From positions 1-64,000 of the forward strand of contig NZ_JACZFR010000052.1 of assembly GCF_014904815.1 (NCBI RefSeq): a stretch of DNA of 64,000 nt. Direction: 5' to 3'. Below the pieces are notes generated by a model. It did not search any database. It was given only the letters and a program-made list of their open reading frames with translations, and had not been told where the DNA came from. Positions 1-64,000 of this stretch are shown here, piece by piece. The position numbers were made by a program, and so were the translations under genes. How positions within the stretch are numbered: the first letter of the stretch is position 1; the number at the start of each line of letters is the position of its first letter. This DNA comes from Microbulbifer taiwanensis (GTDB lineage: Bacteria > Pseudomonadota > Gammaproteobacteria > Pseudomonadales > Cellvibrionaceae).

Positions 1-6
1 TTGTCC

Positions 7-73
7 CGTCATACCGGCGAAGCCCGCTATCCAGTGCGGTGGCACCTGGATCCCGGCCTCCCCCGGAATGACG
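7..73. repeat. Dispersed-repeat-like imperfect palindrome
   Basis: The left end CGTCAT and right end ATGACG are inverted. Inner blocks (ACCGGCGAAG... and ...CCCCCGGAATG) pair imperfectly around CCAGTGCGGTGGCACCTGG. The form is like the CGTCATTCCCGCGAA...-type intergenic repeats common in proteobacteria. No gene is visible in bases 1-250. Confidence 0.5.
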
Positions 74-82
74 ACTGCACCC

Positions 83-116
83 TGTAGGAGCGGATGGCCG
101 CCCCGCCGCTCCTACA
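83..116. repeat. REP-like hairpin with GTAG end
   Basis: Eleven-base arms TGTAGGAGCGG and CCGCTCCTACA flank ATGGCCGCCCCG. A near-identical copy lies at 22689-22722 behind tmk. The GTAG start matches the tetranucleotide that precedes REP sequences mobilised by RAYT transposases. Confidence 0.7.
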
Positions 117-250
117 AAAGGCAACTCTCTGTTAAATAGTTATAAACCTATCCGCTATTGATATTTCAAAGTTATTAGGCACTTTGGTAGATTCTGCGCC
201 ATTCGGGAGAGCCCTCAGGTTCTCCGATGGAATAGAGATAGGGATTTGCT

Positions 251-523
251 GTGAAAATTACTCTGGTCAAGAAGATACTCGCCGACGGCTCCCCCTGTGC
301 CAAATGCCGCGACGTACAGCAGAAGCTGGAGGACAACGATCAGCTGCGCTTTATCGACCAGACTCTGATCGCCGATGTGCGCGACGACGACAGTCCGGGA
401 ATGCAGATAGCCCGCGAGTTCAATGTCGAGCGCGCGCCCTTCTTCCTGGTGGAGCGTGAGGGGCAGGCCCCGGAGATCTACACCGTCTATTTCAAGTTCG
501 TCAAGGAAGTACTGCAGAAGTAA
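251..523 (+). CDS. Small thioredoxin/glutaredoxin-like CxxC protein
   Basis: This 90-residue protein begins with a beta strand (MKITLVKKI) followed by a CAKC redox-type motif near residues 16-19. It has a helix and a later 'ERAPFFLVE' segment. The P in this segment sits where thioredoxin-fold proteins carry the cis-proline (RAPFF). That layout points to a thioredoxin fold with a possible dithiol active site. No signal peptide is seen, so it is probably cytoplasmic. It stands alone, convergent with cysB, and is followed by a hairpin at 567-596. The substrate is unknown and could be a glutaredoxin-like partner in sulfur metabolism, which is inference from the adjacent cysB only. Confidence 0.75.
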   Translation: MKITLVKKILADGSPCAKCRDVQQKLEDNDQLRFIDQTLIADVRDDDSPGMQIAREFNVERAPFFLVEREGQAPEIYTVYFKFVKEVLQK

Positions 524-566
524 ATCAGCGAGTCGGAACAGGTGATCTGTTCTTCCTGCAAAAATT

Positions 567-596
567 AAAAAAACGCAGCTCCGGGCCGCGTTTTTT
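567..596. terminator. Bidirectional terminator between CxxC gene and cysB
   Basis: AAAAAACGC and GCGTTTTTT flank a GC-rich imperfect inner stem, giving an A-run on one side and a T-run on the other. It lies between two convergent genes. Confidence 0.7.
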
Positions 597-615
597 ATTG
601 AGGTGGGGTTTCGCC

Positions 616-1662
<1,047 letters not shown>

Positions 1663-1809
1663 CTAAGTTTATGCGGGAAAAGAATAGCAGTGAAACCATC
1701 GGGGAGCCAACCGGAAGAAAATTAATTCACCTGCCCGCTTCCTCCTGACACAAACTGACAGCATCCGCGGCTAATCTGGCTCCATTGATTCACTACCGGA
1801 GACGGCAAT

Positions 1810-2229
1810 ATGTCGCACAATGAAAATCCTTCGATCATGAGCCACGTATCCATCGGCACCAATCGTTTCGACGAGGCCATCGCCTTCTACGACCAGGTGC
1901 TCGCCACCCTTGGCGTAAAGCGGCTGCTCGATTGGCCAGAGGCCGTCGCCTACGGCAAGGCATTCCCGGAGTTCTGGGTGCACCCGCCCTGCGACGGCAA
2001 GCAGGCGAGCGCTGGCAATGGCACCCATTTTGCCTTCCTGGCCGAGAGCACCGGGCTGGTGGATGAATTTTACAGCGCGGCCATTCGCGCCGGCGCCCTG
2101 CCCGATGGCGAGCCGGGTCCGCGCCCCCTGTACGGCGATGCCTACTACGGTTGCTTTGTGCGCGACCTGGACGGGCACAAGATAGAGGTCATGCATTGGG
2201 ACGAGAGTATGGCCGGCCACCCCGCCTGA
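1810..2229 (+). CDS. VOC-family (glyoxalase/dioxygenase superfamily) protein
   Basis: At 139 residues this is a single VOC module of two beta-alpha-beta-beta-beta units. The first runs from 'MSHVSIGTNRFDEAIAFYDQ' and the second ends in 'VRDLDGHKIEVMHWDE'. His in MSHVS, His in GTHFAF and Glu in HKIEV are the likely metal ligands. GGAGACGGCAAT precedes the ATG, giving a good ribosome-binding site. Substrate cannot be told from sequence, since relatives include glyoxalases, antibiotic-binding proteins and dioxygenases. A WYL-domain regulator follows 67 bp downstream on the same strand and may control it. Confidence 0.85.
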   Translation: MSHNENPSIMSHVSIGTNRFDEAIAFYDQVLATLGVKRLLDWPEAVAYGKAFPEFWVHPPCDGKQASAGNGTHFAFLAESTGLVDEFYSAAIRAGALPDGEPGPRPLYGDAYYGCFVRDLDGHKIEVMHWDESMAGHPA

Positions 2230-2296
2230 CTCCTTATGGCTACCCCGGGACCCGCCGTTCCGGTATGGTCCCGGGAAAACACCAGCCGCCACTGCA

Positions 2297-3004
2297 ATGA
2301 ATAAATCCGAACGACTGCTACAACTACTGACGCTGCTCCGCGCCCGCCGCACGGCGGTTACTGCCCGCGCCCTGGCAGAGCGCCTGGGCGTATCCGAGCG
2401 CACTCTCTACCGGGATATCCAGTCCCTGACCCTTTCCGGCGTACCCATCGACGGCGAGGCCGGTGTCGGCTACCGGCTCGGCAGGGGGTCCTTTGTCCCG
2501 CCCCTGATGTTTACCGAAGATGAGATCGAGGCCCTGCTGTTGGGCGTGCGCATGGTGCAGGGCTGGGGCGACGAGGATATGGGCAGCGCCGCGGATTCGG
2601 CACTGCACAAGATACGCTCTGTACTGCCGGACAAGATGCTGCAGGAGCAGGAGCGGCAGCGGGCCACCTTCCTGGTGCCGGACACACAGCGCCGGGAGAA
2701 GGCCAGGTACAGCGGAATAATTCGCCGTGCCATCAAGGACCGCCAGACACTGTGGCTGGATTACCGCGACGAACAGGGAAATCCGACCCAGCGGGAGGGA
2801 AACCCCCTGGGGCTTATCTACTGGGGCGCGGCCTGGACACTGGTGGCCTGGTGCCGACTGCGCGACGACCACCGGATGTTCCGCCTCGACCGTATTCTCG
2901 ACCTGAAACCGACAGGACAGCAATTCCAGCTGGAAAGCCACCAGACCCTGGAAGCCTATATCCGGCAGTACGATCCGGAGTTTGTCGACAGGGCATTTTT
3001 GTAG
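2297..3004 (+). CDS. HTH-WYL transcriptional regulator (YafY type)
   Basis: 235 residues. An N-terminal winged HTH_11 (MNKSERLLQLLTLLRARRTA, then SERTLYRDIQSL recognition helix) is followed by a WYL effector domain with 'LWLDYRDEQGN', 'LGLIYWGAAWTLVAWC' and 'FRLDRILDL'. The WYL family binds ligands or nucleic acid and mostly acts as a repressor. It probably regulates the VOC gene upstream. The TAG stop codon (3002-3004) lies inside the GTAG end of a palindromic repeat. Confidence 0.88.
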   Translation: MNKSERLLQLLTLLRARRTAVTARALAERLGVSERTLYRDIQSLTLSGVPIDGEAGVGYRLGRGSFVPPLMFTEDEIEALLLGVRMVQGWGDEDMGSAADSALHKIRSVLPDKMLQEQERQRATFLVPDTQRREKARYSGIIRRAIKDRQTLWLDYRDEQGNPTQREGNPLGLIYWGAAWTLVAWCRLRDDHRMFRLDRILDLKPTGQQFQLESHQTLEAYIRQYDPEFVDRAFL

Positions 3005-3080
3005 GCTGGGCAAAGCGCAGCGAGCCCATCAAGGCGCCGCGGAAGATGGGCTCGTCGCTGCGCTCCTTTGCCCACCCTAC
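3001..3080. repeat. Long intergenic inverted repeat overlapping a stop codon
   Basis: The arm beginning GTAGGCTGGGCAAAGCGCAG (3001-3030) pairs with the arm ending CCTTTGCCCACCCTAC (3045-3080). Both contain GAGCCCATC or its complement. The first GTAG supplies the TAG stop of the WYL regulator. Confidence 0.75.
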
Positions 3081-3119
3081 GAGGGAAGAACAACTTAACA
3101 GAGCCGTCGTTAACGAGCC

Positions 3120-4022
3120 CTACTCCACCTCGTTGGCCACCCCGTGCGGCACATGACCGGTAGCCACATGCTCGGCCGCGGAGGCACAGTGGCTGGGCTG
3201 GTCGTCGAAGAAGACATCGGCACCGAAGGCACGCAGGAACTCGCCCTTGGGCAGGCCGCCCAGGAAAACCGATTCATCGATACGGATATTCCAAGCGCGC
3301 AGGGTGCGGATCACGCGCTCGTGGGCAGGCGCCGAACGCGCGGTCACCAGGGCCGTGCGAATCGGGCAGCTGTCCGCGCCGAATTCCGCCTGCAGTTTTT
3401 GCAGGGCCTCGAGAAACCCCTTGAATGGACCGCCGCCGAGGGGTTTCTGGGCCGAGGCGCGCTCGGCGGCGGCAAAGGCGGCCAGGCCGTCGCGCTTGAA
3501 GATTTGTTCCGCCTCGTCGGAGAAGATCACCGCATCGCCGTCAAAGGCGAAACGCAGGGTGTCGTCATCGCGCTGCCTGGCGCCGCCCGCGACCAGGGTC
3601 GCTGCGGCGATCCCCTGCTCCAGCGCGCGGCGCACGTCCAGCCCGTCGGTGGACAGGAACAGATGGCAGCCGAAGGGCGCAATATAACGGTAGGGGCTAT
3701 CGCCGTTGCAGAAGGCCGCACGGGAAATATCCAGACCGTAGTGCTCGATGGAGTTGAACACCCGCAGGCCGGTGTCGGCGCTGTTGCGGGACAGCAGGAT
3801 GACTTCGACCCGCGGATCGCCCTCGAGACGCTGATTGATCTGCAGGAATTTCTCCACCAGCGGGAAAGCATCGCCTTTCTCCAACACGTCGTTTTCGCGC
3901 TCTACCTGGTAGCTGGAAAAGGCCTCCAGCCCCTGCTCCTCGAAAACACGGTGGCTGTCCTGCAGGTTGAACAGCGCCCGCGAGGAGATGGCGATCACCA
4001 GCCTGTCCTGACGACCGGCCAT
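3120..4022 (-). CDS. Cytosolic 5'-nucleotidase (NT5C1-like family)
   Basis: The 300-residue protein matches the bacterial members of the 5'-nucleotidase family related to eukaryotic cN-I. It has 'VIAISSRALFNL' at the N-terminus, a HAD-like 'FDGDAVIFSDEAE' near residue 160 and a C-terminal 'FFDDQPSHC'. These enzymes hydrolyse nucleoside monophosphates, often AMP or IMP, in the cytoplasm. The start codon shares one base with the stop of the TetR gene (TGATG at 4020-4024), so the two are translationally coupled. The TetR protein probably controls the pair. Confidence 0.85.
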   Translation of the reverse strand: MAGRQDRLVIAISSRALFNLQDSHRVFEEQGLEAFSSYQVERENDVLEKGDAFPLVEKFLQINQRLEGDPRVEVILLSRNSADTGLRVFNSIEHYGLDISRAAFCNGDSPYRYIAPFGCHLFLSTDGLDVRRALEQGIAAATLVAGGARQRDDDTLRFAFDGDAVIFSDEAEQIFKRDGLAAFAAAERASAQKPLGGGPFKGFLEALQKLQAEFGADSCPIRTALVTARSAPAHERVIRTLRAWNIRIDESVFLGGLPKGEFLRAFGADVFFDDQPSHCASAAEHVATGHVPHGVANEVE

Positions 4023-4708
4023 CAGGGGGCCTCCACATCGTCGAGACCGGCGGGGCGCGCCTCGCCCCGATGCGCGTTCAGCATGGTGAACAGCATCTGC
4101 TGCAGGTCCTCGCGGGTACGGTCGGAGCGCACGCCGGCCTGGTTCACGATGACCAGGAAGAGCGCATGGCAGGTCTCCAGGGTAGCGCGGGCCAGGCGGT
4201 TCATTTCATTGGGGGGGCAGACGAAGCCAAGGCGCTTGTACATGGCGCTCAGGTGGCTGATAAGCAGCTCGTCATGGCGCTCATCCAGCTCGTGCAATTC
4301 CGGGATGCCCCACATTGCCTGCACCAGGGGCAGCAGGCCGCGCTGTTCGCGGTAGACCGCCACCAGGCGATCCAGCAGTTCGGCGAGAAACTGCTGCAGG
4401 TCAAGATTTTCCAGGTCCTGCTGCTCCAGCTCCTCCAGTGCGACAGTCATGCTGGACAGCCACTGCTCGCCCATCGCGTAAAGGATGGCGTGTTTGTTGG
4501 GAAAATAGTGGTACAGGGATCCCACCGAAACCCCCAGCTCCTTGGCAATCAGGATGGTGGTCAGGTCGTTGAGGCCCACTTCCTCGAGCAGGCGCCCGGT
4601 GGTATCGAGAATCTGCCGCGCCCGCTCCCGGGCGCGGGCCTGCACCGGCTCGCGGCGCGGGGTCAGCTGGCTTTTGCGTTTTCTCTGTTCGGCGTTGGAC
4701 AAGGTCAC
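4022..4708 (-). CDS. TetR-family transcriptional regulator
   Basis: 228 residues from a GTG start. The TetR helix-turn-helix is clear: 'ILDTTGRLLEEVGLNDLT' followed by 'AKELGVSVGSLYHYFPNK'. The remainder is a helical ligand and dimer domain. An ATG further upstream (4777) is possible but would overlap the terminator of the TonB receptor gene. The GTG preceded by AGGGA is therefore preferred, with moderate certainty. A perfect 10-bp palindrome, CTGGCGCCAG (4723-4732), lies just upstream and could be an autoregulatory operator. The gene is coupled to the 5'-nucleotidase. Confidence 0.82.
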   Translation of the reverse strand: MTLSNAEQRKRKSQLTPRREPVQARARERARQILDTTGRLLEEVGLNDLTTILIAKELGVSVGSLYHYFPNKHAILYAMGEQWLSSMTVALEELEQQDLENLDLQQFLAELLDRLVAVYREQRGLLPLVQAMWGIPELHELDERHDELLISHLSAMYKRLGFVCPPNEMNRLARATLETCHALFLVIVNQAGVRSDRTREDLQQMLFTMLNAHRGEARPAGLDDVEAP

Positions 4709-4772
4709 TTCCCTATTTTGATCTGGCGCCAGTTTACCACCAATTGGGCGCACGACGGCTTCCGCCTTCAGA

Positions 4773-4803
4773 TACAAAAAACCGGCGCAGGGCGCCGGCT
4801 TCC
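4773..4803 (-). terminator. Terminator of the TonB receptor gene
   Basis: Read on the minus strand, CCGGCGC-CCT-GCGCCGG is followed by TTTTTTG. This is a compact rho-independent terminator 30 bp after the receptor stop codon. Confidence 0.8.
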
Positions 4804-4830
4804 AGGGTCCATCCTGTGAGGTGGTCGAAA

Positions 4831-7164
4831 TCAGAAACGATAGCTCAGGTTGTCACCCCGCACGCGACCGCGGGACGGATCCGTTTTCGTGGCCGGCAGG
4901 TTGTACAGCGCCTCGGTGTAACCCCAGCTGTAGTACTCCTCGTTGAACAGGTTTTCCGCATAGACACCGGCGGTCCAGCTGTCGTCGGCAGATGTCAGCG
5001 CAACCCGCAGGTTGACGACATCGCGGCTGCCCAGCTTTACGTCCTCAGAATTTTCCAATTCGGAGAACTGCTCACCGGTAAAGGTGTATTCGGCCGAGTA
5101 AGTGAGTTCACCCAGTCCGGTAGCCTGGTGATAGGTCAGCACTGTGGCGGAGGAGAAATTCGGCGAAAATGCCATCTCATTGCCGTCGCAGGCCTCGCAC
5201 AGCTCCGCCGGCGCGCCGGTGAACTCGGTATCCAGCCAGGCCATGCCCAGATACAGATCCAGGTTGTCGGTGATCAGCCAGCGGGCGTCCAGCTCCAGAC
5301 CCTGGCCCTGGGACTCGCCCACGTTGCGGGTTACCGCGGCAGCACCGATAAAGAAAGCCTGCTGCAGGTCCTCGTAGGTGTACTGGAAAGCGGCTGCGTT
5401 CAGTGCCAGGCGATTGTCCAGCAGGCGCGCCTTCAGGCCCAGCTCGTAGGAGAGCACACTCTCTTCGTCAAAGCTGTTGGGCTCGCCGTTGCTGGCATCC
5501 ACTGTCCACTCGTACTCCTCCAGCCAGGCTTCACTGTCCTCGCCAAAGGCGGGGTCGGTAACCCGGTAAGTCAAGTAGTCGAAGCCACCGGACTTATAGC
5601 CGGTGGCGACGCTGGCGTAACCGGTAATGGCGTCGTTGAAGTGATGGGTCAGGGTCGCGCGACCGGAGACATTGCTCCAGGTATCGTCACCGGTGATGGG
5701 GCCATCGGTGAACATCGCCTGGTAGTTCCAGCCTGCTGTCCAGGTATCCGGCCAGGGGGAATCGACCGTATAGGTCTTATTGTCCTGGGTGTAGCGAATG
5801 CCCAGGCCCAGGCTGGTGGAATCGGTAAAGTCGAAGGTGGTATTGGCGAAGACGCCCCAGCCGGAGTATTCGCCAATGGTATCCGCCGCCTCAATGGACA
5901 GCTGGCCCGGTGCATACTCCCAGGGATCCCCGCCGGTGCCGAAGGCGTCATCCATATCGTCCGGATAGGCCAGCGCCAGCTCGGCACAGCTGGCCGCTGG
6001 GTTCACATCCAGCTCGTAGTCCACCGCCATCACACCGGAGCAAATAAAGTTCTCGTCATCGATACCGGCAAAGAAGGCATCGATATCCTCCTGGTAGTAG
6101 GAGGCGCCGAGGACATAGTTGAACATGCCGCTGTTGTTGGAAGTCAGGCGGAACTCCTGGCTGAAGAAGTCACCGGACTGATCGCGCACAAAAACGTCGA
6201 CCGGGTTCGCGGTACCGTCGAAATCCTCGATATAGGTGTAGTTGTGGGTCTTGTAGCCGGTGATGGAGGTCAGGGTGCTGCCGCCGGCCAAGTCGTGTTC
6301 AACGGTCAGGATGACGTCGCCTATCTCGGACTCATCCAGCCCCTGCACGTCGTTGTATACCTGATCGTAATCACCATCGGTATCCAGCGCCCGGTAGATG
6401 GTGCCGTCGCTGACCCGGTCCTCATACTGGGCCATCAGGGTGACAGTGGTGCTCTCGAAGCCATCGTAAACGGCGGTGAAGCGCATGGCATCGGACTCGC
6501 TGGCACCCAGGTCGCGGCCGCCGGCCAGGTTCTCCACACGGCCGTCTTCCCGCTGGTGTATGCCGGCGATGCGCACCGCCAGATTCTCACTCAGGGGCAT
6601 ATCCAGGCTGCCCTCGAAGTCCTGGCGACCGAACTGGCCGGCGCCCACGGAAACTTCACCGGCGAAGCTGTCGCCGGGTTTGCGGGAGACCATGGAGATG
6701 GCGCCGGAGGCGGTGTTGCGACCGAACAGGGTGCCCTGCGGCCCTTTGACCACCTCGACTCGCTCCAGGTCGTACATGCTCGGCGTGGCGCCGGCGCGAC
6801 TCTGGTAGACGCCGTCCAGGAAGACCCCCAGGGCCGGGTCGCTGCCGCTACCGAAGCTGTTGTTGTTGACGCCGCGCACGGAGACAGAATCGAAGAATGA
6901 GTCGCTGGTCTCGCCGGAAACGCCCGGTGTGAGCGCGAACAGGTCCTTGAAATCGTTCAGGTTACTGTTCTTGACCGTATCGCCGGTAAAAGCGCTCACG
7001 GCCATGGGCACGTCCTTGAGGGATTCGGCCCGCATCTGCGCGGTCACCGTCACCTCTTCGATTTCCGCTGCCGAAGCACCGGTGCTGACGGCGATAACCG
7101 CCGCCCCTATGGCCGAGGCCAGCGCGTGTCTGTTGCTATGCAGTGTTTTCGTTGATCCAGGCAT
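4831..7164 (-). CDS. TonB-dependent outer-membrane receptor
   Basis: 777 residues. An N-terminal signal peptide ('ALASAIGAAVIAVSTGASAA') is followed by a TonB box-like 'IEEVTVTAQ'. The plug domain comes next (about residues 50-170, with 'LERVEVVKGPQGTLFGRN' and 'GAISMVSRKPG'). A beta barrel ends in 'GRVRGDNLSYRF', with the terminal Phe typical of outer-membrane proteins. It imports an unknown large or scarce substrate using TonB energy. It is transcribed away from a puuB-like gene. A copy of a motif also found in the puuA/puuB control region lies about 100 bp upstream (7260-7280), hinting at co-regulation with polyamine or amine catabolism. Confidence 0.92.
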   Translation of the reverse strand: MPGSTKTLHSNRHALASAIGAAVIAVSTGASAAEIEEVTVTAQMRAESLKDVPMAVSAFTGDTVKNSNLNDFKDLFALTPGVSGETSDSFFDSVSVRGVNNNSFGSGSDPALGVFLDGVYQSRAGATPSMYDLERVEVVKGPQGTLFGRNTASGAISMVSRKPGDSFAGEVSVGAGQFGRQDFEGSLDMPLSENLAVRIAGIHQREDGRVENLAGGRDLGASESDAMRFTAVYDGFESTTVTLMAQYEDRVSDGTIYRALDTDGDYDQVYNDVQGLDESEIGDVILTVEHDLAGGSTLTSITGYKTHNYTYIEDFDGTANPVDVFVRDQSGDFFSQEFRLTSNNSGMFNYVLGASYYQEDIDAFFAGIDDENFICSGVMAVDYELDVNPAASCAELALAYPDDMDDAFGTGGDPWEYAPGQLSIEAADTIGEYSGWGVFANTTFDFTDSTSLGLGIRYTQDNKTYTVDSPWPDTWTAGWNYQAMFTDGPITGDDTWSNVSGRATLTHHFNDAITGYASVATGYKSGGFDYLTYRVTDPAFGEDSEAWLEEYEWTVDASNGEPNSFDEESVLSYELGLKARLLDNRLALNAAAFQYTYEDLQQAFFIGAAAVTRNVGESQGQGLELDARWLITDNLDLYLGMAWLDTEFTGAPAELCEACDGNEMAFSPNFSSATVLTYHQATGLGELTYSAEYTFTGEQFSELENSEDVKLGSRDVVNLRVALTSADDSWTAGVYAENLFNEEYYSWGYTEALYNLPATKTDPSRGRVRGDNLSYRF

Positions 7165-7259
7165 GGTCGCCCCCGTCGTTTATTTTTATCGAGGTTGCTC
7201 ATCCGATACGGCTGATGGCATCACCCCAGCGAGTGAACTGGTAGATCAGTTATCCCACA

Positions 7260-7280
7260 AACCGAACAATTATTCAAATA
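7260..7280. promoter_or_regulatory. Putative operator upstream of TonB receptor
   Basis: AACCGAAC-AATTATTCAA-ATA matches 18 of 21 positions of the left arm of the palindrome at 8687-8728 between puuB-like and puuA-like genes. Its orientation relative to the downstream receptor gene is the same as in front of puuB. Confidence 0.5.
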
Positions 7281-7333
7281 TGAAATTCTTCTCCTAATTC
7301 CTGCCGTTACACCCCTCCTGACAGGGGCAGCAA

Positions 7334-8641
7334 TCAGCTGCCCAGCTTGTCCTTGAGGCTGTAGTAGAGCATGCCCGTCACCAGGCCGGGCCAGCGCAGC
7401 AGTGTGCCACCGGGGAATGTCGGCGTCGGAATTTGCGCCAGTATATCGAAACGCTCTTCGGTGCCGGAAACCACCTCCGCAATCAGCTTGCCGGCAAAGG
7501 TGGCGGTGGGCACACCGTGGCCGGAGTAGCCCTGGCTATAGAAGACATTGGGCTCCAGGCGCCCCAGGTGCGGCATGCGGTTCATGGTGATGGCGAGGGT
7601 GCCGCCCCACCCGTACTCGATCCGCGTGTCCGCCAGTTGGGGGTAGACACGAAGCATGTATTTGCGCACGAAACTGCGGATATCCTGGGGGAAGCGCGAA
7701 GTGTAGTTTTCACCGCCGCCGAAGATCAGGCGGTTGTCGCCGGACAGCTTCCAATAGTCGATTACGAACAGGGTGTCCTGCAGCGCGTAGTCATTGGCGA
7801 TCAGTTCTTTTGCCAGGGCATCAGGCAGCGGCTCAGTGGCCAGCACAAAGTTGTTGATGGGCATTATCTTGCCCGCCATACGCGGCTCCAGATTCCCCAG
7901 GTAGCCATTGCAGGCGAGCACGACATTCCTGGCCTTCACCTCCCCCTTTGCCGTCTCGACGACACAGGGAGAGCCACCGCTGTACCTGGTGACGCGACTG
8001 TACTCGAAAAACTCGACACCGGCCGCGGCCGCGGCCGCGGCGGGCCCCAGGGCGAAGTTCAATGGATGCAGGTGCAGCGGGGCGCTGTCTTTCTGCGCAC
8101 CGAAATAGCGCTCGGACCCGACCAGACTCCGGACTTCATCCTCCTCTGCGTAGCGGATTTCCTCGTATCCATAGCGATCCCGCAGCAATTCGGCCTCCTC
8201 CCTGAGGTCGGCATTGTGGCTGCGCTTGGCCGCCAGGTGCATGATGCCGCGCTTCAAATCGCACTGGATATCGTGCTTGCGGATCAGGTCCTCGACCAGC
8301 TGTACCGCCTCTACGCCCATATCCCAGAGCTGCTTTGCGGTATCCAGGCCGAGCATCTTTTCCAGATCCTCCTGCCCCTTGCGCTGCCCTACCCCGACGT
8401 GGCCGCCGTTGCGGCCCGAGGCACCCCAGCCGACCCGTTCCGCCTCCAGCACCACCACCTTGTAGCCACGCTCGGCCAGGTGCAGCGCCGAGGACAGTCC
8501 CGTATAGCCGGCGCCGATCACGCAGACATCCGCCTCGACCGAGCCCTCGAGCACCGGGTATACGGGCGCCGGGTTTGCGCTCGCCGCATAGTAGGAGTCG
8601 ATGTGGCCCTTCAGTTTATTTACAGTGCCATTGGCAGTCAT
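7334..8641 (-). CDS. puuB: FAD-dependent gamma-glutamylpolyamine oxidase-like protein
   Basis: 435 residues. A DAO-type Rossmann FAD site (VCVIGAGYTGLSSALHLAER) lies near residue 37, followed by 'GASGRNGGHVG' and a C-terminal 'GYSGHGVPTATFAGKLIAE' flavin loop. Length and motifs fit PuuB, which oxidises gamma-glutamylputrescine. The neighbour, a glutamine-synthetase-like PuuA, would supply that substrate. The start at 8641 is chosen because GGAG precedes it and the longer in-frame extension would run through the palindromic control region. It is divergent from puuA. Other gamma-glutamyl-amine substrates are possible. Confidence 0.8.
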   Translation of the reverse strand: MTANGTVNKLKGHIDSYYAASANPAPVYPVLEGSVEADVCVIGAGYTGLSSALHLAERGYKVVVLEAERVGWGASGRNGGHVGVGQRKGQEDLEKMLGLDTAKQLWDMGVEAVQLVEDLIRKHDIQCDLKRGIMHLAAKRSHNADLREEAELLRDRYGYEEIRYAEEDEVRSLVGSERYFGAQKDSAPLHLHPLNFALGPAAAAAAAGVEFFEYSRVTRYSGGSPCVVETAKGEVKARNVVLACNGYLGNLEPRMAGKIMPINNFVLATEPLPDALAKELIANDYALQDTLFVIDYWKLSGDNRLIFGGGENYTSRFPQDIRSFVRKYMLRVYPQLADTRIEYGWGGTLAITMNRMPHLGRLEPNVFYSQGYSGHGVPTATFAGKLIAEVVSGTEERFDILAQIPTPTFPGGTLLRWPGLVTGMLYYSLKDKLGS

Positions 8642-8686
8642 AGATTCTTCTCCAGATAAGCCCTCGGGGGCCGACGGCTCGGAAAA

Positions 8687-8728
8687 AACCGAACGATTAT
8701 TCAATTTATATTGAATGATAATTCGGTT
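8687..8728. promoter_or_regulatory. 42-bp imperfect palindrome, putative operator of puuB/puuA
   Basis: Two 21-base arms match at 17 of 21 positions (AACCGAACGATTATTCAAT... against ...ATTGAATGATAATTCGGTT). It lies in the divergent puuB-puuA intergenic region and is AT-rich in the centre. A half-site copy lies upstream of the TonB receptor gene. Confidence 0.6.
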
Positions 8729-8748
8729 TCTTGCCATAATCAAAGCCC

Positions 8749-8774
8749 GCGATCGAGTGAGCGCACTCGATCGC
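8749..8774. repeat. 26-bp near-perfect palindrome in puuA leader region
   Basis: GCGATCGAGTGAG and CGCACTCGATCGC are inverted, matching at 12 of 13 positions. This is a second potential binding site or hairpin between the palindrome at 8687 and the puuA start. Confidence 0.55.
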
Positions 8775-8900
8775 TACTCGGCCCGGCGCAGCTGGGCGAT
8801 CCGCACTGAGCGCGATCGCACGGCACAGCCTCATCGGCGTTGGCTCCGGGCGTATACTAATGCAACCCAAACGGGGAAGATCATCCGATCAAGGTGCAAA

Positions 8901-10235
8901 ATGGACAAGATTACAAAGTGGCTCGCAGAACACGATATTTCCGAAGTGGAGTGTCTGGTGCCCGATATGTCCGGCAATGCGCGGGGCAAATTTACCCCCA
9001 CGGACAAGTTCCTGACCGAGGACAGTCGCCTGCCCGAGAGTATTCTGGTGCAGACGGTGACCGGTGACTATGTCGACGAACACAATGAGCTGGTGGATCC
9101 GGCCGATACCGACATGCTGCTGGTGCCCGACCCTGACTCCATACGGCTGAACCCCTGGGCCAACGAACCCACGGCGCAGATCATCCACGACTGCTATACC
9201 CGCGACGGCAAGCCCCACCCGATCAGCACGCGCAACATCCTCAAGTTTGTGCTGGAAAAGTACGAAGCCATGGGCTGGAAGCCGATTGTGGCGCCGGAAG
9301 TGGAGTTCTACCTGGTCAAGCGCAACCTGGATCCGGACGAGAAACTTTCCGCTCCTGTCGGCCGCTCCGGGCGCACGGAGAAAACACGCCAATCCTACAG
9401 TATCGATGCAGCCAACGAGTACGAGCCGATCATCGAGGATATGTACGATTTCAGCGAAGCCCAGGGCCTGGACGTGGACACGCTGATTCACGAGTCGGGT
9501 ACTGCGCAGATGGAAATCAACTTCCTGCACGGTGATCCGCTCAAGCTCGCCGATCAGGTGTTTACCTTCAAGCGCACCGTGCGCGAAACGGCGCTGCGCC
9601 ACGGCATCTACGCCACCTTTATGGCCAAGCCGATGGAAGACGAGCCGGGCAGCGCGCTGCATATTCACCAGAGCGTCGTCGATGCGAAAACCGGCAAGAA
9701 TATTTTTGTCGATGACGACGGGCGCGAGAATGAGACCTTCATGCATTTTATTGGCGGCATGCAGGAATATATTCCGGGTTTCATCAGTTTCTTTGCCCCG
9801 AATGTAAACTCCTATCGCCGTTTTACGCCGGAAATTGCCGCACCGACGAGCCTGCACTGGGGCTACGACAACCGCACTACAGGATTGCGCGTACCGGACA
9901 GCTCCCCACAGGCGAAGCGCCTGGAGAACCGCTTTCCGGGAGCCGATTGCAACCCCTATCTGGCAATCGCCACCTCCCTCGCCTGCGGTTACCTGGGCAT
10001 AGTCAACAAGATAAAACCCAGCGAGCCCTATAAAGGGGACTGCTCGGAGGAGCCAATCACCCTGCCCCGCACCCAGGAACACGCACTCAGCCTGCTGCTG
10101 GAATGTGACGAGGCCGCAGAGATGTTTGGCGAGAAGTTTGTACGCGCCTGGAGCGCCATCAAGCGCGACGAATACGAGGAGTTCAACCGGGTAATCAGCT
10201 CCTGGGAACGGGAGTACCTGTTGCTGAATGTATAG
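8901..10235 (+). CDS. puuA: Glutamine synthetase-like gamma-glutamylpolyamine synthetase
   Basis: 444 residues of the GS superfamily. Metal-site strand 'VAPEVEFYLV' lies near residue 133. The ATP and substrate motifs are 'GSALHIHQS', then 'RFTPEIAAPTSLHWGYDNRT' and the C-terminal 'ENRFPGADCNPYLAIA'. Together with the adjacent FAD oxidase it fits the Puu pathway, in which glutamate is ligated to putrescine or a related amine using ATP. The ATG at 8901 has AAGGTG four bases upstream, so the longer in-frame extension through the regulatory palindromes is rejected. A strong terminator follows at 10384. Ligase specificity (putrescine, ethanolamine, other amine) cannot be assigned. Confidence 0.85.
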   Translation: MDKITKWLAEHDISEVECLVPDMSGNARGKFTPTDKFLTEDSRLPESILVQTVTGDYVDEHNELVDPADTDMLLVPDPDSIRLNPWANEPTAQIIHDCYTRDGKPHPISTRNILKFVLEKYEAMGWKPIVAPEVEFYLVKRNLDPDEKLSAPVGRSGRTEKTRQSYSIDAANEYEPIIEDMYDFSEAQGLDVDTLIHESGTAQMEINFLHGDPLKLADQVFTFKRTVRETALRHGIYATFMAKPMEDEPGSALHIHQSVVDAKTGKNIFVDDDGRENETFMHFIGGMQEYIPGFISFFAPNVNSYRRFTPEIAAPTSLHWGYDNRTTGLRVPDSSPQAKRLENRFPGADCNPYLAIATSLACGYLGIVNKIKPSEPYKGDCSEEPITLPRTQEHALSLLLECDEAAEMFGEKFVRAWSAIKRDEYEEFNRVISSWEREYLLLNV

Positions 10236-10383
10236 ACTGTGTTGCCGGCCTCACGATTGCGGGTAATTGACTCTCTACTCGCCATCCCTGGCGCCACACC
10301 ATTGCATTCAATCTGTCCCCGGCCCCGGCCCCGGCGGGTCGGCGGTCCACGTGCAAAGTGACGCTTTGCAAACGCAAGTTTCG

Positions 10384-10406
10384 GCCCCGCTATCGGGGCT
10401 TTTTTG
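10384..10406 (+). terminator. Rho-independent terminator after puuA
   Basis: GCCCCG-CTAT-CGGGGC is followed by TTTTTTG. It lies 150 bp past the puuA stop. The rest of 10236-10789 holds no recognisable gene. It contains three tandem CCCCGG-type hexamers near 10317-10335 and the promoter region of the protease. Confidence 0.8.
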
Positions 10407-10597
10407 TGTCCGTAAAGCGTTACCAAACTCACTCAAAGGTACCAGTTGATTAGGATGCGCATCTTATCTTTGTGATAAATAGCGCAAACTCAATCAAAAT
10501 AATTCAATTAATAAAGTTTTCCATCCCCACTTTATTGCCTGTATGAGTACAGCCTGTACTCTCAAATACGTCCGGTAACCCCGGACATCCGGTTTGA

Positions 10598-12922
<2,325 letters not shown>

Positions 12923-12940
12923 CTTTAAACTGAAGTAACT

Positions 12941-12974
12941 AAAAAGGGGCAGCCAATCGGCTGCCCCTTTTTTT
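12941..12974. terminator. Bidirectional terminator between protease and AGCS genes
   Basis: AAAAAGGGGCAGCC and GGCTGCCCCTTTTTTT form a perfect stem with a CAATC-like loop between convergent genes. Confidence 0.9.
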
Positions 12975-12989
12975 AATCCTCGCTCATAT

Positions 12990-14660
12990 TTACTTATGGC
13001 TTGGATCCTTCCAGTACTCCTTCACCGTATCCTTCATCTCCCGCGCCAGCACGGAAATGCCGAACAGGTTGGGCAGCGTCATGATCACAATCGCCACAGC
13101 AGACAGGTTCCAGATGATTGTGGTGTCCTCAATGGCCGCCCAGAAAAAGGCCACGACATAGACCAACCGGTAGGGCATCACCGCCCTCGGGCCGAACAGG
13201 TAGATCATCGAACGGTCGCCATAATAGGACCAGGCGATCGCCGTGGAAAAGGCGAACAGCAGTATCCCCAGAGTAACAATCAGGCTGCCGTAATCACCAA
13301 AGAAACCACGCTGGAAGGCCTTGTTGGTCAGTGCGACCGAGTGCACCAGGGAATTGCCCCAGATATCCACATTGGGGTTGGCAAAGTTGCCGTCTACCAC
13401 TGTCAGCACGCCACTGAAATTGTCGTCGCCCACACGGAACTGGAGATCCTCGGCTACAGAGCGTGCGTGAATCAGGGTGAATTCCTTCTGGTTCAGCGCC
13501 TGGCCATCAGCTACGACCACTGATCCGCTGTAGGGCTGCACACTGCTCTCGCCGCCGCTCAGGAAGTTGAAAAGCTCATCCACATCCTCCGGTTGCTGGT
13601 CGTTATAGCTACCAGCCACCGCAATCATATCGGCACGCTCGAACTTGTTCATGTGCTTTTCTGTCCAGACACCGGAGGACAGAATCACCAGGCCGGTCAG
13701 GGTGCAGATAATGATGGTGTCGATAAACGGCTCGAGCAGGGAGACCATACCCTCCGACACCGGCTCGTCGGCGCGCGCCGCGGCGTGCGCAATAGGCGCC
13801 GAACCCTGCCCCGCCTCGTTGGAGAAGAGGCCGCGGTTGACGCCGCGGTTAAAGGCGTAGGCGAAGCTGGCACCGAGGAATCCACCGGCCGCAGCACTAC
13901 CGGTAAAGGCATTTTCAAATACAGCGAGGAAAGAAGGAATGATGTTCTGGTAGTTATAGAGGATCACTGCCAGTGCACCGATGATATAGAGCACCGCCAT
14001 GACCGGGACTATCGTCGAGGTAACCTTGGCGATACGGGTAATACCACCAATAATCACCATGCCCAGCAGGATCGCTAGCACGCCGCCAGTCAGCGCCTTG
14101 TTCAAGCCGAAGGTATCGTGCATGGCCTGGGCAATATTGTTTACCTGCGGCAGGCTGCCGGTGCCGAAGGAACTGATCACCGTGGCAATAGCGAAGAGCA
14201 CCGCCAGCCATTTCATATTGAGGCGACGCTCCATATAGAACATGGGGCCACCCGCGTAATAGCCGTCGGCGGCCTTGATACGGTATTTGTGCGAGAGGGT
14301 CACCTCGACGAATTTGGTCGTCATACCGAGGAAGGCTGTCATCCACATCCAGAAGAGCGCAGCTGGACCACCGAGGAAGATCGCCAGACCCACACCGCCG
14401 ATGTTGCCGGTACCCACAGTGCCGGACAGCGCAGTCGAGAGCGCCTGGAAGTGGGAGGTATCGCCGGGGTCGCCGGGCTTGTCATATTTGCCCTGTACTA
14501 TCTTAATCGCGTGGCCGAAATAGCGGAATTGCGGAAAGCCCAGGTAAAGGGTGAAAAAGAAGCCGACACCCAACAACACCCAGGGAAACCAGGGTGCTGA
14601 GCCGAGCATGCCGTCCAGCGACAACAGCAGTTGATTAAAGGATTCCAAACTAACCCCCAC
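12990..14660 (-). CDS. Sodium:alanine/glycine symporter (AGCS family) with extra-membrane insert
   Basis: At 556 residues it is about 80-100 longer than usual AGCS carriers. The family core is clear: '[20 protein letters not shown]', '[18 protein letters not shown]' and a C-terminal '[18 protein letters not shown]'. It moves alanine or glycine with sodium across the inner membrane. Residues about 336-435 are a hydrophilic insert ('[20 protein letters not shown]...') between two membrane helices, apparently on one side of the membrane. Upstream is a palindromic repeat, so its promoter must lie in or beyond that element. Downstream it shares a terminator with the protease. Confidence 0.9.
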
Positions 14661-14685
14661 TACTTTGCATTATTTCTGGGCGCCG

Positions 14686-14807
14686 CTATAAATCTACTGT
14701 GCGCGCCTGGCGGCGTCCGGCGGTGCTTGCATGCTCATGTACTAAAGTACACTCCGCTTGCTGCGCTCCGGCGACCCCACCAGCCACCCGTTCGCTACGA
14801 TTTATAG
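14686..14807. repeat. MITE-like intergenic element with inverted ends
   Basis: Ends CTATAAATC and GATTTATAG are inverted around a GC-rich body. The body contains TGTACT-AAAGTACA and partly symmetric GCGGTGCTTGC...GCTTGCTGCGC blocks. It lies between the AGCS and desulfhydrase genes. No coding potential is visible. Confidence 0.55.
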
Positions 14808-14900
14808 AGGTGCCCGTTTGATTGTTTTCTATACAGCTACTGCTGTAATTTGCTGCGCAGGTTAGCAGCTTCAGCAACTGTAGAACAGTAATAGCCCCAC

Positions 14901-15911
14901 TCACAAAAGAAAAGGGAACTTTTCCCTGTGCGGGAACAATCCGAATTGACCGCCGGTATGCACGAATACCAGGTTTTTACAGTCTCGGTAACTGCCCCGG
15001 TGGAGCTCCTGCAGCAACCCAAAAAAGGCCTTGCCGGTGTATACCGGATCCAGCAGTAGCCCTTCCAGGCTGGCGATGTCCGCGATGGCTCGGTAGACAG
15101 GCTCTTCCGCCAGTGCGTAACCGGGGCCAATATAGTCGGCGTTGACGTTGATATTGAGCGTATTTTCATCAATGTCACTTTTGGTCAAGGCTGACCAATG
15201 GCGAACATCCGCGCGCACCTTGCTCTGGAAGTAGTCTGCGTTATCGCACACCGCATAGCCGGTGACCCGCGCGGTAGAAGCGAGCAATTGGCACCCCAAC
15301 GTCAACCCGGCCTGGGTGCCACCACTCCCGGTTGCACAGACTATATGTTCAGGCACGAAACCGCGCGCACTGCAATCCGCCAGCAGCTCTTCTGATGCGG
15401 CTATGTAGCCCCAGATACCCAGTCCATCGCTGGCACCGGTGGGAATTGGAAAAGCCTTGTGGCCGCGCTGGGCATAGAATTCCTGCCAGTGGCTGAAGAG
15501 CTCCGGCAGTTCTTCGAAATACTGGCGCGGCGGGTAAAAAGCGGTAGAGGCTCCCGCCAGCTGATCTACCAGCAGGTTGCCGTCCGGAATGCCGTCCAGC
15601 TCACCGCGCAGGATCAGCTGCACCCGCATACCCAGACGGGCACCGACCAGGGCGGTGGTACGACAGTGATTGGACTGCACGCCACCACAGGTGATCAGGG
15701 TGTCGCAGCCCTGGGCCACAGCCTGTCCCGCAACAAATTCCAGTTTGCGCAGCTTGTTACCGGACATGGCTGTCTCGGTCAGATCATCGCGCTTCACCCA
15801 TATACGCGGCCCACCGTGGGGCGTGGAGAATTTCTCCGTAATGCGGTCAAGGGGCTGCAATGGTGTCGGCAATCGGGCCAGCTGAATACGCGGTGGATAG
15901 GAAATTTCCAT
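14901..15911 (-). CDS. dcyD: PLP-dependent D-cysteine desulfhydrase / ACC deaminase-like enzyme
   Basis: 336 residues of fold-type II PLP enzymes. The Schiff-base lysine lies in 'SGNKLRKLEF' (about residue 53) and is followed by 'CGGVQSNHCRTTA', the substrate loop of D-cysteine desulfhydrases. The phosphate-binding 'ATGSGGTQAGLTLG' comes later. It likely breaks D-cysteine to pyruvate, H2S and ammonia. ACC deaminase activity is the main alternative and cannot be excluded by eye. It is a single gene, separated from yajC by a terminator. Confidence 0.82.
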   Translation of the reverse strand: MEISYPPRIQLARLPTPLQPLDRITEKFSTPHGGPRIWVKRDDLTETAMSGNKLRKLEFVAGQAVAQGCDTLITCGGVQSNHCRTTALVGARLGMRVQLILRGELDGIPDGNLLVDQLAGASTAFYPPRQYFEELPELFSHWQEFYAQRGHKAFPIPTGASDGLGIWGYIAASEELLADCSARGFVPEHIVCATGSGGTQAGLTLGCQLLASTARVTGYAVCDNADYFQSKVRADVRHWSALTKSDIDENTLNINVNADYIGPGYALAEEPVYRAIADIASLEGLLLDPVYTGKAFFGLLQELHRGSYRDCKNLVFVHTGGQFGLFPHREKFPFLL

Positions 15912-15925
15912 ATTGATCCCGATAC

Positions 15926-15953
15926 AAAAAACCCGGCAGTTTGCCGGGTTTTC
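15926..15953 (-). terminator. Terminator after yajC
   Basis: On the minus strand AAAACCCGGCA-AAC-TGCCGGG is followed by TTTTTTG. It lies between yajC and the desulfhydrase gene. Confidence 0.85.
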
Positions 15954-15976
15954 GCTAATCGAAGCGCTGCTGCGCT

Positions 15977-16309
15977 TCAGATTTTCTTGATGGTGCCCTT
16001 GGGCAGAATTGCGTGAACCGCCACCTTCTGGAACTTGAGCGACATATTGTCGGCGACCTCCAGCACGATATAGTCGTCGTCGACCTTGTCCACCCGCCCC
16101 AGCATACCGCTGGTCATGACCACTTCATCGCCTTTTTTCAGCGCACCGACCAGTTCCTGGTGCTCCTTCTGGCGCTTGCGTTGCGGACGGATAATAAAGA
16201 ACCACATAAACGCAAAAAGGCCTGCGAACATCAGCAGGGTTATCATCGGATTACCCTGCGGCGCAGGAGCAGCCTGTTGTGCCACAGCAGAGGGAATAAA
16301 AAAGCTCAT
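15977..16309 (-). CDS. yajC: Preprotein translocase subunit YajC
   Basis: 110 residues, starting MSFFIPSAVAQQAAPAPQG. One transmembrane helix (ITLLMFAGLFAFMWFFII) is followed by the family signature 'RPQRKRQKEHQELVGALKKG' and an SH3-like cytoplasmic domain ('GDEVVMTSGMLGRVDKVDDD'). YajC accompanies SecDF in the inner membrane. GAGG precedes the ATG at the right distance. It is odd that no tgt, secD or secF gene is next to it, because these are the usual operon partners. It has its own terminator. Confidence 0.93.
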   Translation of the reverse strand: MSFFIPSAVAQQAAPAPQGNPMITLLMFAGLFAFMWFFIIRPQRKRQKEHQELVGALKKGDEVVMTSGMLGRVDKVDDDYIVLEVADNMSLKFQKVAVHAILPKGTIKKI

Positions 16310-16419
16310 GCAAATCCTCAAAGAGTCAGCTTGTAAAATTGCCGCCAACTCTAACGGGTTTGCCCTGCCGAGGCAACGCATCGCGCCGGCCCCAAACGGG
16401 GCCAGCCGCATCTAACCTG

Positions 16420-16866
16420 TCAGAAACGCTGACGAACCTGGCGGCGGTATCCGGTTGGCGACATACCGGTCCAGCGTTTGAAAGCACTGGTAAAGCTGGT
16501 TCTGTCGGAGAAGTCCAGGATTCGCGAAATCCCATCCACACTGAGCGCCGTGTCCTTCAGGAAATGCACCGCGTGGCGGAAACGGACATGATCGCGCAAC
16601 GAGGCAAAGCTGAGGTTGTGCTCCTGCAGGCGCCGCTGCAGAGTGCGGGTGGACATGCTGAGATCGGAGGCCACCGGGCGAATGGCCAGGGACGCCTTGC
16701 CGATACGTTGCTCCAGTACATCGATCACCCGCGCGGCGATACCAAAGCTGGTAGCCTCCGGCGGGGCCAGCAGCTGGTCAAGGATATTGGGATCTCCGGA
16801 TATCCTGGCCTGCTGAAGTGGCTTGTCTTCTGAGAGCGAAGTCTGGTCGGGTTGAATATGGTTCAT
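16420..16866 (-). CDS. AraC-family DNA-binding protein, HTH domain only
   Basis: 148 residues. The C-terminal two-thirds is an AraC/XylS double HTH ('ASDLSMSTRTLQRRLQEHNL' then 'GISRILDFSDRTSFTSAFKR', ending 'WTGMSPTGYRR'). The first 45 residues are short and non-conserved, so no ligand domain is present. AAAGGAG precedes the ATG, which supports this start. It could be a natural short regulator or the remnant of a longer AraC protein. No target is evident. The 440 bp upstream (16867-17306) show no gene. Confidence 0.82.
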   Translation of the reverse strand: MNHIQPDQTSLSEDKPLQQARISGDPNILDQLLAPPEATSFGIAARVIDVLEQRIGKASLAIRPVASDLSMSTRTLQRRLQEHNLSFASLRDHVRFRHAVHFLKDTALSVDGISRILDFSDRTSFTSAFKRWTGMSPTGYRRQVRQRF

Positions 16867-17306
16867 CGAGCTGCTCCTTTTGAGTTCCGTGAGCCGCAGT
16901 TATTTTTCTAGTCCGCCTCCTGCGAATCCCTATTGCCTCAACCTGCCCCCAACACAGCCTAGGGGGACGGGCTACTACCCGGGTGCGGGGATGCACCTGA
17001 AACTGACATCGAATCCTTCACAGAGCTGTACATTTTTTACACTAACTGCCCCGGCATCGTCCCGAAGGGATACCACTCTGGCGCCGGCGCACCTTTCCTT
17101 CACATCAGCCAGTATAGACCAAGAAATAAGAATGCAAGGGGCGACAGCAAGTTTTTTTAGATCCTGTCACAAAAGACAGTTCAGCGCCATATAAGTACGA
17201 ATGTACCCATTATCGCAACAAAATGATGATTTTTACGCAAGAATGGAGGGAAATGGTGCCGGGAGCGACTCCACTGCCGCCCCCTGTTGGGAAGACTGAA
17301 CCGCGA

Positions 17307-17783
17307 TCAGGCCAGGTTTTCGGAAATCCAGCTCAACACATCGTCGTGGTGGGATTTGGTCTTCACCTTGTCGATGATGTGCTGCAGGCGACCACTCTTG
17401 TCGATGATGAAGGTGGTGCGCAGCAGCCCCATATACTCTTTGCCCATAAATTTCTTCAGGCCCCAACAGCCATACTTGTCGGCAATTTTGTGCTCTTCGT
17501 CGGCGAGCAGGTCAAAATTCAATTCGTGTTTGTCGATAAACTTCTGCAGCCTGGCTTCCGGGTCCGGGCTCACGCCCAGCACTACGGTATCCAGCTTGTC
17601 GAAGTCAACGGCGCTGTCGCGAATGCCGCAGGCCTGGGTGGTACAACCGGGTGTAAGTGCTTTGGGATAGAAGTAGAGCACCACATTGCGCTTGTCGCGA
17701 AAGTCTTTGAGCGAGACCTTGTCGCCATTCTGGTTGCTAAGAGTAAATACCGGCGCCAGGTTGCCGATCTTGGGAAAGGCCAT
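17307..17783 (-). CDS. bcp: Thioredoxin-dependent peroxiredoxin (BCP/PrxQ)
   Basis: 158 residues with the PrxQ signature 'YFYPKALTPGCTTQACGIRD'. The first Cys is the peroxidatic residue and the second, five residues later, the resolving Cys. It reduces peroxides in the cytoplasm using thioredoxin. GGGGG lies upstream of the ATG. It stands as a single gene between an AraC regulator and a DUF2244 protein. Confidence 0.93.
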   Translation of the reverse strand: MAFPKIGNLAPVFTLSNQNGDKVSLKDFRDKRNVVLYFYPKALTPGCTTQACGIRDSAVDFDKLDTVVLGVSPDPEARLQKFIDKHELNFDLLADEEHKIADKYGCWGLKKFMGKEYMGLLRTTFIIDKSGRLQHIIDKVKTKSHHDDVLSWISENLA

Positions 17784-17865
17784 GGATACCCCCGTAAACT
17801 GCTGCTGAAATGAGCGGCGTATTATAGCGAAAACTTCGCGCCACTATCGGATCTGATAGCCGGAA

Positions 17866-18387
17866 TCAAAACTCCTGCAATCGATAGCCCCTCTCCCGTC
17901 GCGCGCAGATACCGCACTCGTTGAGCTTCTGCACCAGGCTGGCCCGCTCGGCATCGGTCAGGAAATCTCCCACCTCCAGACATCCCTCCGGACCGCTGAA
18001 ACTTACCGAGGCGGGCTCGCTTGCGCTGCCCCCCATGCGTACCAGCACCGCCAGGCTGTCGCGGGCAAACTCCCGGTGATACACACTCTGCTGCCGATGC
18101 CCCCTGCAGCAGTCGAGGACCACCCGTTCACCGCTGATCCGGATCACCTCGCGGCGAGTGCCCTCCAGGTAGACGTAGCCGAAAAGCACCGCCAACAGCA
18201 GAAGCTCCAGGCTCGCAAATGGCAGAATCATCCAGGCCCCAGCCAGTGCGAAAGCAATGCTGATCCCCAAGGATACGGCGACCAGCGAGATGAACACCCA
18301 CAAATTGCCGGAGAGGGACAGGGATTGGTTGGGCTGTAGCAGGATGCAGGCACTGCGATACGAGGTGCGGCCGACTTCGGTGACCAT
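17866..18387 (-). CDS. DUF2244 inner-membrane protein
   Basis: 173 residues. The N-terminal 'ACILLQPNQSLSLSGNLWVF' matches the family start. Two adjacent transmembrane helices follow (about residues 29-50 and 52-72), then a soluble domain with 'RREVIRISGERVVLD'. In other proteobacteria the family sits near cytochrome oxidase genes, but there is no such neighbour here. Function is unknown. Confidence 0.75.
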   Translation of the reverse strand: MVTEVGRTSYRSACILLQPNQSLSLSGNLWVFISLVAVSLGISIAFALAGAWMILPFASLELLLLAVLFGYVYLEGTRREVIRISGERVVLDCCRGHRQQSVYHREFARDSLAVLVRMGGSASEPASVSFSGPEGCLEVGDFLTDAERASLVQKLNECGICARRERGYRLQEF

Positions 18388-18526
18388 GACAAAGGTTCCG
18401 GGAAGTGCTTTTTTTCAGTGTAGTGCGGATGCCGGTCGCCCACACATCCAGGCCATTTATGGCGAGATCACTCGAGTTACATCGGGGAGCATGGAGTCAG
18501 GGGCGTTTCCGTCTTTTTGAGGGCAC

Positions 18527-18556
18527 AAAAAAACCCGCACCGAGATGCGGGTTTCC
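18527..18556 (-). terminator. Terminator after mdh
   Basis: On the minus strand AAACCCGCA-TCTCGG-TGCGGGTTTTTTTG forms a stem with a T-run, 36 bp past the mdh stop. Confidence 0.85.
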
Positions 18557-18591
18557 TGTCGACAGGCCGCATGTCTTGCGGCGCGCGATTG

Positions 18592-19572
18592 TTACGGCAG
18601 CAGGTGCGCTACTGCATCGCGCTCTTCCGCCAATTCCTGCTCGGTGGCAGTCATCTTCCCGCGGGAGAATTCATTGATATCGACGCCCTGGACAATTTCC
18701 CAGTCACCGTTCTTGCAGGTGCAGGGGAAGGAGTAGATCAGGCCTTCCTGGATACCGTAGGAACCATCGCTATACACGCCCATGCTGGTCCAGTCGCCAT
18801 CGGCGGTGCCAAGGGCCCAGTCGCGCATATGGTCGATGGCGGCGTTAGCGGCGGAGGCGGCGGAGGAAGCGCCGCGGGCCTTGATGATGGCGGCACCACG
18901 CTGCTGTACGGTGGGGATAAAGTCGCTCTCGTACCAGTCCTGAGCCACTTTATCCATCGCACTTTCACCACTGACCTTCGCCTGGTGCAGGTCCGGGTAC
19001 TGGGTGGAGGAGTGATTGCCCCAGATGGTCATATGGGTGATGTCGTTGACGCTGGACTCGGTCTTGTTTGCCAGCTGTGACAGCGCGCGGTTGTGGTCCA
19101 GGCGGGTCATCGCAGTGAAGTTGCGCGGATCCAGGTCCGGTGCATTGCGTTGGGCGATCAGCGCGTTGGTATTGGCCGGGTTGCCGACAACCAGCACTTT
19201 CACATTGCGCGAGGCGACGTCGTTCAGCGCCTTGCCCTGGGCAGAGAAGATTGCGGCATTGGCTTCCAGCAGGTCCTTGCGCTCCATGCCGGGACCGCGC
19301 GGGCGCGCACCAACCAGCAGAGCGTATTCGGCATCCTTGAAGGCCACGGTGGCGTCGTCGGACTGGACTATGCCCGCCAGCAGCGGGAAGGCGCAGTCTT
19401 CCAGCTCCATGGCCACGCCTTTCAGCGCTTCCAGGGCCGGGGTGATTTCCAGCAGCTGCAGGATAACCGGTTGATCTTTGCCCAGCATTTCGCCGGAAGC
19501 GATACGGAACAGCAGCGAATAGCTGATCTGACCGGCGGCGCCGGTAACAGCAACACGAACAGGTGCTTTCAC
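18592..19572 (-). CDS. mdh: Malate dehydrogenase (NAD)
   Basis: 326 residues from a GTG start with GGGAG eight bases upstream. '[20 protein letters not shown]' is the NAD-binding turn. '[14 protein letters not shown]' carries substrate-binding arginines with the upstream 'GARPRGPG'. '[14 protein letters not shown]' holds the catalytic His. This is the long cytosolic-type MDH found in many gamma- and betaproteobacteria, interconverting malate and oxaloacetate in the TCA cycle. It is monocistronic, with its own terminator. Confidence 0.95.
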
Positions 19573-19705
19573 GATAGTTCTCCCTCGTTTGTAAGCGGCC
19601 CGCATTATAGAGCCTTGCGAGCAAATTTCATCTCGCGCGGAGATATTCCAGACCTAGGTCGTAGGATGGTGCATGCGCAATAATTGATCGATGCACAGGC
19701 GCGGC

Positions 19706-20332
19706 TCAGGCGACGGCCAGATCGCGGTAGCGCTCCTGCAGCGCCCTGTAGACCTGATCGCTGTAATCTGCGGCAGAAGTGTTCAATTCGCCGGCAATTT
19801 CGGCGAGATGCTCATTGTCCTCTCGCCCGGACCAGTTCTTTACGTAAGTGCCGTCCTTGTAGCCGTTGTCCTGGCGGAAACGGTTCAGCACGTTCTTGCC
19901 CACGTAACGCTGGTAGAGTTCGTCGAAAGCCATTTCGGCATCCGCCAGCAACTGCGTAAAGCCGACCAGGTCAAACTGCCTGCTAGCCAGGGTATTCAGG
20001 GTGAAGGTCTCGAGGTTTGTACGGAAGTCCCCCGCGCTGCACCGCCCTGCCCCCAGTTCTTCCAGCATGTGCTCGGCCACCTGCTCCGGGCTGCCCTGCT
20101 GTAATTCCAGGCTGAGACCGAAATGCCAGATATCCACCAGCTCCAGTTTCACCTGATCCATATCCGGCTCCTGCTTCTTCCACCACTTCCAGCCGTAGTG
20201 GTCCAGCAGCTCCGCGCTCTCAACCCAGATGGCCCGATACCAGGCGAAATTCTGTGCGCGCCAGTTGTCGTTGACCAGCGTATTGATTTCGTCCTGCAGC
20301 GCCAGCATGGTCTGCAATTGCTGTTTCATCAT
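19706..20332 (-). CDS. Dimeric all-alpha dUTP diphosphatase
   Basis: 208 residues. The motifs 'AIWVESAELLDHYGWKWWKK', 'KLELVDIWHFGLS' and 'FRQDNGYKDGTYVKNW' match the dUTPase_2 (MazG-like) family rather than the trimeric Dut. The acidic residues in the first two motifs bind magnesium. It turns dUTP to dUMP, limiting uracil in DNA. It ends a run of minus-strand genes downstream of tatD-like, pilZ and holB but is transcribed towards mdh. Confidence 0.85.
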   Translation of the reverse strand: MMKQQLQTMLALQDEINTLVNDNWRAQNFAWYRAIWVESAELLDHYGWKWWKKQEPDMDQVKLELVDIWHFGLSLELQQGSPEQVAEHMLEELGAGRCSAGDFRTNLETFTLNTLASRQFDLVGFTQLLADAEMAFDELYQRYVGKNVLNRFRQDNGYKDGTYVKNWSGREDNEHLAEIAGELNTSAADYSDQVYRALQERYRDLAVA

Positions 20333-20359
20333 CGGGGCTTACATCCAGTTGCGTCGGGC

Positions 20360-21136
20360 TCAGGCGGCCCGGGGAAATAATCGATAAAAGTTTTCGGTAG
20401 TGATTGCGGCCAGCTGCTCGAAGGGGATGCCGCGCAGCTCCGCGATAAATTCCGCAACCTCGCGCACATAGGCGGGTATATTTGGCTTGCCGCGGTAGGG
20501 GACCGGAGCCAGGTAGGGGGAATCCGTCTCCACCAGCAATCGATCCAGCGGTACCTTTCGCGCGACATCGCGCAGTGCCTCGGCATTCTTGAAGGTCACA
20601 ATACCGGACAGCGAAATGTAGTAATTGAGATCCAGTGCGGCCCTGGCCATTTCCCAGCTTTCGGTAAAGCAGTGCAGCACCCCGGCGTGCTCCGGGTCTC
20701 CGTGCTCGCGAATCAGCTCGATGGTGTCCTCGCGGGCGTCGCGGGTGTGGACTATCACCGGCAGTTCCGCCCGGCCGGCCGCCTGCAGGTGGGCGACAAA
20801 GCTCTGCTGCTGAACTTCCCGGGTCTCGGTGCTGTAGTAGTAGTCGAGACCGGTTTCGCCAAGAGCCACGACATTGGGCTTCCGCGCCATCTCCAGCAGC
20901 CTGTCCACATCGGCGAGACCGGAATCCACATCCAGCGGGTGCACGCCCACGGAGCAGACCACATCGTCGTATTTTCCGGCCAGGTCCACTACCCGGTCGA
21001 CGTTATCCAGGCTGATCCCCACGCACAGGAACTTGCCCACGCCGCGGCTGCGCGCCAGGTCCAGCACCGCGTCCAGGTCGCCCTCGAATTGATCCAGTTT
21101 GAGTCTGTCGAGATGACAGTGGCTGTCTACAAGCAT
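20360..21136 (-). CDS. TatD-family metal-dependent hydrolase (YcfH type)
   Basis: 258 residues of the amidohydrolase fold. The metal site 'DSHCHLDRL' is at the N-terminus, with 'GETGLDYYYS', 'VIVHTRDARE', 'GVLHCFTES' and 'LLVETDSPYLAP' following in family order. These proteins are magnesium-dependent 3'-5' nucleases/deoxyribonucleases. AGGA lies before the ATG. It is at the end of the tmk-holB-pilZ-tatD operon known from pseudomonads. Confidence 0.92.
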   Translation of the reverse strand: MLVDSHCHLDRLKLDQFEGDLDAVLDLARSRGVGKFLCVGISLDNVDRVVDLAGKYDDVVCSVGVHPLDVDSGLADVDRLLEMARKPNVVALGETGLDYYYSTETREVQQQSFVAHLQAAGRAELPVIVHTRDAREDTIELIREHGDPEHAGVLHCFTESWEMARAALDLNYYISLSGIVTFKNAEALRDVARKVPLDRLLVETDSPYLAPVPYRGKPNIPAYVREVAEFIAELRGIPFEQLAAITTENFYRLFPRAA

Positions 21137-21158
21137 GACTTCCTATAGCGTGACGGGG

Positions 21159-21512
21159 TTACAGCGTGTGGGTGGGCCGGCTGGATTCCAGGGATCCCGC
21201 CAGGTAGGTTTCGATCTTGTTCTGGGCGATATTGTCCTTGTCACTGAACTGCACGCCGATCCCCGGTGTGCGGTTGCCCTGAGCGCCGCCTGGCGTGATC
21301 CACACCACCTTGCCGGCCACCGGAACCTTCTCCGGCTCATCCATCAGGCTCAACAGCAGGAATACCTCGTCGCCAAGGCTGTAGGACTTATCGGTGCTGA
21401 TAAACAGGCCGCCATTCTTCACGAACGGCATATAGGCCGCGTAGAGCACGGACTTGTCCTGGATCTTCAGCGATAGGATACCGTTGCGGGCACCGCCCCC
21501 CATGGCTTTCAT
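21159..21512 (-). CDS. pilZ: PilZ-domain protein for type IV pilus assembly
   Basis: 117 residues, beginning MKAMGGGARNGILSLKIQDK with GAGG nine bases upstream. A longer in-frame start would run through the repeat at 21596, so it is rejected. The body is a PilZ beta barrel ('GGLFISTDKSYSLGDEVFLL', 'VAGKVVWITP', 'GIGVQF'). The N-terminal RxxxR/D-N-SxxG c-di-GMP motif is not obvious. This agrees with canonical PilZ itself, which does not bind c-di-GMP but acts on PilB. Position between holB and tatD is conserved. Confidence 0.88.
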   Translation of the reverse strand: MKAMGGGARNGILSLKIQDKSVLYAAYMPFVKNGGLFISTDKSYSLGDEVFLLLSLMDEPEKVPVAGKVVWITPGGAQGNRTPGIGVQFSDKDNIAQNKIETYLAGSLESSRPTHTL

Positions 21513-21598
21513 AGCCGGACCTCGTTGTTCTTCATTGTGACGGTAACTTATCTGAGCGTGCCGGTTGTGTCCAGAATTGCGGGGCTCGGGACTCACCG

Positions 21599-21656
21599 TA
21601 GGGTGCGCCGTGCGCACCATCAGAGTCAATTGGTGCGCGCGGCGCACCCTACCTGT
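21599..21656. repeat. GTAGGGTGCGCC-type inverted repeat overlapping holB stop
   Basis: Arms GTAGGGTGCGCCGTGCGCAC and GGTGCGCGCGGCGCACCCTAC are inverted around CATCAGAGTCAATT. On the minus strand the right end reads GTAG and contains the TAG stop of holB (21649-21651). Confidence 0.8.
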
Positions 21657-22665
21657 ACAGTTTTGCCCAACGGACCGCCAGCTCTTCGACCAGCAGACGT
21701 TTGTTCGGGTTGGCGCCACCGATCAGGGCCTGGCGCGCCTGCAATAGCTGGTCATAGAAAGTGAACAGGGGGCGCAGGCACTCTTCGCCGGTGCCCGGCA
21801 GACGCTGTAACAGCCCCATGACCTGCTCATCGGCCGTCAGATCGCAGCTGCGCGCGCGCAGCATCTGTGCCAGCCACTGCAACCAGAATTGTAAAAGCTG
21901 GCTTAACTCCACGCCTTCCGGAGGACTCTCCCAGCGCCCAGCCAGGGAGACGGCACTGCTGTTCCCCTGGGCCAATGCGGTGAGATCGGACAGAAACTGC
22001 TCCCGCGCCTCGCGGGATTCCGGTTCCGCCAGCTCCAGCGCCAACAGCGGCGCCCCACCGGACAGAACCAGCGCGCGCCGCGCCGCCTGGCCATCGAGCC
22101 CGCCCTCGTGTAACCAGCGCAACGCCGCCTCCTCGCCCGGCGCGGGGAAGGCCACCGACTGGCAGCGACTGCGAATGGTCGGCAGCAGGCCCGAAGGGGA
22201 GTCGGTGATCAACAGGAATATGACCGAAGCCGCCGGCTCTTCCAGGTTTTTCAGCAGTGCGTTGGCCGCATTGACATTCATCGCTTCCGCCGGCGCCAGC
22301 CACACTACCCTGGCTCCCTCCCGCCCACTGGTGCGGCCGACAAAGCTGCCCAGTTGGCGAATCTGCTCCACCTTGAGTGGTCCGCCGGGCTTCTCCGGCT
22401 CGACACGCAGGAAGTCAGGGTGAGAGCCGGCCTGCCACAGGCGGCAGCCGCGGCACTGGCCGCAGGCGAGGCCATCGCGCGGCTGCTCGCACAGTGTCAG
22501 CGCGGCGAAGGCCTCGGCGAAACGCCGCTTGCCCAGCCCCGCCTGGCCACTGAGCAACAGCGCGTGCGGGCAGCGGCCGGCGCGCCACTGGGCGCCGAGG
22601 CGCTGCCACTGCTCTGTCTGCCAGGGCAGTGGCGAAGGGACTGTCGATTGTTCGGTTTCAGACAC
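21649..22665 (-). CDS. holB: DNA polymerase III delta-prime subunit
   Basis: 338 residues from a GTG start. It has a clamp-loader AAA fold: 'PHALLLSGQAGLGKRRFAEA' replaces the Walker A, four Cys of a zinc module appear in 'LCEQPRDGLACGQCRGCRLW', and 'NALLKNLEEPAASVIFLLIT' is sensor 1. 'IRSRCQ' carries the arginine-finger region. It acts in loading the beta clamp. The TAG stop lies inside a palindromic repeat, so the last codons may have been altered by that insertion. Confidence 0.92.
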   Translation of the reverse strand: MSETEQSTVPSPLPWQTEQWQRLGAQWRAGRCPHALLLSGQAGLGKRRFAEAFAALTLCEQPRDGLACGQCRGCRLWQAGSHPDFLRVEPEKPGGPLKVEQIRQLGSFVGRTSGREGARVVWLAPAEAMNVNAANALLKNLEEPAASVIFLLITDSPSGLLPTIRSRCQSVAFPAPGEEAALRWLHEGGLDGQAARRALVLSGGAPLLALELAEPESREAREQFLSDLTALAQGNSSAVSLAGRWESPPEGVELSQLLQFWLQWLAQMLRARSCDLTADEQVMGLLQRLPGTGEECLRPLFTFYDQLLQARQALIGGANPNKRLLVEELAVRWAKLYR

Positions 22666-22688
22666 TGGGTTCTATCTTTCAATTTTCT

Positions 22689-24434
<1,746 letters not shown>

Positions 24435-24438
<4 letters not shown>

Positions 24439-25205
24439 CACAACCGTTCCGTTATCAACTGCTGCAATCGCCGCGTCTCCGGGCCTATGGACCAACGACA
24501 GTGGCCGATCAGTTCTCGCACCGGCATTACCCCACGCACGCTGTTGCACAGGGCTACCTCCATCCCGGCGCACAGGCTCTCGAGATCCATATCCACCTCC
24601 TGCAACGGGACGCGGTCGGCCAACCAGTCGCGCATCACGCCGCGGACGCCGCAGCGCCCCAGATTCGGCGTGACCCAGCCGTCGCCCAGCCAGACCAGCA
24701 GGTTGCAGCGCAGGCTTTCGATAACCCGCCCCGCGGTATCCCGCATCAGGCCGTCGCACAGCCCGATCACCGGCAGTTCGTCTTTGGCGCGATTATATCC
24801 TGTGCGCAGCAGTGATTTGCAGCCCGGGTTGGCAGTATTGAGTGTCCGCAGCCGCGTACTGCAGGGAAACAGCATCACGCCCTGCTCCAACTCCGGGGTC
24901 GACTCCAGGGACAGCAGGCTGAGATCCCACTGCCAGCGCCCCTCGACTGCGCCGCAACGAAGTCGCATTTTCGCCGCATCTTCAGGGCAATTTGCTGCAA
25001 CGGCCAGTAAAAACGCCTCAATCCGGTCCAGATCCACTGCGTTTACCCGGCCACTGCGTTGCAGGCGCTGGCGGTGCAGCGCCCACAGGGGCAGGCACCC
25101 ACGCTGGCAGCGCATGGTCTCGAGGAGCCCGTCGCGGTAGACGCAGTCCTCCGGCAGGGCGTTGACGGCACGGCCTAGGGAATAGAGTTGCGGGAGCTGG
25201 GGCAT
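24435..25205 (-). CDS. pabC: Aminodeoxychorismate lyase
   Basis: 256 residues of PLP fold-type IV. 'DCVYRDGLLETMRCQRG' replaces the usual 'DRGFQYGDGLFET'. The lysine region is 'GCKSLLRTGYNRAKDE', and 'RVIESLRCNLLVWLGDGWVT' gives the E-S-N motif. It converts 4-amino-4-deoxychorismate to p-aminobenzoate for folate. The start ATG lies 61 bp after fabF, separated by a strong hairpin. Coupled to mltG downstream. Confidence 0.9.
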
Positions 25206-25225
25206 GCTTCCCCCCCGGGAGAATT

Positions 25226-25260
25226 GCGCCCGCCCAGGTGAATGACCTGGCGGCGGGCGC
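25226..25260 (-). terminator. Strong hairpin between fabF and pabC
   Basis: GCGCCCGCC and GGCGGGCGC flank an inner AGGT/ACCT stem. No T-run follows on the minus strand, so it may be an attenuator, an mRNA-protecting hairpin or a processing site rather than a terminator. Confidence 0.5.
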
Positions 25261-25266
25261 AGCGAA

Positions 25267-26508
25267 TCAGGCGCGCTTGAAGATCAGCGAACCGTTGGTA
25301 CCGCCGAATCCAAAGGAGTTGGAAAGGGCGGCATCGATGGCCATCTGCTGGGCCTCCAGGGGCACCAGGTTGATGTTGTTGCAGGCCTCATCCGGGTTGT
25401 CGAGGTTGATGGTGGGCGGGCCCACCTGGTCGCGGAGCGCCAGCACCGAGAAGATCGCCTCTATCGCGCCGGCGGCGCCGAGCAGGTGCCCGGTCATAGA
25501 CTTGGTCGAACTGACCGCAATCTTGTCCGCTGCACTGCCGAAGATCGAGTGCACCGCCTGGATTTCCGCCTTGTCGCCCAGCGGCGTAGAGGTGCCGTGA
25601 GCATTGATGTACTGGATAGCGTCCGCCGCCAGGCCCGCATCATTGAGGGCATTCTGCATCGACAGGGCCGCGCCGGCACCGTCCTCCGGCGGCGACGTCA
25701 TATGGTGGGCGTCGCCACTCATACCGAAACCGCTCAGTTCCGCGTAGATTTTGGCTCCGCGCGCCTTGGCCCGCTCGTACTCTTCCAGTACCAACACGCC
25801 GGCGCCCTCGCCCAGCACAAAGCCGTCGCGATCCCTGTCCCAGGGGCGGCTGGCGGCCTGCGGGTCATCATTGCGGGTGGATAGCGCGCGCGCAGCACAG
25901 AAGCCTCCCAGGCCAACCGGAGTGGTCACCATTTCCGCACCACCGCACACCATCACGTCGGCATCGCCGTATTGGATGGTGCGCATACCCAGACCTATCG
26001 CGTGGGTACCGGTGGTGCAGGCAGTCGTAGTGGACAGGTTTGGCCCTTTCAAACCGTATTTGATCGACAGGTTGCCGGCGACCATATTGATGATGGCGCC
26101 CGGCACAAAGAAGGGGGATACACGGCGCGGACCTTTTTCCGCGATCAGCATTGCATTGTCTTCGATGGCCTGGATACCGCCCATACCGGAACCGATGCAG
26201 GCCCCAATCCGCGGGGCGTCATCGATACTCACCTCCAGGCCGCTGTCTTCGATGGCCTGAATACCCGCGACCATACCGAACTGCAGAAACACGTCCATTT
26301 TGCGCGCTTCCTTGGCCGGCATATAGGGCGTCGGATCGAAGTTCTTTACTGTGGCCGCAAAGCGGGTAGAAAATGCCGAAACATCAAAAGTTTCAATCGG
26401 CGCAGCACCGCTGGTGCCTGCGAGAACGGCAGACCAGGTATCGTCCACAGTATTACCCAGCGGACTGACCATACCTATTCCGGTTACGACAACTCTTCTA
26501 CGCGACAC
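25267..26508 (-). CDS. fabF: 3-oxoacyl-ACP synthase II
   Basis: 413 residues, the same length as the E. coli enzyme, starting at GTG ([20 protein letters not shown]) with GGGGGAA upstream. The longer in-frame start is not needed. The active-site Cys lies in '[12 protein letters not shown]', the two His in '[11 protein letters not shown]' and '[12 protein letters not shown]', and the C-terminus is '[17 protein letters not shown]'. It extends acyl-ACP chains, notably palmitoleate. It follows acpP. Confidence 0.95.
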
Positions 26509-26609
26509 TCGTGTTCCCCCGAAATTCTCTATTGCACTACCGTAAATACCCTTGTGGGGCCGCCGAACAAAATCGGATACAGCAGTCACAATTTCTCAGT
26601 GCTAATAAA

Positions 26610-26642
26610 AGGAGAGCCGTACTATGCAACATAGAACGGCTC
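26610..26642 (-). terminator. Hairpin between acpP and fabF
   Basis: GAGAGCCGT and ACGGCTCTC flank an inner CTAT/ATAG stem with a GCAAC loop. On the minus strand it is followed by CTTTTATT. It is likely a partial terminator or stabilising hairpin that lets acpP be made in excess over fabF. Confidence 0.6.
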
Positions 26643-26704
26643 TCACAATACACTCGGTCTCGAATAGCAAGCGGCTAACGAAACCCTAAACTGCCCAGCG
26701 GGGA

Positions 26705-26941
26705 TTAACCAAGGTTTTCCTTGATGTAATCGATAGCCAGCTGAACAGTGGTAATTTTCTCGGCTTCTTCGTCGGGAATTTCTGTTTCGAATTCCTCTTC
26801 CAGAGCCATGACCAACTCAACTGTGTCGAGGGAGTCAGCGCCCAGATCTTCAACAAAAGAGGCTTCAGGCTTAACGTCTTCTTCCTTCACGCCCAGTTGT
26901 TCAGCAACGATCTTTTTAACGCGCTCTTCAATGCTGCTCAT
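26705..26941 (-). CDS. acpP: Acyl carrier protein
   Basis: 78 residues, very acidic. The phosphopantetheine site is '[19 protein letters not shown]' with the modified Ser at about residue 37. It carries fatty-acid intermediates. It lies between fabG and fabF as in most gammaproteobacteria. The 225 bp between fabG and acpP (26942-27166) hold no gene and are likely a promoter region. Confidence 0.97.
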
Positions 26942-27166
26942 GATTCAATTTAACTCCTAGTGGATAAAAATCTGTTTTAGCCGTTATTGTTCTTGCACCG
27001 CAATGAGTTGCGGAGATAACGACCGGCTCACACAGCTTCTGGTAAATGCGAGGCGGCATTGTACCCCAACTTTTTAGGGATGTAATGCGCCGCCTTTCAC
27101 CGCCGTCAGACTGAATGCAAAATCCTTAAAAATCAACTAGTTATAGAGGATTTTTGAGGAAAAGGC

Positions 27167-27922
27167 TCACGCCATATACATGCCGCCATTGACGTGGATC
27201 GTCTCTCCGGTGACATATCCGCCGGCGTCGCTGGCCAAAAATGCGACAACCGAGGCGATCTCTTCCGGCGCACCGAGACGGCCCAGCGGAATCTTGCTCA
27301 TCAGGGCTTCGCGCTGCGCCTCCGGCAGCACCTTGGTCATATCGGTATCGATAAAACCCGGTGCAACAGTGTTTACGGTAATACCGCGGGAGCCGACTTC
27401 CGCCGCAAGCGAACGCGCAAAACCTGCCACGCCGGCTTTGGTCGCCGCGTAGTTGCTCTGACCGGCGTTGCCCATGCTGCCCACTACCGAGCTGATATTG
27501 ACGATGCGCCCCCAGCGTGCCTTGGTCATATCGCGCAGGCAGGCCTTGGTGACGCGGTAGACGGCGGAGAGATTGGTATCGATGACCGAATCCCACTCGT
27601 CGTCCTTCATGCGCATCAACAGGTTATCCTTGGTGATGCCGGCATTGTTGACCAGTATGGTCGGCGCGCCAAATTCACTTTTGGTTGCGGCGAGCAGCTC
27701 GGCGAGGCTCTCGGCACTGGTGACATCCAGCACCCTGCCGGCGCCGGCGATACCCTTCTCTGCAAAGCGCGCACTGATCTTTTCCGCGCCCGCGGCACTG
27801 GTGGCAGTACCGATAACAGTGGCGCCCAGTGCGCCCAGGGTGTCGGCAATGGCAGCGCCTATACCGCGGCTGGCGCCAGTGACCAGCGCTACCTTTTCAT
27901 TCAGAGAGTTTGTTAGTGTCAT
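27167..27922 (-). CDS. fabG: 3-oxoacyl-ACP reductase
   Basis: 251 residues. The NADP site 'VALVTGASRGIGAAIADTLG', 'NNAGITKDNLLMRM' and the catalytic 'SSVVGSMGNAGQSNYAATKA' (Ser...Tyr-x3-Lys) are intact. The C-terminal 'TGETIHVNGGMYM' is typical. Start ATG 27922 is preferred over a GTG two codons upstream, because GGAG directly abuts that GTG. It reduces beta-ketoacyl-ACP. Confidence 0.95.
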   Translation of the reverse strand: MTLTNSLNEKVALVTGASRGIGAAIADTLGALGATVIGTATSAAGAEKISARFAEKGIAGAGRVLDVTSAESLAELLAATKSEFGAPTILVNNAGITKDNLLMRMKDDEWDSVIDTNLSAVYRVTKACLRDMTKARWGRIVNISSVVGSMGNAGQSNYAATKAGVAGFARSLAAEVGSRGITVNTVAPGFIDTDMTKVLPEAQREALMSKIPLGRLGAPEEIASVVAFLASDAGGYVTGETIHVNGGMYMA

Positions 27923-27963
27923 TGTCACTCCAGGGTGATTCGGTGATACATCAATTGGCGCCT

Positions 27964-28908
27964 TTACTCGGCGACGGCCAGCAACGCCTCATTAAACTGC
28001 GCCGGCGTATCGATATTGTGACTGCCGAGGCCACGATCTATGCGCTTTGCCAACCCGGCCAGCACTTTGCCGGAACCGCATTCCAGCAGTTGTTCGGTAC
28101 CGTCGGCGGCCATGGCCTGCACACAGGAAGTCCAGCGCACCGGGCTGTAGATCTGCTCAACCATCAGTGCCTTGATCGCCTGCGGATCAGATTCCGGCCT
28201 GGCATGCACATTGTGAATAACCGGGATTTCCGGCGCGTGAAAGACCGTGGCCTCGATCTGCGGTGCCAGCTTTTCCGCCGCCGGCCGCATCAACTCGGTA
28301 TGGAAAGGCGCACTGACCGGTAGCGGCATGGCGCGCTTGGCGCCGGCAGCCTTACAGGCTTCGATGGCGCGCCCTACGGCGGCACTGCTGCCGGCGATCA
28401 CCACCTGACCGGGCGAATTGTAATTGACCGCGGCAACCACTTCGCCCTGAGCCGCATCCTCACAGGCCCTCTCCACCGCGGCATCGTCGAGGCCGATGAC
28501 AGCGGCCATGGCGCCCTCGCCTGCCGGCACGGCCTCCTGCATCAGGCGGCCGCGTTCGCGCACCAGTTGCACGGCGTCGGTGAACGCCAGAGTGCCGGCG
28601 CAGACCAGTGCTGACCACTCGCCCAGGCTGTGGCCTGCCATGCGCGCGGGATGCACCCCGCCTTTGGCGCACCAGGCGCGATACAGCGCAACACTGGCTG
28701 TCAGCAACAGTGGCTGGGTGCGTTCGGTCAGATTGATATCGGCCTGTTCGCCGGTCTGGCACAGGTCCCAGAGGTCGTAGCCGAGGACGTCGGAAGCCTC
28801 GGCAAAAGTCGCGTGTATTTCGGGAAACTCAGCCGCGGCTTCCGCCAGCATACCTATCTGCTGGGAGCCCTGGCCGGGAAAGACAAATGCGAGCCTTGCA
28901 TTGGTCAT
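27964..28908 (-). CDS. fabD: Malonyl-CoA:ACP transacylase
   Basis: 314 residues. 'AFVFPGQGSQQIGML' lies at the N-terminus. The active-site Ser is in 'MAGHSLGEWSALVCAG', the partner Arg lies in the 'LVRERGRLMQEAVP' region and His in 'PVSAPFHTELM'. It loads malonate on AcpP. AAGGATG lies before the ATG. Position between plsX and fabG is conserved. Confidence 0.95.
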   Translation of the reverse strand: MTNARLAFVFPGQGSQQIGMLAEAAAEFPEIHATFAEASDVLGYDLWDLCQTGEQADINLTERTQPLLLTASVALYRAWCAKGGVHPARMAGHSLGEWSALVCAGTLAFTDAVQLVRERGRLMQEAVPAGEGAMAAVIGLDDAAVERACEDAAQGEVVAAVNYNSPGQVVIAGSSAAVGRAIEACKAAGAKRAMPLPVSAPFHTELMRPAAEKLAPQIEATVFHAPEIPVIHNVHARPESDPQAIKALMVEQIYSPVRWTSCVQAMAADGTEQLLECGSGKVLAGLAKRIDRGLGSHNIDTPAQFNEALLAVAE

Positions 28909-28951
28909 GGAACATCCTTAAACCTGTTTGGCAGTATTTCGAAAGGGAGAT

Positions 28952-29965
28952 CTATGGCTGTGCCAGAGCCCGACCGAGCCTCGTGGCCAAATCGGCCTCG
29001 GCGCACTCTTTGGCAGTGATCATGGCCCGGAAGAATGCCTCACTGCTGGCACCACCGTGACTCTTGATCACATTGCCTTTCACCCCTAAAAAGCTGGCGC
29101 CATTATAGCGGGAGGGCTCCACCTGTGTACGCCATTTTCGCAACAGCTTTATGGCTAACTGGCCAAAAAAACGCTTGAAATACCCCTTTTTCTCGATGGT
29201 GAACGCTTTTTGACCCATCAGTCGGATCACGCCCTCGGCGGATTTCATGGCCACATTCCCCATCAGGCCATCGCAGACGACCACATCCACGACGCCGGTA
29301 AAGATGTCATGCCCCTCAACGAAACCGGCGTAATGAATCCCCGGATCCGCCTCCAGCAGCCCCGCGGCGCGGCGGATCTCTTCCGTCCCTTTATGCGCCT
29401 CGGCACCGATGTTCAGCAGTGCCACTTCGAGATCCCGCCTGCCGGTGTGCACCCGTTGCGCCTCTACCCCCATGCGGGCGAATTGCAGCAGGTCCTCGGC
29501 ACTGCAGTCGATGTTAGCACCCAGGTCGAGCAGAAAGCAGGACCCCCGCTCGGTCGGCACGGATTTGCCCAACGCGGGTTTGCGCACGCCCTCAATATTG
29601 CCAAGGATACTGCGGCTCAGCGCCAGCAATGCGCCGGTATTACCCGAGGTAACCATCGCCTGCACCTCGCCACCGGACACCGCCTGCAGCGCCATAGCCA
29701 TGGAGGATTCACGCTTGTGGCGCAACGCCTGGCGGGGATTACAGCTCTGGGTGATAACCTGCTCGCAGGAGACGATTTGCAGCCGGTTGCCGAGTTGCTG
29801 CGGCCGGGCTTCATCGATGAGGTCTTGGAGTTGGGTGCGGGGACCGAAAATCTTCAGTTCCGCCTGGGGGAATCTTTGCAGGAACCTGATACAGGCCGGA
29901 ACGACAGAGCGGGGACCTAAGTCCCCGCCCATCGCATCCACGGCCAATCGCAATTGGCTGGACAA
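28952..29965 (-). CDS. plsX: Phosphate acyltransferase PlsX
   Basis: 337 residues. 'LAVDAMGGDLGPRSVVPACI' is the family start, with 'VTSGNTGALLALSR' and 'FLLDLGANIDCSAEDLLQFA' following. It makes acyl-phosphate from acyl-ACP for phospholipid synthesis. Translation appears to start at TTG 29965, three bases after rpmF, and is probably coupled to it. No better ATG or GTG precedes the conserved block. Confidence 0.94.
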   Translation of the reverse strand: MSSQLRLAVDAMGGDLGPRSVVPACIRFLQRFPQAELKIFGPRTQLQDLIDEARPQQLGNRLQIVSCEQVITQSCNPRQALRHKRESSMAMALQAVSGGEVQAMVTSGNTGALLALSRSILGNIEGVRKPALGKSVPTERGSCFLLDLGANIDCSAEDLLQFARMGVEAQRVHTGRRDLEVALLNIGAEAHKGTEEIRRAAGLLEADPGIHYAGFVEGHDIFTGVVDVVVCDGLMGNVAMKSAEGVIRLMGQKAFTIEKKGYFKRFFGQLAIKLLRKWRTQVEPSRYNGASFLGVKGNVIKSHGGASSEAFFRAMITAKECAEADLATRLGRALAQP

Positions 29966-29968
29966 AGT

Positions 29969-30160
29969 TTACTCTTCTTCAGAGCCGCCGACTTCGATCA
30001 CCTTGCGACCGCGGTAGAAACCGTCTTTGGTCACGTGGTGACGACGGTGCTTCTCACCGGTAGTCGGGTCAACGGACAGGGTCGCGCCGGCGCCCAGGGC
30101 GTCGTGGGAGCGACGCATACCGCGACGGGAACGAGTCTTCTTGTTTTGTTGAACAGCCAT
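29969..30160 (-). CDS. rpmF: Ribosomal protein L32
   Basis: 63 residues. '[20 protein letters not shown]' is the L32 signature. No CxxC zinc pair is present, so it is the zinc-independent type. TAGGAGCAAGCC before the ATG gives an optimal ribosome-binding site. It is in its usual place between yceD and plsX. Confidence 0.97.
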
Positions 30161-30235
30161 GGCTTGCTCCTAAAATAAACAAATTACACTGGAACCGGGG
30201 CGCCTACCGGCGAGCCCAAACTCATCCAACCGCCC

Positions 30236-30778
30236 TCAGGACTTGTTCGATGAACCCTTCAACTGTTCCAGCACTTTAAAGGGGTTTTCCCGCTGCTCAC
30301 CAGCCTCATCGGTCTCCTCCCCGCAGTGGAAGCGATCGCGAGCGATGCACTCCTCTTCGTGATAGGCCACCATGGGCAGGTTGAGCAAAATCTCATCTTC
30401 CAAAACCTGATACAGGTTCAGCTCATCGCCATCCTGTATCACCGGATCCAAATCCCGGGGCAGCGCATTGCCCTGCTCTTCGGACCACACTATCCCCCAG
30501 CGGAACTCCGCCCGGACTTCCTCGGCCACCGGCTGCAGACAACGCTGACACTGCAGTTGCACGCTGCAGTTCAATTTGCCACTCACCACCTGGTGCCGCT
30601 GAAGATCTCGCCCGAACTCAAGGTCAGCACGGACATTCCCATCGATCGACTCCACCGCAGCGCACAGCCGCTCCAGCGACTCCTGCGGCAGTATGCCGAC
30701 CAGATGCTGCTCGCGCTGCACCAGTTTGCGTGCATCGACGCTCTTGGGAAGCGCTGCTGTAGAGGGGGGTATCGACAT
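30236..30778 (-). CDS. yceD: YceD (DUF177), 23S rRNA accumulation protein
   Basis: 180 residues. 'LQCQRCLQPVAEEVRAEFRW' holds the conserved CxxC, and the C-terminal 'RENPFKVLEQLK' is the family signature (NPF..L..L). It is needed for normal 23S rRNA levels in E. coli and plants. It forms an operon with rpmF-plsX-fab genes and is divergent from maf, leaving 107 bp with the two promoters. Confidence 0.92.
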   Translation of the reverse strand: MSIPPSTAALPKSVDARKLVQREQHLVGILPQESLERLCAAVESIDGNVRADLEFGRDLQRHQVVSGKLNCSVQLQCQRCLQPVAEEVRAEFRWGIVWSEEQGNALPRDLDPVIQDGDELNLYQVLEDEILLNLPMVAYHEEECIARDRFHCGEETDEAGEQRENPFKVLEQLKGSSNKS

Positions 30779-30885
30779 AAGCGCGCAATTCTATGGACAA
30801 GCCCTACCCTTGTCAAAACAATTCAACCGCCGCAGTATCGGGCATCACAAACGATTTCAGTCAGCTCCAGTGGACACCCTCGCTT

Positions 30886-31479
30886 ATGGCCCGCCCCTTG
30901 ATTCTAGCTTCCAGCTCCCCCTACCGGAGAGCGCTGCTCGAGCAGCTGCGAATCCCCTTCGAGTGCGAATCTCCACATATAGATGAAGAAGCATTACCTG
31001 GAGAGACACCGAGACAACTGGCCCTGCGCCTGGCACGGCAAAAGGCATGCGCACTGGCGCTCCGGCACCCGGACGCCCTGATCATCGGCTCTGACCAGGT
31101 CGCCGAGTGCGATGGACAGGCACTCGGCAAGCCGGGCAGCTGCGAAAGGGCCATGGCGCAACTGCGGGCCTGCCGCGGCCGGCAAGTGCATTTCCATACC
31201 GGTATCAGCCTGCTGGACGCGGCGAGCGGGATCCAGCGCACCGAAGCGGAGACTTTCAGTGTGCATTTCAGGCAACTCAGTGAAAGCCAGATTCAACGCT
31301 ACGTAGAACTGGAGTTGCCGCTCGACTGCGCAGGTTCGTTCAAGGTGGAAGGTCTGGGGATAGCACTATTCGAAAAAATGGAAGGTTCGGATATGAATTC
31401 CTTGATCGGTCTTCCATTAATTCGATTAGTTACGATGCTGCAGGAGTTCGGAATCGACCCGCTCGCACCCATGGAATAA
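30886..31479 (+). CDS. maf: Maf-family nucleotide pyrophosphatase (YceF subgroup)
   Basis: 197 residues from ATG 30886. 'LILASSSPYRRALLEQL' is the phosphate-binding start, 'ALIIGSDQVAECDGQALGKP' carries the catalytic Asp and Lys, and 'EGSDMNSLIGLPL' the end. The YceF subgroup hydrolyses 7-methyl-GTP, a house-cleaning role. An upstream in-frame ATG (30793) adds a non-conserved tail and is rejected. Confidence 0.92.
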   Translation: MARPLILASSSPYRRALLEQLRIPFECESPHIDEEALPGETPRQLALRLARQKACALALRHPDALIIGSDQVAECDGQALGKPGSCERAMAQLRACRGRQVHFHTGISLLDAASGIQRTEAETFSVHFRQLSESQIQRYVELELPLDCAGSFKVEGLGIALFEKMEGSDMNSLIGLPLIRLVTMLQEFGIDPLAPME

Positions 31480-31497
31480 GGCGCTCATCGAGGCCCC

Positions 31498-32142
31498 TCA
31501 GGGAACCAGGGGCGGCCATTGGAGCAATTCGGAGAAATGATCGATGATCACCTTCGGCTTGAATGCGGCCAGGCGCTCCGGGTGATGCACGCCGTAACTC
31601 ACGCCGATAGAGTCCATACCCGCCGCAGCCGCCATCTCCAGGTCGTAGACCGTGTCGCCAACCATGACTGCCTCTCCCGTCGCGCAACCGGTTTCTTCGA
31701 GCAGCTCGCGCAACATTCGCGGATCCGGCTTGGATGCCGTCTCATCGGCACAGCGACTGGCGACAAACAGCGCTTCCAGCCCGTGCTCTTCAAACTCCCG
31801 GCTCAAGCCGTGGCGACTCTTGCCTGTGGCCACTGCGAGCTGGTGACCCGCCCCGAGCAGCTGATCCAGGGTCTCCAGCACACCATCAAACAGCGGTAAA
31901 GGCTCCGCCCGGGCGGCCAGCCACTCCTCGGAGTAGAAGTCGCGCAGCTGCTGTCGCTGTATAGCGGCAGCTTCCGGAAACAGGGATCCTATCGCCTCCG
32001 GCAAACCCAGGCCGATGATATTGCCAATGGCCTCCGGTGCCAGCACCGGCAACCCCACCCTGTCGGCGGCGCGCAGCATACAGGACACAATGCGCGCCTC
32101 CGAATTGCATACGGTGCCATCCCAATCGAGGATTACCAACAT
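31498..32142 (-). CDS. HAD-superfamily (phosphoglycolate phosphatase-like) hydrolase
   Basis: 214 residues. HAD motif I is 'VILDWDGTVCNSEARI' (nucleophile and acid/base Asp), motif II 'LAVATGKSR' and motifs III/IV 'KPDPRML...VMVGDTVYDLEMA'. A helical cap lies between I and II. The family cleaves small phosphate esters. The partner gene rluC starts eight bases after its upstream end on the same strand, and this pair is conserved in many gammaproteobacteria. Confidence 0.9.
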   Translation of the reverse strand: MLVILDWDGTVCNSEARIVSCMLRAADRVGLPVLAPEAIGNIIGLGLPEAIGSLFPEAAAIQRQQLRDFYSEEWLAARAEPLPLFDGVLETLDQLLGAGHQLAVATGKSRHGLSREFEEHGLEALFVASRCADETASKPDPRMLRELLEETGCATGEAVMVGDTVYDLEMAAAAGMDSIGVSYGVHHPERLAAFKPKVIIDHFSELLQWPPLVP

Positions 32143-32150
32143 AACTGCTC

Positions 32151-33173
32151 CTACAGATCCCGCAGTGCCGCCAAGACCACCTCTAACTCCGCCGGAATCG
32201 GCGCCTTCACTTCAACAAGCTCCCCGCCGGGCAGAGTACTGCGCACCAGTGCCGAATGCAGGAACAGGCGCTTCAATCCCAGCTCGCGAAACTCCCGATT
32301 GACGGCATCCGCGGTGTACTTTGCATCCCCAGCCAGCGGGCAGCCGACAAACTGCGCATGCACGCGAATCTGGTGCGTGCGGCCGGTCACCGGCTCAGCG
32401 GCGACCAGGGTCGCCCCCCTGAAGCGCTCCAGCACCTGGAAGCGTGTCTCCGACGGCTTACCCTCCGGGTCGACCGAAACCATGCGCTCGCCACTTTTCA
32501 GGGTGTTCTTGCGCAGCGGCACCTCAACTACCCGGCGACCGCGCGGCCACTTGCCCGCCGCCAGCGCCAGGTAGGATTTGCCGACCCGCCCGGCGCGCAG
32601 CTCCGCCTGAACGTGCTGCAGCACCGAGCGCTTGCGCGCGACCATAATGGCACCGCTGGTATCCCTGTCTAAGCGATGCACCAGCTCGATAAAACGACTC
32701 TGCGGGTACATCTGCCGCAACACCTCGATCAGCCCCAGGCGCACACCGCTGCCACCGTGCACTGCGAGCCCCGCGGGCTTGTTGATCACCAGCAGGCCCC
32801 CGGCATCATAAAGTATGGATTCTTCCACCAGCTTGCGCAGCTGCTCGCCGGCAACCGGGGCCGGCGCCTGCTCGGCAGCACGGATCGGCGGCACCCGCAC
32901 CAGGTCACCGGCCTGCAGCTTGTACTCCGCCTTCACCCTCCCTTTATTTACCCGCACCTCGCCCTTGCGCAGGATGCGGTAGATACGCGAGCGCGGTACG
33001 CCCTTGAGGCGCGCCTGGAGAAAGTTGTCAATGCGCTGACCGGCCAGCTCGTCGGGCACAGTCAGCAACTGCACGCCGCCGGACGGGCTCCAGCTATCGG
33101 TCGGGGTGGCCGAAGAGGCCGGATCGGCCGCCGGGGCCGACTTGGGAGGAGGGTTACTTCGCATGGGGCGCAT
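32151..33173 (-). CDS. rluC: 23S rRNA pseudouridine synthase RluC
   Basis: 340 residues. An S4 domain (about residues 45-105, '[20 protein letters not shown]') precedes the RluA-type catalytic domain. The catalytic Asp lies in '[18 protein letters not shown]', and '[20 protein letters not shown]' follows. It modifies U955, U2504 and U2580 of 23S rRNA in E. coli. It is divergent from rne, as in E. coli. The first 35 residues are proline/serine-rich and species-specific. Confidence 0.94.
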
Positions 33174-33218
33174 GATAGCGCCCCCTCATATTCAATAGAA
33201 GCGCCGAGGCGCGTGCAA

Positions 33219-33247
33219 TTGAAGCCGCCCGCGGGGCGTGCTATATT
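33219..33247 (+). promoter_or_regulatory. Putative sigma-70 promoter of rne
   Basis: TTGAAG, 17 bp, TATATT. If used, the rne mRNA leader would be about 765 nt. The stretch 33176-34018 holds no convincing gene. It has two GGTACTAAA direct repeats at 33765-33773 and 33780-33788. Long rne leaders carry the site for RNase E self-control. Confidence 0.5.
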
Positions 33248-34018
33248 CGGCCGGCCTGAATTGGGCTGGTTTTCGGCGGTGCGCGGCTTTCACATTACAA
33301 GCCACAGGCATCGTTCCAGAGAAAATACCGCCAATCGGCCGGTGCGCGCCCGGCAATACTGAGCTGAGCCGCGTCATTGACAAAACTTCGCCGACTAGGT
33401 TTGCCCCGCCTATACAGTTTCCGGGCGCCTCGCCGGCTACAACAGCCCGCCAATGTGCGGGTATTTATCGCGAAGGTAAGACGGGCCGTAGCCCGCAGCG
33501 CTTGAAAGGACGACTCAGATACTTGCGTCCCGCTCTGTAGAAGCCGCCAGCGACCGCACTGGCAACCCGGGTGACGACGGTTACACCCACCCGGCGATAC
33601 AACACACAGAACCGAGGGGGTTCGGCCACAAGCCGACCTGACAGAGCCGAACGAAAGACGCAAACCTCGCCGCCCGCAACAACCAGAGGGCGGCGCCCAG
33701 CCGGAAAGAGCCTGAATGCTATTGCAAAAGGCGCCAAGCCAGAACTGGGTAGTACGCAATAAAAGGTACTAAAGGTACAGGTACTAAAACTAGAAAGTAC
33801 CAACAGATACTGCGCCATTTGCGCGTATCCAGAGTTAAAGCAGTGTGACAACCGGGCTGAACCCCGCCCTGCCCCACCCGTATAGGTTTTGCTGTCGGCT
33901 GTGGGCAGCGCCTCCCGGAGTCCCTGCGGCCCCACGGTCCTGTCCGTGAGGCAGCCAATCAACAAGCCTGCGAACTTCGGTGTCCTGCCTTTGCGCAACG
34001 CAAGGAAACAAGACACGC

Positions 34019-36922
34019 ATGAAGAGAATGCTGATCAATGCAACTCAGCCCGAAGAGTTGCGCGTAGCCCTGGTCGACGGCCAGTGGCTCTACGACCTGG
34101 ATATCGAAAACCGCACCCGCCAGCAGAAAAAAGCCAATATCTACAAGGGCAAGATCACCCGCGTAGAACCCTCCCTGGAAGCTGCCTTTGTCGATTACGG
34201 TGAAGAGCGCCACGGCTTCCTGCCGCTGAAAGAGATCTCCCGCGAATATTTCATGAAGCAGCCCAAGGACATCGAGGGCCGCATCAAGATCAAGGATGTG
34301 GTCAAGGAGGGCATGGAAGTCATTGTGCAGGTGGACAAGGAAGAGCGCGGCAACAAGGGCGCAGCTTTGACCACTTTTATCAGTCTCGCTGGCCGCTACC
34401 TGGTGCTGATGCCGAACAACCCGCGCGCCGGCGGCATCTCCCGTCGCATCGAGGGCGACGAGCGCTCCGATCTGCGCGACGCCCTTTCCGCCGTAGAAGT
34501 ACCTTCCGGTATGGGCATTATCGTGCGCACTGCGGGCGTCGGCCGCAGCGGCGAAGAGCTCCAATGGGACCTCAACTATCTGCTGCAGCTCTGGGATGCA
34601 ATCAAGACGGAAGCTGACACCTCCAAGGCGCCGCACTTCCTGTTCCAGGAGAGCAACGTCATCATCCGCGCGATTCGCGACTATATGCGCGACGATATCG
34701 GCGAAGTCATCGTCGACGACAAGGGTGCCTACCAGCTGGCTGCGGAGTTTGCGCGCCAGGTGATGCCCCACTACGCCAACAAGGTGAAGTACTACGAAGA
34801 CGCCATTCCGCTCTTCAATCGCTACCAGATCGAGAGCCAGATAGAGACCGCCTTCGAGCGCGAAGTGAAACTGCCCTCCGGCGGCTCCATCGTGATCGAC
34901 GTGACCGAAGCCCTGGTATCCATCGACATCAACTCCTCCCGCGCCACCAAAGGCGGCGACATCGAGGAGACGGCGCGCAATATCAACCTGGAAGCTGCGG
35001 ACGAGATCGCCCGCCAGCTGCGCCTGCGCGATATGGGCGGCCTGGTGGTCATCGACTTTATCGACATGCAGAACAAGGGCAACCAGCGCGAAGTGGAAAA
35101 GCGCATGGAGAAGGCGCTGAGCATGGATCGCGCCCGTGTACAGATAGGCCGCATCTCCCGCTTTGGCCTGCTGGAAATGTCCCGCCAGCGCCTGCGCCCC
35201 TCCCTGGGTGAAACCACCTTCCGTGTCTGCCCGCGCTGTAGCGGCCAGGGCACCATTCGCGGCACCAAGTCCCTGGCCCTGTCCATACTGCGCCTGGTGG
35301 AAGAAGAGGCGAAGAAGGAGCGCAGCGCAGAGATCCGCGCGATCACTCCCGTGAACGTCGCCACCTACCTGCTGAACGAAAAGCGCAAGACCATCTCCCA
35401 GATCGAGTCCCGCAACAACACCCGCGTGGTCGTTGTGCCCAATGCCGAGATGGAGACACCACACTTCGAAGTCCAGCGCCTGCGCGACGACGAGACCGGT
35501 ACCGTGGAAACCTCCTACAAGATTTCCGGCACCGTTGAAGAAACCATCGCCAAGAAGGAAGAGGAGCCGACTCGCGCTCCAACGCAACCGGCCGTCCAGC
35601 AGATTGCACACACGGCTCCGGCCCCCACACCGGCACCGGAGAAAAAACCCGAGCCGGGTCTGTTCAGTCGCCTGATCAGCGCCATCGCCGGACTGTTTGA
35701 GGGCGAAGGCGACAAGACCAGGAAGCACAAGAAGACCAAGGGCCGCGGCAAGGACTACCAGAAGCAGCGCAGCCGCGGCCAGCGCAGCGGTCGCGGTGCT
35801 CGCGGCAGTCGCCCCTCCCGCCGCCGCGAGGATCGGCGCGACGAAGGCAAACAGGAAGGCAAGCGCGACGCTCGCCGTGAAGAGCGCAAGGAAGAGAAAC
35901 GCTCCCCTATACGCGAGGCCAAAGCCGAAGAGAGCCGCGAAACCGGACAGGAGCGCGCGACCGGTGAAGGCCAGCGCCGCAGGCGCCGCCGCCGTGGCGG
36001 TGAGGGCAGGCGTCGACGCGAAGAAGGCAAGACTCCAGCTGTAGAAACCGAAGTCACTGCTGAGAGCACCGAACAGGTAGAGGAAACCAGCGAACAGCGC
36101 CCTGCCCGCCGCCCCAGCAATGTGCGCGGTCGTCCCCAGGCCCGCCGTCGCGGCCGCCGCGGAGACAATGCCGCTGCAGCAGCTGTGGCCCAGAGCCAGG
36201 AGGAACTGGAGCGCGAGGTCAATGAAGCCATAGATGAAGCCGAGGGCGAAAGCAAAAAGTCCGAAGCCAAAATCGCTGCGACCCGCGAGCCACAGGTAAT
36301 AGCTCCGACACCCGCCGAGCAGAAGCCTGAGAAAGCTGTCGAGGCCGAAAAGCCCGAGCAGCCGATTGCGGAAGCCGCAAAGGCAGCTGAGATCACCGAA
36401 GCGCCCCTGCCCTCGGAAACTCCGGCAGAGCAGCCGGCGGTTGAGGTTGCAGAAGAGAAGGCACCTGTAGCTGCAACTGAAAAGCCCGAACTGCAGCCGG
36501 TAGCGGAAGAGGCGGCCACGCCCGAGGAAGTGAAATCCGAAGTCGCAGAAGTCGCAGAGGAAGCCTCTCCGGCAGAGACAGCGGCCGAAGCGGAAGTTGC
36601 CCAAGTGACCGAAACTGCCGCAGAGAAGGAAGAGGTAGCCGCAGTGGAAGTGGAAACTGCAGTCACGTCGGAACCGGTAGCCGAAGCACCCCGCGGACGC
36701 GCCGGCAACGACCCGCGGGTGAACCCGCAGCCGCTGCGCGAACTCGCAATCGTCACTGAGCACCGGGATCTCGGCCAGCTGCAACCCCTGGACACTGCCC
36801 AGCCCGCAGCCATCGAGCACAAACCGCGCCCGCTGTCCCGCCCGACCAACGACCCCCGCGTCGCCCGTCAGCCAGTGCAGGCGAACGATAGCGTCGACAA
36901 CAACTCGGCGGAGGCTAGTTAA
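34019..36922 (+). CDS. rne: Ribonuclease E
   Basis: 967 residues, starting [20 protein letters not shown] as in E. coli. The catalytic half is colinear: S1 domain (about 36-119), magnesium ligands D303 ([10 protein letters not shown]) and the matching Asp in 'VVIDFIDMQ', and the zinc-link CPRC at C404/C407. The C-terminal half is disordered. It holds a hydrophobic amphipathic segment ('[14 protein letters not shown]', near 555) that should bind the membrane, then arginine-rich RNA-binding blocks and a long Glu/Ala tract. Two 'NDPR' motifs near the end may bind PNPase. It is the main mRNA decay and rRNA/tRNA processing nuclease. Confidence 0.96.
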
Positions 36923-36937
36923 AGCGGGTTTTCAAGT

Positions 36938-36967
36938 GAGTTAGCTGGTTTATTAACCAGCTAACTC
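36938..36967 (+). terminator. Perfect 13-bp hairpin after rne
   Basis: GAGTTAGCTGGTT, TATT, AACCAGCTAACTC lies 15 bp after the rne stop. No T-run follows directly, so it may terminate weakly or protect the 3' end. Confidence 0.6.
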
Positions 36968-36998
36968 ATTGAACTAGCTAAAAAAATCGTCCGCACCC

Positions 36999-37026
36999 TT
37001 GTACCGGAAAACTCGCCCGGTATAAT
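36999..37026 (+). promoter_or_regulatory. Promoter of tRNA-Ser
   Basis: TTGTAC, 16 bp, TATAAT ends 14 bp before the tRNA. GC-rich GCGCCGG follows the -10 box, like a stringent discriminator. Confidence 0.8.
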
Positions 37027-37040
37027 GCGCCGGACAATCT

Positions 37041-37128
37041 GGTGGGGTGGCTGAGTGGTCGAAAGCGGCGGTCTTGAAAACCGTTGACTGTAACAGGTCC
37101 CAGGGTTCGAATCCCTGCCCCACCGCCA
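37041..37128 (+). tRNA. tRNA-Ser (anticodon TGA), island integration site
   Basis: Acceptor arms GGTGGGG and CCCCACC pair, with encoded CCA. The anticodon loop CTTGAAA gives TGA (37075-37077). A long variable arm (TTGACTGTAACAGGTCC region) and T arm CAGGGTTCGAATCCCTG fit a serine tRNA. Its last 14 bases plus one more are repeated at 46319-46333, marking the integration core. Confidence 0.97.
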
Positions 37129-37129
37129 T
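37115..37129. other. attL of the genomic island
   Basis: CTGCCCCACCGCCAT is identical to the copy at 46319-46333. It overlaps the tRNA-Ser 3' end, so integration leaves the tRNA whole. Confidence 0.85.
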
Positions 37130-37138
37130 TTCTGAACG

Positions 37139-37167
37139 TAAGGCCCTGATTTTTCAGGGCTTTTTTA
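37139..37167 (+). terminator. Island-supplied terminator for tRNA-Ser
   Basis: AGGCCCTG, ATTTTT, CAGGGCT is followed by TTTTTTATG, 11 bp past the tRNA. The original tRNA terminator has been displaced beyond attR (46336-46368). Confidence 0.85.
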
Positions 37168-37180
37168 TGCCTGCTGTGTT

Positions 37181-37237
37181 TGCTCCCCCATCTGTTCCCC
37201 CACCACTGTAAAACTCCTTGCCAGTATGTGGGGGAAC
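37181..37237. other. Left arm-type integrase sites
   Basis: TGCTCCCCCAT (37181), TGTTCCCCCAC (37193) and inverted GTGGGGGAAC (37228). The same 11-mer occurs three times beside the integrase start at the other island end. Confidence 0.6.
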
Positions 37238-37679
37238 GAGTAGCTGGAATTTCACAGTGGGGGTGTAGGCTGCCGGCGCCGTATGGCCAGCCCGACCGCA
37301 GAAAGCACCGCGGGGGACCCGGCATTGCGGCACAGTGCCTTCCTCCCATGGACGCTTCAGCTCGCCCCGGCACACGCGTCTGTGCTCAGTACCCATATTG
37401 TGCCAGGGGCGTAGGAACTGAATTCCCGGGAGAAAAAGCAGACCGCAAGCCGACCGCCCAGGGACACCCGGACGCCTCGTCTGTGCTGCATTTCGTCCGG
37501 ACTGCTGGAGAAGTGCCGAGGGCACCCCTCGGTCGCAGAGGAAAGCCGTAACTGGTCGGTGGACCCGTTCAGCGCACTAGCGGCAATCTCCCCCAGCCTT
37601 CCCACAATTGGACTGAGCCCCCAAGCTCCCCCGTGGATTTCTTGGGCCTACGATCGCGCCCTCTTCTCGCTTATTTACT

Positions 37680-38297
37680 ATGGGTGCCTGCTTTGCTGTA
37701 ATGGCGAAAAAATCAGACCAAGGGCTTACAAGGATGAAAGCGACTCATAAATTCGCAGAAGATAAATACGAAACATTGAGAGACAGCGCGCGGAACCTTG
37801 CGGCAACGACACTGCCGCGCATCATGTCGAACGGTAAGGGGCAGGCTATAAGCTTGCGTGAGTCTGTCCGGCTCGCCGGAATAGACCTCCACACACGGCT
37901 GAAAGCGAAGAGCTGGGACGATTCACCATTCAGGCAAGTGACTTGGGATTGGTCGGATTTGGTTTCAGATTATGTCCGGCTCCACCCAAAGCGCTTCGAG
38001 CTTGCCGTCTGGTACCGCGACCTGTTCCTGTGCGGCCTTTCCATTGGCAGACCCACATGGAGCGACAATAAATTGCGACTGGACTTTATCGAAGCCAGCC
38101 CAGAAGAGACGCCGCTTACCGGCTTGATTACCGATATCACAATCGCAGCCGCCGAAGCCTACGCGGATGTGATAGGGGTGGTACAGTTGCGAATTATGAA
38201 CCCGATCAATGACAAGGTGCGGGCGCACTACTTGGCAAAGGGGCGCGGCTTTACCTATGACCGGCGGGGCAATTACTGCTTCAAGGATCTGGCATGA
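37680..38297 (+). CDS. Hypothetical island cargo protein with GNAT-like C-terminus
   Basis: 205 residues, or fewer if translation starts at an internal ATG (37701 or 37734). No good ribosome-binding site decides this. I do not recognise the family firmly. The N-terminal half is charged ('KATHKFAEDKYETLRDSARN'). The C-terminal half ('ITIAAAEAYADVIGVVQL', 'NPINDKVRAHYLAKGRGFTY') resembles the last strands of GNAT acetyltransferases, where an asparagine and a Y-x-x-x-G-F motif close the acetyl-CoA fold. It overlaps the next gene by four bases. Located next to attL, it is in the usual cargo position of a satellite. The 510 bp before it hold only hairpins, such as CCGAGGG-CAC-CCCTCGG at 37516. Confidence 0.7.
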   Translation: MGACFAVMAKKSDQGLTRMKATHKFAEDKYETLRDSARNLAATTLPRIMSNGKGQAISLRESVRLAGIDLHTRLKAKSWDDSPFRQVTWDWSDLVSDYVRLHPKRFELAVWYRDLFLCGLSIGRPTWSDNKLRLDFIEASPEETPLTGLITDITIAAAEAYADVIGVVQLRIMNPINDKVRAHYLAKGRGFTYDRRGNYCFKDLA

Positions 38298-38536
38298 AAC
38301 AGCATCGACCGAAACCCGGCACCAAAGAGTTTGATGATTGGCTCCTCGAGCGCGCCGAGGCCAGAAGTAAAGAGCTATTCAAGAATGGCCCGGCTGATTT
38401 CGATGAGCGCGGAGCAATCTCCGGAAGCGAGGAGTCTCTAACGTCCACCGACGCCGAGGCATTCCCGGACGAGTTGGAAGAGTACCGCCCGGAGGAGAGA
38501 AAGCCGCGGCTAGTTCCGAAGAAGAAAAAAGACTGA
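38294..38536 (+). CDS. Small hypothetical protein, coupled to upstream cargo gene
   Basis: 80 residues with an ATGA overlap onto the preceding gene. It starts MKQHRPKPGTKEFDDWLLER, has an acidic centre (DEELEEY-like) and a lysine-rich tail 'RLVPKKKKD'. It is probably largely disordered apart from one helix. No family is recognised. Coupling suggests a partner of the 205-residue protein, for example an inhibitor or adaptor, but this is inference. Confidence 0.65.
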   Translation: MKQHRPKPGTKEFDDWLLERAEARSKELFKNGPADFDERGAISGSEESLTSTDAEAFPDELEEYRPEERKPRLVPKKKKD

Positions 38537-38759
38537 GCCTGTCGCATCCTCGACGCTTCCGTGTACCCTCCCGGCATCGGCCGCCCTCGCCTGCACGGCC
38601 GCCAAAATGCGCCGGCACTAACGCCGTCCCAGATTGATATTCGAGCCGAGCGGAACGCCGCCGCCGAGGTGGCGCCCGGCCACAGAGGCTAGACCGCAAT
38701 CACGCGGTGCGGCGAGCCAAACCTGTGGATACTTTCAGGCATGGATTTTAATTCAGTCT

Positions 38760-38915
38760 TTAAATAATCCCACATGTGAATAAATCCACATGTGTGGTAA
38801 TTTAATAGAATTTTGCACGAATAACGAAATGTTATACAGATTCTAAGCGTTAGAATCCAGGGATTTTATTTCGTTATCGGCTATTTCTGCCGATCTATCC
38901 GGACCTATAGATAGC
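38760..38915. other. AT-rich palindrome cluster in island
   Basis: Contains two CACATGTG palindromes (38771, 38787), GATTCTAA-GCG-TTAGAATC (38839-38857) nested inside ATAACGAAAT...ATTTCGTTAT (38821-38877), and CTATC...GATAG (38895-38914). It looks like a control region or second origin. No gene lies in 38537-39542. Confidence 0.5.
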
Positions 38916-39010
38916 CGCCTAATATTCTTATATTTACCTCAATTTCTACACAGCGCTGTACTTCCATACAGCATTCCTAAATTTTTGCAGTAACGAGAAA
39001 ATCGAAAACC

Positions 39011-39345
39011 GTAGCGGGTGTGCTACTTGGCTCGGTGGATAACAGCGGCTCGCGTTGGCCCGTGGTCCTGCGATTTCAGTCGGAGCGGCCCGCGGCCGGC
39101 AGCTCCCGGAGCGGGTTTTGGGGGTCGGGCGCGGTCACCGCTAACGGAGGGGGGCCCGGCCGCCCAGCCGCGGTCAGCGTCGCCACGGGGGGTGCCCGCC
39201 GTCAGGCCGCGGGGCCGCCTGGTTCCCGGCAATGTGGCGATCCCGGCGCGAAGCCGGGTCGCCGTCGGAGCGATGGCCCCCCCCCGGGTGGTCGGCAGCG
39301 TGCCCACAGTGGTGCGTCGTCGGGAGCCCTCCCCATCCGGGTAAA
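39011..39345. other. Very GC-rich non-coding block, candidate structured RNA
   Basis: About 335 bp of visibly over 70 % GC sits between AT-rich flanks. Hairpins include GTAGC-GGGTGT-GCTAC at the left end (39011-39026) and GGCGA-T-CCCGGC-GCGAA-GCCGGG-TCGCC (39236-39263). Open frames on both strands overlap and have proline/glycine/arginine bias typical of non-coding GC-rich DNA. Function is unknown. Confidence 0.35.
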
Positions 39346-39542
39346 TTTCGCTCCAAATTGCTAAAAACTATTAAGGCCAGGTACTTAATGTGTTAAGGAA
39401 ACTTAACTTTTGTGCGAGGACCGGTCGGTCACAATGAAAACTCCGGCCGGGGTGGGGGGCTCCGCAGTACCTTTTCGCGCCAGAAAGTGATATTTTGACG
39501 CCAAAATCTATGAAAACGCGCCAAAATTAAGCATAACGGCGC

Positions 39543-39908
39543 TTAAGTTAATGATCTTCTCGACGCGATAGTTTCTTCGAGCCGCTTAACTGCTTTCTGG
39601 TAGCGGCGGTTGGCTTCTTCCACACGGGGGCGCCCCAGGGCTTGGGAATTTGTGTAGCCGTTAGCCTCTTCTCGCTCGAGCGCGCTCTGAAAGACGTCAT
39701 TGGCGTCGCCAATGGCAATAAGCAAGTCGTGAGTCTGATTGTCTAGGACTAGGCCACCTTCGACAGCGATGATAGCTTCCTCTACAGCTCCATACTCTCG
39801 AGCAGCGTTCAATATAGCAGTGACTCTCTGGCGCTCCGCATTGATTCCTTGAAGGAGGAGGTCTGCATAAAGAGCGGGGCTCTGTTGCTTCAGCGCTCTA
39901 ATGTCCAT
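39543..39908 (-). CDS. Small helical island protein, phage scaffold/protease-tail-like motif
   Basis: 121 residues, mostly helical. The N-terminal 'LKQQSPALYADLLLQGI' followed by 'NAERQRVTAILNAAREYG' resembles the scaffold-like tails of phage S49 prohead proteases (P-x-L...G...ER-x-R...I). The next block, 'GGLVLDNQTHDLLIAIGDAN', and the C-terminal 'RYQKAVKRLEETIASRR' also fit a helical assembly protein. It overlaps the 63-residue gene upstream by 11 bases, and that protein shares the same motif. A role in altering helper-phage capsid assembly is my inference. Confidence 0.7.
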   Translation of the reverse strand: MDIRALKQQSPALYADLLLQGINAERQRVTAILNAAREYGAVEEAIIAVEGGLVLDNQTHDLLIAIGDANDVFQSALEREEANGYTNSQALGRPRVEEANRRYQKAVKRLEETIASRRSLT

Positions 39909-40089
39909 AGGGGAGGTCCTTCTCTGTATTGGTTAGCTGTCGATAAATATCAAGTTTTTCTGCCGGGCTAGCAGCAGCTGCGGCGCCTTGAATGAGGCGG
40001 GTTCTTTCCGTAGCGATGCCGATGCCGCGGATTGCCTCGGCCAACTCAGGGTTTTCGGCTCTGAATTTATCAAGCTCGTCATGGTTCAT
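39898..40089 (-). CDS. Small island protein sharing the ER-x-R scaffold-like motif
   Basis: 63 residues with GAGGATG before the ATG. 'FRAENPELAEAIRGIGI' followed by 'ATERTRLIQGAAAA' aligns with the start of the 121-residue product (both have P-x-L, G-I and ER-x-R spaced alike). The tail 'SPAEKLDIYRQLTNTEKD' is helical. The pair may be a duplicated small assembly protein. No firm family assignment. Confidence 0.65.
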   Translation of the reverse strand: MNHDELDKFRAENPELAEAIRGIGIATERTRLIQGAAAAASPAEKLDIYRQLTNTEKDLPYGH

Positions 40090-40267
40090 GGGTGCATCCT
40101 CTTAGATGGGTAGTGCCCCGCTCACAATAGGGCGGGGTTTCGGCGAAGCTGCCGAATCCACAGTGTAGTCGCAGGTTATTCGCGTGCGCCGCCGGTCTCG
40201 CGGCAAGTCTGGGCCGCTATGAACCAGGTTCGGCGCCGGCAGGTTTAGTGACCGGCACCATTCAATG

Positions 40268-41113
40268 TTATCCGCGGGGGTCTATGCGCTGGCGGAGCGG
40301 CTCAGGCCGGGCGGCGGGCTTCGATAGTTCGCCATCCGCAGGAACCGCCATCCCTGTCCGCTCATCGAAAGCGAGCTTGCGGGGTGCCGGTGCCCTCAAA
40401 TCGGCCTGCTGGTGGACCGCCCCGGGTACTGGCGCGGCCGGCGCCTGCTGCGATTGGTCCCCGTCGGCCGTGGTTGCAGGCTGCTCTTCGGTGGTCCTGC
40501 TAGCCATACCGCGGGCTGTCTCGGCCAGTATGGCGCTGCCCGCGCTTAGGGACTTGCCGTGTGGCCCCGGCGACGGGATCAAGCCCAAGAGCTGCCGCCT
40601 CAGGTGCATATCTTCAGTAGCGCTCATTACCGCCTGCACCCAGGTTGCAGAGATCGCCCGGTCACCCACAGGCACAACGGAGCGTTTCAAGCTTTCGCGC
40701 AAGCTGTGCCTATCGTCAGTGGATAGCAAGCCCACAATATCGGGAGTATCGAGGCCGATAGAAGCGGGGGTAAGAGCATCCTCGCGGTCCGCCAGCGTTC
40801 TGGCCAGTTGGTCGATCAGTTTGACGGCTTTATTCGTGAGCTTGTTGTACTCCTCGAGGGCTTGGTCGGCTGCGTCGGCGATGCCCTCTAACAGCGTCTT
40901 GCGGCTTTTGGCACGGTCTGCAGCGGCCTCGGCGGCCAGGCGCTCCTGCTCCAGCTTCTCGGCCCGCTCCAGTATGGTGAGTTTCTCACGCAGTTGTGCG
41001 CGCTTGCTGGCTATCTGGTCGATATCCGAAAGGTCCGGGGCCGGCGCCAGAGCCTGTAACTCCACTTCGGTCTCGGCTTTTCGCTGCCGAATTTCGGTTA
41101 ACTTGTCGTCCAT
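40268..41113 (-). CDS. Coiled-coil island protein of unknown function
   Basis: 281 residues from ATG 41113, which has GGAGG eight bases upstream. Residues 1-110 are a heptad-rich coiled coil ('QLREKLTILERAEKLEQERL', 'AAEAAADRAKSRKTLLEG'). The middle is mixed ('GLDTPDIVGLLSTDDRHSLR'), and the last 90 residues are Pro/Ala/Gln-rich and probably disordered. It lies just after the iteron region in the likely replication/packaging strand. It could be a scaffold-type or DNA-binding protein, with no evidence to decide. Confidence 0.75.
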   Translation of the reverse strand: MDDKLTEIRQRKAETEVELQALAPAPDLSDIDQIASKRAQLREKLTILERAEKLEQERLAAEAAADRAKSRKTLLEGIADAADQALEEYNKLTNKAVKLIDQLARTLADREDALTPASIGLDTPDIVGLLSTDDRHSLRESLKRSVVPVGDRAISATWVQAVMSATEDMHLRRQLLGLIPSPGPHGKSLSAGSAILAETARGMASRTTEEQPATTADGDQSQQAPAAPVPGAVHQQADLRAPAPRKLAFDERTGMAVPADGELSKPAARPEPLRQRIDPRG

Positions 41114-41197
41114 TGATTTGCGCCTCCGTAGCGCTAGTGTTGTGGTCACAATTGACCGTTTTGAAAACCTCATCCCCCCACTGGGAAATTCACAGGG

Positions 41198-41520
41198 GAG
41201 CAGTTGCAGCGAATGCAGCAGTTTTTCTTAATATGTTGGATACTTTGTATATGCACATACATATTTCTCTGTACGTTACTTCCTATAGAAAAACTGCTGC
41301 ATCTGCTGCGTAGATAATCCATATCTGTCTGATACTGTCTAAAGCGTTCCAGGATTACGCAGCAGTTACGCAGCAAAACGGCCAAAATATGCAGCAGTTG
41401 CAGCAAGGCTCTGTGGAAAAACGCGCCTTGAAAATTTTCAGGGATTTTAAAAATTCCCAAAATTTTCGATTTTTGGAGACGCAGCAGTTTTTGCAGCAGT
41501 TTTGCAGCATACCTGCTGCG
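41198..41520. other. Iteron array, putative replication origin of the island
   Basis: GCAGCAGTT occurs at 41215, 41359, 41391, 41481 and 41493. An inverted AACTGCTGC lies at 41292, with several shorter GCAGCA/CTGCTGC copies. An AT-rich tract (41430-41475: GAAAATTTTCAGGG, TTTTAAAAATTCCCAAAATT) lies among them. It directly follows the helicase gene's 3' end. Layout is that of an iteron origin with an unwinding element. Confidence 0.6.
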
Positions 41521-41526
41521 CGTTTC

Positions 41527-43026
41527 TCACCGGCTCGGCCCAGGAAATGGGGCCACATTTCCGACAGCTCCCCCCGTGGATTCCGTCACCCCCACGCCGT
41601 AAAAGCCACGCATCCGTTTTCCATCTACCAGCACCGATGCAGCCCGCCGCGCACCCTTCCAGCGCAGCGCATCAGCCAGGGCGGTCAGCATGCGCCGCCG
41701 CGGCATTTGCTGGTAGCCGTTCCCAGCTGCCCACAGGCGGTATGCCCCCCAGAGCGTCTCGTCGCTGGCTCTGTGATCGGGTCCGCAGATCAATACCGTA
41801 TCGATAAACTCAGCCATGCTGCCGTCGGGAGCCGCCAGGGTGGCCAGTTCATCGAGGGAAGATTGCGGCAGCTCGAATCGGCCACGCGCGGCAAGGCGTT
41901 TCCAGCCTTCGACCGCCCACGCGGCAATGCCCGGGAGTTCCCCCTGCAGGCGCTGCACCAGCGTGGGATCCTCGCGGCCGATAAAACTTTGATCGAATAC
42001 GAGCGGCACGAAGCGGTGGGCCGCGGCGGCGCTGTCATCCCACAGGGTGGGGGCCGAGTTGCACGCGAAAAACAGTTTCGTCGGAATCGGAGCGCTCAGG
42101 GCGTGTTGCTGGTAGAGCTGTGGAATATCCACGCTTTCCCCGGCGGTGATTCGTTTGAATAGGCCGAGGACGGCGCGCGCATTGCGAGGCGCTGGACCTA
42201 CCGCATCTGAATCAATGCCGACGTGCGCACGGGCAAGGCTCGACAGAACTTTAGGGTTATCCAGTTCCCCCAGTGTGAAAGCCGCAGCGCCAGGCGCCCC
42301 ACCGTGCAGCGCTTCGAGAATGGCCAGTAAAACCCCTTTGCCTGCGCGCTGCGGACCGATCAGAAGAACGGCTTTGTGTAGCCCGAGGCTCGCCCGGCAA
42401 AAGGTCCAACCGAAAATCTCCTGTGCCAGCGCGATACGTGCGGGCTCGTTGGAGAATATTTCGGCGACCCACGCCGAAAACCGAGGCGCGATCGCAGCGG
42501 GATCATAGTTCACGGATAGGGTGCGGGTATTCCGATCCGCGGGGCAAATCGGGCGTAAAGAACCGGTACTTAATTCCAGGGCGCCATTCAAGAAAAACGC
42601 CACAGGTTCCGTAGGGTCTGGGGTTCCGATCCGTGGGGCTTGATCCTTCAGCACTTGCAAAGTGCCGCTCAGTAGATTGTGCGTTACCGCTTTCGGGCCG
42701 CTGGAAAGTGCACGGGCCATAACCGCCCGCAAGTCGCTATCTGGTACCGGCTCCCAGGCGCACCCGTTGAACCAATGAAGCGCACCGCCCAGAATTCCAA
42801 GGCGATTCCCAAACGTGCCGGAAAGCAGTTGTAGCGCATTTGTTAAATGGTCGCCGCTATTGTGGGTGGGCGCGGGGGCGACTTCCGGAAAAGGTAGTAG
42901 CGGGAGTGGTTCACCAAGTACGATGGGGGCAGGCGATGATTCCACACTGGGGGACTGCTGCTGGACGGAATAAACCGTCTGCTGTCGGGCCACGGCGTTT
43001 GAAATTGTGCGGCGTAGGTATTCCAT
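41527..43026 (-). CDS. P4-type SF3 helicase / primase C-terminal protein
   Basis: 499 residues. A D5_N-like region (about 60-200, 'LHWFNGCAWEPVPDSDLRAV') precedes the superfamily 3 helicase. Walker A is 'LIGPQRAGKGVLLAILEAL' (about 222-240). 'LARAHVGIDSDAVG' fits Walker B and 'PTKLFFACNSAPTLWDDSAA' motif C, followed by an arginine-rich 'AAHRFVPLVF'. P4 family proteins unwind the satellite origin. Unlike P4 alpha, primase is separate here, encoded just upstream with one base between stop and start. The C-terminal 'QMPRRRMLTALADALRWKGA' looks like an origin-binding winged helix. Confidence 0.88.
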   Translation of the reverse strand: MEYLRRTISNAVARQQTVYSVQQQSPSVESSPAPIVLGEPLPLLPFPEVAPAPTHNSGDHLTNALQLLSGTFGNRLGILGGALHWFNGCAWEPVPDSDLRAVMARALSSGPKAVTHNLLSGTLQVLKDQAPRIGTPDPTEPVAFFLNGALELSTGSLRPICPADRNTRTLSVNYDPAAIAPRFSAWVAEIFSNEPARIALAQEIFGWTFCRASLGLHKAVLLIGPQRAGKGVLLAILEALHGGAPGAAAFTLGELDNPKVLSSLARAHVGIDSDAVGPAPRNARAVLGLFKRITAGESVDIPQLYQQHALSAPIPTKLFFACNSAPTLWDDSAAAAHRFVPLVFDQSFIGREDPTLVQRLQGELPGIAAWAVEGWKRLAARGRFELPQSSLDELATLAAPDGSMAEFIDTVLICGPDHRASDETLWGAYRLWAAGNGYQQMPRRRMLTALADALRWKGARRAASVLVDGKRMRGFYGVGVTESTGGAVGNVAPFPGPSR

Positions 43027-43027
43027 A

Positions 43028-43903
43028 TCAGCGATTCCACTTGTCCCGCACCAGGGCCGATTGCCACATCAGCCGGTGCACAGCCTCGCAGTTGCGGCCG
43101 GTCCAGAACGCAAGGTGTTGGGCAAGAGCGGCGTCTGCGCTGCTCCGGTCGTATATATCCCCTGTAGCGCTGGGATAGGCGCGGGCCAGTGCGTCTTCGT
43201 TGGCTGTCCACAGATCCCAGAAAGTCGCCCGGCCACCGAATACGGCACCGCCACTCGTAGCGCTGCAGGCTTTTTCGATGATTTCCTCATCCGTCAGGGG
43301 TGTCCATGCCGGGTCTGGCTCGGTTGTCCATTCGGCGCCGTTGGGCGCGGAGTCGTGGTCTAGATGTAGATAAGTTTCAACCAGCCAGTCGAGGGCCTCA
43401 GGGGGCGCGAGCGTCGAAATATCCCCGCTGGCGTTGGTGCCCGTCAGAGCTACGAAGCGGCCGCCTGTATAAAATTCCACGTTGCCGCGGCGATTGCGAT
43501 GGGGCCGACTGGGGCGCCCAGTCCCGATAATGTGGATACCGGTTCCACTGGTGCTGACTTCGTAATAGCAGCCAGGAAAGCGAGCGATAATCTCGCCAGC
43601 TTCTTCAGATAGTGCGCCGGTCTGCGGGTCGCGGCAGTGGTCCAGGTCGATCAGAAAACGACCGTCATTTTCGTAGAAAAACAGCCCCACGCCGTACTCA
43701 GGACCTAACGCGCGGGCAACCGTCGCAGCCGTCGCGTAATCTGTGCAGTGCTCGTCCGGGGAGCCCTGCCAGTCGCCGCCCTTGAGAAAGGGCGTCCCGG
43801 TGCGGGGGTCGATCGGTATTTTCTTGACCTTAGGTGTGCCGGGGACACGTCTCCACACTAGGTGGCGGTTGGGTGTTGACGCCTCGGATGTGGTATGATT
43901 CAT
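43028..43903 (-). CDS. Prim-pol (AEP) DNA primase/polymerase
   Basis: 291 residues starting at ATG 43903 behind AGGTG. The prim-pol core is present: 'PEYGVGLFFYENDGRFLIDL' then DHC gives the D-x-D metal site (about 86-88), 'YYEVSTSGTGIHIIGTGR' the s-x-H motif, and 'NVEFYTGGRFVALTG' the third motif. The C-terminal part ('DEEIIEKACS...FWDLW', 'SADAALAQHLAFWTGRNCEA') is the primase-associated helical domain. It primes satellite replication with the adjacent helicase, and the stop and start codons are one base apart. Confidence 0.9.
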   Translation of the reverse strand: MNHTTSEASTPNRHLVWRRVPGTPKVKKIPIDPRTGTPFLKGGDWQGSPDEHCTDYATAATVARALGPEYGVGLFFYENDGRFLIDLDHCRDPQTGALSEEAGEIIARFPGCYYEVSTSGTGIHIIGTGRPSRPHRNRRGNVEFYTGGRFVALTGTNASGDISTLAPPEALDWLVETYLHLDHDSAPNGAEWTTEPDPAWTPLTDEEIIEKACSATSGGAVFGGRATFWDLWTANEDALARAYPSATGDIYDRSSADAALAQHLAFWTGRNCEAVHRLMWQSALVRDKWNR

Positions 43904-43949
43904 GGGCACCTGCTTCTTGCTTCGGATCGGGTGACAAATTCCATCGCTC

Positions 43950-43980
43950 AAGCCCCTGCAGTCTCGCCACTCAGGGGCTT
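43950..43980. terminator. Hairpin between alpA-like gene and prim-pol
   Basis: AAGCCCCTG and CAGGGGCTT form a stem followed on the plus strand by TTTTCTTTT. On the minus strand, the direction of the operon, it would act as an attenuator. In P4, immunity RNA arises in the equivalent leader, which is a loose analogy. Confidence 0.55.
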
Positions 43981-43986
43981 TTTCTT

Positions 43987-44190
43987 TTATGCGCGGCGTT
44001 GGGAAAGCTTGCCCCGTATCCAGGCGTCAATTTCACGACTGTCCCAGCCAACGGCACGAGGCCCAAGCTTCACATTTTTGGGAAAGTCGCCTTTGCTCAT
44101 TAGCTCGTAAACAGCGGACCGGGGAAGCCCTGTTTTGCTCTGCACTTCCGGCAGGCGAAGGATTCGGGGAGAGATTGTTTCAGTAGTCAC
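43987..44190 (-). CDS. alpA: AlpA-family excisionase/regulator
   Basis: 67 residues with a MerR-like winged HTH: 'LRLPEVQSKTGLPRSAVYEL' followed by 'GDFPKNVKLGPRAVGWDSRE' and 'IDAWIRGKL'. AlpA proteins of cryptic prophages switch on integrase/excision and early genes. It is upstream of prim-pol and helicase on the same strand, so it probably governs the replication operon. Confidence 0.88.
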   Translation of the reverse strand: MTTETISPRILRLPEVQSKTGLPRSAVYELMSKGDFPKNVKLGPRAVGWDSREIDAWIRGKLSQRRA

Positions 44191-44309
44191 GGCTAGCTCC
44201 GAGGATTTCCGAGAAAGAACGCTAGCACTATGGTGGGAGGAGCGGCCTCAAACAACGCACGGAGGGGCCTTATTTCGGAAGTTAGGGGCCTTATTTCGGA
44301 AAGGGCGGG

Positions 44310-44828
44310 CTACTGCGACACAGCATCCAAATGCGCGGCAACCAACCCGGAAACTATATTCTCTGCCTGCCTCGGTGTCGGTTTCGGCCCTTCGCCGCAC
44401 CTAGCGAGTGCTCTTCTGACAATTTCAGCCCTGGCCCCCCGTTTATCTAAATCCCCACAATCCCGCACTTCTCTACGTGCGAACTCACGGAACTGATCAT
44501 ACTGCCTCCCTTTCCGTCCACCTTCGGCGCCACATGTGCGCGCGCGCGCGGCACTCGCGTCAATTGAAAGCTGCGTTGCGAGGCGCTCAATTAGCAGACG
44601 GAAATTCCCATTTGGGTTTTCAGGGTCCCGGTGTTTATCTATCTCCTCGACTGCGGACGCCAGCAGAAACGATTGGTTATTAATTAAGACTACGGCCGCG
44701 TGCATATAGCCGCGTATCGTCTCAAACTCCTCAGCCAATCCAGCCTCCTTAATCCGCTCTAATGCAGAATCAGCGTCCAAAGCGACTGAATCAAATTTGA
44801 TTAAAAGCTCTTTTATATTCTCTCTCAC
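44310..44828 (-). CDS. Hypothetical protein coupled to the integrase
   Basis: 172 residues from a GTG that overlaps the integrase stop by four bases (GTGA). The N-terminal half is helical ('LLIKFDSVALDADSALERIK', 'YMHAAVVLINNQSFLLASAV'). The C-terminal half is basic with 'GGRKGRQYDQFREFARREVR' and a helix 'PTPRQAENIVSGLVAAHLDA'. This could bind DNA. No known family is recognised. Coupling suggests an accessory role in recombination or control of it. Confidence 0.7.
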   Translation of the reverse strand: MRENIKELLIKFDSVALDADSALERIKEAGLAEEFETIRGYMHAAVVLINNQSFLLASAVEEIDKHRDPENPNGNFRLLIERLATQLSIDASAARARTCGAEGGRKGRQYDQFREFARREVRDCGDLDKRGARAEIVRRALARCGEGPKPTPRQAENIVSGLVAAHLDAVSQ

Positions 44829-46099
44829 GCCGTTACCTCCCTTGTGTGGAATTCCAAAATTTTTCCTTTCCGGCTAGCCGTTACAAAATCAGCCCATTCC
44901 CGCATTAGCTGCCGCCGCAGTTCCAGCAGATCGCCACGACGGTAGGCCGCTTCCACGTCATCGCCGATGGTATGCGCCAAGGCCATTTCGCAAACATGAT
45001 TCGGCGCTTTGCTACATTCCGCTGCCCAATCCCGAAATGCGGAGCGAAATCCGTGCATGGTGATCACGCTGCCGTTTTCGTCACGCCACCCAATGCTGTC
45101 TTCAGCATGTTTTATTTCGTCCAGGCCTCGAATTTTCATTAGCATGGCCATGTTGGAAAGTGGCCGCCCTGCCCTGGCGCCGGGGAATAAGTAATCACAG
45201 GATTCCACACGGGGGAGGCGCTTTAGTTCAGCTACCGCGGCTGGCGAAAGCGGGACCCGATGGTTCTTGCCGGCTTTCATGCGCTCACCGGGAACCATCC
45301 AGATTTTGCCCTCGAGGTTAATCTCTTTCCACGTAGCCCCAAGCACCTCGGCAGTTCGCAGCGTGGTCAATATCGTCAACCGCACCGCCGCCGCGCTCAG
45401 GTCTTCATGCGTGGCTATCGCGCTCCAGAATTCCGGGGCCTGTTTCCACGGGAGAGCGGCATGGTGGCCGCGGGTGCCCTGCTTCTGCCGGGTCAATAGC
45501 AGCTCCAGGTGCCCACGCCAAGCGGCGACATTCTCGCCCTGGCGCAGTCCCTGTGCCTTCGCGGCGTTCAGGATGATCTCTATTCGGTTTCGCACTCGGC
45601 GCGCGGTTTCCGGCTTGCTATGCCAGATCGGCGTGAGTACGGCGAGAACATCCTCTGTGGTTATCTCGGCGGCCTGCTTCCGTCCGATCACGGGGAAGGC
45701 GAATTTCTCGAGGGTGTTCTCCCACTGCTGGGCATGCTTGGCGCTCTTCCAGCCCGGCCGCTGCGCCTCGATATAGGCGCGAGCCAGCTCCGAAAAGCTC
45801 GGCTGTGTCTTCTCCTTCGATGCCCGCAGCATCGCGGCCCGCTGCGCTCTTCGCTCCTCAACTGGATCAACGCCGTTCAGGATCAGCCCGCGCTGCGCCG
45901 CCGCGGACACACGGGCCTGCTTGAGGCTGACGGCCGGAACAGAGCCAAGGCCCATTTCCCGGCGTTTCCCGTTCAGCTGGTAACGAAAAACCCAACTACG
46001 ACTGCCGTTGGCCTTAACGACCAGGCGCAACCCGTCGCCATCTTCATAGGTACCCGGTGTGGATAAATTTTCGACCTGCTTGGGTTTCAGTTTGGCCAT
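44825..46099 (-). CDS. int: P4-type tyrosine integrase
   Basis: 424 residues. An N-terminal DUF4102-type domain ('GDGLRLVVKANGSRSWVFRY', 'GLGSVPAVSLKQAR') is followed by the SAM-like core domain and the catalytic domain. The catalytic set is intact: R248 (TTLRTAEVLG), H349 and R352 (MHGFRSAFRDWA), H376 (LAHTIGD) and Y386 (AAYRRGD). Start 46099 is used because the proteins of this family begin near MAKLKPKQVE, and the longer frame would run over the TGTTCCCCCAC repeats. It integrates at tRNA-Ser. It sits at the end away from the tRNA and points into the island. Confidence 0.93.
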   Translation of the reverse strand: MAKLKPKQVENLSTPGTYEDGDGLRLVVKANGSRSWVFRYQLNGKRREMGLGSVPAVSLKQARVSAAAQRGLILNGVDPVEERRAQRAAMLRASKEKTQPSFSELARAYIEAQRPGWKSAKHAQQWENTLEKFAFPVIGRKQAAEITTEDVLAVLTPIWHSKPETARRVRNRIEIILNAAKAQGLRQGENVAAWRGHLELLLTRQKQGTRGHHAALPWKQAPEFWSAIATHEDLSAAAVRLTILTTLRTAEVLGATWKEINLEGKIWMVPGERMKAGKNHRVPLSPAAVAELKRLPRVESCDYLFPGARAGRPLSNMAMLMKIRGLDEIKHAEDSIGWRDENGSVITMHGFRSAFRDWAAECSKAPNHVCEMALAHTIGDDVEAAYRRGDLLELRRQLMREWADFVTASRKGKILEFHTREVTA

Positions 46100-46100
46100 C

Positions 46101-46198
46101 TGTTCCCCCACTCCTCCGCTGGTTGGGTTCGCCCCCACTTCTCGGGGTGTTTCTGAATTACTCCGCCTAACTCTCTGTTCCCCCACCTGTTCCCCCAC
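46101..46198. other. Right arm-type integrase sites
   Basis: TGTTCCCCCAC occurs at 46101, 46176 and 46188, just upstream of the integrase ATG. These match the left-end copies, so they likely bind the integrase N-terminal domain and may also repress int. Confidence 0.6.
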
Positions 46199-46318
46199 TT
46201 TGAGTCAGAAACAGGCGGAAGGCCTTAGACGTCCTTGGATTCAAGATAGTCTACAGGCCCCGTGATTGCTTTGCATTGCTGGATTTTGTTGGAACTTACC
46301 AGAAACTAATTTGGAGGA

Positions 46319-46333
46319 CTGCCCCACCGCCAT
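46319..46333. other. attR of the genomic island
   Basis: CTGCCCCACCGCCAT, identical to tRNA-Ser 3'-end positions 37115-37129. It is followed by the displaced native tRNA terminator (ACCGGCC...GCCGGGTTTTTTTT). Confidence 0.85.
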
Positions 46334-46706
46334 ACAAAAAAAACCGGCCTTTTGCCGGGTTTTTTTTTATGGGGGTGGGGGAGGAAGTGGGTGGGGAGCC
46401 CCGTTCGAGCCGGAGGGCGCAGCCCGGAGACCAGCGAGCGCAGCGAAGCTAATCCCTGCCCCAACTGTCATACAAGGAAAGCCGCCTTTATACCGGTTTT
46501 TTTGTATGGCGGTGGGGCAGGATTTGGATGAGAACCCCCGTTCGAGCCGAAGGGCGCAGCCCGGAGACCAGCGAGCGCAGCGAAGCCAATCCCTGCTCCC
46601 GCCGCCATACGAGGAAACCCGGCTTTATGCCGGGTTTCCTCGTATGGCAGTGAGGCAGGTCTGAATGAGAACCCCCGTTCGAGCCAGAGGGCGCAGCTTG
46701 GAGACC
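46319..46706. repeat. Three tandem palindromic repeats derived from the tRNA-Ser 3' end
   Basis: Units start at 46319, 46451 and 46588 (about 132, 137 and 119 bp). Each has a tRNA-end-like arm (for example AATCCCTGCTCCCGCCGCC at 46588), then a terminator-like hairpin. After this comes an inverted copy of the arm (GTATGGCGGTGGGGCAGG at 46504) and a linker containing GTTCGAGCC...GGGCGCAGC and AGCGAGCGCAGCGAAGC. In unit 3 the inner hairpin is perfect (46606-46646). Confidence 0.8.
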
Positions 46707-46709
46707 AAA

Positions 46710-47288
46710 CTATTCAACGCCCGCCATGACTTCGCCATTCCCTCTATCTGGTGACAAATCCTGGTTGGGCACTGAGGGCGTTGTAGGTGTCCTTATATCA
46801 ATGGCGTTATTGATCAGGAGCCCCGTCAACTCCATTACTTCGGCTGTATCGAGGCCGCCATTGGCTTGAAGCTGGCACAGTCCAAACATGCCAATACCCA
46901 AATAGGTATTTCTTTCCGTATTGTTTCGGAGCGACACTATTTCATTTGTAATAGTAAGTGCTAAAGCCTTCTCTTCTTCTGAACTTTTATTTGAGACATC
47001 GAGCCCCTTTAGAACCCCCAAGAGTTCATTGCTGACATTCACATTCCCACTTTTCTCATGGAATACCTCAGCGCCCTGAATACACCCACTTCCGTCCTGG
47101 TTTACAAATGCGACGCTATTTTTTGGGCTCCATACGAAAAGCCTTGAACTTGGAGATTTCCCATCACTGCCCGCTGGACTCAATTCAGAGAACGACATCA
47201 TAGGTTTAGTTTCACCATACCATCCTTCGAGAACGCTGGTACAACCTGAAATGAGCGCGACCAGCAGAAACAAAAAACCCTTCTTCAT
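46710..47288 (-). CDS. Putative lipoprotein
   Basis: 192 residues from ATG 47288 with AAGGATG upstream. The N-terminal 'MKKGFLFLLVALISGCTS' is a lipoprotein signal with lipobox LISGC. The mature part has 'SRLFVWSPKNSVAFVNQDGS', one Cys pair (one in 'SGCIQGAEVF', one in 'FGLCQLQANGG') and no recognised domain. It is likely attached to the inner or outer membrane. It lies directly after the tRNA-derived repeats, outside the island. The 550 bp beyond (47289-47839) hold no supported gene. Confidence 0.75.
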   Translation of the reverse strand: MKKGFLFLLVALISGCTSVLEGWYGETKPMMSFSELSPAGSDGKSPSSRLFVWSPKNSVAFVNQDGSGCIQGAEVFHEKSGNVNVSNELLGVLKGLDVSNKSSEEEKALALTITNEIVSLRNNTERNTYLGIGMFGLCQLQANGGLDTAEVMELTGLLINNAIDIRTPTTPSVPNQDLSPDRGNGEVMAGVE

Positions 47289-47839
47289 TGTCAACATCCT
47301 TACTTTTACCCTGAAACCTATCGACATACCCCAAAGTGCAGGCCGCTATACCTGCACGATCCTGCAAAGTCACTCTGAATTTTCAACCTCCTTTCCGCGT
47401 TTTATTCCTGGCACCTCCCTTGCAACTTCTGACGAGTTCACCAGCTCCTCAACACACCTTTCTGCAACGAATTCGGCATGTTTTCATTACTCAAGACTTG
47501 AAGTCTTCTCACACACCGAATATCACCTGACGCTCTATCAAGCAAAATAATCCCCTCTATCTACTTTTTATGACAGATTAATGAATCATCCCGCAAGGTA
47601 TTTATTCATGGGCCGACACAGTTGTAGATTTCCTCAATCAGCAGTACATTGATCGAAGAAGCCGCCAGAGAAGAGCGTTCAAATTACAGGCCGCCTCCTC
47701 AAGCTGCGGGTAAGGATAGCACTGATGCATGAAGCCACCGGCAGTTGGCGCAGAACAAGTCTCACTCAAAATTAATTCAACATCTCGCCCACTTCGATGG
47801 CAGCTATTTTCCACCCCCGCCCCTCTGTTTACGTCCATC

Positions 47840-48124
47840 TCAACGCGCCAGATTCCCCCGCAATTCCTCGAGAAGGAGCACAGGCTGTATGCAGATTTCC
47901 GCGTTCATAACCTCGAAAAATGTCTCGTTGTATTCCACCAGCTTTGCCTGCTCTTTCTCTTCAAAAATGAATGTTGCCGCCCGCTTCCCATCCGAAAGGT
48001 GAAAATAGGCGGCTTCCGGATTGGCCGCCTTAACAAACTCCTCGATAGCCGCCGGCAGGGATCCATCGGCCACCCCGGCATTCCCCTTATCCACCGGTAT
48101 CAAGACTTGCATCATCAGTCGCAT
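47840..48124 (-). CDS. Small conserved-type hypothetical protein
   Basis: 94 residues with an AGGAGG site before the ATG. 'MMQVLIPVDKGNAGVADGSL', 'EAAYFHLSDGKRAATFIFEE' and 'NAEICIQPVLLLEELRG' suggest a beta-alpha-beta ferredoxin-like fold, as in small dimeric alpha/beta-barrel proteins. No signal peptide. Divergent from the SnoaL-like gene. Function unknown. Confidence 0.7.
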   Translation of the reverse strand: MRLMMQVLIPVDKGNAGVADGSLPAAIEEFVKAANPEAAYFHLSDGKRAATFIFEEKEQAKLVEYNETFFEVMNAEICIQPVLLLEELRGNLAR

Positions 48125-48282
48125 GACTCCTCCTCAAAAGTGGGTAACTCGTTGCGTCCAACCATAGACAGGTATTTTGATCTGTTGCTGATTCTGGAGA
48201 CAATTAAGAGGAGAGATTTGGAGGACCACATCAGATTCTTCCTCTAAGATTGCACACAGATGTAAATTTTCAGGAAGGATCT

Positions 48283-48690
48283 ATGGACGCCAAACAGGAA
48301 GCGGAAATTCTCGGAATGAAAGATGCATGGTATGCCGCACTGAACGCGATGCTGGAAGGTGATCCCGGGCCATTTTCGGAGATCTACTCCCACGCTGAGG
48401 ATGCCACCTATCTATCGGCAATGGGAAGCATATGCATTGGCTGGAACAATATCTGGAAAGACTGGCAGCAACAGGCCAGGGACTCCCGCGGCGGATTTAC
48501 CGAGGAAATTGAAAGTCACATTCATATGATCGGTGATGTCGCAGTGATCCATAGTCTGGGGCGTGCATTGCTGAAGGAGGACACCGGCGCCGAGGGGGAA
48601 CACCAGGTGCGCGAAACCTCCGTTTTACACAGGGATTCTGGCCAGTGGAAAATTGTGGCACATCACGCCGACGCCCTCCTTCCACGCTGA
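48283..48690 (+). CDS. SnoaL/NTF2-like protein
   Basis: 135 residues from ATG 48283 with AGGAAGG upstream. The order 'MKDAWYAALNAMLEGDPGPF', 'TYLSAMGSICIGWNNIWKDW', 'IHMIGDVAVIHSLGRALLKE' and 'RETSVLHRDSGQWKIVAHHA' follows the NTF2-like fold with the final H-x-D. The family covers ketosteroid isomerases, polyketide cyclases and stress proteins. Substrate unknown. Confidence 0.8.
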   Translation: MDAKQEAEILGMKDAWYAALNAMLEGDPGPFSEIYSHAEDATYLSAMGSICIGWNNIWKDWQQQARDSRGGFTEEIESHIHMIGDVAVIHSLGRALLKEDTGAEGEHQVRETSVLHRDSGQWKIVAHHADALLPR

Positions 48691-48753
48691 AGCTGTGACC
48701 CGGCTACCGGCGCAAAGACCAGGTAGCCGGGCGGCGGAAAACCACCATGCTCT

Positions 48754-49500
48754 CTAGAAATTGCGTGTCACGCCAAACACCCAACGCCCATCAGTCAACT
48801 TTGGACTCGCAAAAAATGAATCCACGCCGTCAGTATCGTACCAGCGCAGGTCGAAAGAGAAGTCGCCGCAGGTCTGGGTAACTCCTACGTCGTAGTAAGC
48901 GAAGTTCAGGAAGTCGAATCTGCCTTCAAAGGTCTGCTCACCGATACGGCCGGAAATGGAAAAATTGCGCGGCAGATCGTAGCCCAAGGTAACCTCATAG
49001 GCGAAGGCGGACACTTCATCGAGAAAGTCCTCACCGAAATAGTTATCTGCGTACCAGAAGCTGGGACTGATGCTTAATTTGTCCTTCGAATAGCTCGGCG
49101 TCAGGTAAATTTCGGCGTAGTCGAGATTGGACTTGGAGCCCGGGTAATTGTAGGACCAGTAGCCAAGATCAAAGCTGAAGTTCGTCTCGCCGATATCCCG
49201 GGCTATGCCGATATAGGGGTCCAACTCCATACTGTTGCCCGTGCCACCGAAATCGGTATTGGATAACCAGAGCCCTATATAGATACCGTTGTCGTGGGAC
49301 CAGTTCATGTCCCCCTGGACCGCGGGGCGATTGTTGGAGTTGGAAATGCTGCGGAACATATAGTCGGTGGTGAACAGCAGACTGCCGCTGACATTGTCCA
49401 GGAAACCGTTTCCGTTTTCCTCGGCACCGTAGGCCGACCCGCCGCCAACGACCAGGGCAAAACAGCCCGGTGCCAACGCCTTTAAATTCGGACACTTCAT
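48754..49500 (-). CDS. TorF-family putative outer-membrane porin
   Basis: 248 residues from ATG 49500 with AAGGA upstream. The signal peptide is 'LKALAPGCFALVVGGGSAYG' (the tail continues to AEENG). The mature part has 'SGSLLFTTDYMFRSISNSNN', 'YIGLWLSNTDFGGTGN' and alternating beta strands ending 'GRWVFGVTRNF' with a terminal Phe. This is the Gcw_chp/TorF family, whose role is unknown. It probably forms an outer-membrane barrel. Confidence 0.85.
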   Translation of the reverse strand: MKCPNLKALAPGCFALVVGGGSAYGAEENGNGFLDNVSGSLLFTTDYMFRSISNSNNRPAVQGDMNWSHDNGIYIGLWLSNTDFGGTGNSMELDPYIGIARDIGETNFSFDLGYWSYNYPGSKSNLDYAEIYLTPSYSKDKLSISPSFWYADNYFGEDFLDEVSAFAYEVTLGYDLPRNFSISGRIGEQTFEGRFDFLNFAYYDVGVTQTCGDFSFDLRWYDTDGVDSFFASPKLTDGRWVFGVTRNF

Positions 49501-49745
49501 ACAATGGTCCTTCAATATCGCCATTCCATTGGCGGGATAAGTTGCGGCAGTCCTTCTTTTCCCTGCAATGCGTATAGTCACTGGGCTGCAATATTCAAGA
49601 TCCCGCCCCCAAAGTGTCGTCCCTGTCGCCGGGACCGGTCGGTCCAGTCGTCAATGGCGTTCATACCCGCAATCTGTCGCGGTTGGCTAGTCTATAAATT
49701 GGCAATAACCATTTATGCGCATTCGAATCGATTGCGAGCGGTGGC

Positions 49746-50453
49746 ATGACGGCAAAGTATTCAGCGGTATGGCTCATCCTGGCTTGCACCCTGGCGGTGT
49801 CCGTCGCCGTCGGATTGCTGTTCTACTTCGATCTCGATGACCGCATCATCGAGGTGCTCCAGTGGCTGGAGGCGCGTGGCTGGCAGGCCAGCCTGCTGTT
49901 TATCCTGATTATCGCGGTGGCCATAGTGGTGCTGGCGCCCGGGGTGATTTTCACCATGGGGGCGGGCTTTGTGTTCGGCGTGGTCAAGGGCACCCTGCTG
50001 GTGATTGCCGGCACGGTACTGGGCGCCACCCTCGCCTTCCTGATTGCCCGCTACCTGTTCGGTGAGCGCCCCTCCCGCTGGCTGATGTCCCACATCAAGC
50101 CGCCGACAATCGGTGAGGTCATACGTCGGGAGGGTTGGAGAATGGTCATGCTGACACGCCTGGTGCCACTGTTTCCGTTCAAGCTCTCCAACTACTTTTT
50201 CGGGTTGACTCCGGTGCGCCTGTGGGACTTCGTGCTCGGCAACGCTCTGGGGATTATTCCGATCACACTGCACAATGTTTACCTCGGCTCCATTGCCGCC
50301 GACCTCACTACAATGGGGCAACTGGATGAACGAACACCGGCACAGTGGGCATTCTACGGAGTGGGATTCGTACTGGCGGTGATAGCGGTTATCGGCTTGA
50401 CGCGAATGGCGCGCCGTGCGCTCAAGGAAAAAATAGAAAGCGAGGATCTGTGA
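49746..50453 (+). CDS. VTT-domain (TVP38/TMEM64, DedA-like) membrane protein
   Basis: 235 residues with about six hydrophobic segments. The VTT core is 'LAPGVIFTMGAGFVFGVVKG' and 'GATLAFLIARYLFGERPSRW', then 'MLTRLVPLFPFKLSNYFFGL' and 'GIIPITLHNVYLGS'. DedA/VTT proteins move or scramble lipids, including undecaprenyl-phosphate in bacteria. Its stop overlaps the next start (TGATG). It heads a four-gene operon with a glycosidase, a glycosyltransferase and a phosphatase/nuclease-like fusion, so lipid-linked sugar handling is a reasonable inference. Confidence 0.88.
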   Translation: MTAKYSAVWLILACTLAVSVAVGLLFYFDLDDRIIEVLQWLEARGWQASLLFILIIAVAIVVLAPGVIFTMGAGFVFGVVKGTLLVIAGTVLGATLAFLIARYLFGERPSRWLMSHIKPPTIGEVIRREGWRMVMLTRLVPLFPFKLSNYFFGLTPVRLWDFVLGNALGIIPITLHNVYLGSIAADLTTMGQLDERTPAQWAFYGVGFVLAVIAVIGLTRMARRALKEKIESEDL

Positions 50454-52693
50454 TGCCCTGGATGAAATGGCTCCCCTGGCGATTCTTCGTGCGCAGGTTT
50501 GCCACCTCGCACGGATTCCTGGACCCGCTAGCGCTAATGGCACGCCTGCAGCGTTTCGCCGAGCCCTCGGAAGTGAGCGAGCCGATCGAATTGCTGCGTG
50601 CCGGCGCCATCTTCCACGCTCGCGCGCTGATCAACAGCAAGGTCATTCAGCACAATCTCGACTGGGTATGGCCCTACTGGATAGAGCGTCAGTTCGACCC
50701 CCGCGACGAGTCCTTTATTCCGCGCGCCTTTTCCATTACCCATTGCAATCTCAGCCACCGCAACTGGACGGCCGTGGGTGTGCCGGACTGCGAGGAGATG
50801 CCGGTGGTGGATCCCCGCGGCATGTTGACCCCTCACTACGACGGCTGGTCGATTGACGCCTGGGTGATAGGCGCGAACGGCGAGCAGCTGATTCCGTCAA
50901 AGCTGAAAGACTGTGATCAGCGCCTGGAAATGGACGAGAATATTTCCGTCGTCACCGAATCGGCACAGGGCAACCTTAAGCTGCACAACTGCGCGCGGGT
51001 GGAAAGGGACAGCGCCGGTGCCCACTGTTTACTGGACCTGAAAGCCGAGAGCACCGACGGCGGCTGGCTGGCAGTGGCACTGCGCCCCTGTAACCCCGAG
51101 GGTGTCGCTTTCGTACACAAGGTGCGCCTGGACGACAACCGTCGCCACTGGCTGGTCGAAGACAAGCTCGCAGTGGATTTCGAGCGGCCGGTGGATAAAC
51201 ACCTGGCCTCCGACTACCGTCACGGTGACATCTACCTGCACCTGCAGGACAAGGGCGGCCGCGTGCACGGCGAATGCGAAGTGGGCATGGCCTCGGCGGC
51301 GGCGCTGTTCCGTATCGAGGCCGGTGAGCCGGTGCATATCGGCGTCAGGATTCCGCTGCACAGCGACAGGCGAGGCAGCCACAAGCCCGTTGGTTGGCCG
51401 GACAGCCTGCAACACCACTGTGCCATGTCGGTGCCGGACGAGCAGTTCCAGTTCCTGTATGACGCCGCTATTCGCACCCTGGTGCTGCACTCACCCAGGG
51501 ATGTCTACCCGGGCCCTTACACCTACAAGCGCTTCTGGTTCAGGGACGCCGCCTTTATGATCCAGTCGCTGCTGCAGGCCGGCCTGGTGGAGCGGGCCGA
51601 GCGGGCGCTGGACCAGTTCCCCCACCGGCAGAAGCGCGACGGCTTCTTCCACTCCCAGGATGGCGAGTGGGACTCCAACGGCGAGGCACTGTGGATTTTC
51701 GATCTCTACTGCCAACTCACCAACCGACCGCTGAAAACTGCCTGGCGCGACCCGATATTGCGCGGCGCCAGCTGGATCACCGGCAAGCGGTTGCCCAAGG
51801 ACGGCAGCCGCTGCGGCGGCCTGCTGCCGGCGGGTTTCAGCGCCGAGCACCTGGGGCCCAACGATTGCTACTACTGGGACGACTTCTGGGGCGTCGCCGG
51901 TCTGCACGCCGCTTCAAATATCTGCGAACGCGAGGGCCTCGCCAACGACGCCCACACCTTTAACGCCCAGGCCAACGATTTCCAGCAGACCATTGACGAG
52001 AGCCTGGCCGCGGCCATGGAGCGCCTGGGCAGGCCGGCGATGCCCGCCTCCCCCAACCGGCGCCTCGATGCCGGTGCCATAGGGTCCATCACCGCCGGCT
52101 ACCCGTTGCAGCTGTATCCACCGGATGACCCGCGCCTCACCGACCTGGCGAACTATCTGATCGACAACTGTTTCGTCAGCGGGGGCTTTTTCCAGGACAT
52201 GATCCACTCCGGCATCAACGCCTACCTGACGCTGCATATCGCCCAGGTACTCCTGCGCGCCGGCGATCCCCGCTGCCTGGATCTGATGCGCAGCGTGGCA
52301 CGGCTCGCATCCCCCACCGGCCAGTGGCCCGAAGCCATACACCCGCACTCCCTCGGCGGTTGTATGGGCGACGGCCAGCACGCCTGGGCCGCGGCCGAGT
52401 GGGTGGCCATGCAGCGCAACTGCTTTGTGCGCGAGGAGGGAGACACCCTGGTGCTGGCATCCGGACTGCCACCGCAGTGGCTGGCAGACGAGGCGGCACA
52501 GGAGCCAATCCGCTTCGGCCCCGCACTCACCCGCTTCGGCAAGATCACCCTGGAGATCACCCCCGGCGCCAGTCCCAGGGTGGCCTGGAGCGCGGACTGG
52601 TACCGGGATGCGCCGCCGATCGAGGTGCGTGCACTCGGCTTCAAGCCGGCTACTGCCGTGCCGGAGTTGGACCATGTGGAGCTGTCGGCATAG
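50453..52693 (+). CDS. Glycogen-debranching-enzyme-like (alpha/alpha)6 glycosidase
   Basis: 746 residues. The N-terminal beta-rich domain (about 1-300) is followed by an (alpha/alpha)6 barrel. Barrel motifs are 'YKRFWFRDAAFMIQSLLQAG', 'QDGEWDSNGEALWIFDLYCQ' with a likely acidic catalytic residue, and 'GSITAGYPLQLYPPDD'. The 'ATGQWPEAIHP'-like segment (ASPTGQWPEAIHPHSLGG) probably holds the second catalytic acid. Related proteins are amylo-alpha-1,6-glucosidases and GH15/GH63-type hydrolases. No signal peptide, so it is cytoplasmic. Start ATG 50453 overlaps the VTT stop. Real substrate unknown. Confidence 0.8.
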   Translation: MPWMKWLPWRFFVRRFATSHGFLDPLALMARLQRFAEPSEVSEPIELLRAGAIFHARALINSKVIQHNLDWVWPYWIERQFDPRDESFIPRAFSITHCNLSHRNWTAVGVPDCEEMPVVDPRGMLTPHYDGWSIDAWVIGANGEQLIPSKLKDCDQRLEMDENISVVTESAQGNLKLHNCARVERDSAGAHCLLDLKAESTDGGWLAVALRPCNPEGVAFVHKVRLDDNRRHWLVEDKLAVDFERPVDKHLASDYRHGDIYLHLQDKGGRVHGECEVGMASAAALFRIEAGEPVHIGVRIPLHSDRRGSHKPVGWPDSLQHHCAMSVPDEQFQFLYDAAIRTLVLHSPRDVYPGPYTYKRFWFRDAAFMIQSLLQAGLVERAERALDQFPHRQKRDGFFHSQDGEWDSNGEALWIFDLYCQLTNRPLKTAWRDPILRGASWITGKRLPKDGSRCGGLLPAGFSAEHLGPNDCYYWDDFWGVAGLHAASNICEREGLANDAHTFNAQANDFQQTIDESLAAAMERLGRPAMPASPNRRLDAGAIGSITAGYPLQLYPPDDPRLTDLANYLIDNCFVSGGFFQDMIHSGINAYLTLHIAQVLLRAGDPRCLDLMRSVARLASPTGQWPEAIHPHSLGGCMGDGQHAWAAAEWVAMQRNCFVREEGDTLVLASGLPPQWLADEAAQEPIRFGPALTRFGKITLEITPGASPRVAWSADWYRDAPPIEVRALGFKPATAVPELDHVELSA

Positions 52694-53967
52694 TGAATAT
52701 CGTCATGCTCACCAATACCTACCTGCCCCACGTGGGCGGCGTAGCGCGCTCTGTGGCGGCTTTTAGCGATGAATACCGCCGGCGCGGGCACCGGGTACTG
52801 ATAGTCGCGCCGGAATTTGCCGAAAAGATCAGCGACGAAAAAGACGTGGTGCGTATTCACGCAATCCAGAATTTCAACGGCAGTGACTTCTCCGTGGCCC
52901 TGCCCTTTTCCGGTCACCTGAGTGAGCGGCTCGACGAGTTCCGTCCGGATATCGTTCACGCACACCATCCCTTCCTGCTCGGCATGACCGCACTGCGCAT
53001 AGCGCGCTCGCGGGAGTTGCCGCTGGTGTTCACCCACCACACCCTCTACGAACGCTACACACACTATGTGCCGGCCGACTCAGAGGCACTGAAACGATTT
53101 GTCATCGAGCTGGCCAGCCGCTACGCGAATCTGGCCAGCCTGGTATTTGCGCCAAGCACCAGCATCGCCGAACTGCTGCGCGAACGGGGCGTGAAAACGC
53201 CTATTGCCGAAGTCCCCACCGGGGTCCAGCTGGAGAAATTCAGCGGCGGCAACGGCAAAAAGGCGCGCGAAAAGTACCGCATCCCGGAATCGTCTTTTGT
53301 GCTCGGCCACCTGGGCCGGCTGGCACCGGAGAAAAACCTGGAGTTTCTCGCCGCCGCGGTGGCGGAGTTCATGCAGGGGCACCCCGATGTACATTTCCTC
53401 CTTGTGGGTAGCGGGCCCACAGGGACGCAGATCGGCAATCTCTTTGCCAGCCGCGGCCTGGGCGCGCGCCTCCATATGTCGGGCACACTGCGGGGCGAAG
53501 AGCAGCGCGACGCCTACTGCGCCATGGACGGCTTTGTATTTGCCTCCACCAGCGAGACCCAGGGCATGGTGTTGACCGAGGCCATGGCCGCCGGCGTGCC
53601 CGTGATCGCCCTGGACGCCAACGGCACCCGCGAAGTGGTGCGCGACGGCGGCAACGGCCGTCTGCTCAAGCGTGAGGATCGCGCCGATTTTGCCGCCGCG
53701 CTGCAATGGCTCTACAAACTGCCACAGTCGCGCCGTCGCCAACTCACCGTCGAGGCGCGGCGCACCGCCGAGGACTTTTCCATGGAAAACTGCGCCGGGC
53801 GCGCGCTGGAACTCTACGAACCCCTGCTCAAGCACAACTGGCCCCTGGACGACTCCCTCTACGCCCAGTGGCAGCGCCTCGGCAAGCTGATCGGCGCCCA
53901 GTGGGAAATCCTCGAGGGCGTGGGCGCCGCCGCCGGAGCCGCCTTCCAGAATACGACACCGCGGTGA
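52693..53967 (+). CDS. GT4-family glycosyltransferase
   Basis: 424 residues from GTG 52693, which shares a base with the previous TAG (TAGTG). The N-terminal Rossmann half has 'NTYLPHVGGVARSVAAFSDE' and 'DIVHAHHPFLLGMTALRIAR'. The C-terminal half has 'LGHLGRLAPEKNLEFLAAAV', 'LLVGSGPTGTQIG' and the E-x7-E motif 'STSETQGMVLTEAMAAGVPV'. It transfers a sugar from a nucleotide donor, probably to a lipid such as diacylglycerol. It resembles the diacylglycerol glucosyltransferase/PimB-type group in the HH-containing N-terminus. Part of the four-gene operon. Confidence 0.88.
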   Translation: MNIVMLTNTYLPHVGGVARSVAAFSDEYRRRGHRVLIVAPEFAEKISDEKDVVRIHAIQNFNGSDFSVALPFSGHLSERLDEFRPDIVHAHHPFLLGMTALRIARSRELPLVFTHHTLYERYTHYVPADSEALKRFVIELASRYANLASLVFAPSTSIAELLRERGVKTPIAEVPTGVQLEKFSGGNGKKAREKYRIPESSFVLGHLGRLAPEKNLEFLAAAVAEFMQGHPDVHFLLVGSGPTGTQIGNLFASRGLGARLHMSGTLRGEEQRDAYCAMDGFVFASTSETQGMVLTEAMAAGVPVIALDANGTREVVRDGGNGRLLKREDRADFAAALQWLYKLPQSRRRQLTVEARRTAEDFSMENCAGRALELYEPLLKHNWPLDDSLYAQWQRLGKLIGAQWEILEGVGAAAGAAFQNTTPR

Positions 53968-53977
53968 GCCTCCGGCC

Positions 53978-56428
53978 ATGCTGACGCGCATTGAGACAGC
54001 CCTGCGCCGCTGGCGCCGCCGCTTCAGCCGCAGCGAGTGGATGGCGCGACTGCTCAAGCTGCCCACCAGCGAGAGCCACCCCAGCGCCCACGGCCTGGTG
54101 CTGATCCAGGTGGACGGTCTCGCCTATCCGCAGCTGCAGAAAGCGCTGGCGAAAAAGCGCATGCCCTTCCTGCGCCGACTGATCCGCAAGGAGCACTACC
54201 ACCTGGAACACCTGTTTCCCGGCGTGCCCTCCACTACTCCGGCAGTGCAGGCGGAACTCTTCTACGGCCAGCGCGCCGTGGTGCCGGCCTTCGCCTTTAT
54301 GGTGCGCGACACCCAACAGCTGGTGCGCATGTACGATCCCGAGGCGGCCACGCTGGTGGAAGAGCGCCTGAAGAAGATCGTCTCCGATCCACTGCTGAAG
54401 GGCGGCAGCTGCTACCTGAGCCTGTTCCGCGCCGGCACCGAGGACGGCGAGGCCCACTTCTGCCCCGCCTCCCAGGGCTGGGGGCCGTCCCTGCGTGAGG
54501 CCAGCCCCTGGAAGGTGCTGCTGTTGCTGCTCAGCAATATCTGGGGCCTGCTGCGCACCCTCGGCCTGCTGGTGGTGGAGACGGTGTTGGCGCTGGTGGA
54601 CCTGGTGCGTGGGGTTATCCAGGGTCAGGATTTCTGGCGCGAGTTGATGTTCGTGCCCACCCGCGTGGCGGTGACCATACTGATGCGCGAGCTGTGCACC
54701 TTTGGTGTCAAGATAGATATCGCCCGCGGTCTGCCGGTGATTTACATTAACCTGCTCGGCTACGACGAGCAGTCCCACCGCCGTGGCCCCGACTCCGCCT
54801 TCGCCCACTGGACCCTGAAAGGCATCGACGACGCCATAGGGCGCATCTGGCGCGCCGCGCACCGATCCGAGCGACGCCACTACGATGTGTGGATCTTCTC
54901 CGACCACGGCCAGGAGCACACGGAGGCCTACGAAAGCCGCCATGGTCGCAGCCTCGGCGACGCTCTGGCAGAAGCCCTGGCGGAATTGCCCAACCGCCTC
55001 AGCGACTACCGCTCCGCCGGCCGCCGCGGCGTGCAGCTGGAACCCGCGCGCATGTTCGGCGCCGAGTGGATCGGGAAATTTATTCCCGGCGACTCCCCGG
55101 ATCATCCGCACAGCCAGTCGCCCCTGGCCCTGACCGGTCTGGGTCCGGTGGCCATGCTCTACAACCTGGATCTGAACGGAACGCCGCCGGCCGACGTGGC
55201 GCGGTTGATCGTGGAGAAAGCCAGGATTCCACTGGTCCTGTACCGATCCGGACCGGAAACAGATGCGTCGGTTCTCGGCTGGTGCAAGGAGGGCCCGGTG
55301 CGGCTGCCGGAAGACGGCCCGCGTCTGTTGGGCGAAGACCACCCTTTCATCGAGGAGACGGCGATAGACCTGGCGCGCCTGTGCCGGCACCCGGACGCTG
55401 GTGAGTTCGTGATGTGCGGCTGGTGCGCCGGCGAGAAGCCCATGACCTTTGCCGTGGAAAACGGCAGCCACGGCGGTCCCGGCCCCAATGAGACCCACGC
55501 CTTTGCCCTGCTACCGGCGGATTTCCCGCCACCGGAACAGGGCCACTGGCGCGCCGAGGACCTCAGGCTCGCCGCCCAGCGCTTCCTGCAGGAGATGGAA
55601 CCGGCACCGCCAATGCCGCGCCCGCAGAGCTCCAGAACCCTGCGGGTGATGACCTACAACGTGCACAGCTGCCTGGGCCTCGACGGTAAATACTCGCCGC
55701 GCCGCGTCGCCCGCATCATCGCCCGCTACCAGCCGGATGTGGTCGCACTGCAGGAGCTCGACGTGACCCGGCCGCGCAGCGGCGGTGTGGACCAGGCGGA
55801 GCAGATCGCCAGGTACCTGGCCATGGAATACCAGTTCCACCCGGCCATTCATATGGAAGAAGAACTCTACGGCGACGCCATTCTCACGCGCCTGCCGATG
55901 CGCCTGGTCAAAAAGGACATTCTCCCCGGGCCGCCGCCGCGCAGCGGCGTCCGCCTGGTACCCACGGTGGACGAGCCCCGCGGCGCCATCTGGATCGAAG
56001 TGGAGCTGAACGGCGAGAAGATACAGATTCTCAATACCCACCTGGGTCTCGACAAGGCCGAGCGGTTGCGCCAGGTGGACGCCCTGCTCGGCCCCGAGTG
56101 GCTGTCACACACAGAGTGCAGCGGCCCCAAGATACTACTGGGAGATTTCAACGCCCTGCCCAGCTCCGCCGAGTACAAACGCCTGTGCGGCCGGCTGCAC
56201 GACGTGCAGTTGCACGCGCCGCGACACAAGCCCCAGGGCACCTTTCCCAGCCGCATGACCCAGGTGCGTATCGACTACATCTTCGCCGAGCGGCACCTGA
56301 AGGTGAAAAGAATCCTGGTACCGCGCAACGAGCTGACCCGAGTCACCTCGGATCACCTGCCGCTCATTGCAGATATCCAGCTGCCGAGGATCGGGAAATG
56401 GAAGAAGACCGGAGCATCCAGCCAATGA
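53978..56428 (+). CDS. AlkP-like phosphodiesterase fused to EEP phosphatase/nuclease
   Basis: 816 residues. Domain 1 (about 38-530) is alkaline-phosphatase-like: 'GLVLIQVDGLAYPQL', nucleophile Thr in 'VPSTTPAVQAEL', 'NLLGYDEQSHRRGPDSAFAH', 'DVWIFSDHGQEHTEAY' and 'NGSHGGPGPNETHAF'. A hydrophobic stretch near 172-215 may be membrane-associated. Domain 2 (about 552-805) is endonuclease/exonuclease/phosphatase: 'VMTYNVHSCLG', 'VVALQELDVTR', 'ILNTHLGLDKAERL', 'ILLGDFNALPS' and 'RVTSDHLPLIADI'. Both active sites look intact. The pair would cleave phosphodiester or phosphomonoester bonds of a lipid or sugar-lipid. It ends the operon. Confidence 0.88.
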   Translation: MLTRIETALRRWRRRFSRSEWMARLLKLPTSESHPSAHGLVLIQVDGLAYPQLQKALAKKRMPFLRRLIRKEHYHLEHLFPGVPSTTPAVQAELFYGQRAVVPAFAFMVRDTQQLVRMYDPEAATLVEERLKKIVSDPLLKGGSCYLSLFRAGTEDGEAHFCPASQGWGPSLREASPWKVLLLLLSNIWGLLRTLGLLVVETVLALVDLVRGVIQGQDFWRELMFVPTRVAVTILMRELCTFGVKIDIARGLPVIYINLLGYDEQSHRRGPDSAFAHWTLKGIDDAIGRIWRAAHRSERRHYDVWIFSDHGQEHTEAYESRHGRSLGDALAEALAELPNRLSDYRSAGRRGVQLEPARMFGAEWIGKFIPGDSPDHPHSQSPLALTGLGPVAMLYNLDLNGTPPADVARLIVEKARIPLVLYRSGPETDASVLGWCKEGPVRLPEDGPRLLGEDHPFIEETAIDLARLCRHPDAGEFVMCGWCAGEKPMTFAVENGSHGGPGPNETHAFALLPADFPPPEQGHWRAEDLRLAAQRFLQEMEPAPPMPRPQSSRTLRVMTYNVHSCLGLDGKYSPRRVARIIARYQPDVVALQELDVTRPRSGGVDQAEQIARYLAMEYQFHPAIHMEEELYGDAILTRLPMRLVKKDILPGPPPRSGVRLVPTVDEPRGAIWIEVELNGEKIQILNTHLGLDKAERLRQVDALLGPEWLSHTECSGPKILLGDFNALPSSAEYKRLCGRLHDVQLHAPRHKPQGTFPSRMTQVRIDYIFAERHLKVKRILVPRNELTRVTSDHLPLIADIQLPRIGKWKKTGASSQ

Positions 56429-56489
56429 CTTGATGGTCCCGTCCCCCACCTATATGATTCATCCAACTATTCACTAGCAGGAGTCGCTA

Positions 56490-57167
56490 ATGCAGCCGCA
56501 AGTCTATTCACAATCCGGAGCGCTGGACCGCCTGGAAACGGCCAAGGTACTGCGCAATACCTACGCCCTACTGGCAATGACCGTACTTTTCAGTGCCGTA
56601 ACCGCTGGCATCGCGCTGGCGCTGGGTATGGGTCGCGGCATGGGCCTGATCTGCTCCATCGCTGCCATAGTGCTGGTCTGGTTCGTTCTGCCGCGCACCG
56701 CCAACTCTGCCGCCGGTATCGGCGTGGTCTTCGCCTTCACCGGTCTGCTGGGCGCCTCCCTTGGCCCCGTGCTGAATTACTATATTTCCGCCGGCAGTGG
56801 CCAGGTAGTCATGCAGGCACTGGGTACCACCGCGCTGATCTTCTTCGCCCTGTCCGCCTATGTGCTGACCACCCGCAAGGACTTCAGCTTTATGGGCGGC
56901 TTCCTGTTCGTGGGCCTGATCGCGGTACTGGTCTGCGCCCTGGGCATGATGATTGCGAGCTTCTTCGGCGTTCATATGCCGCTGGCCAGCGTGGTACTGA
57001 GCGGTGTTATCGCCCTGCTGTTCTCGGGCTTCATCCTGTATGACACCAGCGCGATCATTCACGGCGGTGAGACCAACTACCTGATGGCCACCACCCGTCT
57101 CTACCTGGATATCCTGAACCTGTTCACCGCCCTGCTGCACATCATCGGTTTCGCATCCGACGATTGA
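56490..57167 (+). CDS. yccA: Bax inhibitor-1/YccA family membrane protein
   Basis: 225 residues with seven hydrophobic helices. The N-terminal 'NTYALLAMTVLFSAVTAGIA' and C-terminal 'GFILYDTSAIIHGGETNYLM' with 'ALLHIIGFASDD' are family signatures. YccA interacts with the FtsH protease in E. coli, and relatives form pH-sensitive calcium leak channels. The C-terminal acidic pair is kept. It lies before tusDCBE, as in several gammaproteobacteria. Confidence 0.92.
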   Translation: MQPQVYSQSGALDRLETAKVLRNTYALLAMTVLFSAVTAGIALALGMGRGMGLICSIAAIVLVWFVLPRTANSAAGIGVVFAFTGLLGASLGPVLNYYISAGSGQVVMQALGTTALIFFALSAYVLTTRKDFSFMGGFLFVGLIAVLVCALGMMIASFFGVHMPLASVVLSGVIALLFSGFILYDTSAIIHGGETNYLMATTRLYLDILNLFTALLHIIGFASDD

Positions 57168-57191
57168 TACAAGCCGGTGAAACAGCACCCG

Positions 57192-57216
57192 ATGCCCCGC
57201 CCATGCGGGGCATTTT
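57192..57216 (+). terminator. Terminator after yccA
   Basis: ATGCCCCGC, CCAT, GCGGGGCAT is followed by TTTAATAT. It lies 25 bp past the stop and 16 bp before tusD. Confidence 0.75.
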
Positions 57217-57231
57217 AATATCTGGCCCCCC

Positions 57232-57624
57232 ATGAAATTTTCCCTAGCCGTCTACGCCGCCCCCCACTCGTCGCAATCCGCGGCCAGCGCCCTGCGCTTT
57301 GCCCGCACGCTGCTCGAACAGGGGCACCAGCTCTATCGCGTATTCTTCTACTGCGACGGTGTACACAATGGCAGTGCAATCGCGGCGCCACCTCAGGATG
57401 AAGCCAACCTGGTCGGCCAGTGGCAGGCCCTGCAGAAGCAGTACTCCCTGGACCTGGTGATCTGTATCGCCGCCGCCCAGCGACGCGGTGTCCTCAACCG
57501 GCGCGAGGCCGAGCGCCTGGAGAGACCTGCGGCCAACCTGGCCGAGGGCTTCGAACTCGCCGGCCTGGGCCAACTGGCGGACGCCGTGGCCAACTCCGAC
57601 CGGCTGGTAACTTTCGGGAACTGA
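57232..57624 (+). CDS. tusD: Sulfur relay protein TusD
   Basis: 130 residues of the DsrE family. 'HQLYRVFFYCDGVHNGSAIA' is the family strand, and 'LDLVICIAAAQRRGVLNRRE' carries the active Cys. In the TusBCD complex it receives persulfide from TusA for 2-thiouridine in tRNA wobble positions. First gene of tusDCBE. Confidence 0.94.
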   Translation: MKFSLAVYAAPHSSQSAASALRFARTLLEQGHQLYRVFFYCDGVHNGSAIAAPPQDEANLVGQWQALQKQYSLDLVICIAAAQRRGVLNRREAERLERPAANLAEGFELAGLGQLADAVANSDRLVTFGN

Positions 57625-57626
57625 TC

Positions 57627-57989
57627 ATGGCAATAAAAACGCTGGCTATCTGCCGCCGGGCACCCTATGGCAGCGCCCTCGCCCGCGAAGGACTGGAAGC
57701 TGTGCTCGCCGGTGCGGCCATGGAACAGGCGATAGATGTATTGTTTATGCGCGATGGCGTCTTTCAATTGATGGAAGCCCAGGCGCCCGACAACATCGAG
57801 CAGAAAAACCTCTGGCGCAACCTGCAGGCGCTGCCGATGTTCGGCGTGGAAACCCTGTACGTCTGTGAGAGCAGCCTGACAGAGCGCGGTATCAAGCTGG
57901 ACAGATCCCGGCCTGCTGGCTCAGAGATAAAATTGATCGCCGATACCGGCACTTTTATCGCCGCCTACGACCATGTACTGAGTTTTTGA
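57627..57989 (+). CDS. tusC: Sulfur relay protein TusC
   Basis: 120 residues from ATG 57627. 'LAICRRAPYGSALAREGLEA' and 'IDVLFMRDGVFQLME' fit the DsrF/TusC family. It is a structural part of the TusBCD hexamer. Two bases after the tusD stop. Confidence 0.92.
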   Translation: MAIKTLAICRRAPYGSALAREGLEAVLAGAAMEQAIDVLFMRDGVFQLMEAQAPDNIEQKNLWRNLQALPMFGVETLYVCESSLTERGIKLDRSRPAGSEIKLIADTGTFIAAYDHVLSF

Positions 57990-58271
57990 ATGACCCTGCA
58001 TATCGTCAACAAATCGCCTTACAGCTCCAGGGCACTGGCCGACTGCTTCGCCAGCTTTGCCGATGGCGACGCCCTGCTACTGATCGAGGACGGCGTCTAC
58101 GCACTCACCGGCTTTATTGCGGACAACATTGCCGTCGCGCCCGTCTACTGCCTGGAGGCAGATGTCCGCGCGCGCGGGCTGCAGATGCCCAAGGGCATAC
58201 AGTCCCTGGACGACACCGGTTGGGTGAAGCTCTGTACCGAACACAATCCGATTGTAAGCTGGTTTCAATAA
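57990..58271 (+). CDS. tusB: Sulfur relay protein TusB
   Basis: 93 residues. 'MTLHIVNKSPYSSRALADCF' and 'DALLLIEDGVYALTGF' match the DsrH/TusB family. The ATG directly abuts the tusC stop. Confidence 0.92.
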   Translation: MTLHIVNKSPYSSRALADCFASFADGDALLLIEDGVYALTGFIADNIAVAPVYCLEADVRARGLQMPKGIQSLDDTGWVKLCTEHNPIVSWFQ

Positions 58272-58606
58272 TGAACAGGATTCAGGTGGAGGGCCGCGAA
58301 ATAGAACTGGACAAGGAGGGCTACCTGCGCGACCTCGACGACTGGAGCCCGGCTGTCGCCGAGCAACTGGCCAGTGCGGAAAACATCGAGCTCAGCGATG
58401 CCCACTGGCAAGTGATCAGACTGCTGCAGGATTTCTACCGCGAGTTCGAACTGTCGCCGGCCATGCGCCCGCTGGTCAAGTATGTCGGCCAGCACCTGGG
58501 CGCTGACAAGGGCAAGAGTATCTACCTGATGCAGCTGTTTCCGCCCAGCCCGGCCAAGGTGGCGAGCAAGATTGCCGGACTGCCGAAACCGACGCACTGT
58601 ATCTGA
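58271..58606 (+). CDS. tusE: Sulfur relay protein TusE
   Basis: 111 residues from ATG 58271, which shares a base with the tusB TAA (TAATG). 'EGYLRDLDDWSPAVAEQLA' and 'LQDFYREFELSPAMRPLVKY' are DsrC-family marks. The C-terminal 'KPTHCI' has the active penultimate Cys. TusE hands sulfur to MnmA-bound tRNA. An earlier in-frame start would overlap tusB fully and is rejected. Confidence 0.94.
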   Translation: MNRIQVEGREIELDKEGYLRDLDDWSPAVAEQLASAENIELSDAHWQVIRLLQDFYREFELSPAMRPLVKYVGQHLGADKGKSIYLMQLFPPSPAKVASKIAGLPKPTHCI

Positions 58607-58628
58607 TCCCCGCCGGTTCCCGTGACCG

Positions 58629-58766
58629 TGTAGGAACCTGCTTGCAGGCGAACGGCTACGGAGTTCCGTTCGATTACGAGGCACATCCCTGTGCCTCGCC
58701 CTCCGGGCAGCTACGTTGAGCCAAATTGCTCCAGGCAATTTGGTCGCCTGCAAGCAGGCTCCTATA
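58629..58766. repeat. BIME-like cluster of REP hairpins
   Basis: TGTAGGAACCTGCTTGCAGG (58629) pairs with CCTGCAAGCAGGCTCCTATA (58747) across about 95 bp. Two further hairpins lie inside: GAGGCACA-TCCC-TGTGCCTC (58678-58697) and CCAAATTGC-TCCAG-GCAATTTGG (58721-58743). It ends in GTAG-like tetranucleotides and closely resembles pseudomonad REP sequences. Bases 58772-59069 hold no gene. Confidence 0.85.
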
Positions 58767-59069
58767 GGCACGGCTCCCTACATATGCAGTATCACTCGCC
58801 GCTTGCCGCGGTGGTGCCTGCGCTCCCGCAGATGGTACACGTAAGTGACTAAACACCAGGCATTTCTCAAGTGCTTAGGATGCATGGGCTTGGGAGTGAA
58901 TCGTTTTGTCAGGTAGTTCTATGAGAAAAACACTATATTGGACCGATTTGAATTGTCAGGTACTTCCAGGTTCCGATGGCTAATTATCAACCACCTCGGC
59001 GCGCGGCTTACTCTACAAAGTAACGTGAAGTTTAGCGGCGAGCTTCAGCAAGTCTGCGCAAACGGCTTA

Positions 59070-60065
59070 TTAAATTGTGTTTTGTTTCATCTCTTTCCAT
59101 TTTGGGCCGCGTAAATCTTTTATCTTATTCTTTTTTATACTTTTCAGCTGAGACAAAGGAATTTTGTGGTTTCCACCAAGAAACAATAGACTTAAATCTC
59201 TTATTTGAACTACCTCGCCTATGTCTTCAATATTATTGTCAGCCACACCAAGCTCTTTTAGTTTTTTAAGGCGAAAAATCCCTTTTAGTGAATCAATACC
59301 TGTATGCCACAAATAGAGCGAACGAAGATTACCAAGTTCGAAAGCGGGGCTTAACACATCAATTGGATTTTCTGATAAATTCAATGCTTGGAGATTAGGA
59401 GTTTTAGATAGAAAATCAATACAATGTATCCTGTTACCACTTAGATCCATATGCGTAAGACCAGAAAGTAGACTCTCAAATCTAATGACTGTTATTTTAT
59501 TTCGAGACAATGACAAACTGTTTAAGCTCTGTAATTGTGACAAGCTGGGTAGATCTGTTAAAACATTATCGCTAGCTGATAGTACGCGGATTCGATTGAT
59601 TTTTTTTAGCGGAGATAAATCACATATATTATTGGTATTTAGGTTTAGAAGAGTTAAAAATAAGCACTTCTGCAGCGGAGTTATATCAGAAATTTGATTA
59701 TTTGATAGGTTTAGCCAAGTAATTTTTCGATCGCCACCAAGCGAGTCTACATCTCGGATCCGATTATTACTAACGTCGATTGCGGGAAGACGTGTCAAAT
59801 TTTTTAACGGGCTTATATCCTCGATCTCATTATTCTCTAAAAACAGGCCTGTCAATTTATCAAGGCAGCTTAGCGGGCCTAAATCTGATATATTATTTCG
59901 TCCTAAATGCAGCTTGCGTAGGTTCACGAGACTCTCTATGCCTTGGAGGCTTTTAATACCTCTGCGCCTAGCGTCCAATTCAATGATTTCTTCAGCATGA
60001 TCTACCCCACTCTCTTGTATGGCTGAGGCCAGACCATTATCTTGTATCGCTGACAGATCTTTCAC
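59070..60065 (-). CDS. Cytoplasmic leucine-rich-repeat protein
   Basis: 331 residues, about eleven LRRs of 21-22 residues in SDS22/internalin style ('LRKLHLGRNNISDLGPLSCL', 'LTWLNLSNNQISDITPLQ'-like units). There is no signal peptide, transmembrane helix or anchoring motif, and the C-terminus is a basic tail. The gene is much more AT-rich than its neighbours, with frequent AT-ending codons. This suggests recent transfer. LRRs bind proteins. Partner unknown. Confidence 0.88.
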   Translation of the reverse strand: MKDLSAIQDNGLASAIQESGVDHAEEIIELDARRRGIKSLQGIESLVNLRKLHLGRNNISDLGPLSCLDKLTGLFLENNEIEDISPLKNLTRLPAIDVSNNRIRDVDSLGGDRKITWLNLSNNQISDITPLQKCLFLTLLNLNTNNICDLSPLKKINRIRVLSASDNVLTDLPSLSQLQSLNSLSLSRNKITVIRFESLLSGLTHMDLSGNRIHCIDFLSKTPNLQALNLSENPIDVLSPAFELGNLRSLYLWHTGIDSLKGIFRLKKLKELGVADNNIEDIGEVVQIRDLSLLFLGGNHKIPLSQLKSIKKNKIKDLRGPKWKEMKQNTI

Positions 60066-60139
60066 AATGCACTCCCTTTATCAAACACTTCACAATATAA
60101 ATAGACTTACTCACGAAAAATAGGCGCATTTCACGAGCA

Positions 60140-61035
60140 CTTCGCATAATAGCTTTCTTCATACTACTGGGGACTGAGATGGCCGTTGGCAGAGTGGCGG
60201 CACTTCCAGTTTTAGAGAATTTCAATACGTTCAAACATGCAGGATTACGCCCTTCCTTTCGTTGTGATGTCCACCGTATACAGGGACTCCACTTTGAGTC
60301 CGGCGGACAAAGACACGGTTGCCGAATTATTCCAACAGTTTCTCTTCAGGCTTATGCTAGAACGGACGCTTTGCCTCAACAACAAGTGCCGGAAATACCC
60401 CGAGCGATATCGCATTCCACGATCTTAGTGCGGAATCAGAACAAGCTCCACACCTCGGCCTTACAAGACCTTCTGGAATGCGTCGATGATCAGTTGGTGA
60501 GCCACGGACGTCCAAGGTACAACCCACAGTGTTACACGAGTACAGGTCCAAGATGACAGCCAGCTAAGCATTGCCCCGGTTGAGCTTGATGTAGGAGGTG
60601 TCTGGTATCCACTTCTCATTCAGGTGCTGGCGTTAAAATTGCGTCGGTGTAGATTGCCTTTGCGATCCCTCAATCCAGCAATTGCTCGATATGTTTGGCG
60701 CAGCCTTGGATACCATTTTCCTGTAACTCTACCGTATACGTTAGTGCACCACAACGTTCCTTAAACTGTCAGAAGGTATTCACAAGGACTTCCTCCACTA
60801 TTATAAGCGCCAATTCTCTCAGGCAGTCGATATCCGGTTGCGCCACTTCCCTTAACCGGTGCGACCCACACCGGGCCACATACGAATACGGATGGCTGCA
60901 TGCTCCACCCAAGCAAAGCATCGATACCGGCGCATCTCACCACTTTTCACTGGAGAAATACGCCGTCGCTGTTCTAAGGAATTCGTACTTTTCTTTAAAT
61001 TCGGAAGCTTCCGCTTGAGTTAATTGCACTTATAT
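60140..61035 (-). pseudogene. Decayed IS3-family insertion sequence (orfA tail + orfB)
   Basis: Read on the minus strand through several frames, the orfA end 'EASEFKEKYEFLRTATAYFS' is recognisable near 61000. OrfB blocks follow: 'ALTYTVELQENGIQGC' (near 60700), 'WIPDTSYIKLNRGNA', a stop, then 'LAVILDLYSCNTVGC' (near 60580) with the first catalytic Asp region, and 'SISLKRNCWNNSATVSLSAG' with 'LKVESLY' (near 60330). The last block, with 'NWKCRHSANGHLSPQ', ends near 60150. Stops and frameshifts are frequent, so it is dead. Terminal inverted repeats could not be fixed. Confidence 0.75.
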
Positions 61036-61156
61036 CCTCTACGCCATATAAAGAATGGCATTTAAAGCTTGTCCTGAACTACTCAAACTAATCCATACCA
61101 TTCTCTGTGTTATGAATTCTTTACGTAGTATTTCTGTCGGCTTCATCAATAAAACA

Positions 61157-62326
61157 TTATCTAACAGCATTGAGGTTAGAAGCCGAAATGACTCCGAGCG
61201 CCAGAACTGCTGCAGACGTAACTAATATTCCCTCCGATCCATGCTCATCGAATATCAACCCACCTCCCGCTGAACCAATTGCGATCGCTAGGTTGCAGGT
61301 CGCGACTAAAAGGCCGCCACCACTTTCAGCTTCATCAGGTACTGCGCGGGTGACCCAAGTTGACCATGAGACCGGTACAACGCCAAAAACAATCCCCCAC
61401 GCCGCTATCAATGCCGCATCCCCAATGGCATTTCCACCTAGCACGGAAAGCAATAGTCCCAGAAAACAAAGAGCTAACGGCATAGCTAATAGTGTCGCAA
61501 GCATCGATCGTTTAATTAGCCAGCTACTTAATGAGTTACCCAAAAATGTTCCAACCCCAAAAATGAGCAGGATTAAGGTAACTCCGATTGGATCCATCTT
61601 CGTCACATCTTCGAGGAAGGGGCGCAGGTAGGTGAAGAAGACAAAATGGCCAATGAATACAAGAAGTAGTGAAAACATTCCCAATGCTACGTTTGACCTA
61701 CTTAAAAGTAAAACAATAGTGCCTAAATTTGCAGAACCGGATGAGGGCATCGATGGGAGTGCTAGAAACTGTACGACACCGGCCGCTACTCCTACGCCTG
61801 CCGCGACATAGAAAACATTACGCCAACCAAACAGATCCCCTAAAAAGGTGCCAAACGGAGCAGCGAATACTGTTGCCGCTGAGACTCCTGCAAAGAGAAT
61901 CGCTAGTGCCTTTGGCACATCGTTCTCGGGCACCAACCGCAAAATCACAGCGGGTGACAGCGCCCAGAAACCGCCAAGAGCAATACCGAGTAACATTCGT
62001 GCGAGCAATAATGCCATCAAGTCACTTGCTGAAGCGACAAGAAGATTAGATGCAACGAGTAGTAACGTAAAAAACATTAGAACATTTCGGCGGTCTATAC
62101 GACCACTGACGACTGTAACAAGCAGACTCGCAATAACGCCCATGCCAGCGGTTACCGTTACGGCCTGCCCGGCCATTCCCTCAGAAATGTCAAGCCCATT
62201 GGCAATTGGAGTCAGAAGACTGGCAGGAAGGAATTCAGCTCCCACAATCCCAAAAATACCGAAACTCATTGATACTACAGCGGCCCATGCAGGAGCTGCA
62301 CCAGTTCCAGATGACATCAAAAACAC
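61157..62326 (-). CDS. MFS transporter, DHA1-type exporter
   Basis: 389 residues with twelve hydrophobic helices. Motif A-like 'VSGRIDRRNVLMFFTLLL' lies after helix 2, and 'LLARMLLGIALGGFWALSPA' in helices 4-5 fits the AraJ/YdhP drug-exporter branch. 'EFLPASLLTPIANGLDISEG' is its typical start. It likely exports small molecules such as purine analogues or drugs by proton antiport. It is lower in GC than the core region. Confidence 0.88.
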   Translation of the reverse strand: MFLMSSGTGAAPAWAAVVSMSFGIFGIVGAEFLPASLLTPIANGLDISEGMAGQAVTVTAGMGVIASLLVTVVSGRIDRRNVLMFFTLLLVASNLLVASASDLMALLLARMLLGIALGGFWALSPAVILRLVPENDVPKALAILFAGVSAATVFAAPFGTFLGDLFGWRNVFYVAAGVGVAAGVVQFLALPSMPSSGSANLGTIVLLLSRSNVALGMFSLLLVFIGHFVFFTYLRPFLEDVTKMDPIGVTLILLIFGVGTFLGNSLSSWLIKRSMLATLLAMPLALCFLGLLLSVLGGNAIGDAALIAAWGIVFGVVPVSWSTWVTRAVPDEAESGGGLLVATCNLAIAIGSAGGGLIFDEHGSEGILVTSAAVLALGVISASNLNAVR

Positions 62327-62438
62327 TCGCTTTAAGCGGCACAGAAAATCAATGCCACCGTGAACAGGTTTATATTTTTGGATTAAATTTAGATTCAGTC
62401 CAGAGCCAAATGTGCGAAGTTTCGCGATCCCTACTGCG

Positions 62439-63089
62439 TCATTTCAAGACAATGCGTTGTGCATTGGAAATGTTGGCTAAAAGTTCTGCCTGTGCTTGAC
62501 GCTCCTGTTTCCACGCCGGTTGACCAGGGGCGGTGCGCCAGGACTCATTGAGAGGGCTGTTGTCGACAGTATCGAATCCGAACTGGTCGTAAAGTCGTTG
62601 CACTAGCTCCACCGCTTCAGGGAAATCGCTTGAAGCAGATAGCGCCAGGCGTTCGGGACTTCCTGACGGCTTCCCCCAAGCGATGATCCGGGGTGCCTGG
62701 ATGTGCGTAAATGCTTTGACCACTTTTGACGTTGGAAGCTGCTCTTGGCGTATTTCATGCACGGTCTTTTCACCCGAGTCAATGGCTGGGATATGACCGT
62801 CACGCCAAATCATATAGTTGTTCGTGTCTAACACAATCTTCCCTGCGAGTTCGTGCGCAGGCATGTCATTGACCATCTTTAACGGAACGGCCACTACGAC
62901 GAAATCACCAGCTGCGGCAGCGCCGGCAGCAGTTTCTGCTCTTGCGGACGGACCCAGCTCATTGACAAGGTTCACCAACGTCTCTGGGCCTCGTGAATTG
63001 GCGATTACTACTTCGTAGCCTTTCGCGATAGCCGCACGCGCGATATGGCTGCCTACCTCACCTGCGCCGATGATGCCGATAGTAGTCAT
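62439..63089 (-). CDS. NADP-binding F420-reductase-like oxidoreductase
   Basis: 216 residues. The N-terminal Rossmann site is 'MTTIGIIGAGEVGSHIARAA', with 'VVIANSRGPETL' providing the phosphate-binding S-R of NADP enzymes. 'VVVAVPLKMVNDMP', 'KIVLDTNNYMIWRDG' and 'KVVKAFTHIQAP' follow the NPF/F420 reductase family. The bacterium probably lacks F420, so it is likely an NADPH-dependent reductase of another substrate. Divergence from neighbours gives no pathway. Confidence 0.83.
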   Translation of the reverse strand: MTTIGIIGAGEVGSHIARAAIAKGYEVVIANSRGPETLVNLVNELGPSARAETAAGAAAAGDFVVVAVPLKMVNDMPAHELAGKIVLDTNNYMIWRDGHIPAIDSGEKTVHEIRQEQLPTSKVVKAFTHIQAPRIIAWGKPSGSPERLALSASSDFPEAVELVQRLYDQFGFDTVDNSPLNESWRTAPGQPAWKQERQAQAELLANISNAQRIVLK

Positions 63090-63279
63090 GGATTATTACA
63101 CCTCAAGTTTTTGGTTCTTTCTGATTCGAGTTCTGACAGGAAGGCGACCGAGCCTCTAGAAATTCCCACTATTAATAAGCAAGTACTGTATGATCGCGTA
63201 GCGAGTCGGGCAGCACACGCACAGATCCTACGGCATCAGGGATTCTTCAGAATGAATCCAAGCCTTCCTGTACAGACCG

Positions 63280-64000
63280 TCAGTTTGATATACGACGGCT
63301 AAGGAAATCTCGTATCATCGTCGCGATTTCCTGGCTGTGGGTTTCTAACGCGAAGTGACCCGCATCAAGAAGATGAATTTCCGCATCAGGAATATCGCGT
63401 GCATAGGCTTCGGCACCGGGCGGGATGAAGAATGCATCGTTCTTGCCCCACACCGCCAGCAGCGGCGGTTGATACTCTCGAAAGTACGCCTGGAAGTCTG
63501 GGTAAATCGCCACATTCGTCCGATAGCTGAGGATCAGGTCGAGCTGGATTTCATATGCTTCGGTCCGATGCATGTAGTAGGTGTCGAGAAGGTAACCATC
63601 CGGTGACACCGTCCCTGGAGCTGCACCGTGTTCATGCTGGAATCGAATCGCCTCATCGGTCAGCGCAGCATGGCAAGCTTCCCGGCGCTCCGCAGTGGGC
63701 TCTCGCCAATAGGCCTCCCATGGCCCCCACTCCTTACTGAATCCCTCAACATAGGCATTGCCATTCTGAGTGATGATGGCAGTCACCCTTTCAGGATGCT
63801 TCATCGCGAGTCGCAGCCCCACAGGAGCACCATAGTCGAAGATGTATTGCGTATAGCGAGTAACGCCAATTGCATCAATAAACTCGCCAATAACGTCCGC
63901 CAGCGAATCAAAGCTATAGTCAAAGGAGCCTCGTTTCGGCGCCTTCGTTTGGCCAAACCCCGGCAGATCCGGGGCGATAACGTGGTAACTGTCGGCCAAG
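63280..64000 (-). CDS. Alpha/beta hydrolase, 5' end beyond window
   Basis: About 240 residues are visible and the N-terminus is cut by the window edge. 'HVIAPDLPGFGQTKAP' is the oxyanion region. The nucleophile elbow reads 'QYIFDYGAPVGLRLA', where Asp replaces Ser as in haloalkane dehalogenases and epoxide hydrolases. 'AVWGKNDAFFIPPG' and 'LLDAGHFALETHSQE' hold the acid and His. It is probably an epoxide hydrolase or dehalogenase-like enzyme. Substrate unknown. Confidence 0.85.
   Translation of the reverse strand, partial: LADSYHVIAPDLPGFGQTKAPKRGSFDYSFDSLADVIGEFIDAIGVTRYTQYIFDYGAPVGLRLAMKHPERVTAIITQNGNAYVEGFSKEWGPWEAYWREPTAERREACHAALTDEAIRFQHEHGAAPGTVSPDGYLLDTYYMHRTEAYEIQLDLILSYRTNVAIYPDFQAYFREYQPPLLAVWGKNDAFFIPPGAEAYARDIPDAEIHLLDAGHFALETHSQEIATMIRDFLSRRISN

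What the first reader, a model, noticed from the sequence alone, without database searches (positions are those of the whole stretch)
37041..46333. P4-like phage satellite or related integrative element in tRNA-Ser(UGA)
A 15-bp duplication of the tRNA 3' end bounds 9.2 kb. The segment holds an integrase, an AlpA regulator, a prim-pol, an SF3 helicase, an iteron array, short scaffold-like genes and a cargo pair, and no virion, terminase or lysis genes. Splitting P4-alpha-type functions into separate prim-pol and helicase genes, with the integrase at the end away from the tRNA, is unlike classic P4. This is the most likely undescribed system in the window.
Basis: partly seen in the sequence, partly recalled or inferred. 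Interest (0 to 1): 0.78.

Follow-up and report, generated by a model that had tools for sequence, protein, structure and literature searches.

The report
Satellite-like island in a serine tRNA
A 9.2-kb stretch of mobile DNA sits in a serine tRNA gene of a bacterium and looks like a small phage parasite with its own integrase, switch protein and replication gene; the replication gene is probably broken, so the odd gene split that drew attention is most likely damage rather than a new design.

Summary
The island is real. An exact 15-bp repeat of the tRNA-Ser(UGA) 3' end (37115-37129, 46319-46333) bounds 9.2 kb; in 20 of 29 congener loci inspected the tRNA is followed directly by the native terminator. 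It encodes an integrase, an integrase-overlapping gene, AlpA, a primase-helicase, an iteron cluster and a left-end gene pair; no virion family was recognised. It is not P4-like: 2 of 7 P4 components found. The 'separate prim-pol and helicase' are two pieces of one NrS-1-type primase-helicase, broken inside one domain; in 86 of 88 related loci the prim-pol lies in one long ORF (2 gave none). The order int / 4-nt-overlapping gene / alpA / primase is that of PICMI satellites, but site and primase family differ. Congeners carry prophages at the same tRNA with related ends, so a prophage remnant is the main rival. The left-end pair is a conserved two-gene unit (42 of 44 copies examined), seen at ends of prophages and AlpA islands. 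The host has a P2-like prophage, a possible helper, but no shared packaging sequence was detected. Best reading: a decayed, satellite-like integrative island.

The parts
37041..37128 (+). tRNA-Ser(UGA), integration target
   Evidence: ARAGORN; Rfam
37115..37129 (+). attL core CTGCCCCACCGCCAT (3' end of the tRNA)
37130..37203 (.). left inner end: terminator-like hairpin and an integrase arm-site-like repeat (TGTTCCCCCAC at 37193); resembles the sequence after the same tRNA in G030, G037, G042
37734..38297 (+). p205: GNAT-like protein (phrog_4350, 7e-07), first gene of the end pair; ORF open from 37680, homologues start at 37734
   Evidence: the GNAT name is by eye, no Pfam match
38294..38536 (+). 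p80: short protein with acidic tail, 4-nt ATGA overlap with p205
38537..39542 (.). about 1 kb without convincing genes; GC-rich block near 39040-39345
   Evidence: (fold z -0.70)
39543..39908 (-). 121-aa protein, unknown
   Evidence: no family at E 0.1
39898..40089 (-). 63-aa protein, unknown
   Evidence: no family at E 0.1
40268..41173 (-). 301-aa protein, predicted long helical hairpin (residues 5-133), no relatives found
41174..41526 (.). AT-rich (43% GC) iteron cluster, 11 copies of [T/C]GCAGCA on both strands: likely replication origin (inferred)
41527..43026 (-). C-terminal piece of the primase-helicase (SF3/D5_N-type helicase)
43028..43903 (-). N-terminal piece of the primase-helicase (NrS-1-type prim-pol and first part of its HBD domain); ORF open from 43951
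43987..44190 (-). AlpA regulator/excisionase
   Evidence: PF05930 1.2e-22
44310..44828 (-). 172-aa integrase-overlapping gene (4-nt GTGA overlap, ribosome site in front); same place as iolg of PICMIs
   Evidence: no other match in 293 genomes
44825..46099 (-). tyrosine integrase (Arm-DNA-bind_3, Phage_int_M, Phage_integrase); ORF open from 46198, start chosen by me
46101..46198 (+). three perfect TGTTCCCCCAC repeats (46101, 46176, 46188), likely integrase arm sites (inferred)
   Evidence: 4 perfect copies in 64 kb, all at the element's two ends
46319..46333 (+). attR core

Best explanation
A 9.2-kb satellite-like integrative island at tRNA-Ser(UGA), of the minimal int / overlapping gene / alpA / primase kind. 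Inferred working: a helper phage raises AlpA, which with the integrase and perhaps the overlapping protein excises the circle at the 15-bp core; the primase-helicase starts at the iterons just beyond its gene; copies are packaged by a helper, the island having no recognised capsid genes; the left-end pair is accessory. In this genome the primase-helicase frame is broken, so integration and excision genes look whole but self-replication is probably impaired: a decayed copy. Shown: site, repeats, gene content, broken frame, recurrence of parts in the genus. Not shown: excision, replication, helper, packaging.
For: Att repeats unique to the locus; native flank directly at the tRNA in 20 of 29 congener loci. 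Integration, switch and replication families and no virion family. int overlaps the next gene by 4 nt with a ribosome site, then alpA, then primase: the PICMI layout of PMC10803314. Iterons next to the replicase. Perfect arm-site repeats only at the two ends. Parallel islands at tRNA-Leu in G042, G014 and G003: int, another gene, AlpA, replicase..., p205. AlpA within 20 kb of a p205 in 7 places, the window included, against about 0.5 expected by random placement. A P2-like prophage (GPO, P2-family capsid, small terminase, GPL, Ogr, baseplate J) lies in the same genome.
Against: No element with the same internal genes was found (172 aa: only itself in 293 genomes; 301 aa: only itself in 96; helicase piece: itself and one distant genome, G077, in 96 and in 390). 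The same site and related ends are used by prophages. No stretch shared with the P2-like prophage: longest exact matches 13 and 14 nt, as in controls; one blastn hit, 68% over 96 nt from the GC-rich block, lies at the far end of that contig, outside the phage genes seen. The 4-nt int overlap is not seen in five tRNA-Leu islands (gaps -56, 82, 82, 117, 117), and a tRNA 3'-end repeat was found for only 1 of those 5 within the stretch held (G014). Of 17 AlpA stretches fetched, 9 hold an integrase found by the search and 5 a p205. No TerS or cos recognised. The replicase is broken.
Confidence: 0.55

Rival explanations
1. A prophage remnant: a tailed phage integrated at tRNA-Ser(UGA) and lost its middle (capsid, tail, lysis), leaving int, AlpA, replication genes and the p205/p80 left end.
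For: Prophage genes follow this tRNA in G003, G009, G044 (tail genes; Pfam-tested in G003, by eye in the other two) and G042 (capsid); completeness was not checked. Integrases 56-59% identical in G004, G006, G007, G014, G037; the G037 one stands at the right end of a prophage with GpA terminase and capsid, on another contig than the tRNA, so its site is inferred from the att core. The window's left end is 87-90% identical, tRNA included, to those of G030, G037, G042. G003, G009 and G044 begin with the same p205/p80 pair. Nearest primase relatives are in tailed phages and viral contigs. Replicase is broken.
Against: The remaining genes are compact and ordered, with both att ends, replicase and likely origin kept; no structural family recognised; the G037 prophage has, by eye, another replicase and its AlpA stands apart from int; the int/overlap/alpA/primase order fits satellites better.
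Confidence: 0.3
2. The split primase-helicase is not damage: the second ORF starts one base after the stop of the first, and both are made by coupled termination and restart, giving a two-subunit replicase. (A reading of the gene, compatible with either origin of the island.)
For: Stop at 43028-43030 and ATG at 43024-43026 are close enough for restart; [quoted passage not shown]
Against: The break lies inside the HBD domain: the first piece holds HBD positions 1-39 of 64, the intact Escherichia phage PDP46 protein 2-63 in one ORF; the best solved chains of this primase type run about 35 residues beyond the break. 86 of 88 related loci have the prim-pol in one ORF of 676-917 aa; the other 2 gave no ORF.
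Confidence: 0.1
3. An integrative plasmid-like element that replicates but moves by other means (transformation, mobilisation), not a phage parasite.
For: Recognised genes are for integration and replication; helper not shown; distant relatives of the helicase piece occur on plasmids (89 records, all under 60% identity).
Against: No relaxase, mating or partition family among the ORFs scanned; replicase and AlpA are of phage/satellite type.
Confidence: 0.08

Closest known systems
PICMI (phage-inducible chromosomal minimalist islands, Vibrionaceae; PMC10803314: abstract, passages and section 10 read)
   Same: Small, direct repeats, no capsid genes, int with a 4-nt-overlapping following gene, then alpA, then primase.
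   Different: PICMIs sit at fis, complete ones were found only in Vibrio, average 6.7 kb in Vibrionaceae, primase with DUF3987/DUF5906; here tRNA-Ser, 9.2 kb, NrS-1-type prim-pol with D5_N helicase, broken; att core shared with prophages. Host not named by any search.
Gram-negative PICI (PMC6092414: abstract and passages read)
   Same: int, alpA, pri-rep and origin; no tail or lysis genes.
   Different: PICIs have unique att sites; here prophages use the same site. No terS or cos recognised.
P4-like satellites (PMC8628076: passages and start of abstract read)
   Same: Tyrosine integrase, AlpA, primase-helicase; iteron origin and size near 10 kb as in P4 (recalled).
   Different: No Psu, Delta, epsilon or PF03288-type alpha found; Sid not testable; primase of another family.
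NrS-1 / phrog_1829 phage primase-polymerases (Escherichia phage PDP46, Shewanella phage SppYZU01)
   Same: 45% (N piece) and 33% (C piece) identity to PDP46, 49% (N piece) to SppYZU01; same domain order.
   Different: In PDP46 it is one intact ORF, in a full phage.
tRNA-Leu AlpA islands of the same genus (L258, L260, L261)
   Same: int, another gene, AlpA, replicase, p205 towards the far end.
   Different: Another tRNA, DUF927 replicase (Pfam-tested in L258, L261), other cargo; p205 is oriented otherwise relative to int; no 4-nt int overlap.

Membership tests
P4-like satellite | At least five of seven components (int, Psu, Delta, Sid, AlpA, epsilon, alpha/PF03288) together (criteria as read in PMC8628076) | tested here: not met
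   Pfam on 19 ORFs of the region: only integrase and AlpA. Sid has no Pfam model and was not tested; even with it the count would be 3.
P4-like satellite | Packaging site shared with a P2-like helper (recalled) | tested here: inconclusive
   P2-like prophage present, longest exact matches 13-14 nt as in controls; other helpers not testable.
PICMI | int, alpA and primase together | tested here: met
   the primase is broken and of another family.
PICMI | Primase with DUF3987 and DUF5906 | tested here: not met
   Window pieces match NrS-1 HBD and D5_N only; the PDP46 relative carries DUF5906.
PICMI | Integration next to fis (called a hallmark in PMC10803314) | tested here: not met
   Site is tRNA-Ser(UGA).
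PICMI | Gene overlapping int by 1, 4 or 13 nt (21 of 35 subfamilies) | tested here: met
   GTGA overlap at 44825-44828; homology to known iolg families not tested.
PICI | Unique att sites | tested here: not met
   Prophage genes directly after the same tRNA-Ser in congeners.
PICI | Helper-induced excision and packaging | not testable with these tools
   Needs cultures.
cfPICI (capsid-forming satellites; features recalled) | Own capsid and terminase genes | tested here: not met
   None recognised.
Prophage (intact) | Capsid, tail, terminase genes | tested here: not met
   None recognised.

The most novel reading that the evidence does not exclude
A lineage of satellites that uses the very tRNA sites and integrase type of the prophages it lives beside and shares with them a conserved end pair (GNAT-like protein plus short acidic protein) that guards occupancy of the tRNA site, for example as an addiction or phage-exclusion unit; with a replicase made as two coupled subunits.
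Probability: 0.12. Interest if true: 0.7.

Novelty: new member of a known kind. Interest (0 to 1): 0.4.

Why it matters
If the satellite reading holds, it brings the int / alpA / primase kind of minimal island to a tRNA site that prophages of the same genus also use, so that satellite and phage would compete for one tRNA. The more useful by-product is the end pair: an unnamed two-gene unit in 26 of 96 genomes searched, up to six copies per genome, at ends of both prophages and AlpA islands.

Tried and rejected
P4-like label: rejected on the component test. Separate prim-pol and helicase as a design: rejected as the most likely reading. Structured RNA in the GC-rich block 39040-39345: fold no better than shuffles, z -0.70, and no Rfam hit there. 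Shared packaging site with the own P2-like prophage: none seen (one search did not cover the first 9 kb of L276, one search did). GpA-type terminase of the G037 prophage in the own genome: no match, without a positive control. Structure of p205 from one sequence: useless, mean pLDDT 35. PDB or Pfam support for p205 as GNAT: none that counts (best PDB E 0.24), so that name is by eye. PADLOC hits of the 301-aa protein are weak (best E 0.007) and to long coiled-coil type proteins. Single-protein viral-contig scans for the helicase piece and the 301-, 205- and 172-aa proteins confirmed no relative. The one genome-contig scan gave 8 distant relatives of the prim-pol. Distant blastn of 38536-41530 against phages: no match. 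The host genus was not named by any search; Microbulbifer is my guess.
Full report
What is there. ARAGORN places tRNA-Ser(UGA) at 37041-37128. The 15-mer CTGCCCCACCGCCAT occurs at 37115-37129 and 46319-46333, and in the whole 4.82-Mb genome only once more, inverted, at 46506-46520. In the same genus 46 of 48 genomes, the own one included, matched the tRNA region. Of the 30 loci held (the window and 29 congeners), by eye 20 congeners show the tRNA followed at once by the native terminator that in the window lies beyond attR; 6, the window among them, show something else; 4 were not caught by the pattern. So this is an insertion. The 137-bp tandem repeat beyond attR is native: similar units follow the tRNA in several empty congeners.

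Genes. From attR inwards, minus strand: integrase (Arm-DNA-bind_3, Phage_int_M, Phage_integrase), a 172-aa protein whose GTG start overlaps the int stop by 4 nt behind a ribosome site, AlpA, then the primase-helicase. Beyond it lies an AT-rich (43% GC) 353-bp stretch with 11 [T/C]GCAGCA, against at most 3 in the other windows sampled, then 301-, 63- and 121-aa proteins without family at useful E-values, about 1 kb with no convincing gene, and on the plus strand next to attL the pair p205/p80. TGTTCCCCCAC occurs perfectly four times in 64 kb, all at the two ends (10 matches with one mismatch allowed, 1.15 expected), and similar repeats stand at the ends of related elements: likely integrase arm sites.

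The split replicase. The two pieces match one PHROG, 1829, at positions 12-274 and 280-757 of 772. Pfam's NrS-1 HBD domain is cut: positions 1-39 of 64 in the first piece, 2-63 in one ORF of Escherichia phage PDP46. PDP46 aligns at 45% with the first piece and 33% with the second. Of 88 loci with a related prim-pol (80 viral, the best of 488; 8 genomic), 86 have it in one ORF of 676-917 aa and 2 gave no ORF; only 2 of the 86 also matched the window's helicase piece, at E 1e-6 or at 1e-3, so the helicase half is divergent or of another clade. The best solved chains of this primase type continue about 35 residues past the break. I read this as a broken gene. A restart at the close-by ATG is possible and kept as a rival. 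A neighbour case, by eye: the tRNA-Leu island of G014 has its DUF927-type replicase in two ORFs (508 and 415 aa) where G003 and G042 have one of 942 aa.

Relatives. The integrase matches 11 of 96 genomes at E 1e-60, with 56-59% identity in G004, G006, G007, G014 and G037. In G037 contig C24 it stands at the right end of a prophage with GpA terminase and a capsid protein, and directly beyond the att core begins a second element with p205: I infer two elements in tandem at one site, though the tRNA itself is on another contig. In G003, G009 and G044 the tRNA is followed by the p205/p80 pair and then phage tail genes (baseplate J Pfam-tested in G003, the others by eye). In G042 another phage type follows the tRNA (Phage_capsid_3); G030 and G037 share its left end, which is also like the window's. 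In G043 the p205 copy at the tRNA is truncated and followed by transposase-like genes. The helicase piece has no relative in 96 or 390 genomes beyond the own one and G077 at 28-31%; the 172- and 301-aa genes have none.

AlpA islands. AlpA occurs in 22 of 48 genus genomes. Of 17 AlpA stretches fetched, 9 hold an integrase found by my search and 5 a p205. In G042, G014 and G003 the order at tRNA-Leu is int, another gene, AlpA, small genes, replicase, other genes, p205. The int overlap is not seen there (gaps -56, 82, 82, 117, 117 in five islands), and only 1 of 5 showed a tRNA 3'-end repeat within the stretch held.

The end pair. p205 relatives occur in 26 of 96 genomes, 62 hits. Five genus copies, the window's included, lie within 1.5 kb of tRNA-Ser(UGA), 0.04 expected; 7 of 57 genus copies, the window's included, lie within 20 kb of an AlpA, about 0.5 expected under random placement, a crude control. 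Of 44 copies examined (of 62, mostly the higher-scoring ones), 42 are followed at once by a short ORF, all but one with an acidic tail, 28 of them with exactly 4 nt overlap; the other 2 are truncated. No Pfam or PDB match supports the GNAT reading, which is by eye. Function unknown; a toxin-antitoxin or exclusion unit is my guess. In 38 of 40 p205 stretches fetched no integrase was found, and in none an AlpA, within about 8 kb, so most copies stand outside recognisable islands.

Known kinds. PICMIs (PMC10803314; abstract, passages and section 10 read) have int, a gene overlapping int by 4 nt that in the prototype is needed for excision, alpA, primase and no capsid genes; integration at fis is called a hallmark and complete PICMIs were found only in Vibrio. 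The window shares the order and the overlap, not the site or the primase. PICIs (PMC6092414; abstract and passages) have unique att sites; here prophages share it. P4-like sets (PMC8628076; passages) need at least five of seven components; two were found. I therefore file it as satellite-like: it may work like a PICMI or PICI, and is a member of none of the three.

Helper. The own genome holds a P2-like prophage on C113 (GPO, P2-family capsid, small terminase, GPL, DUF2586, baseplate J, Ogr). No shared stretch beyond chance was found between it and the island, so a P2/P4-type shared cos with this prophage is not supported.

Verdict. Insertion: near certain. Satellite-like rather than prophage remnant: about 0.55 to 0.3. 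Replicase broken: about 0.9.

Noticed in passing
46319-46707: Three tandem 137-bp units, each starting with a copy of the tRNA-Ser 3' end and a terminator hairpin; related pieces elsewhere in the genome (C78, C103) and similar arrays after the tRNA in congeners.
   Followed up: partly
37734-38536; L184-L223: Conserved two-gene unit (GNAT-like protein, short acidic protein), multi-copy across the genus, at ends of some prophages and islands.
   Followed up: partly
L258, L259, L260, L261: Islands in tRNA-Leu: integrase, another gene (DUF6387 in L261), AlpA, DUF927 replicase (tested in L258, L261), cargo, p205 near the far end; replicase in two ORFs in L260.
   Followed up: partly
L071 16420-17000 (G037 contig C24): Apparent junction of two elements integrated in tandem at the tRNA-Ser core.
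   Followed up: partly
L276-L277 (own genome, C113): P2-like prophage, possible helper.
   Followed up: partly
39040-39345: Very GC-rich block without convincing genes inside the island, flanked by AT-rich DNA; purpose unknown.
   Followed up: partly
G000 C89:31144-31719 (L205): Second p205 relative (49%) in the own genome, away from any integrase seen within about 8 kb.
   Followed up: no
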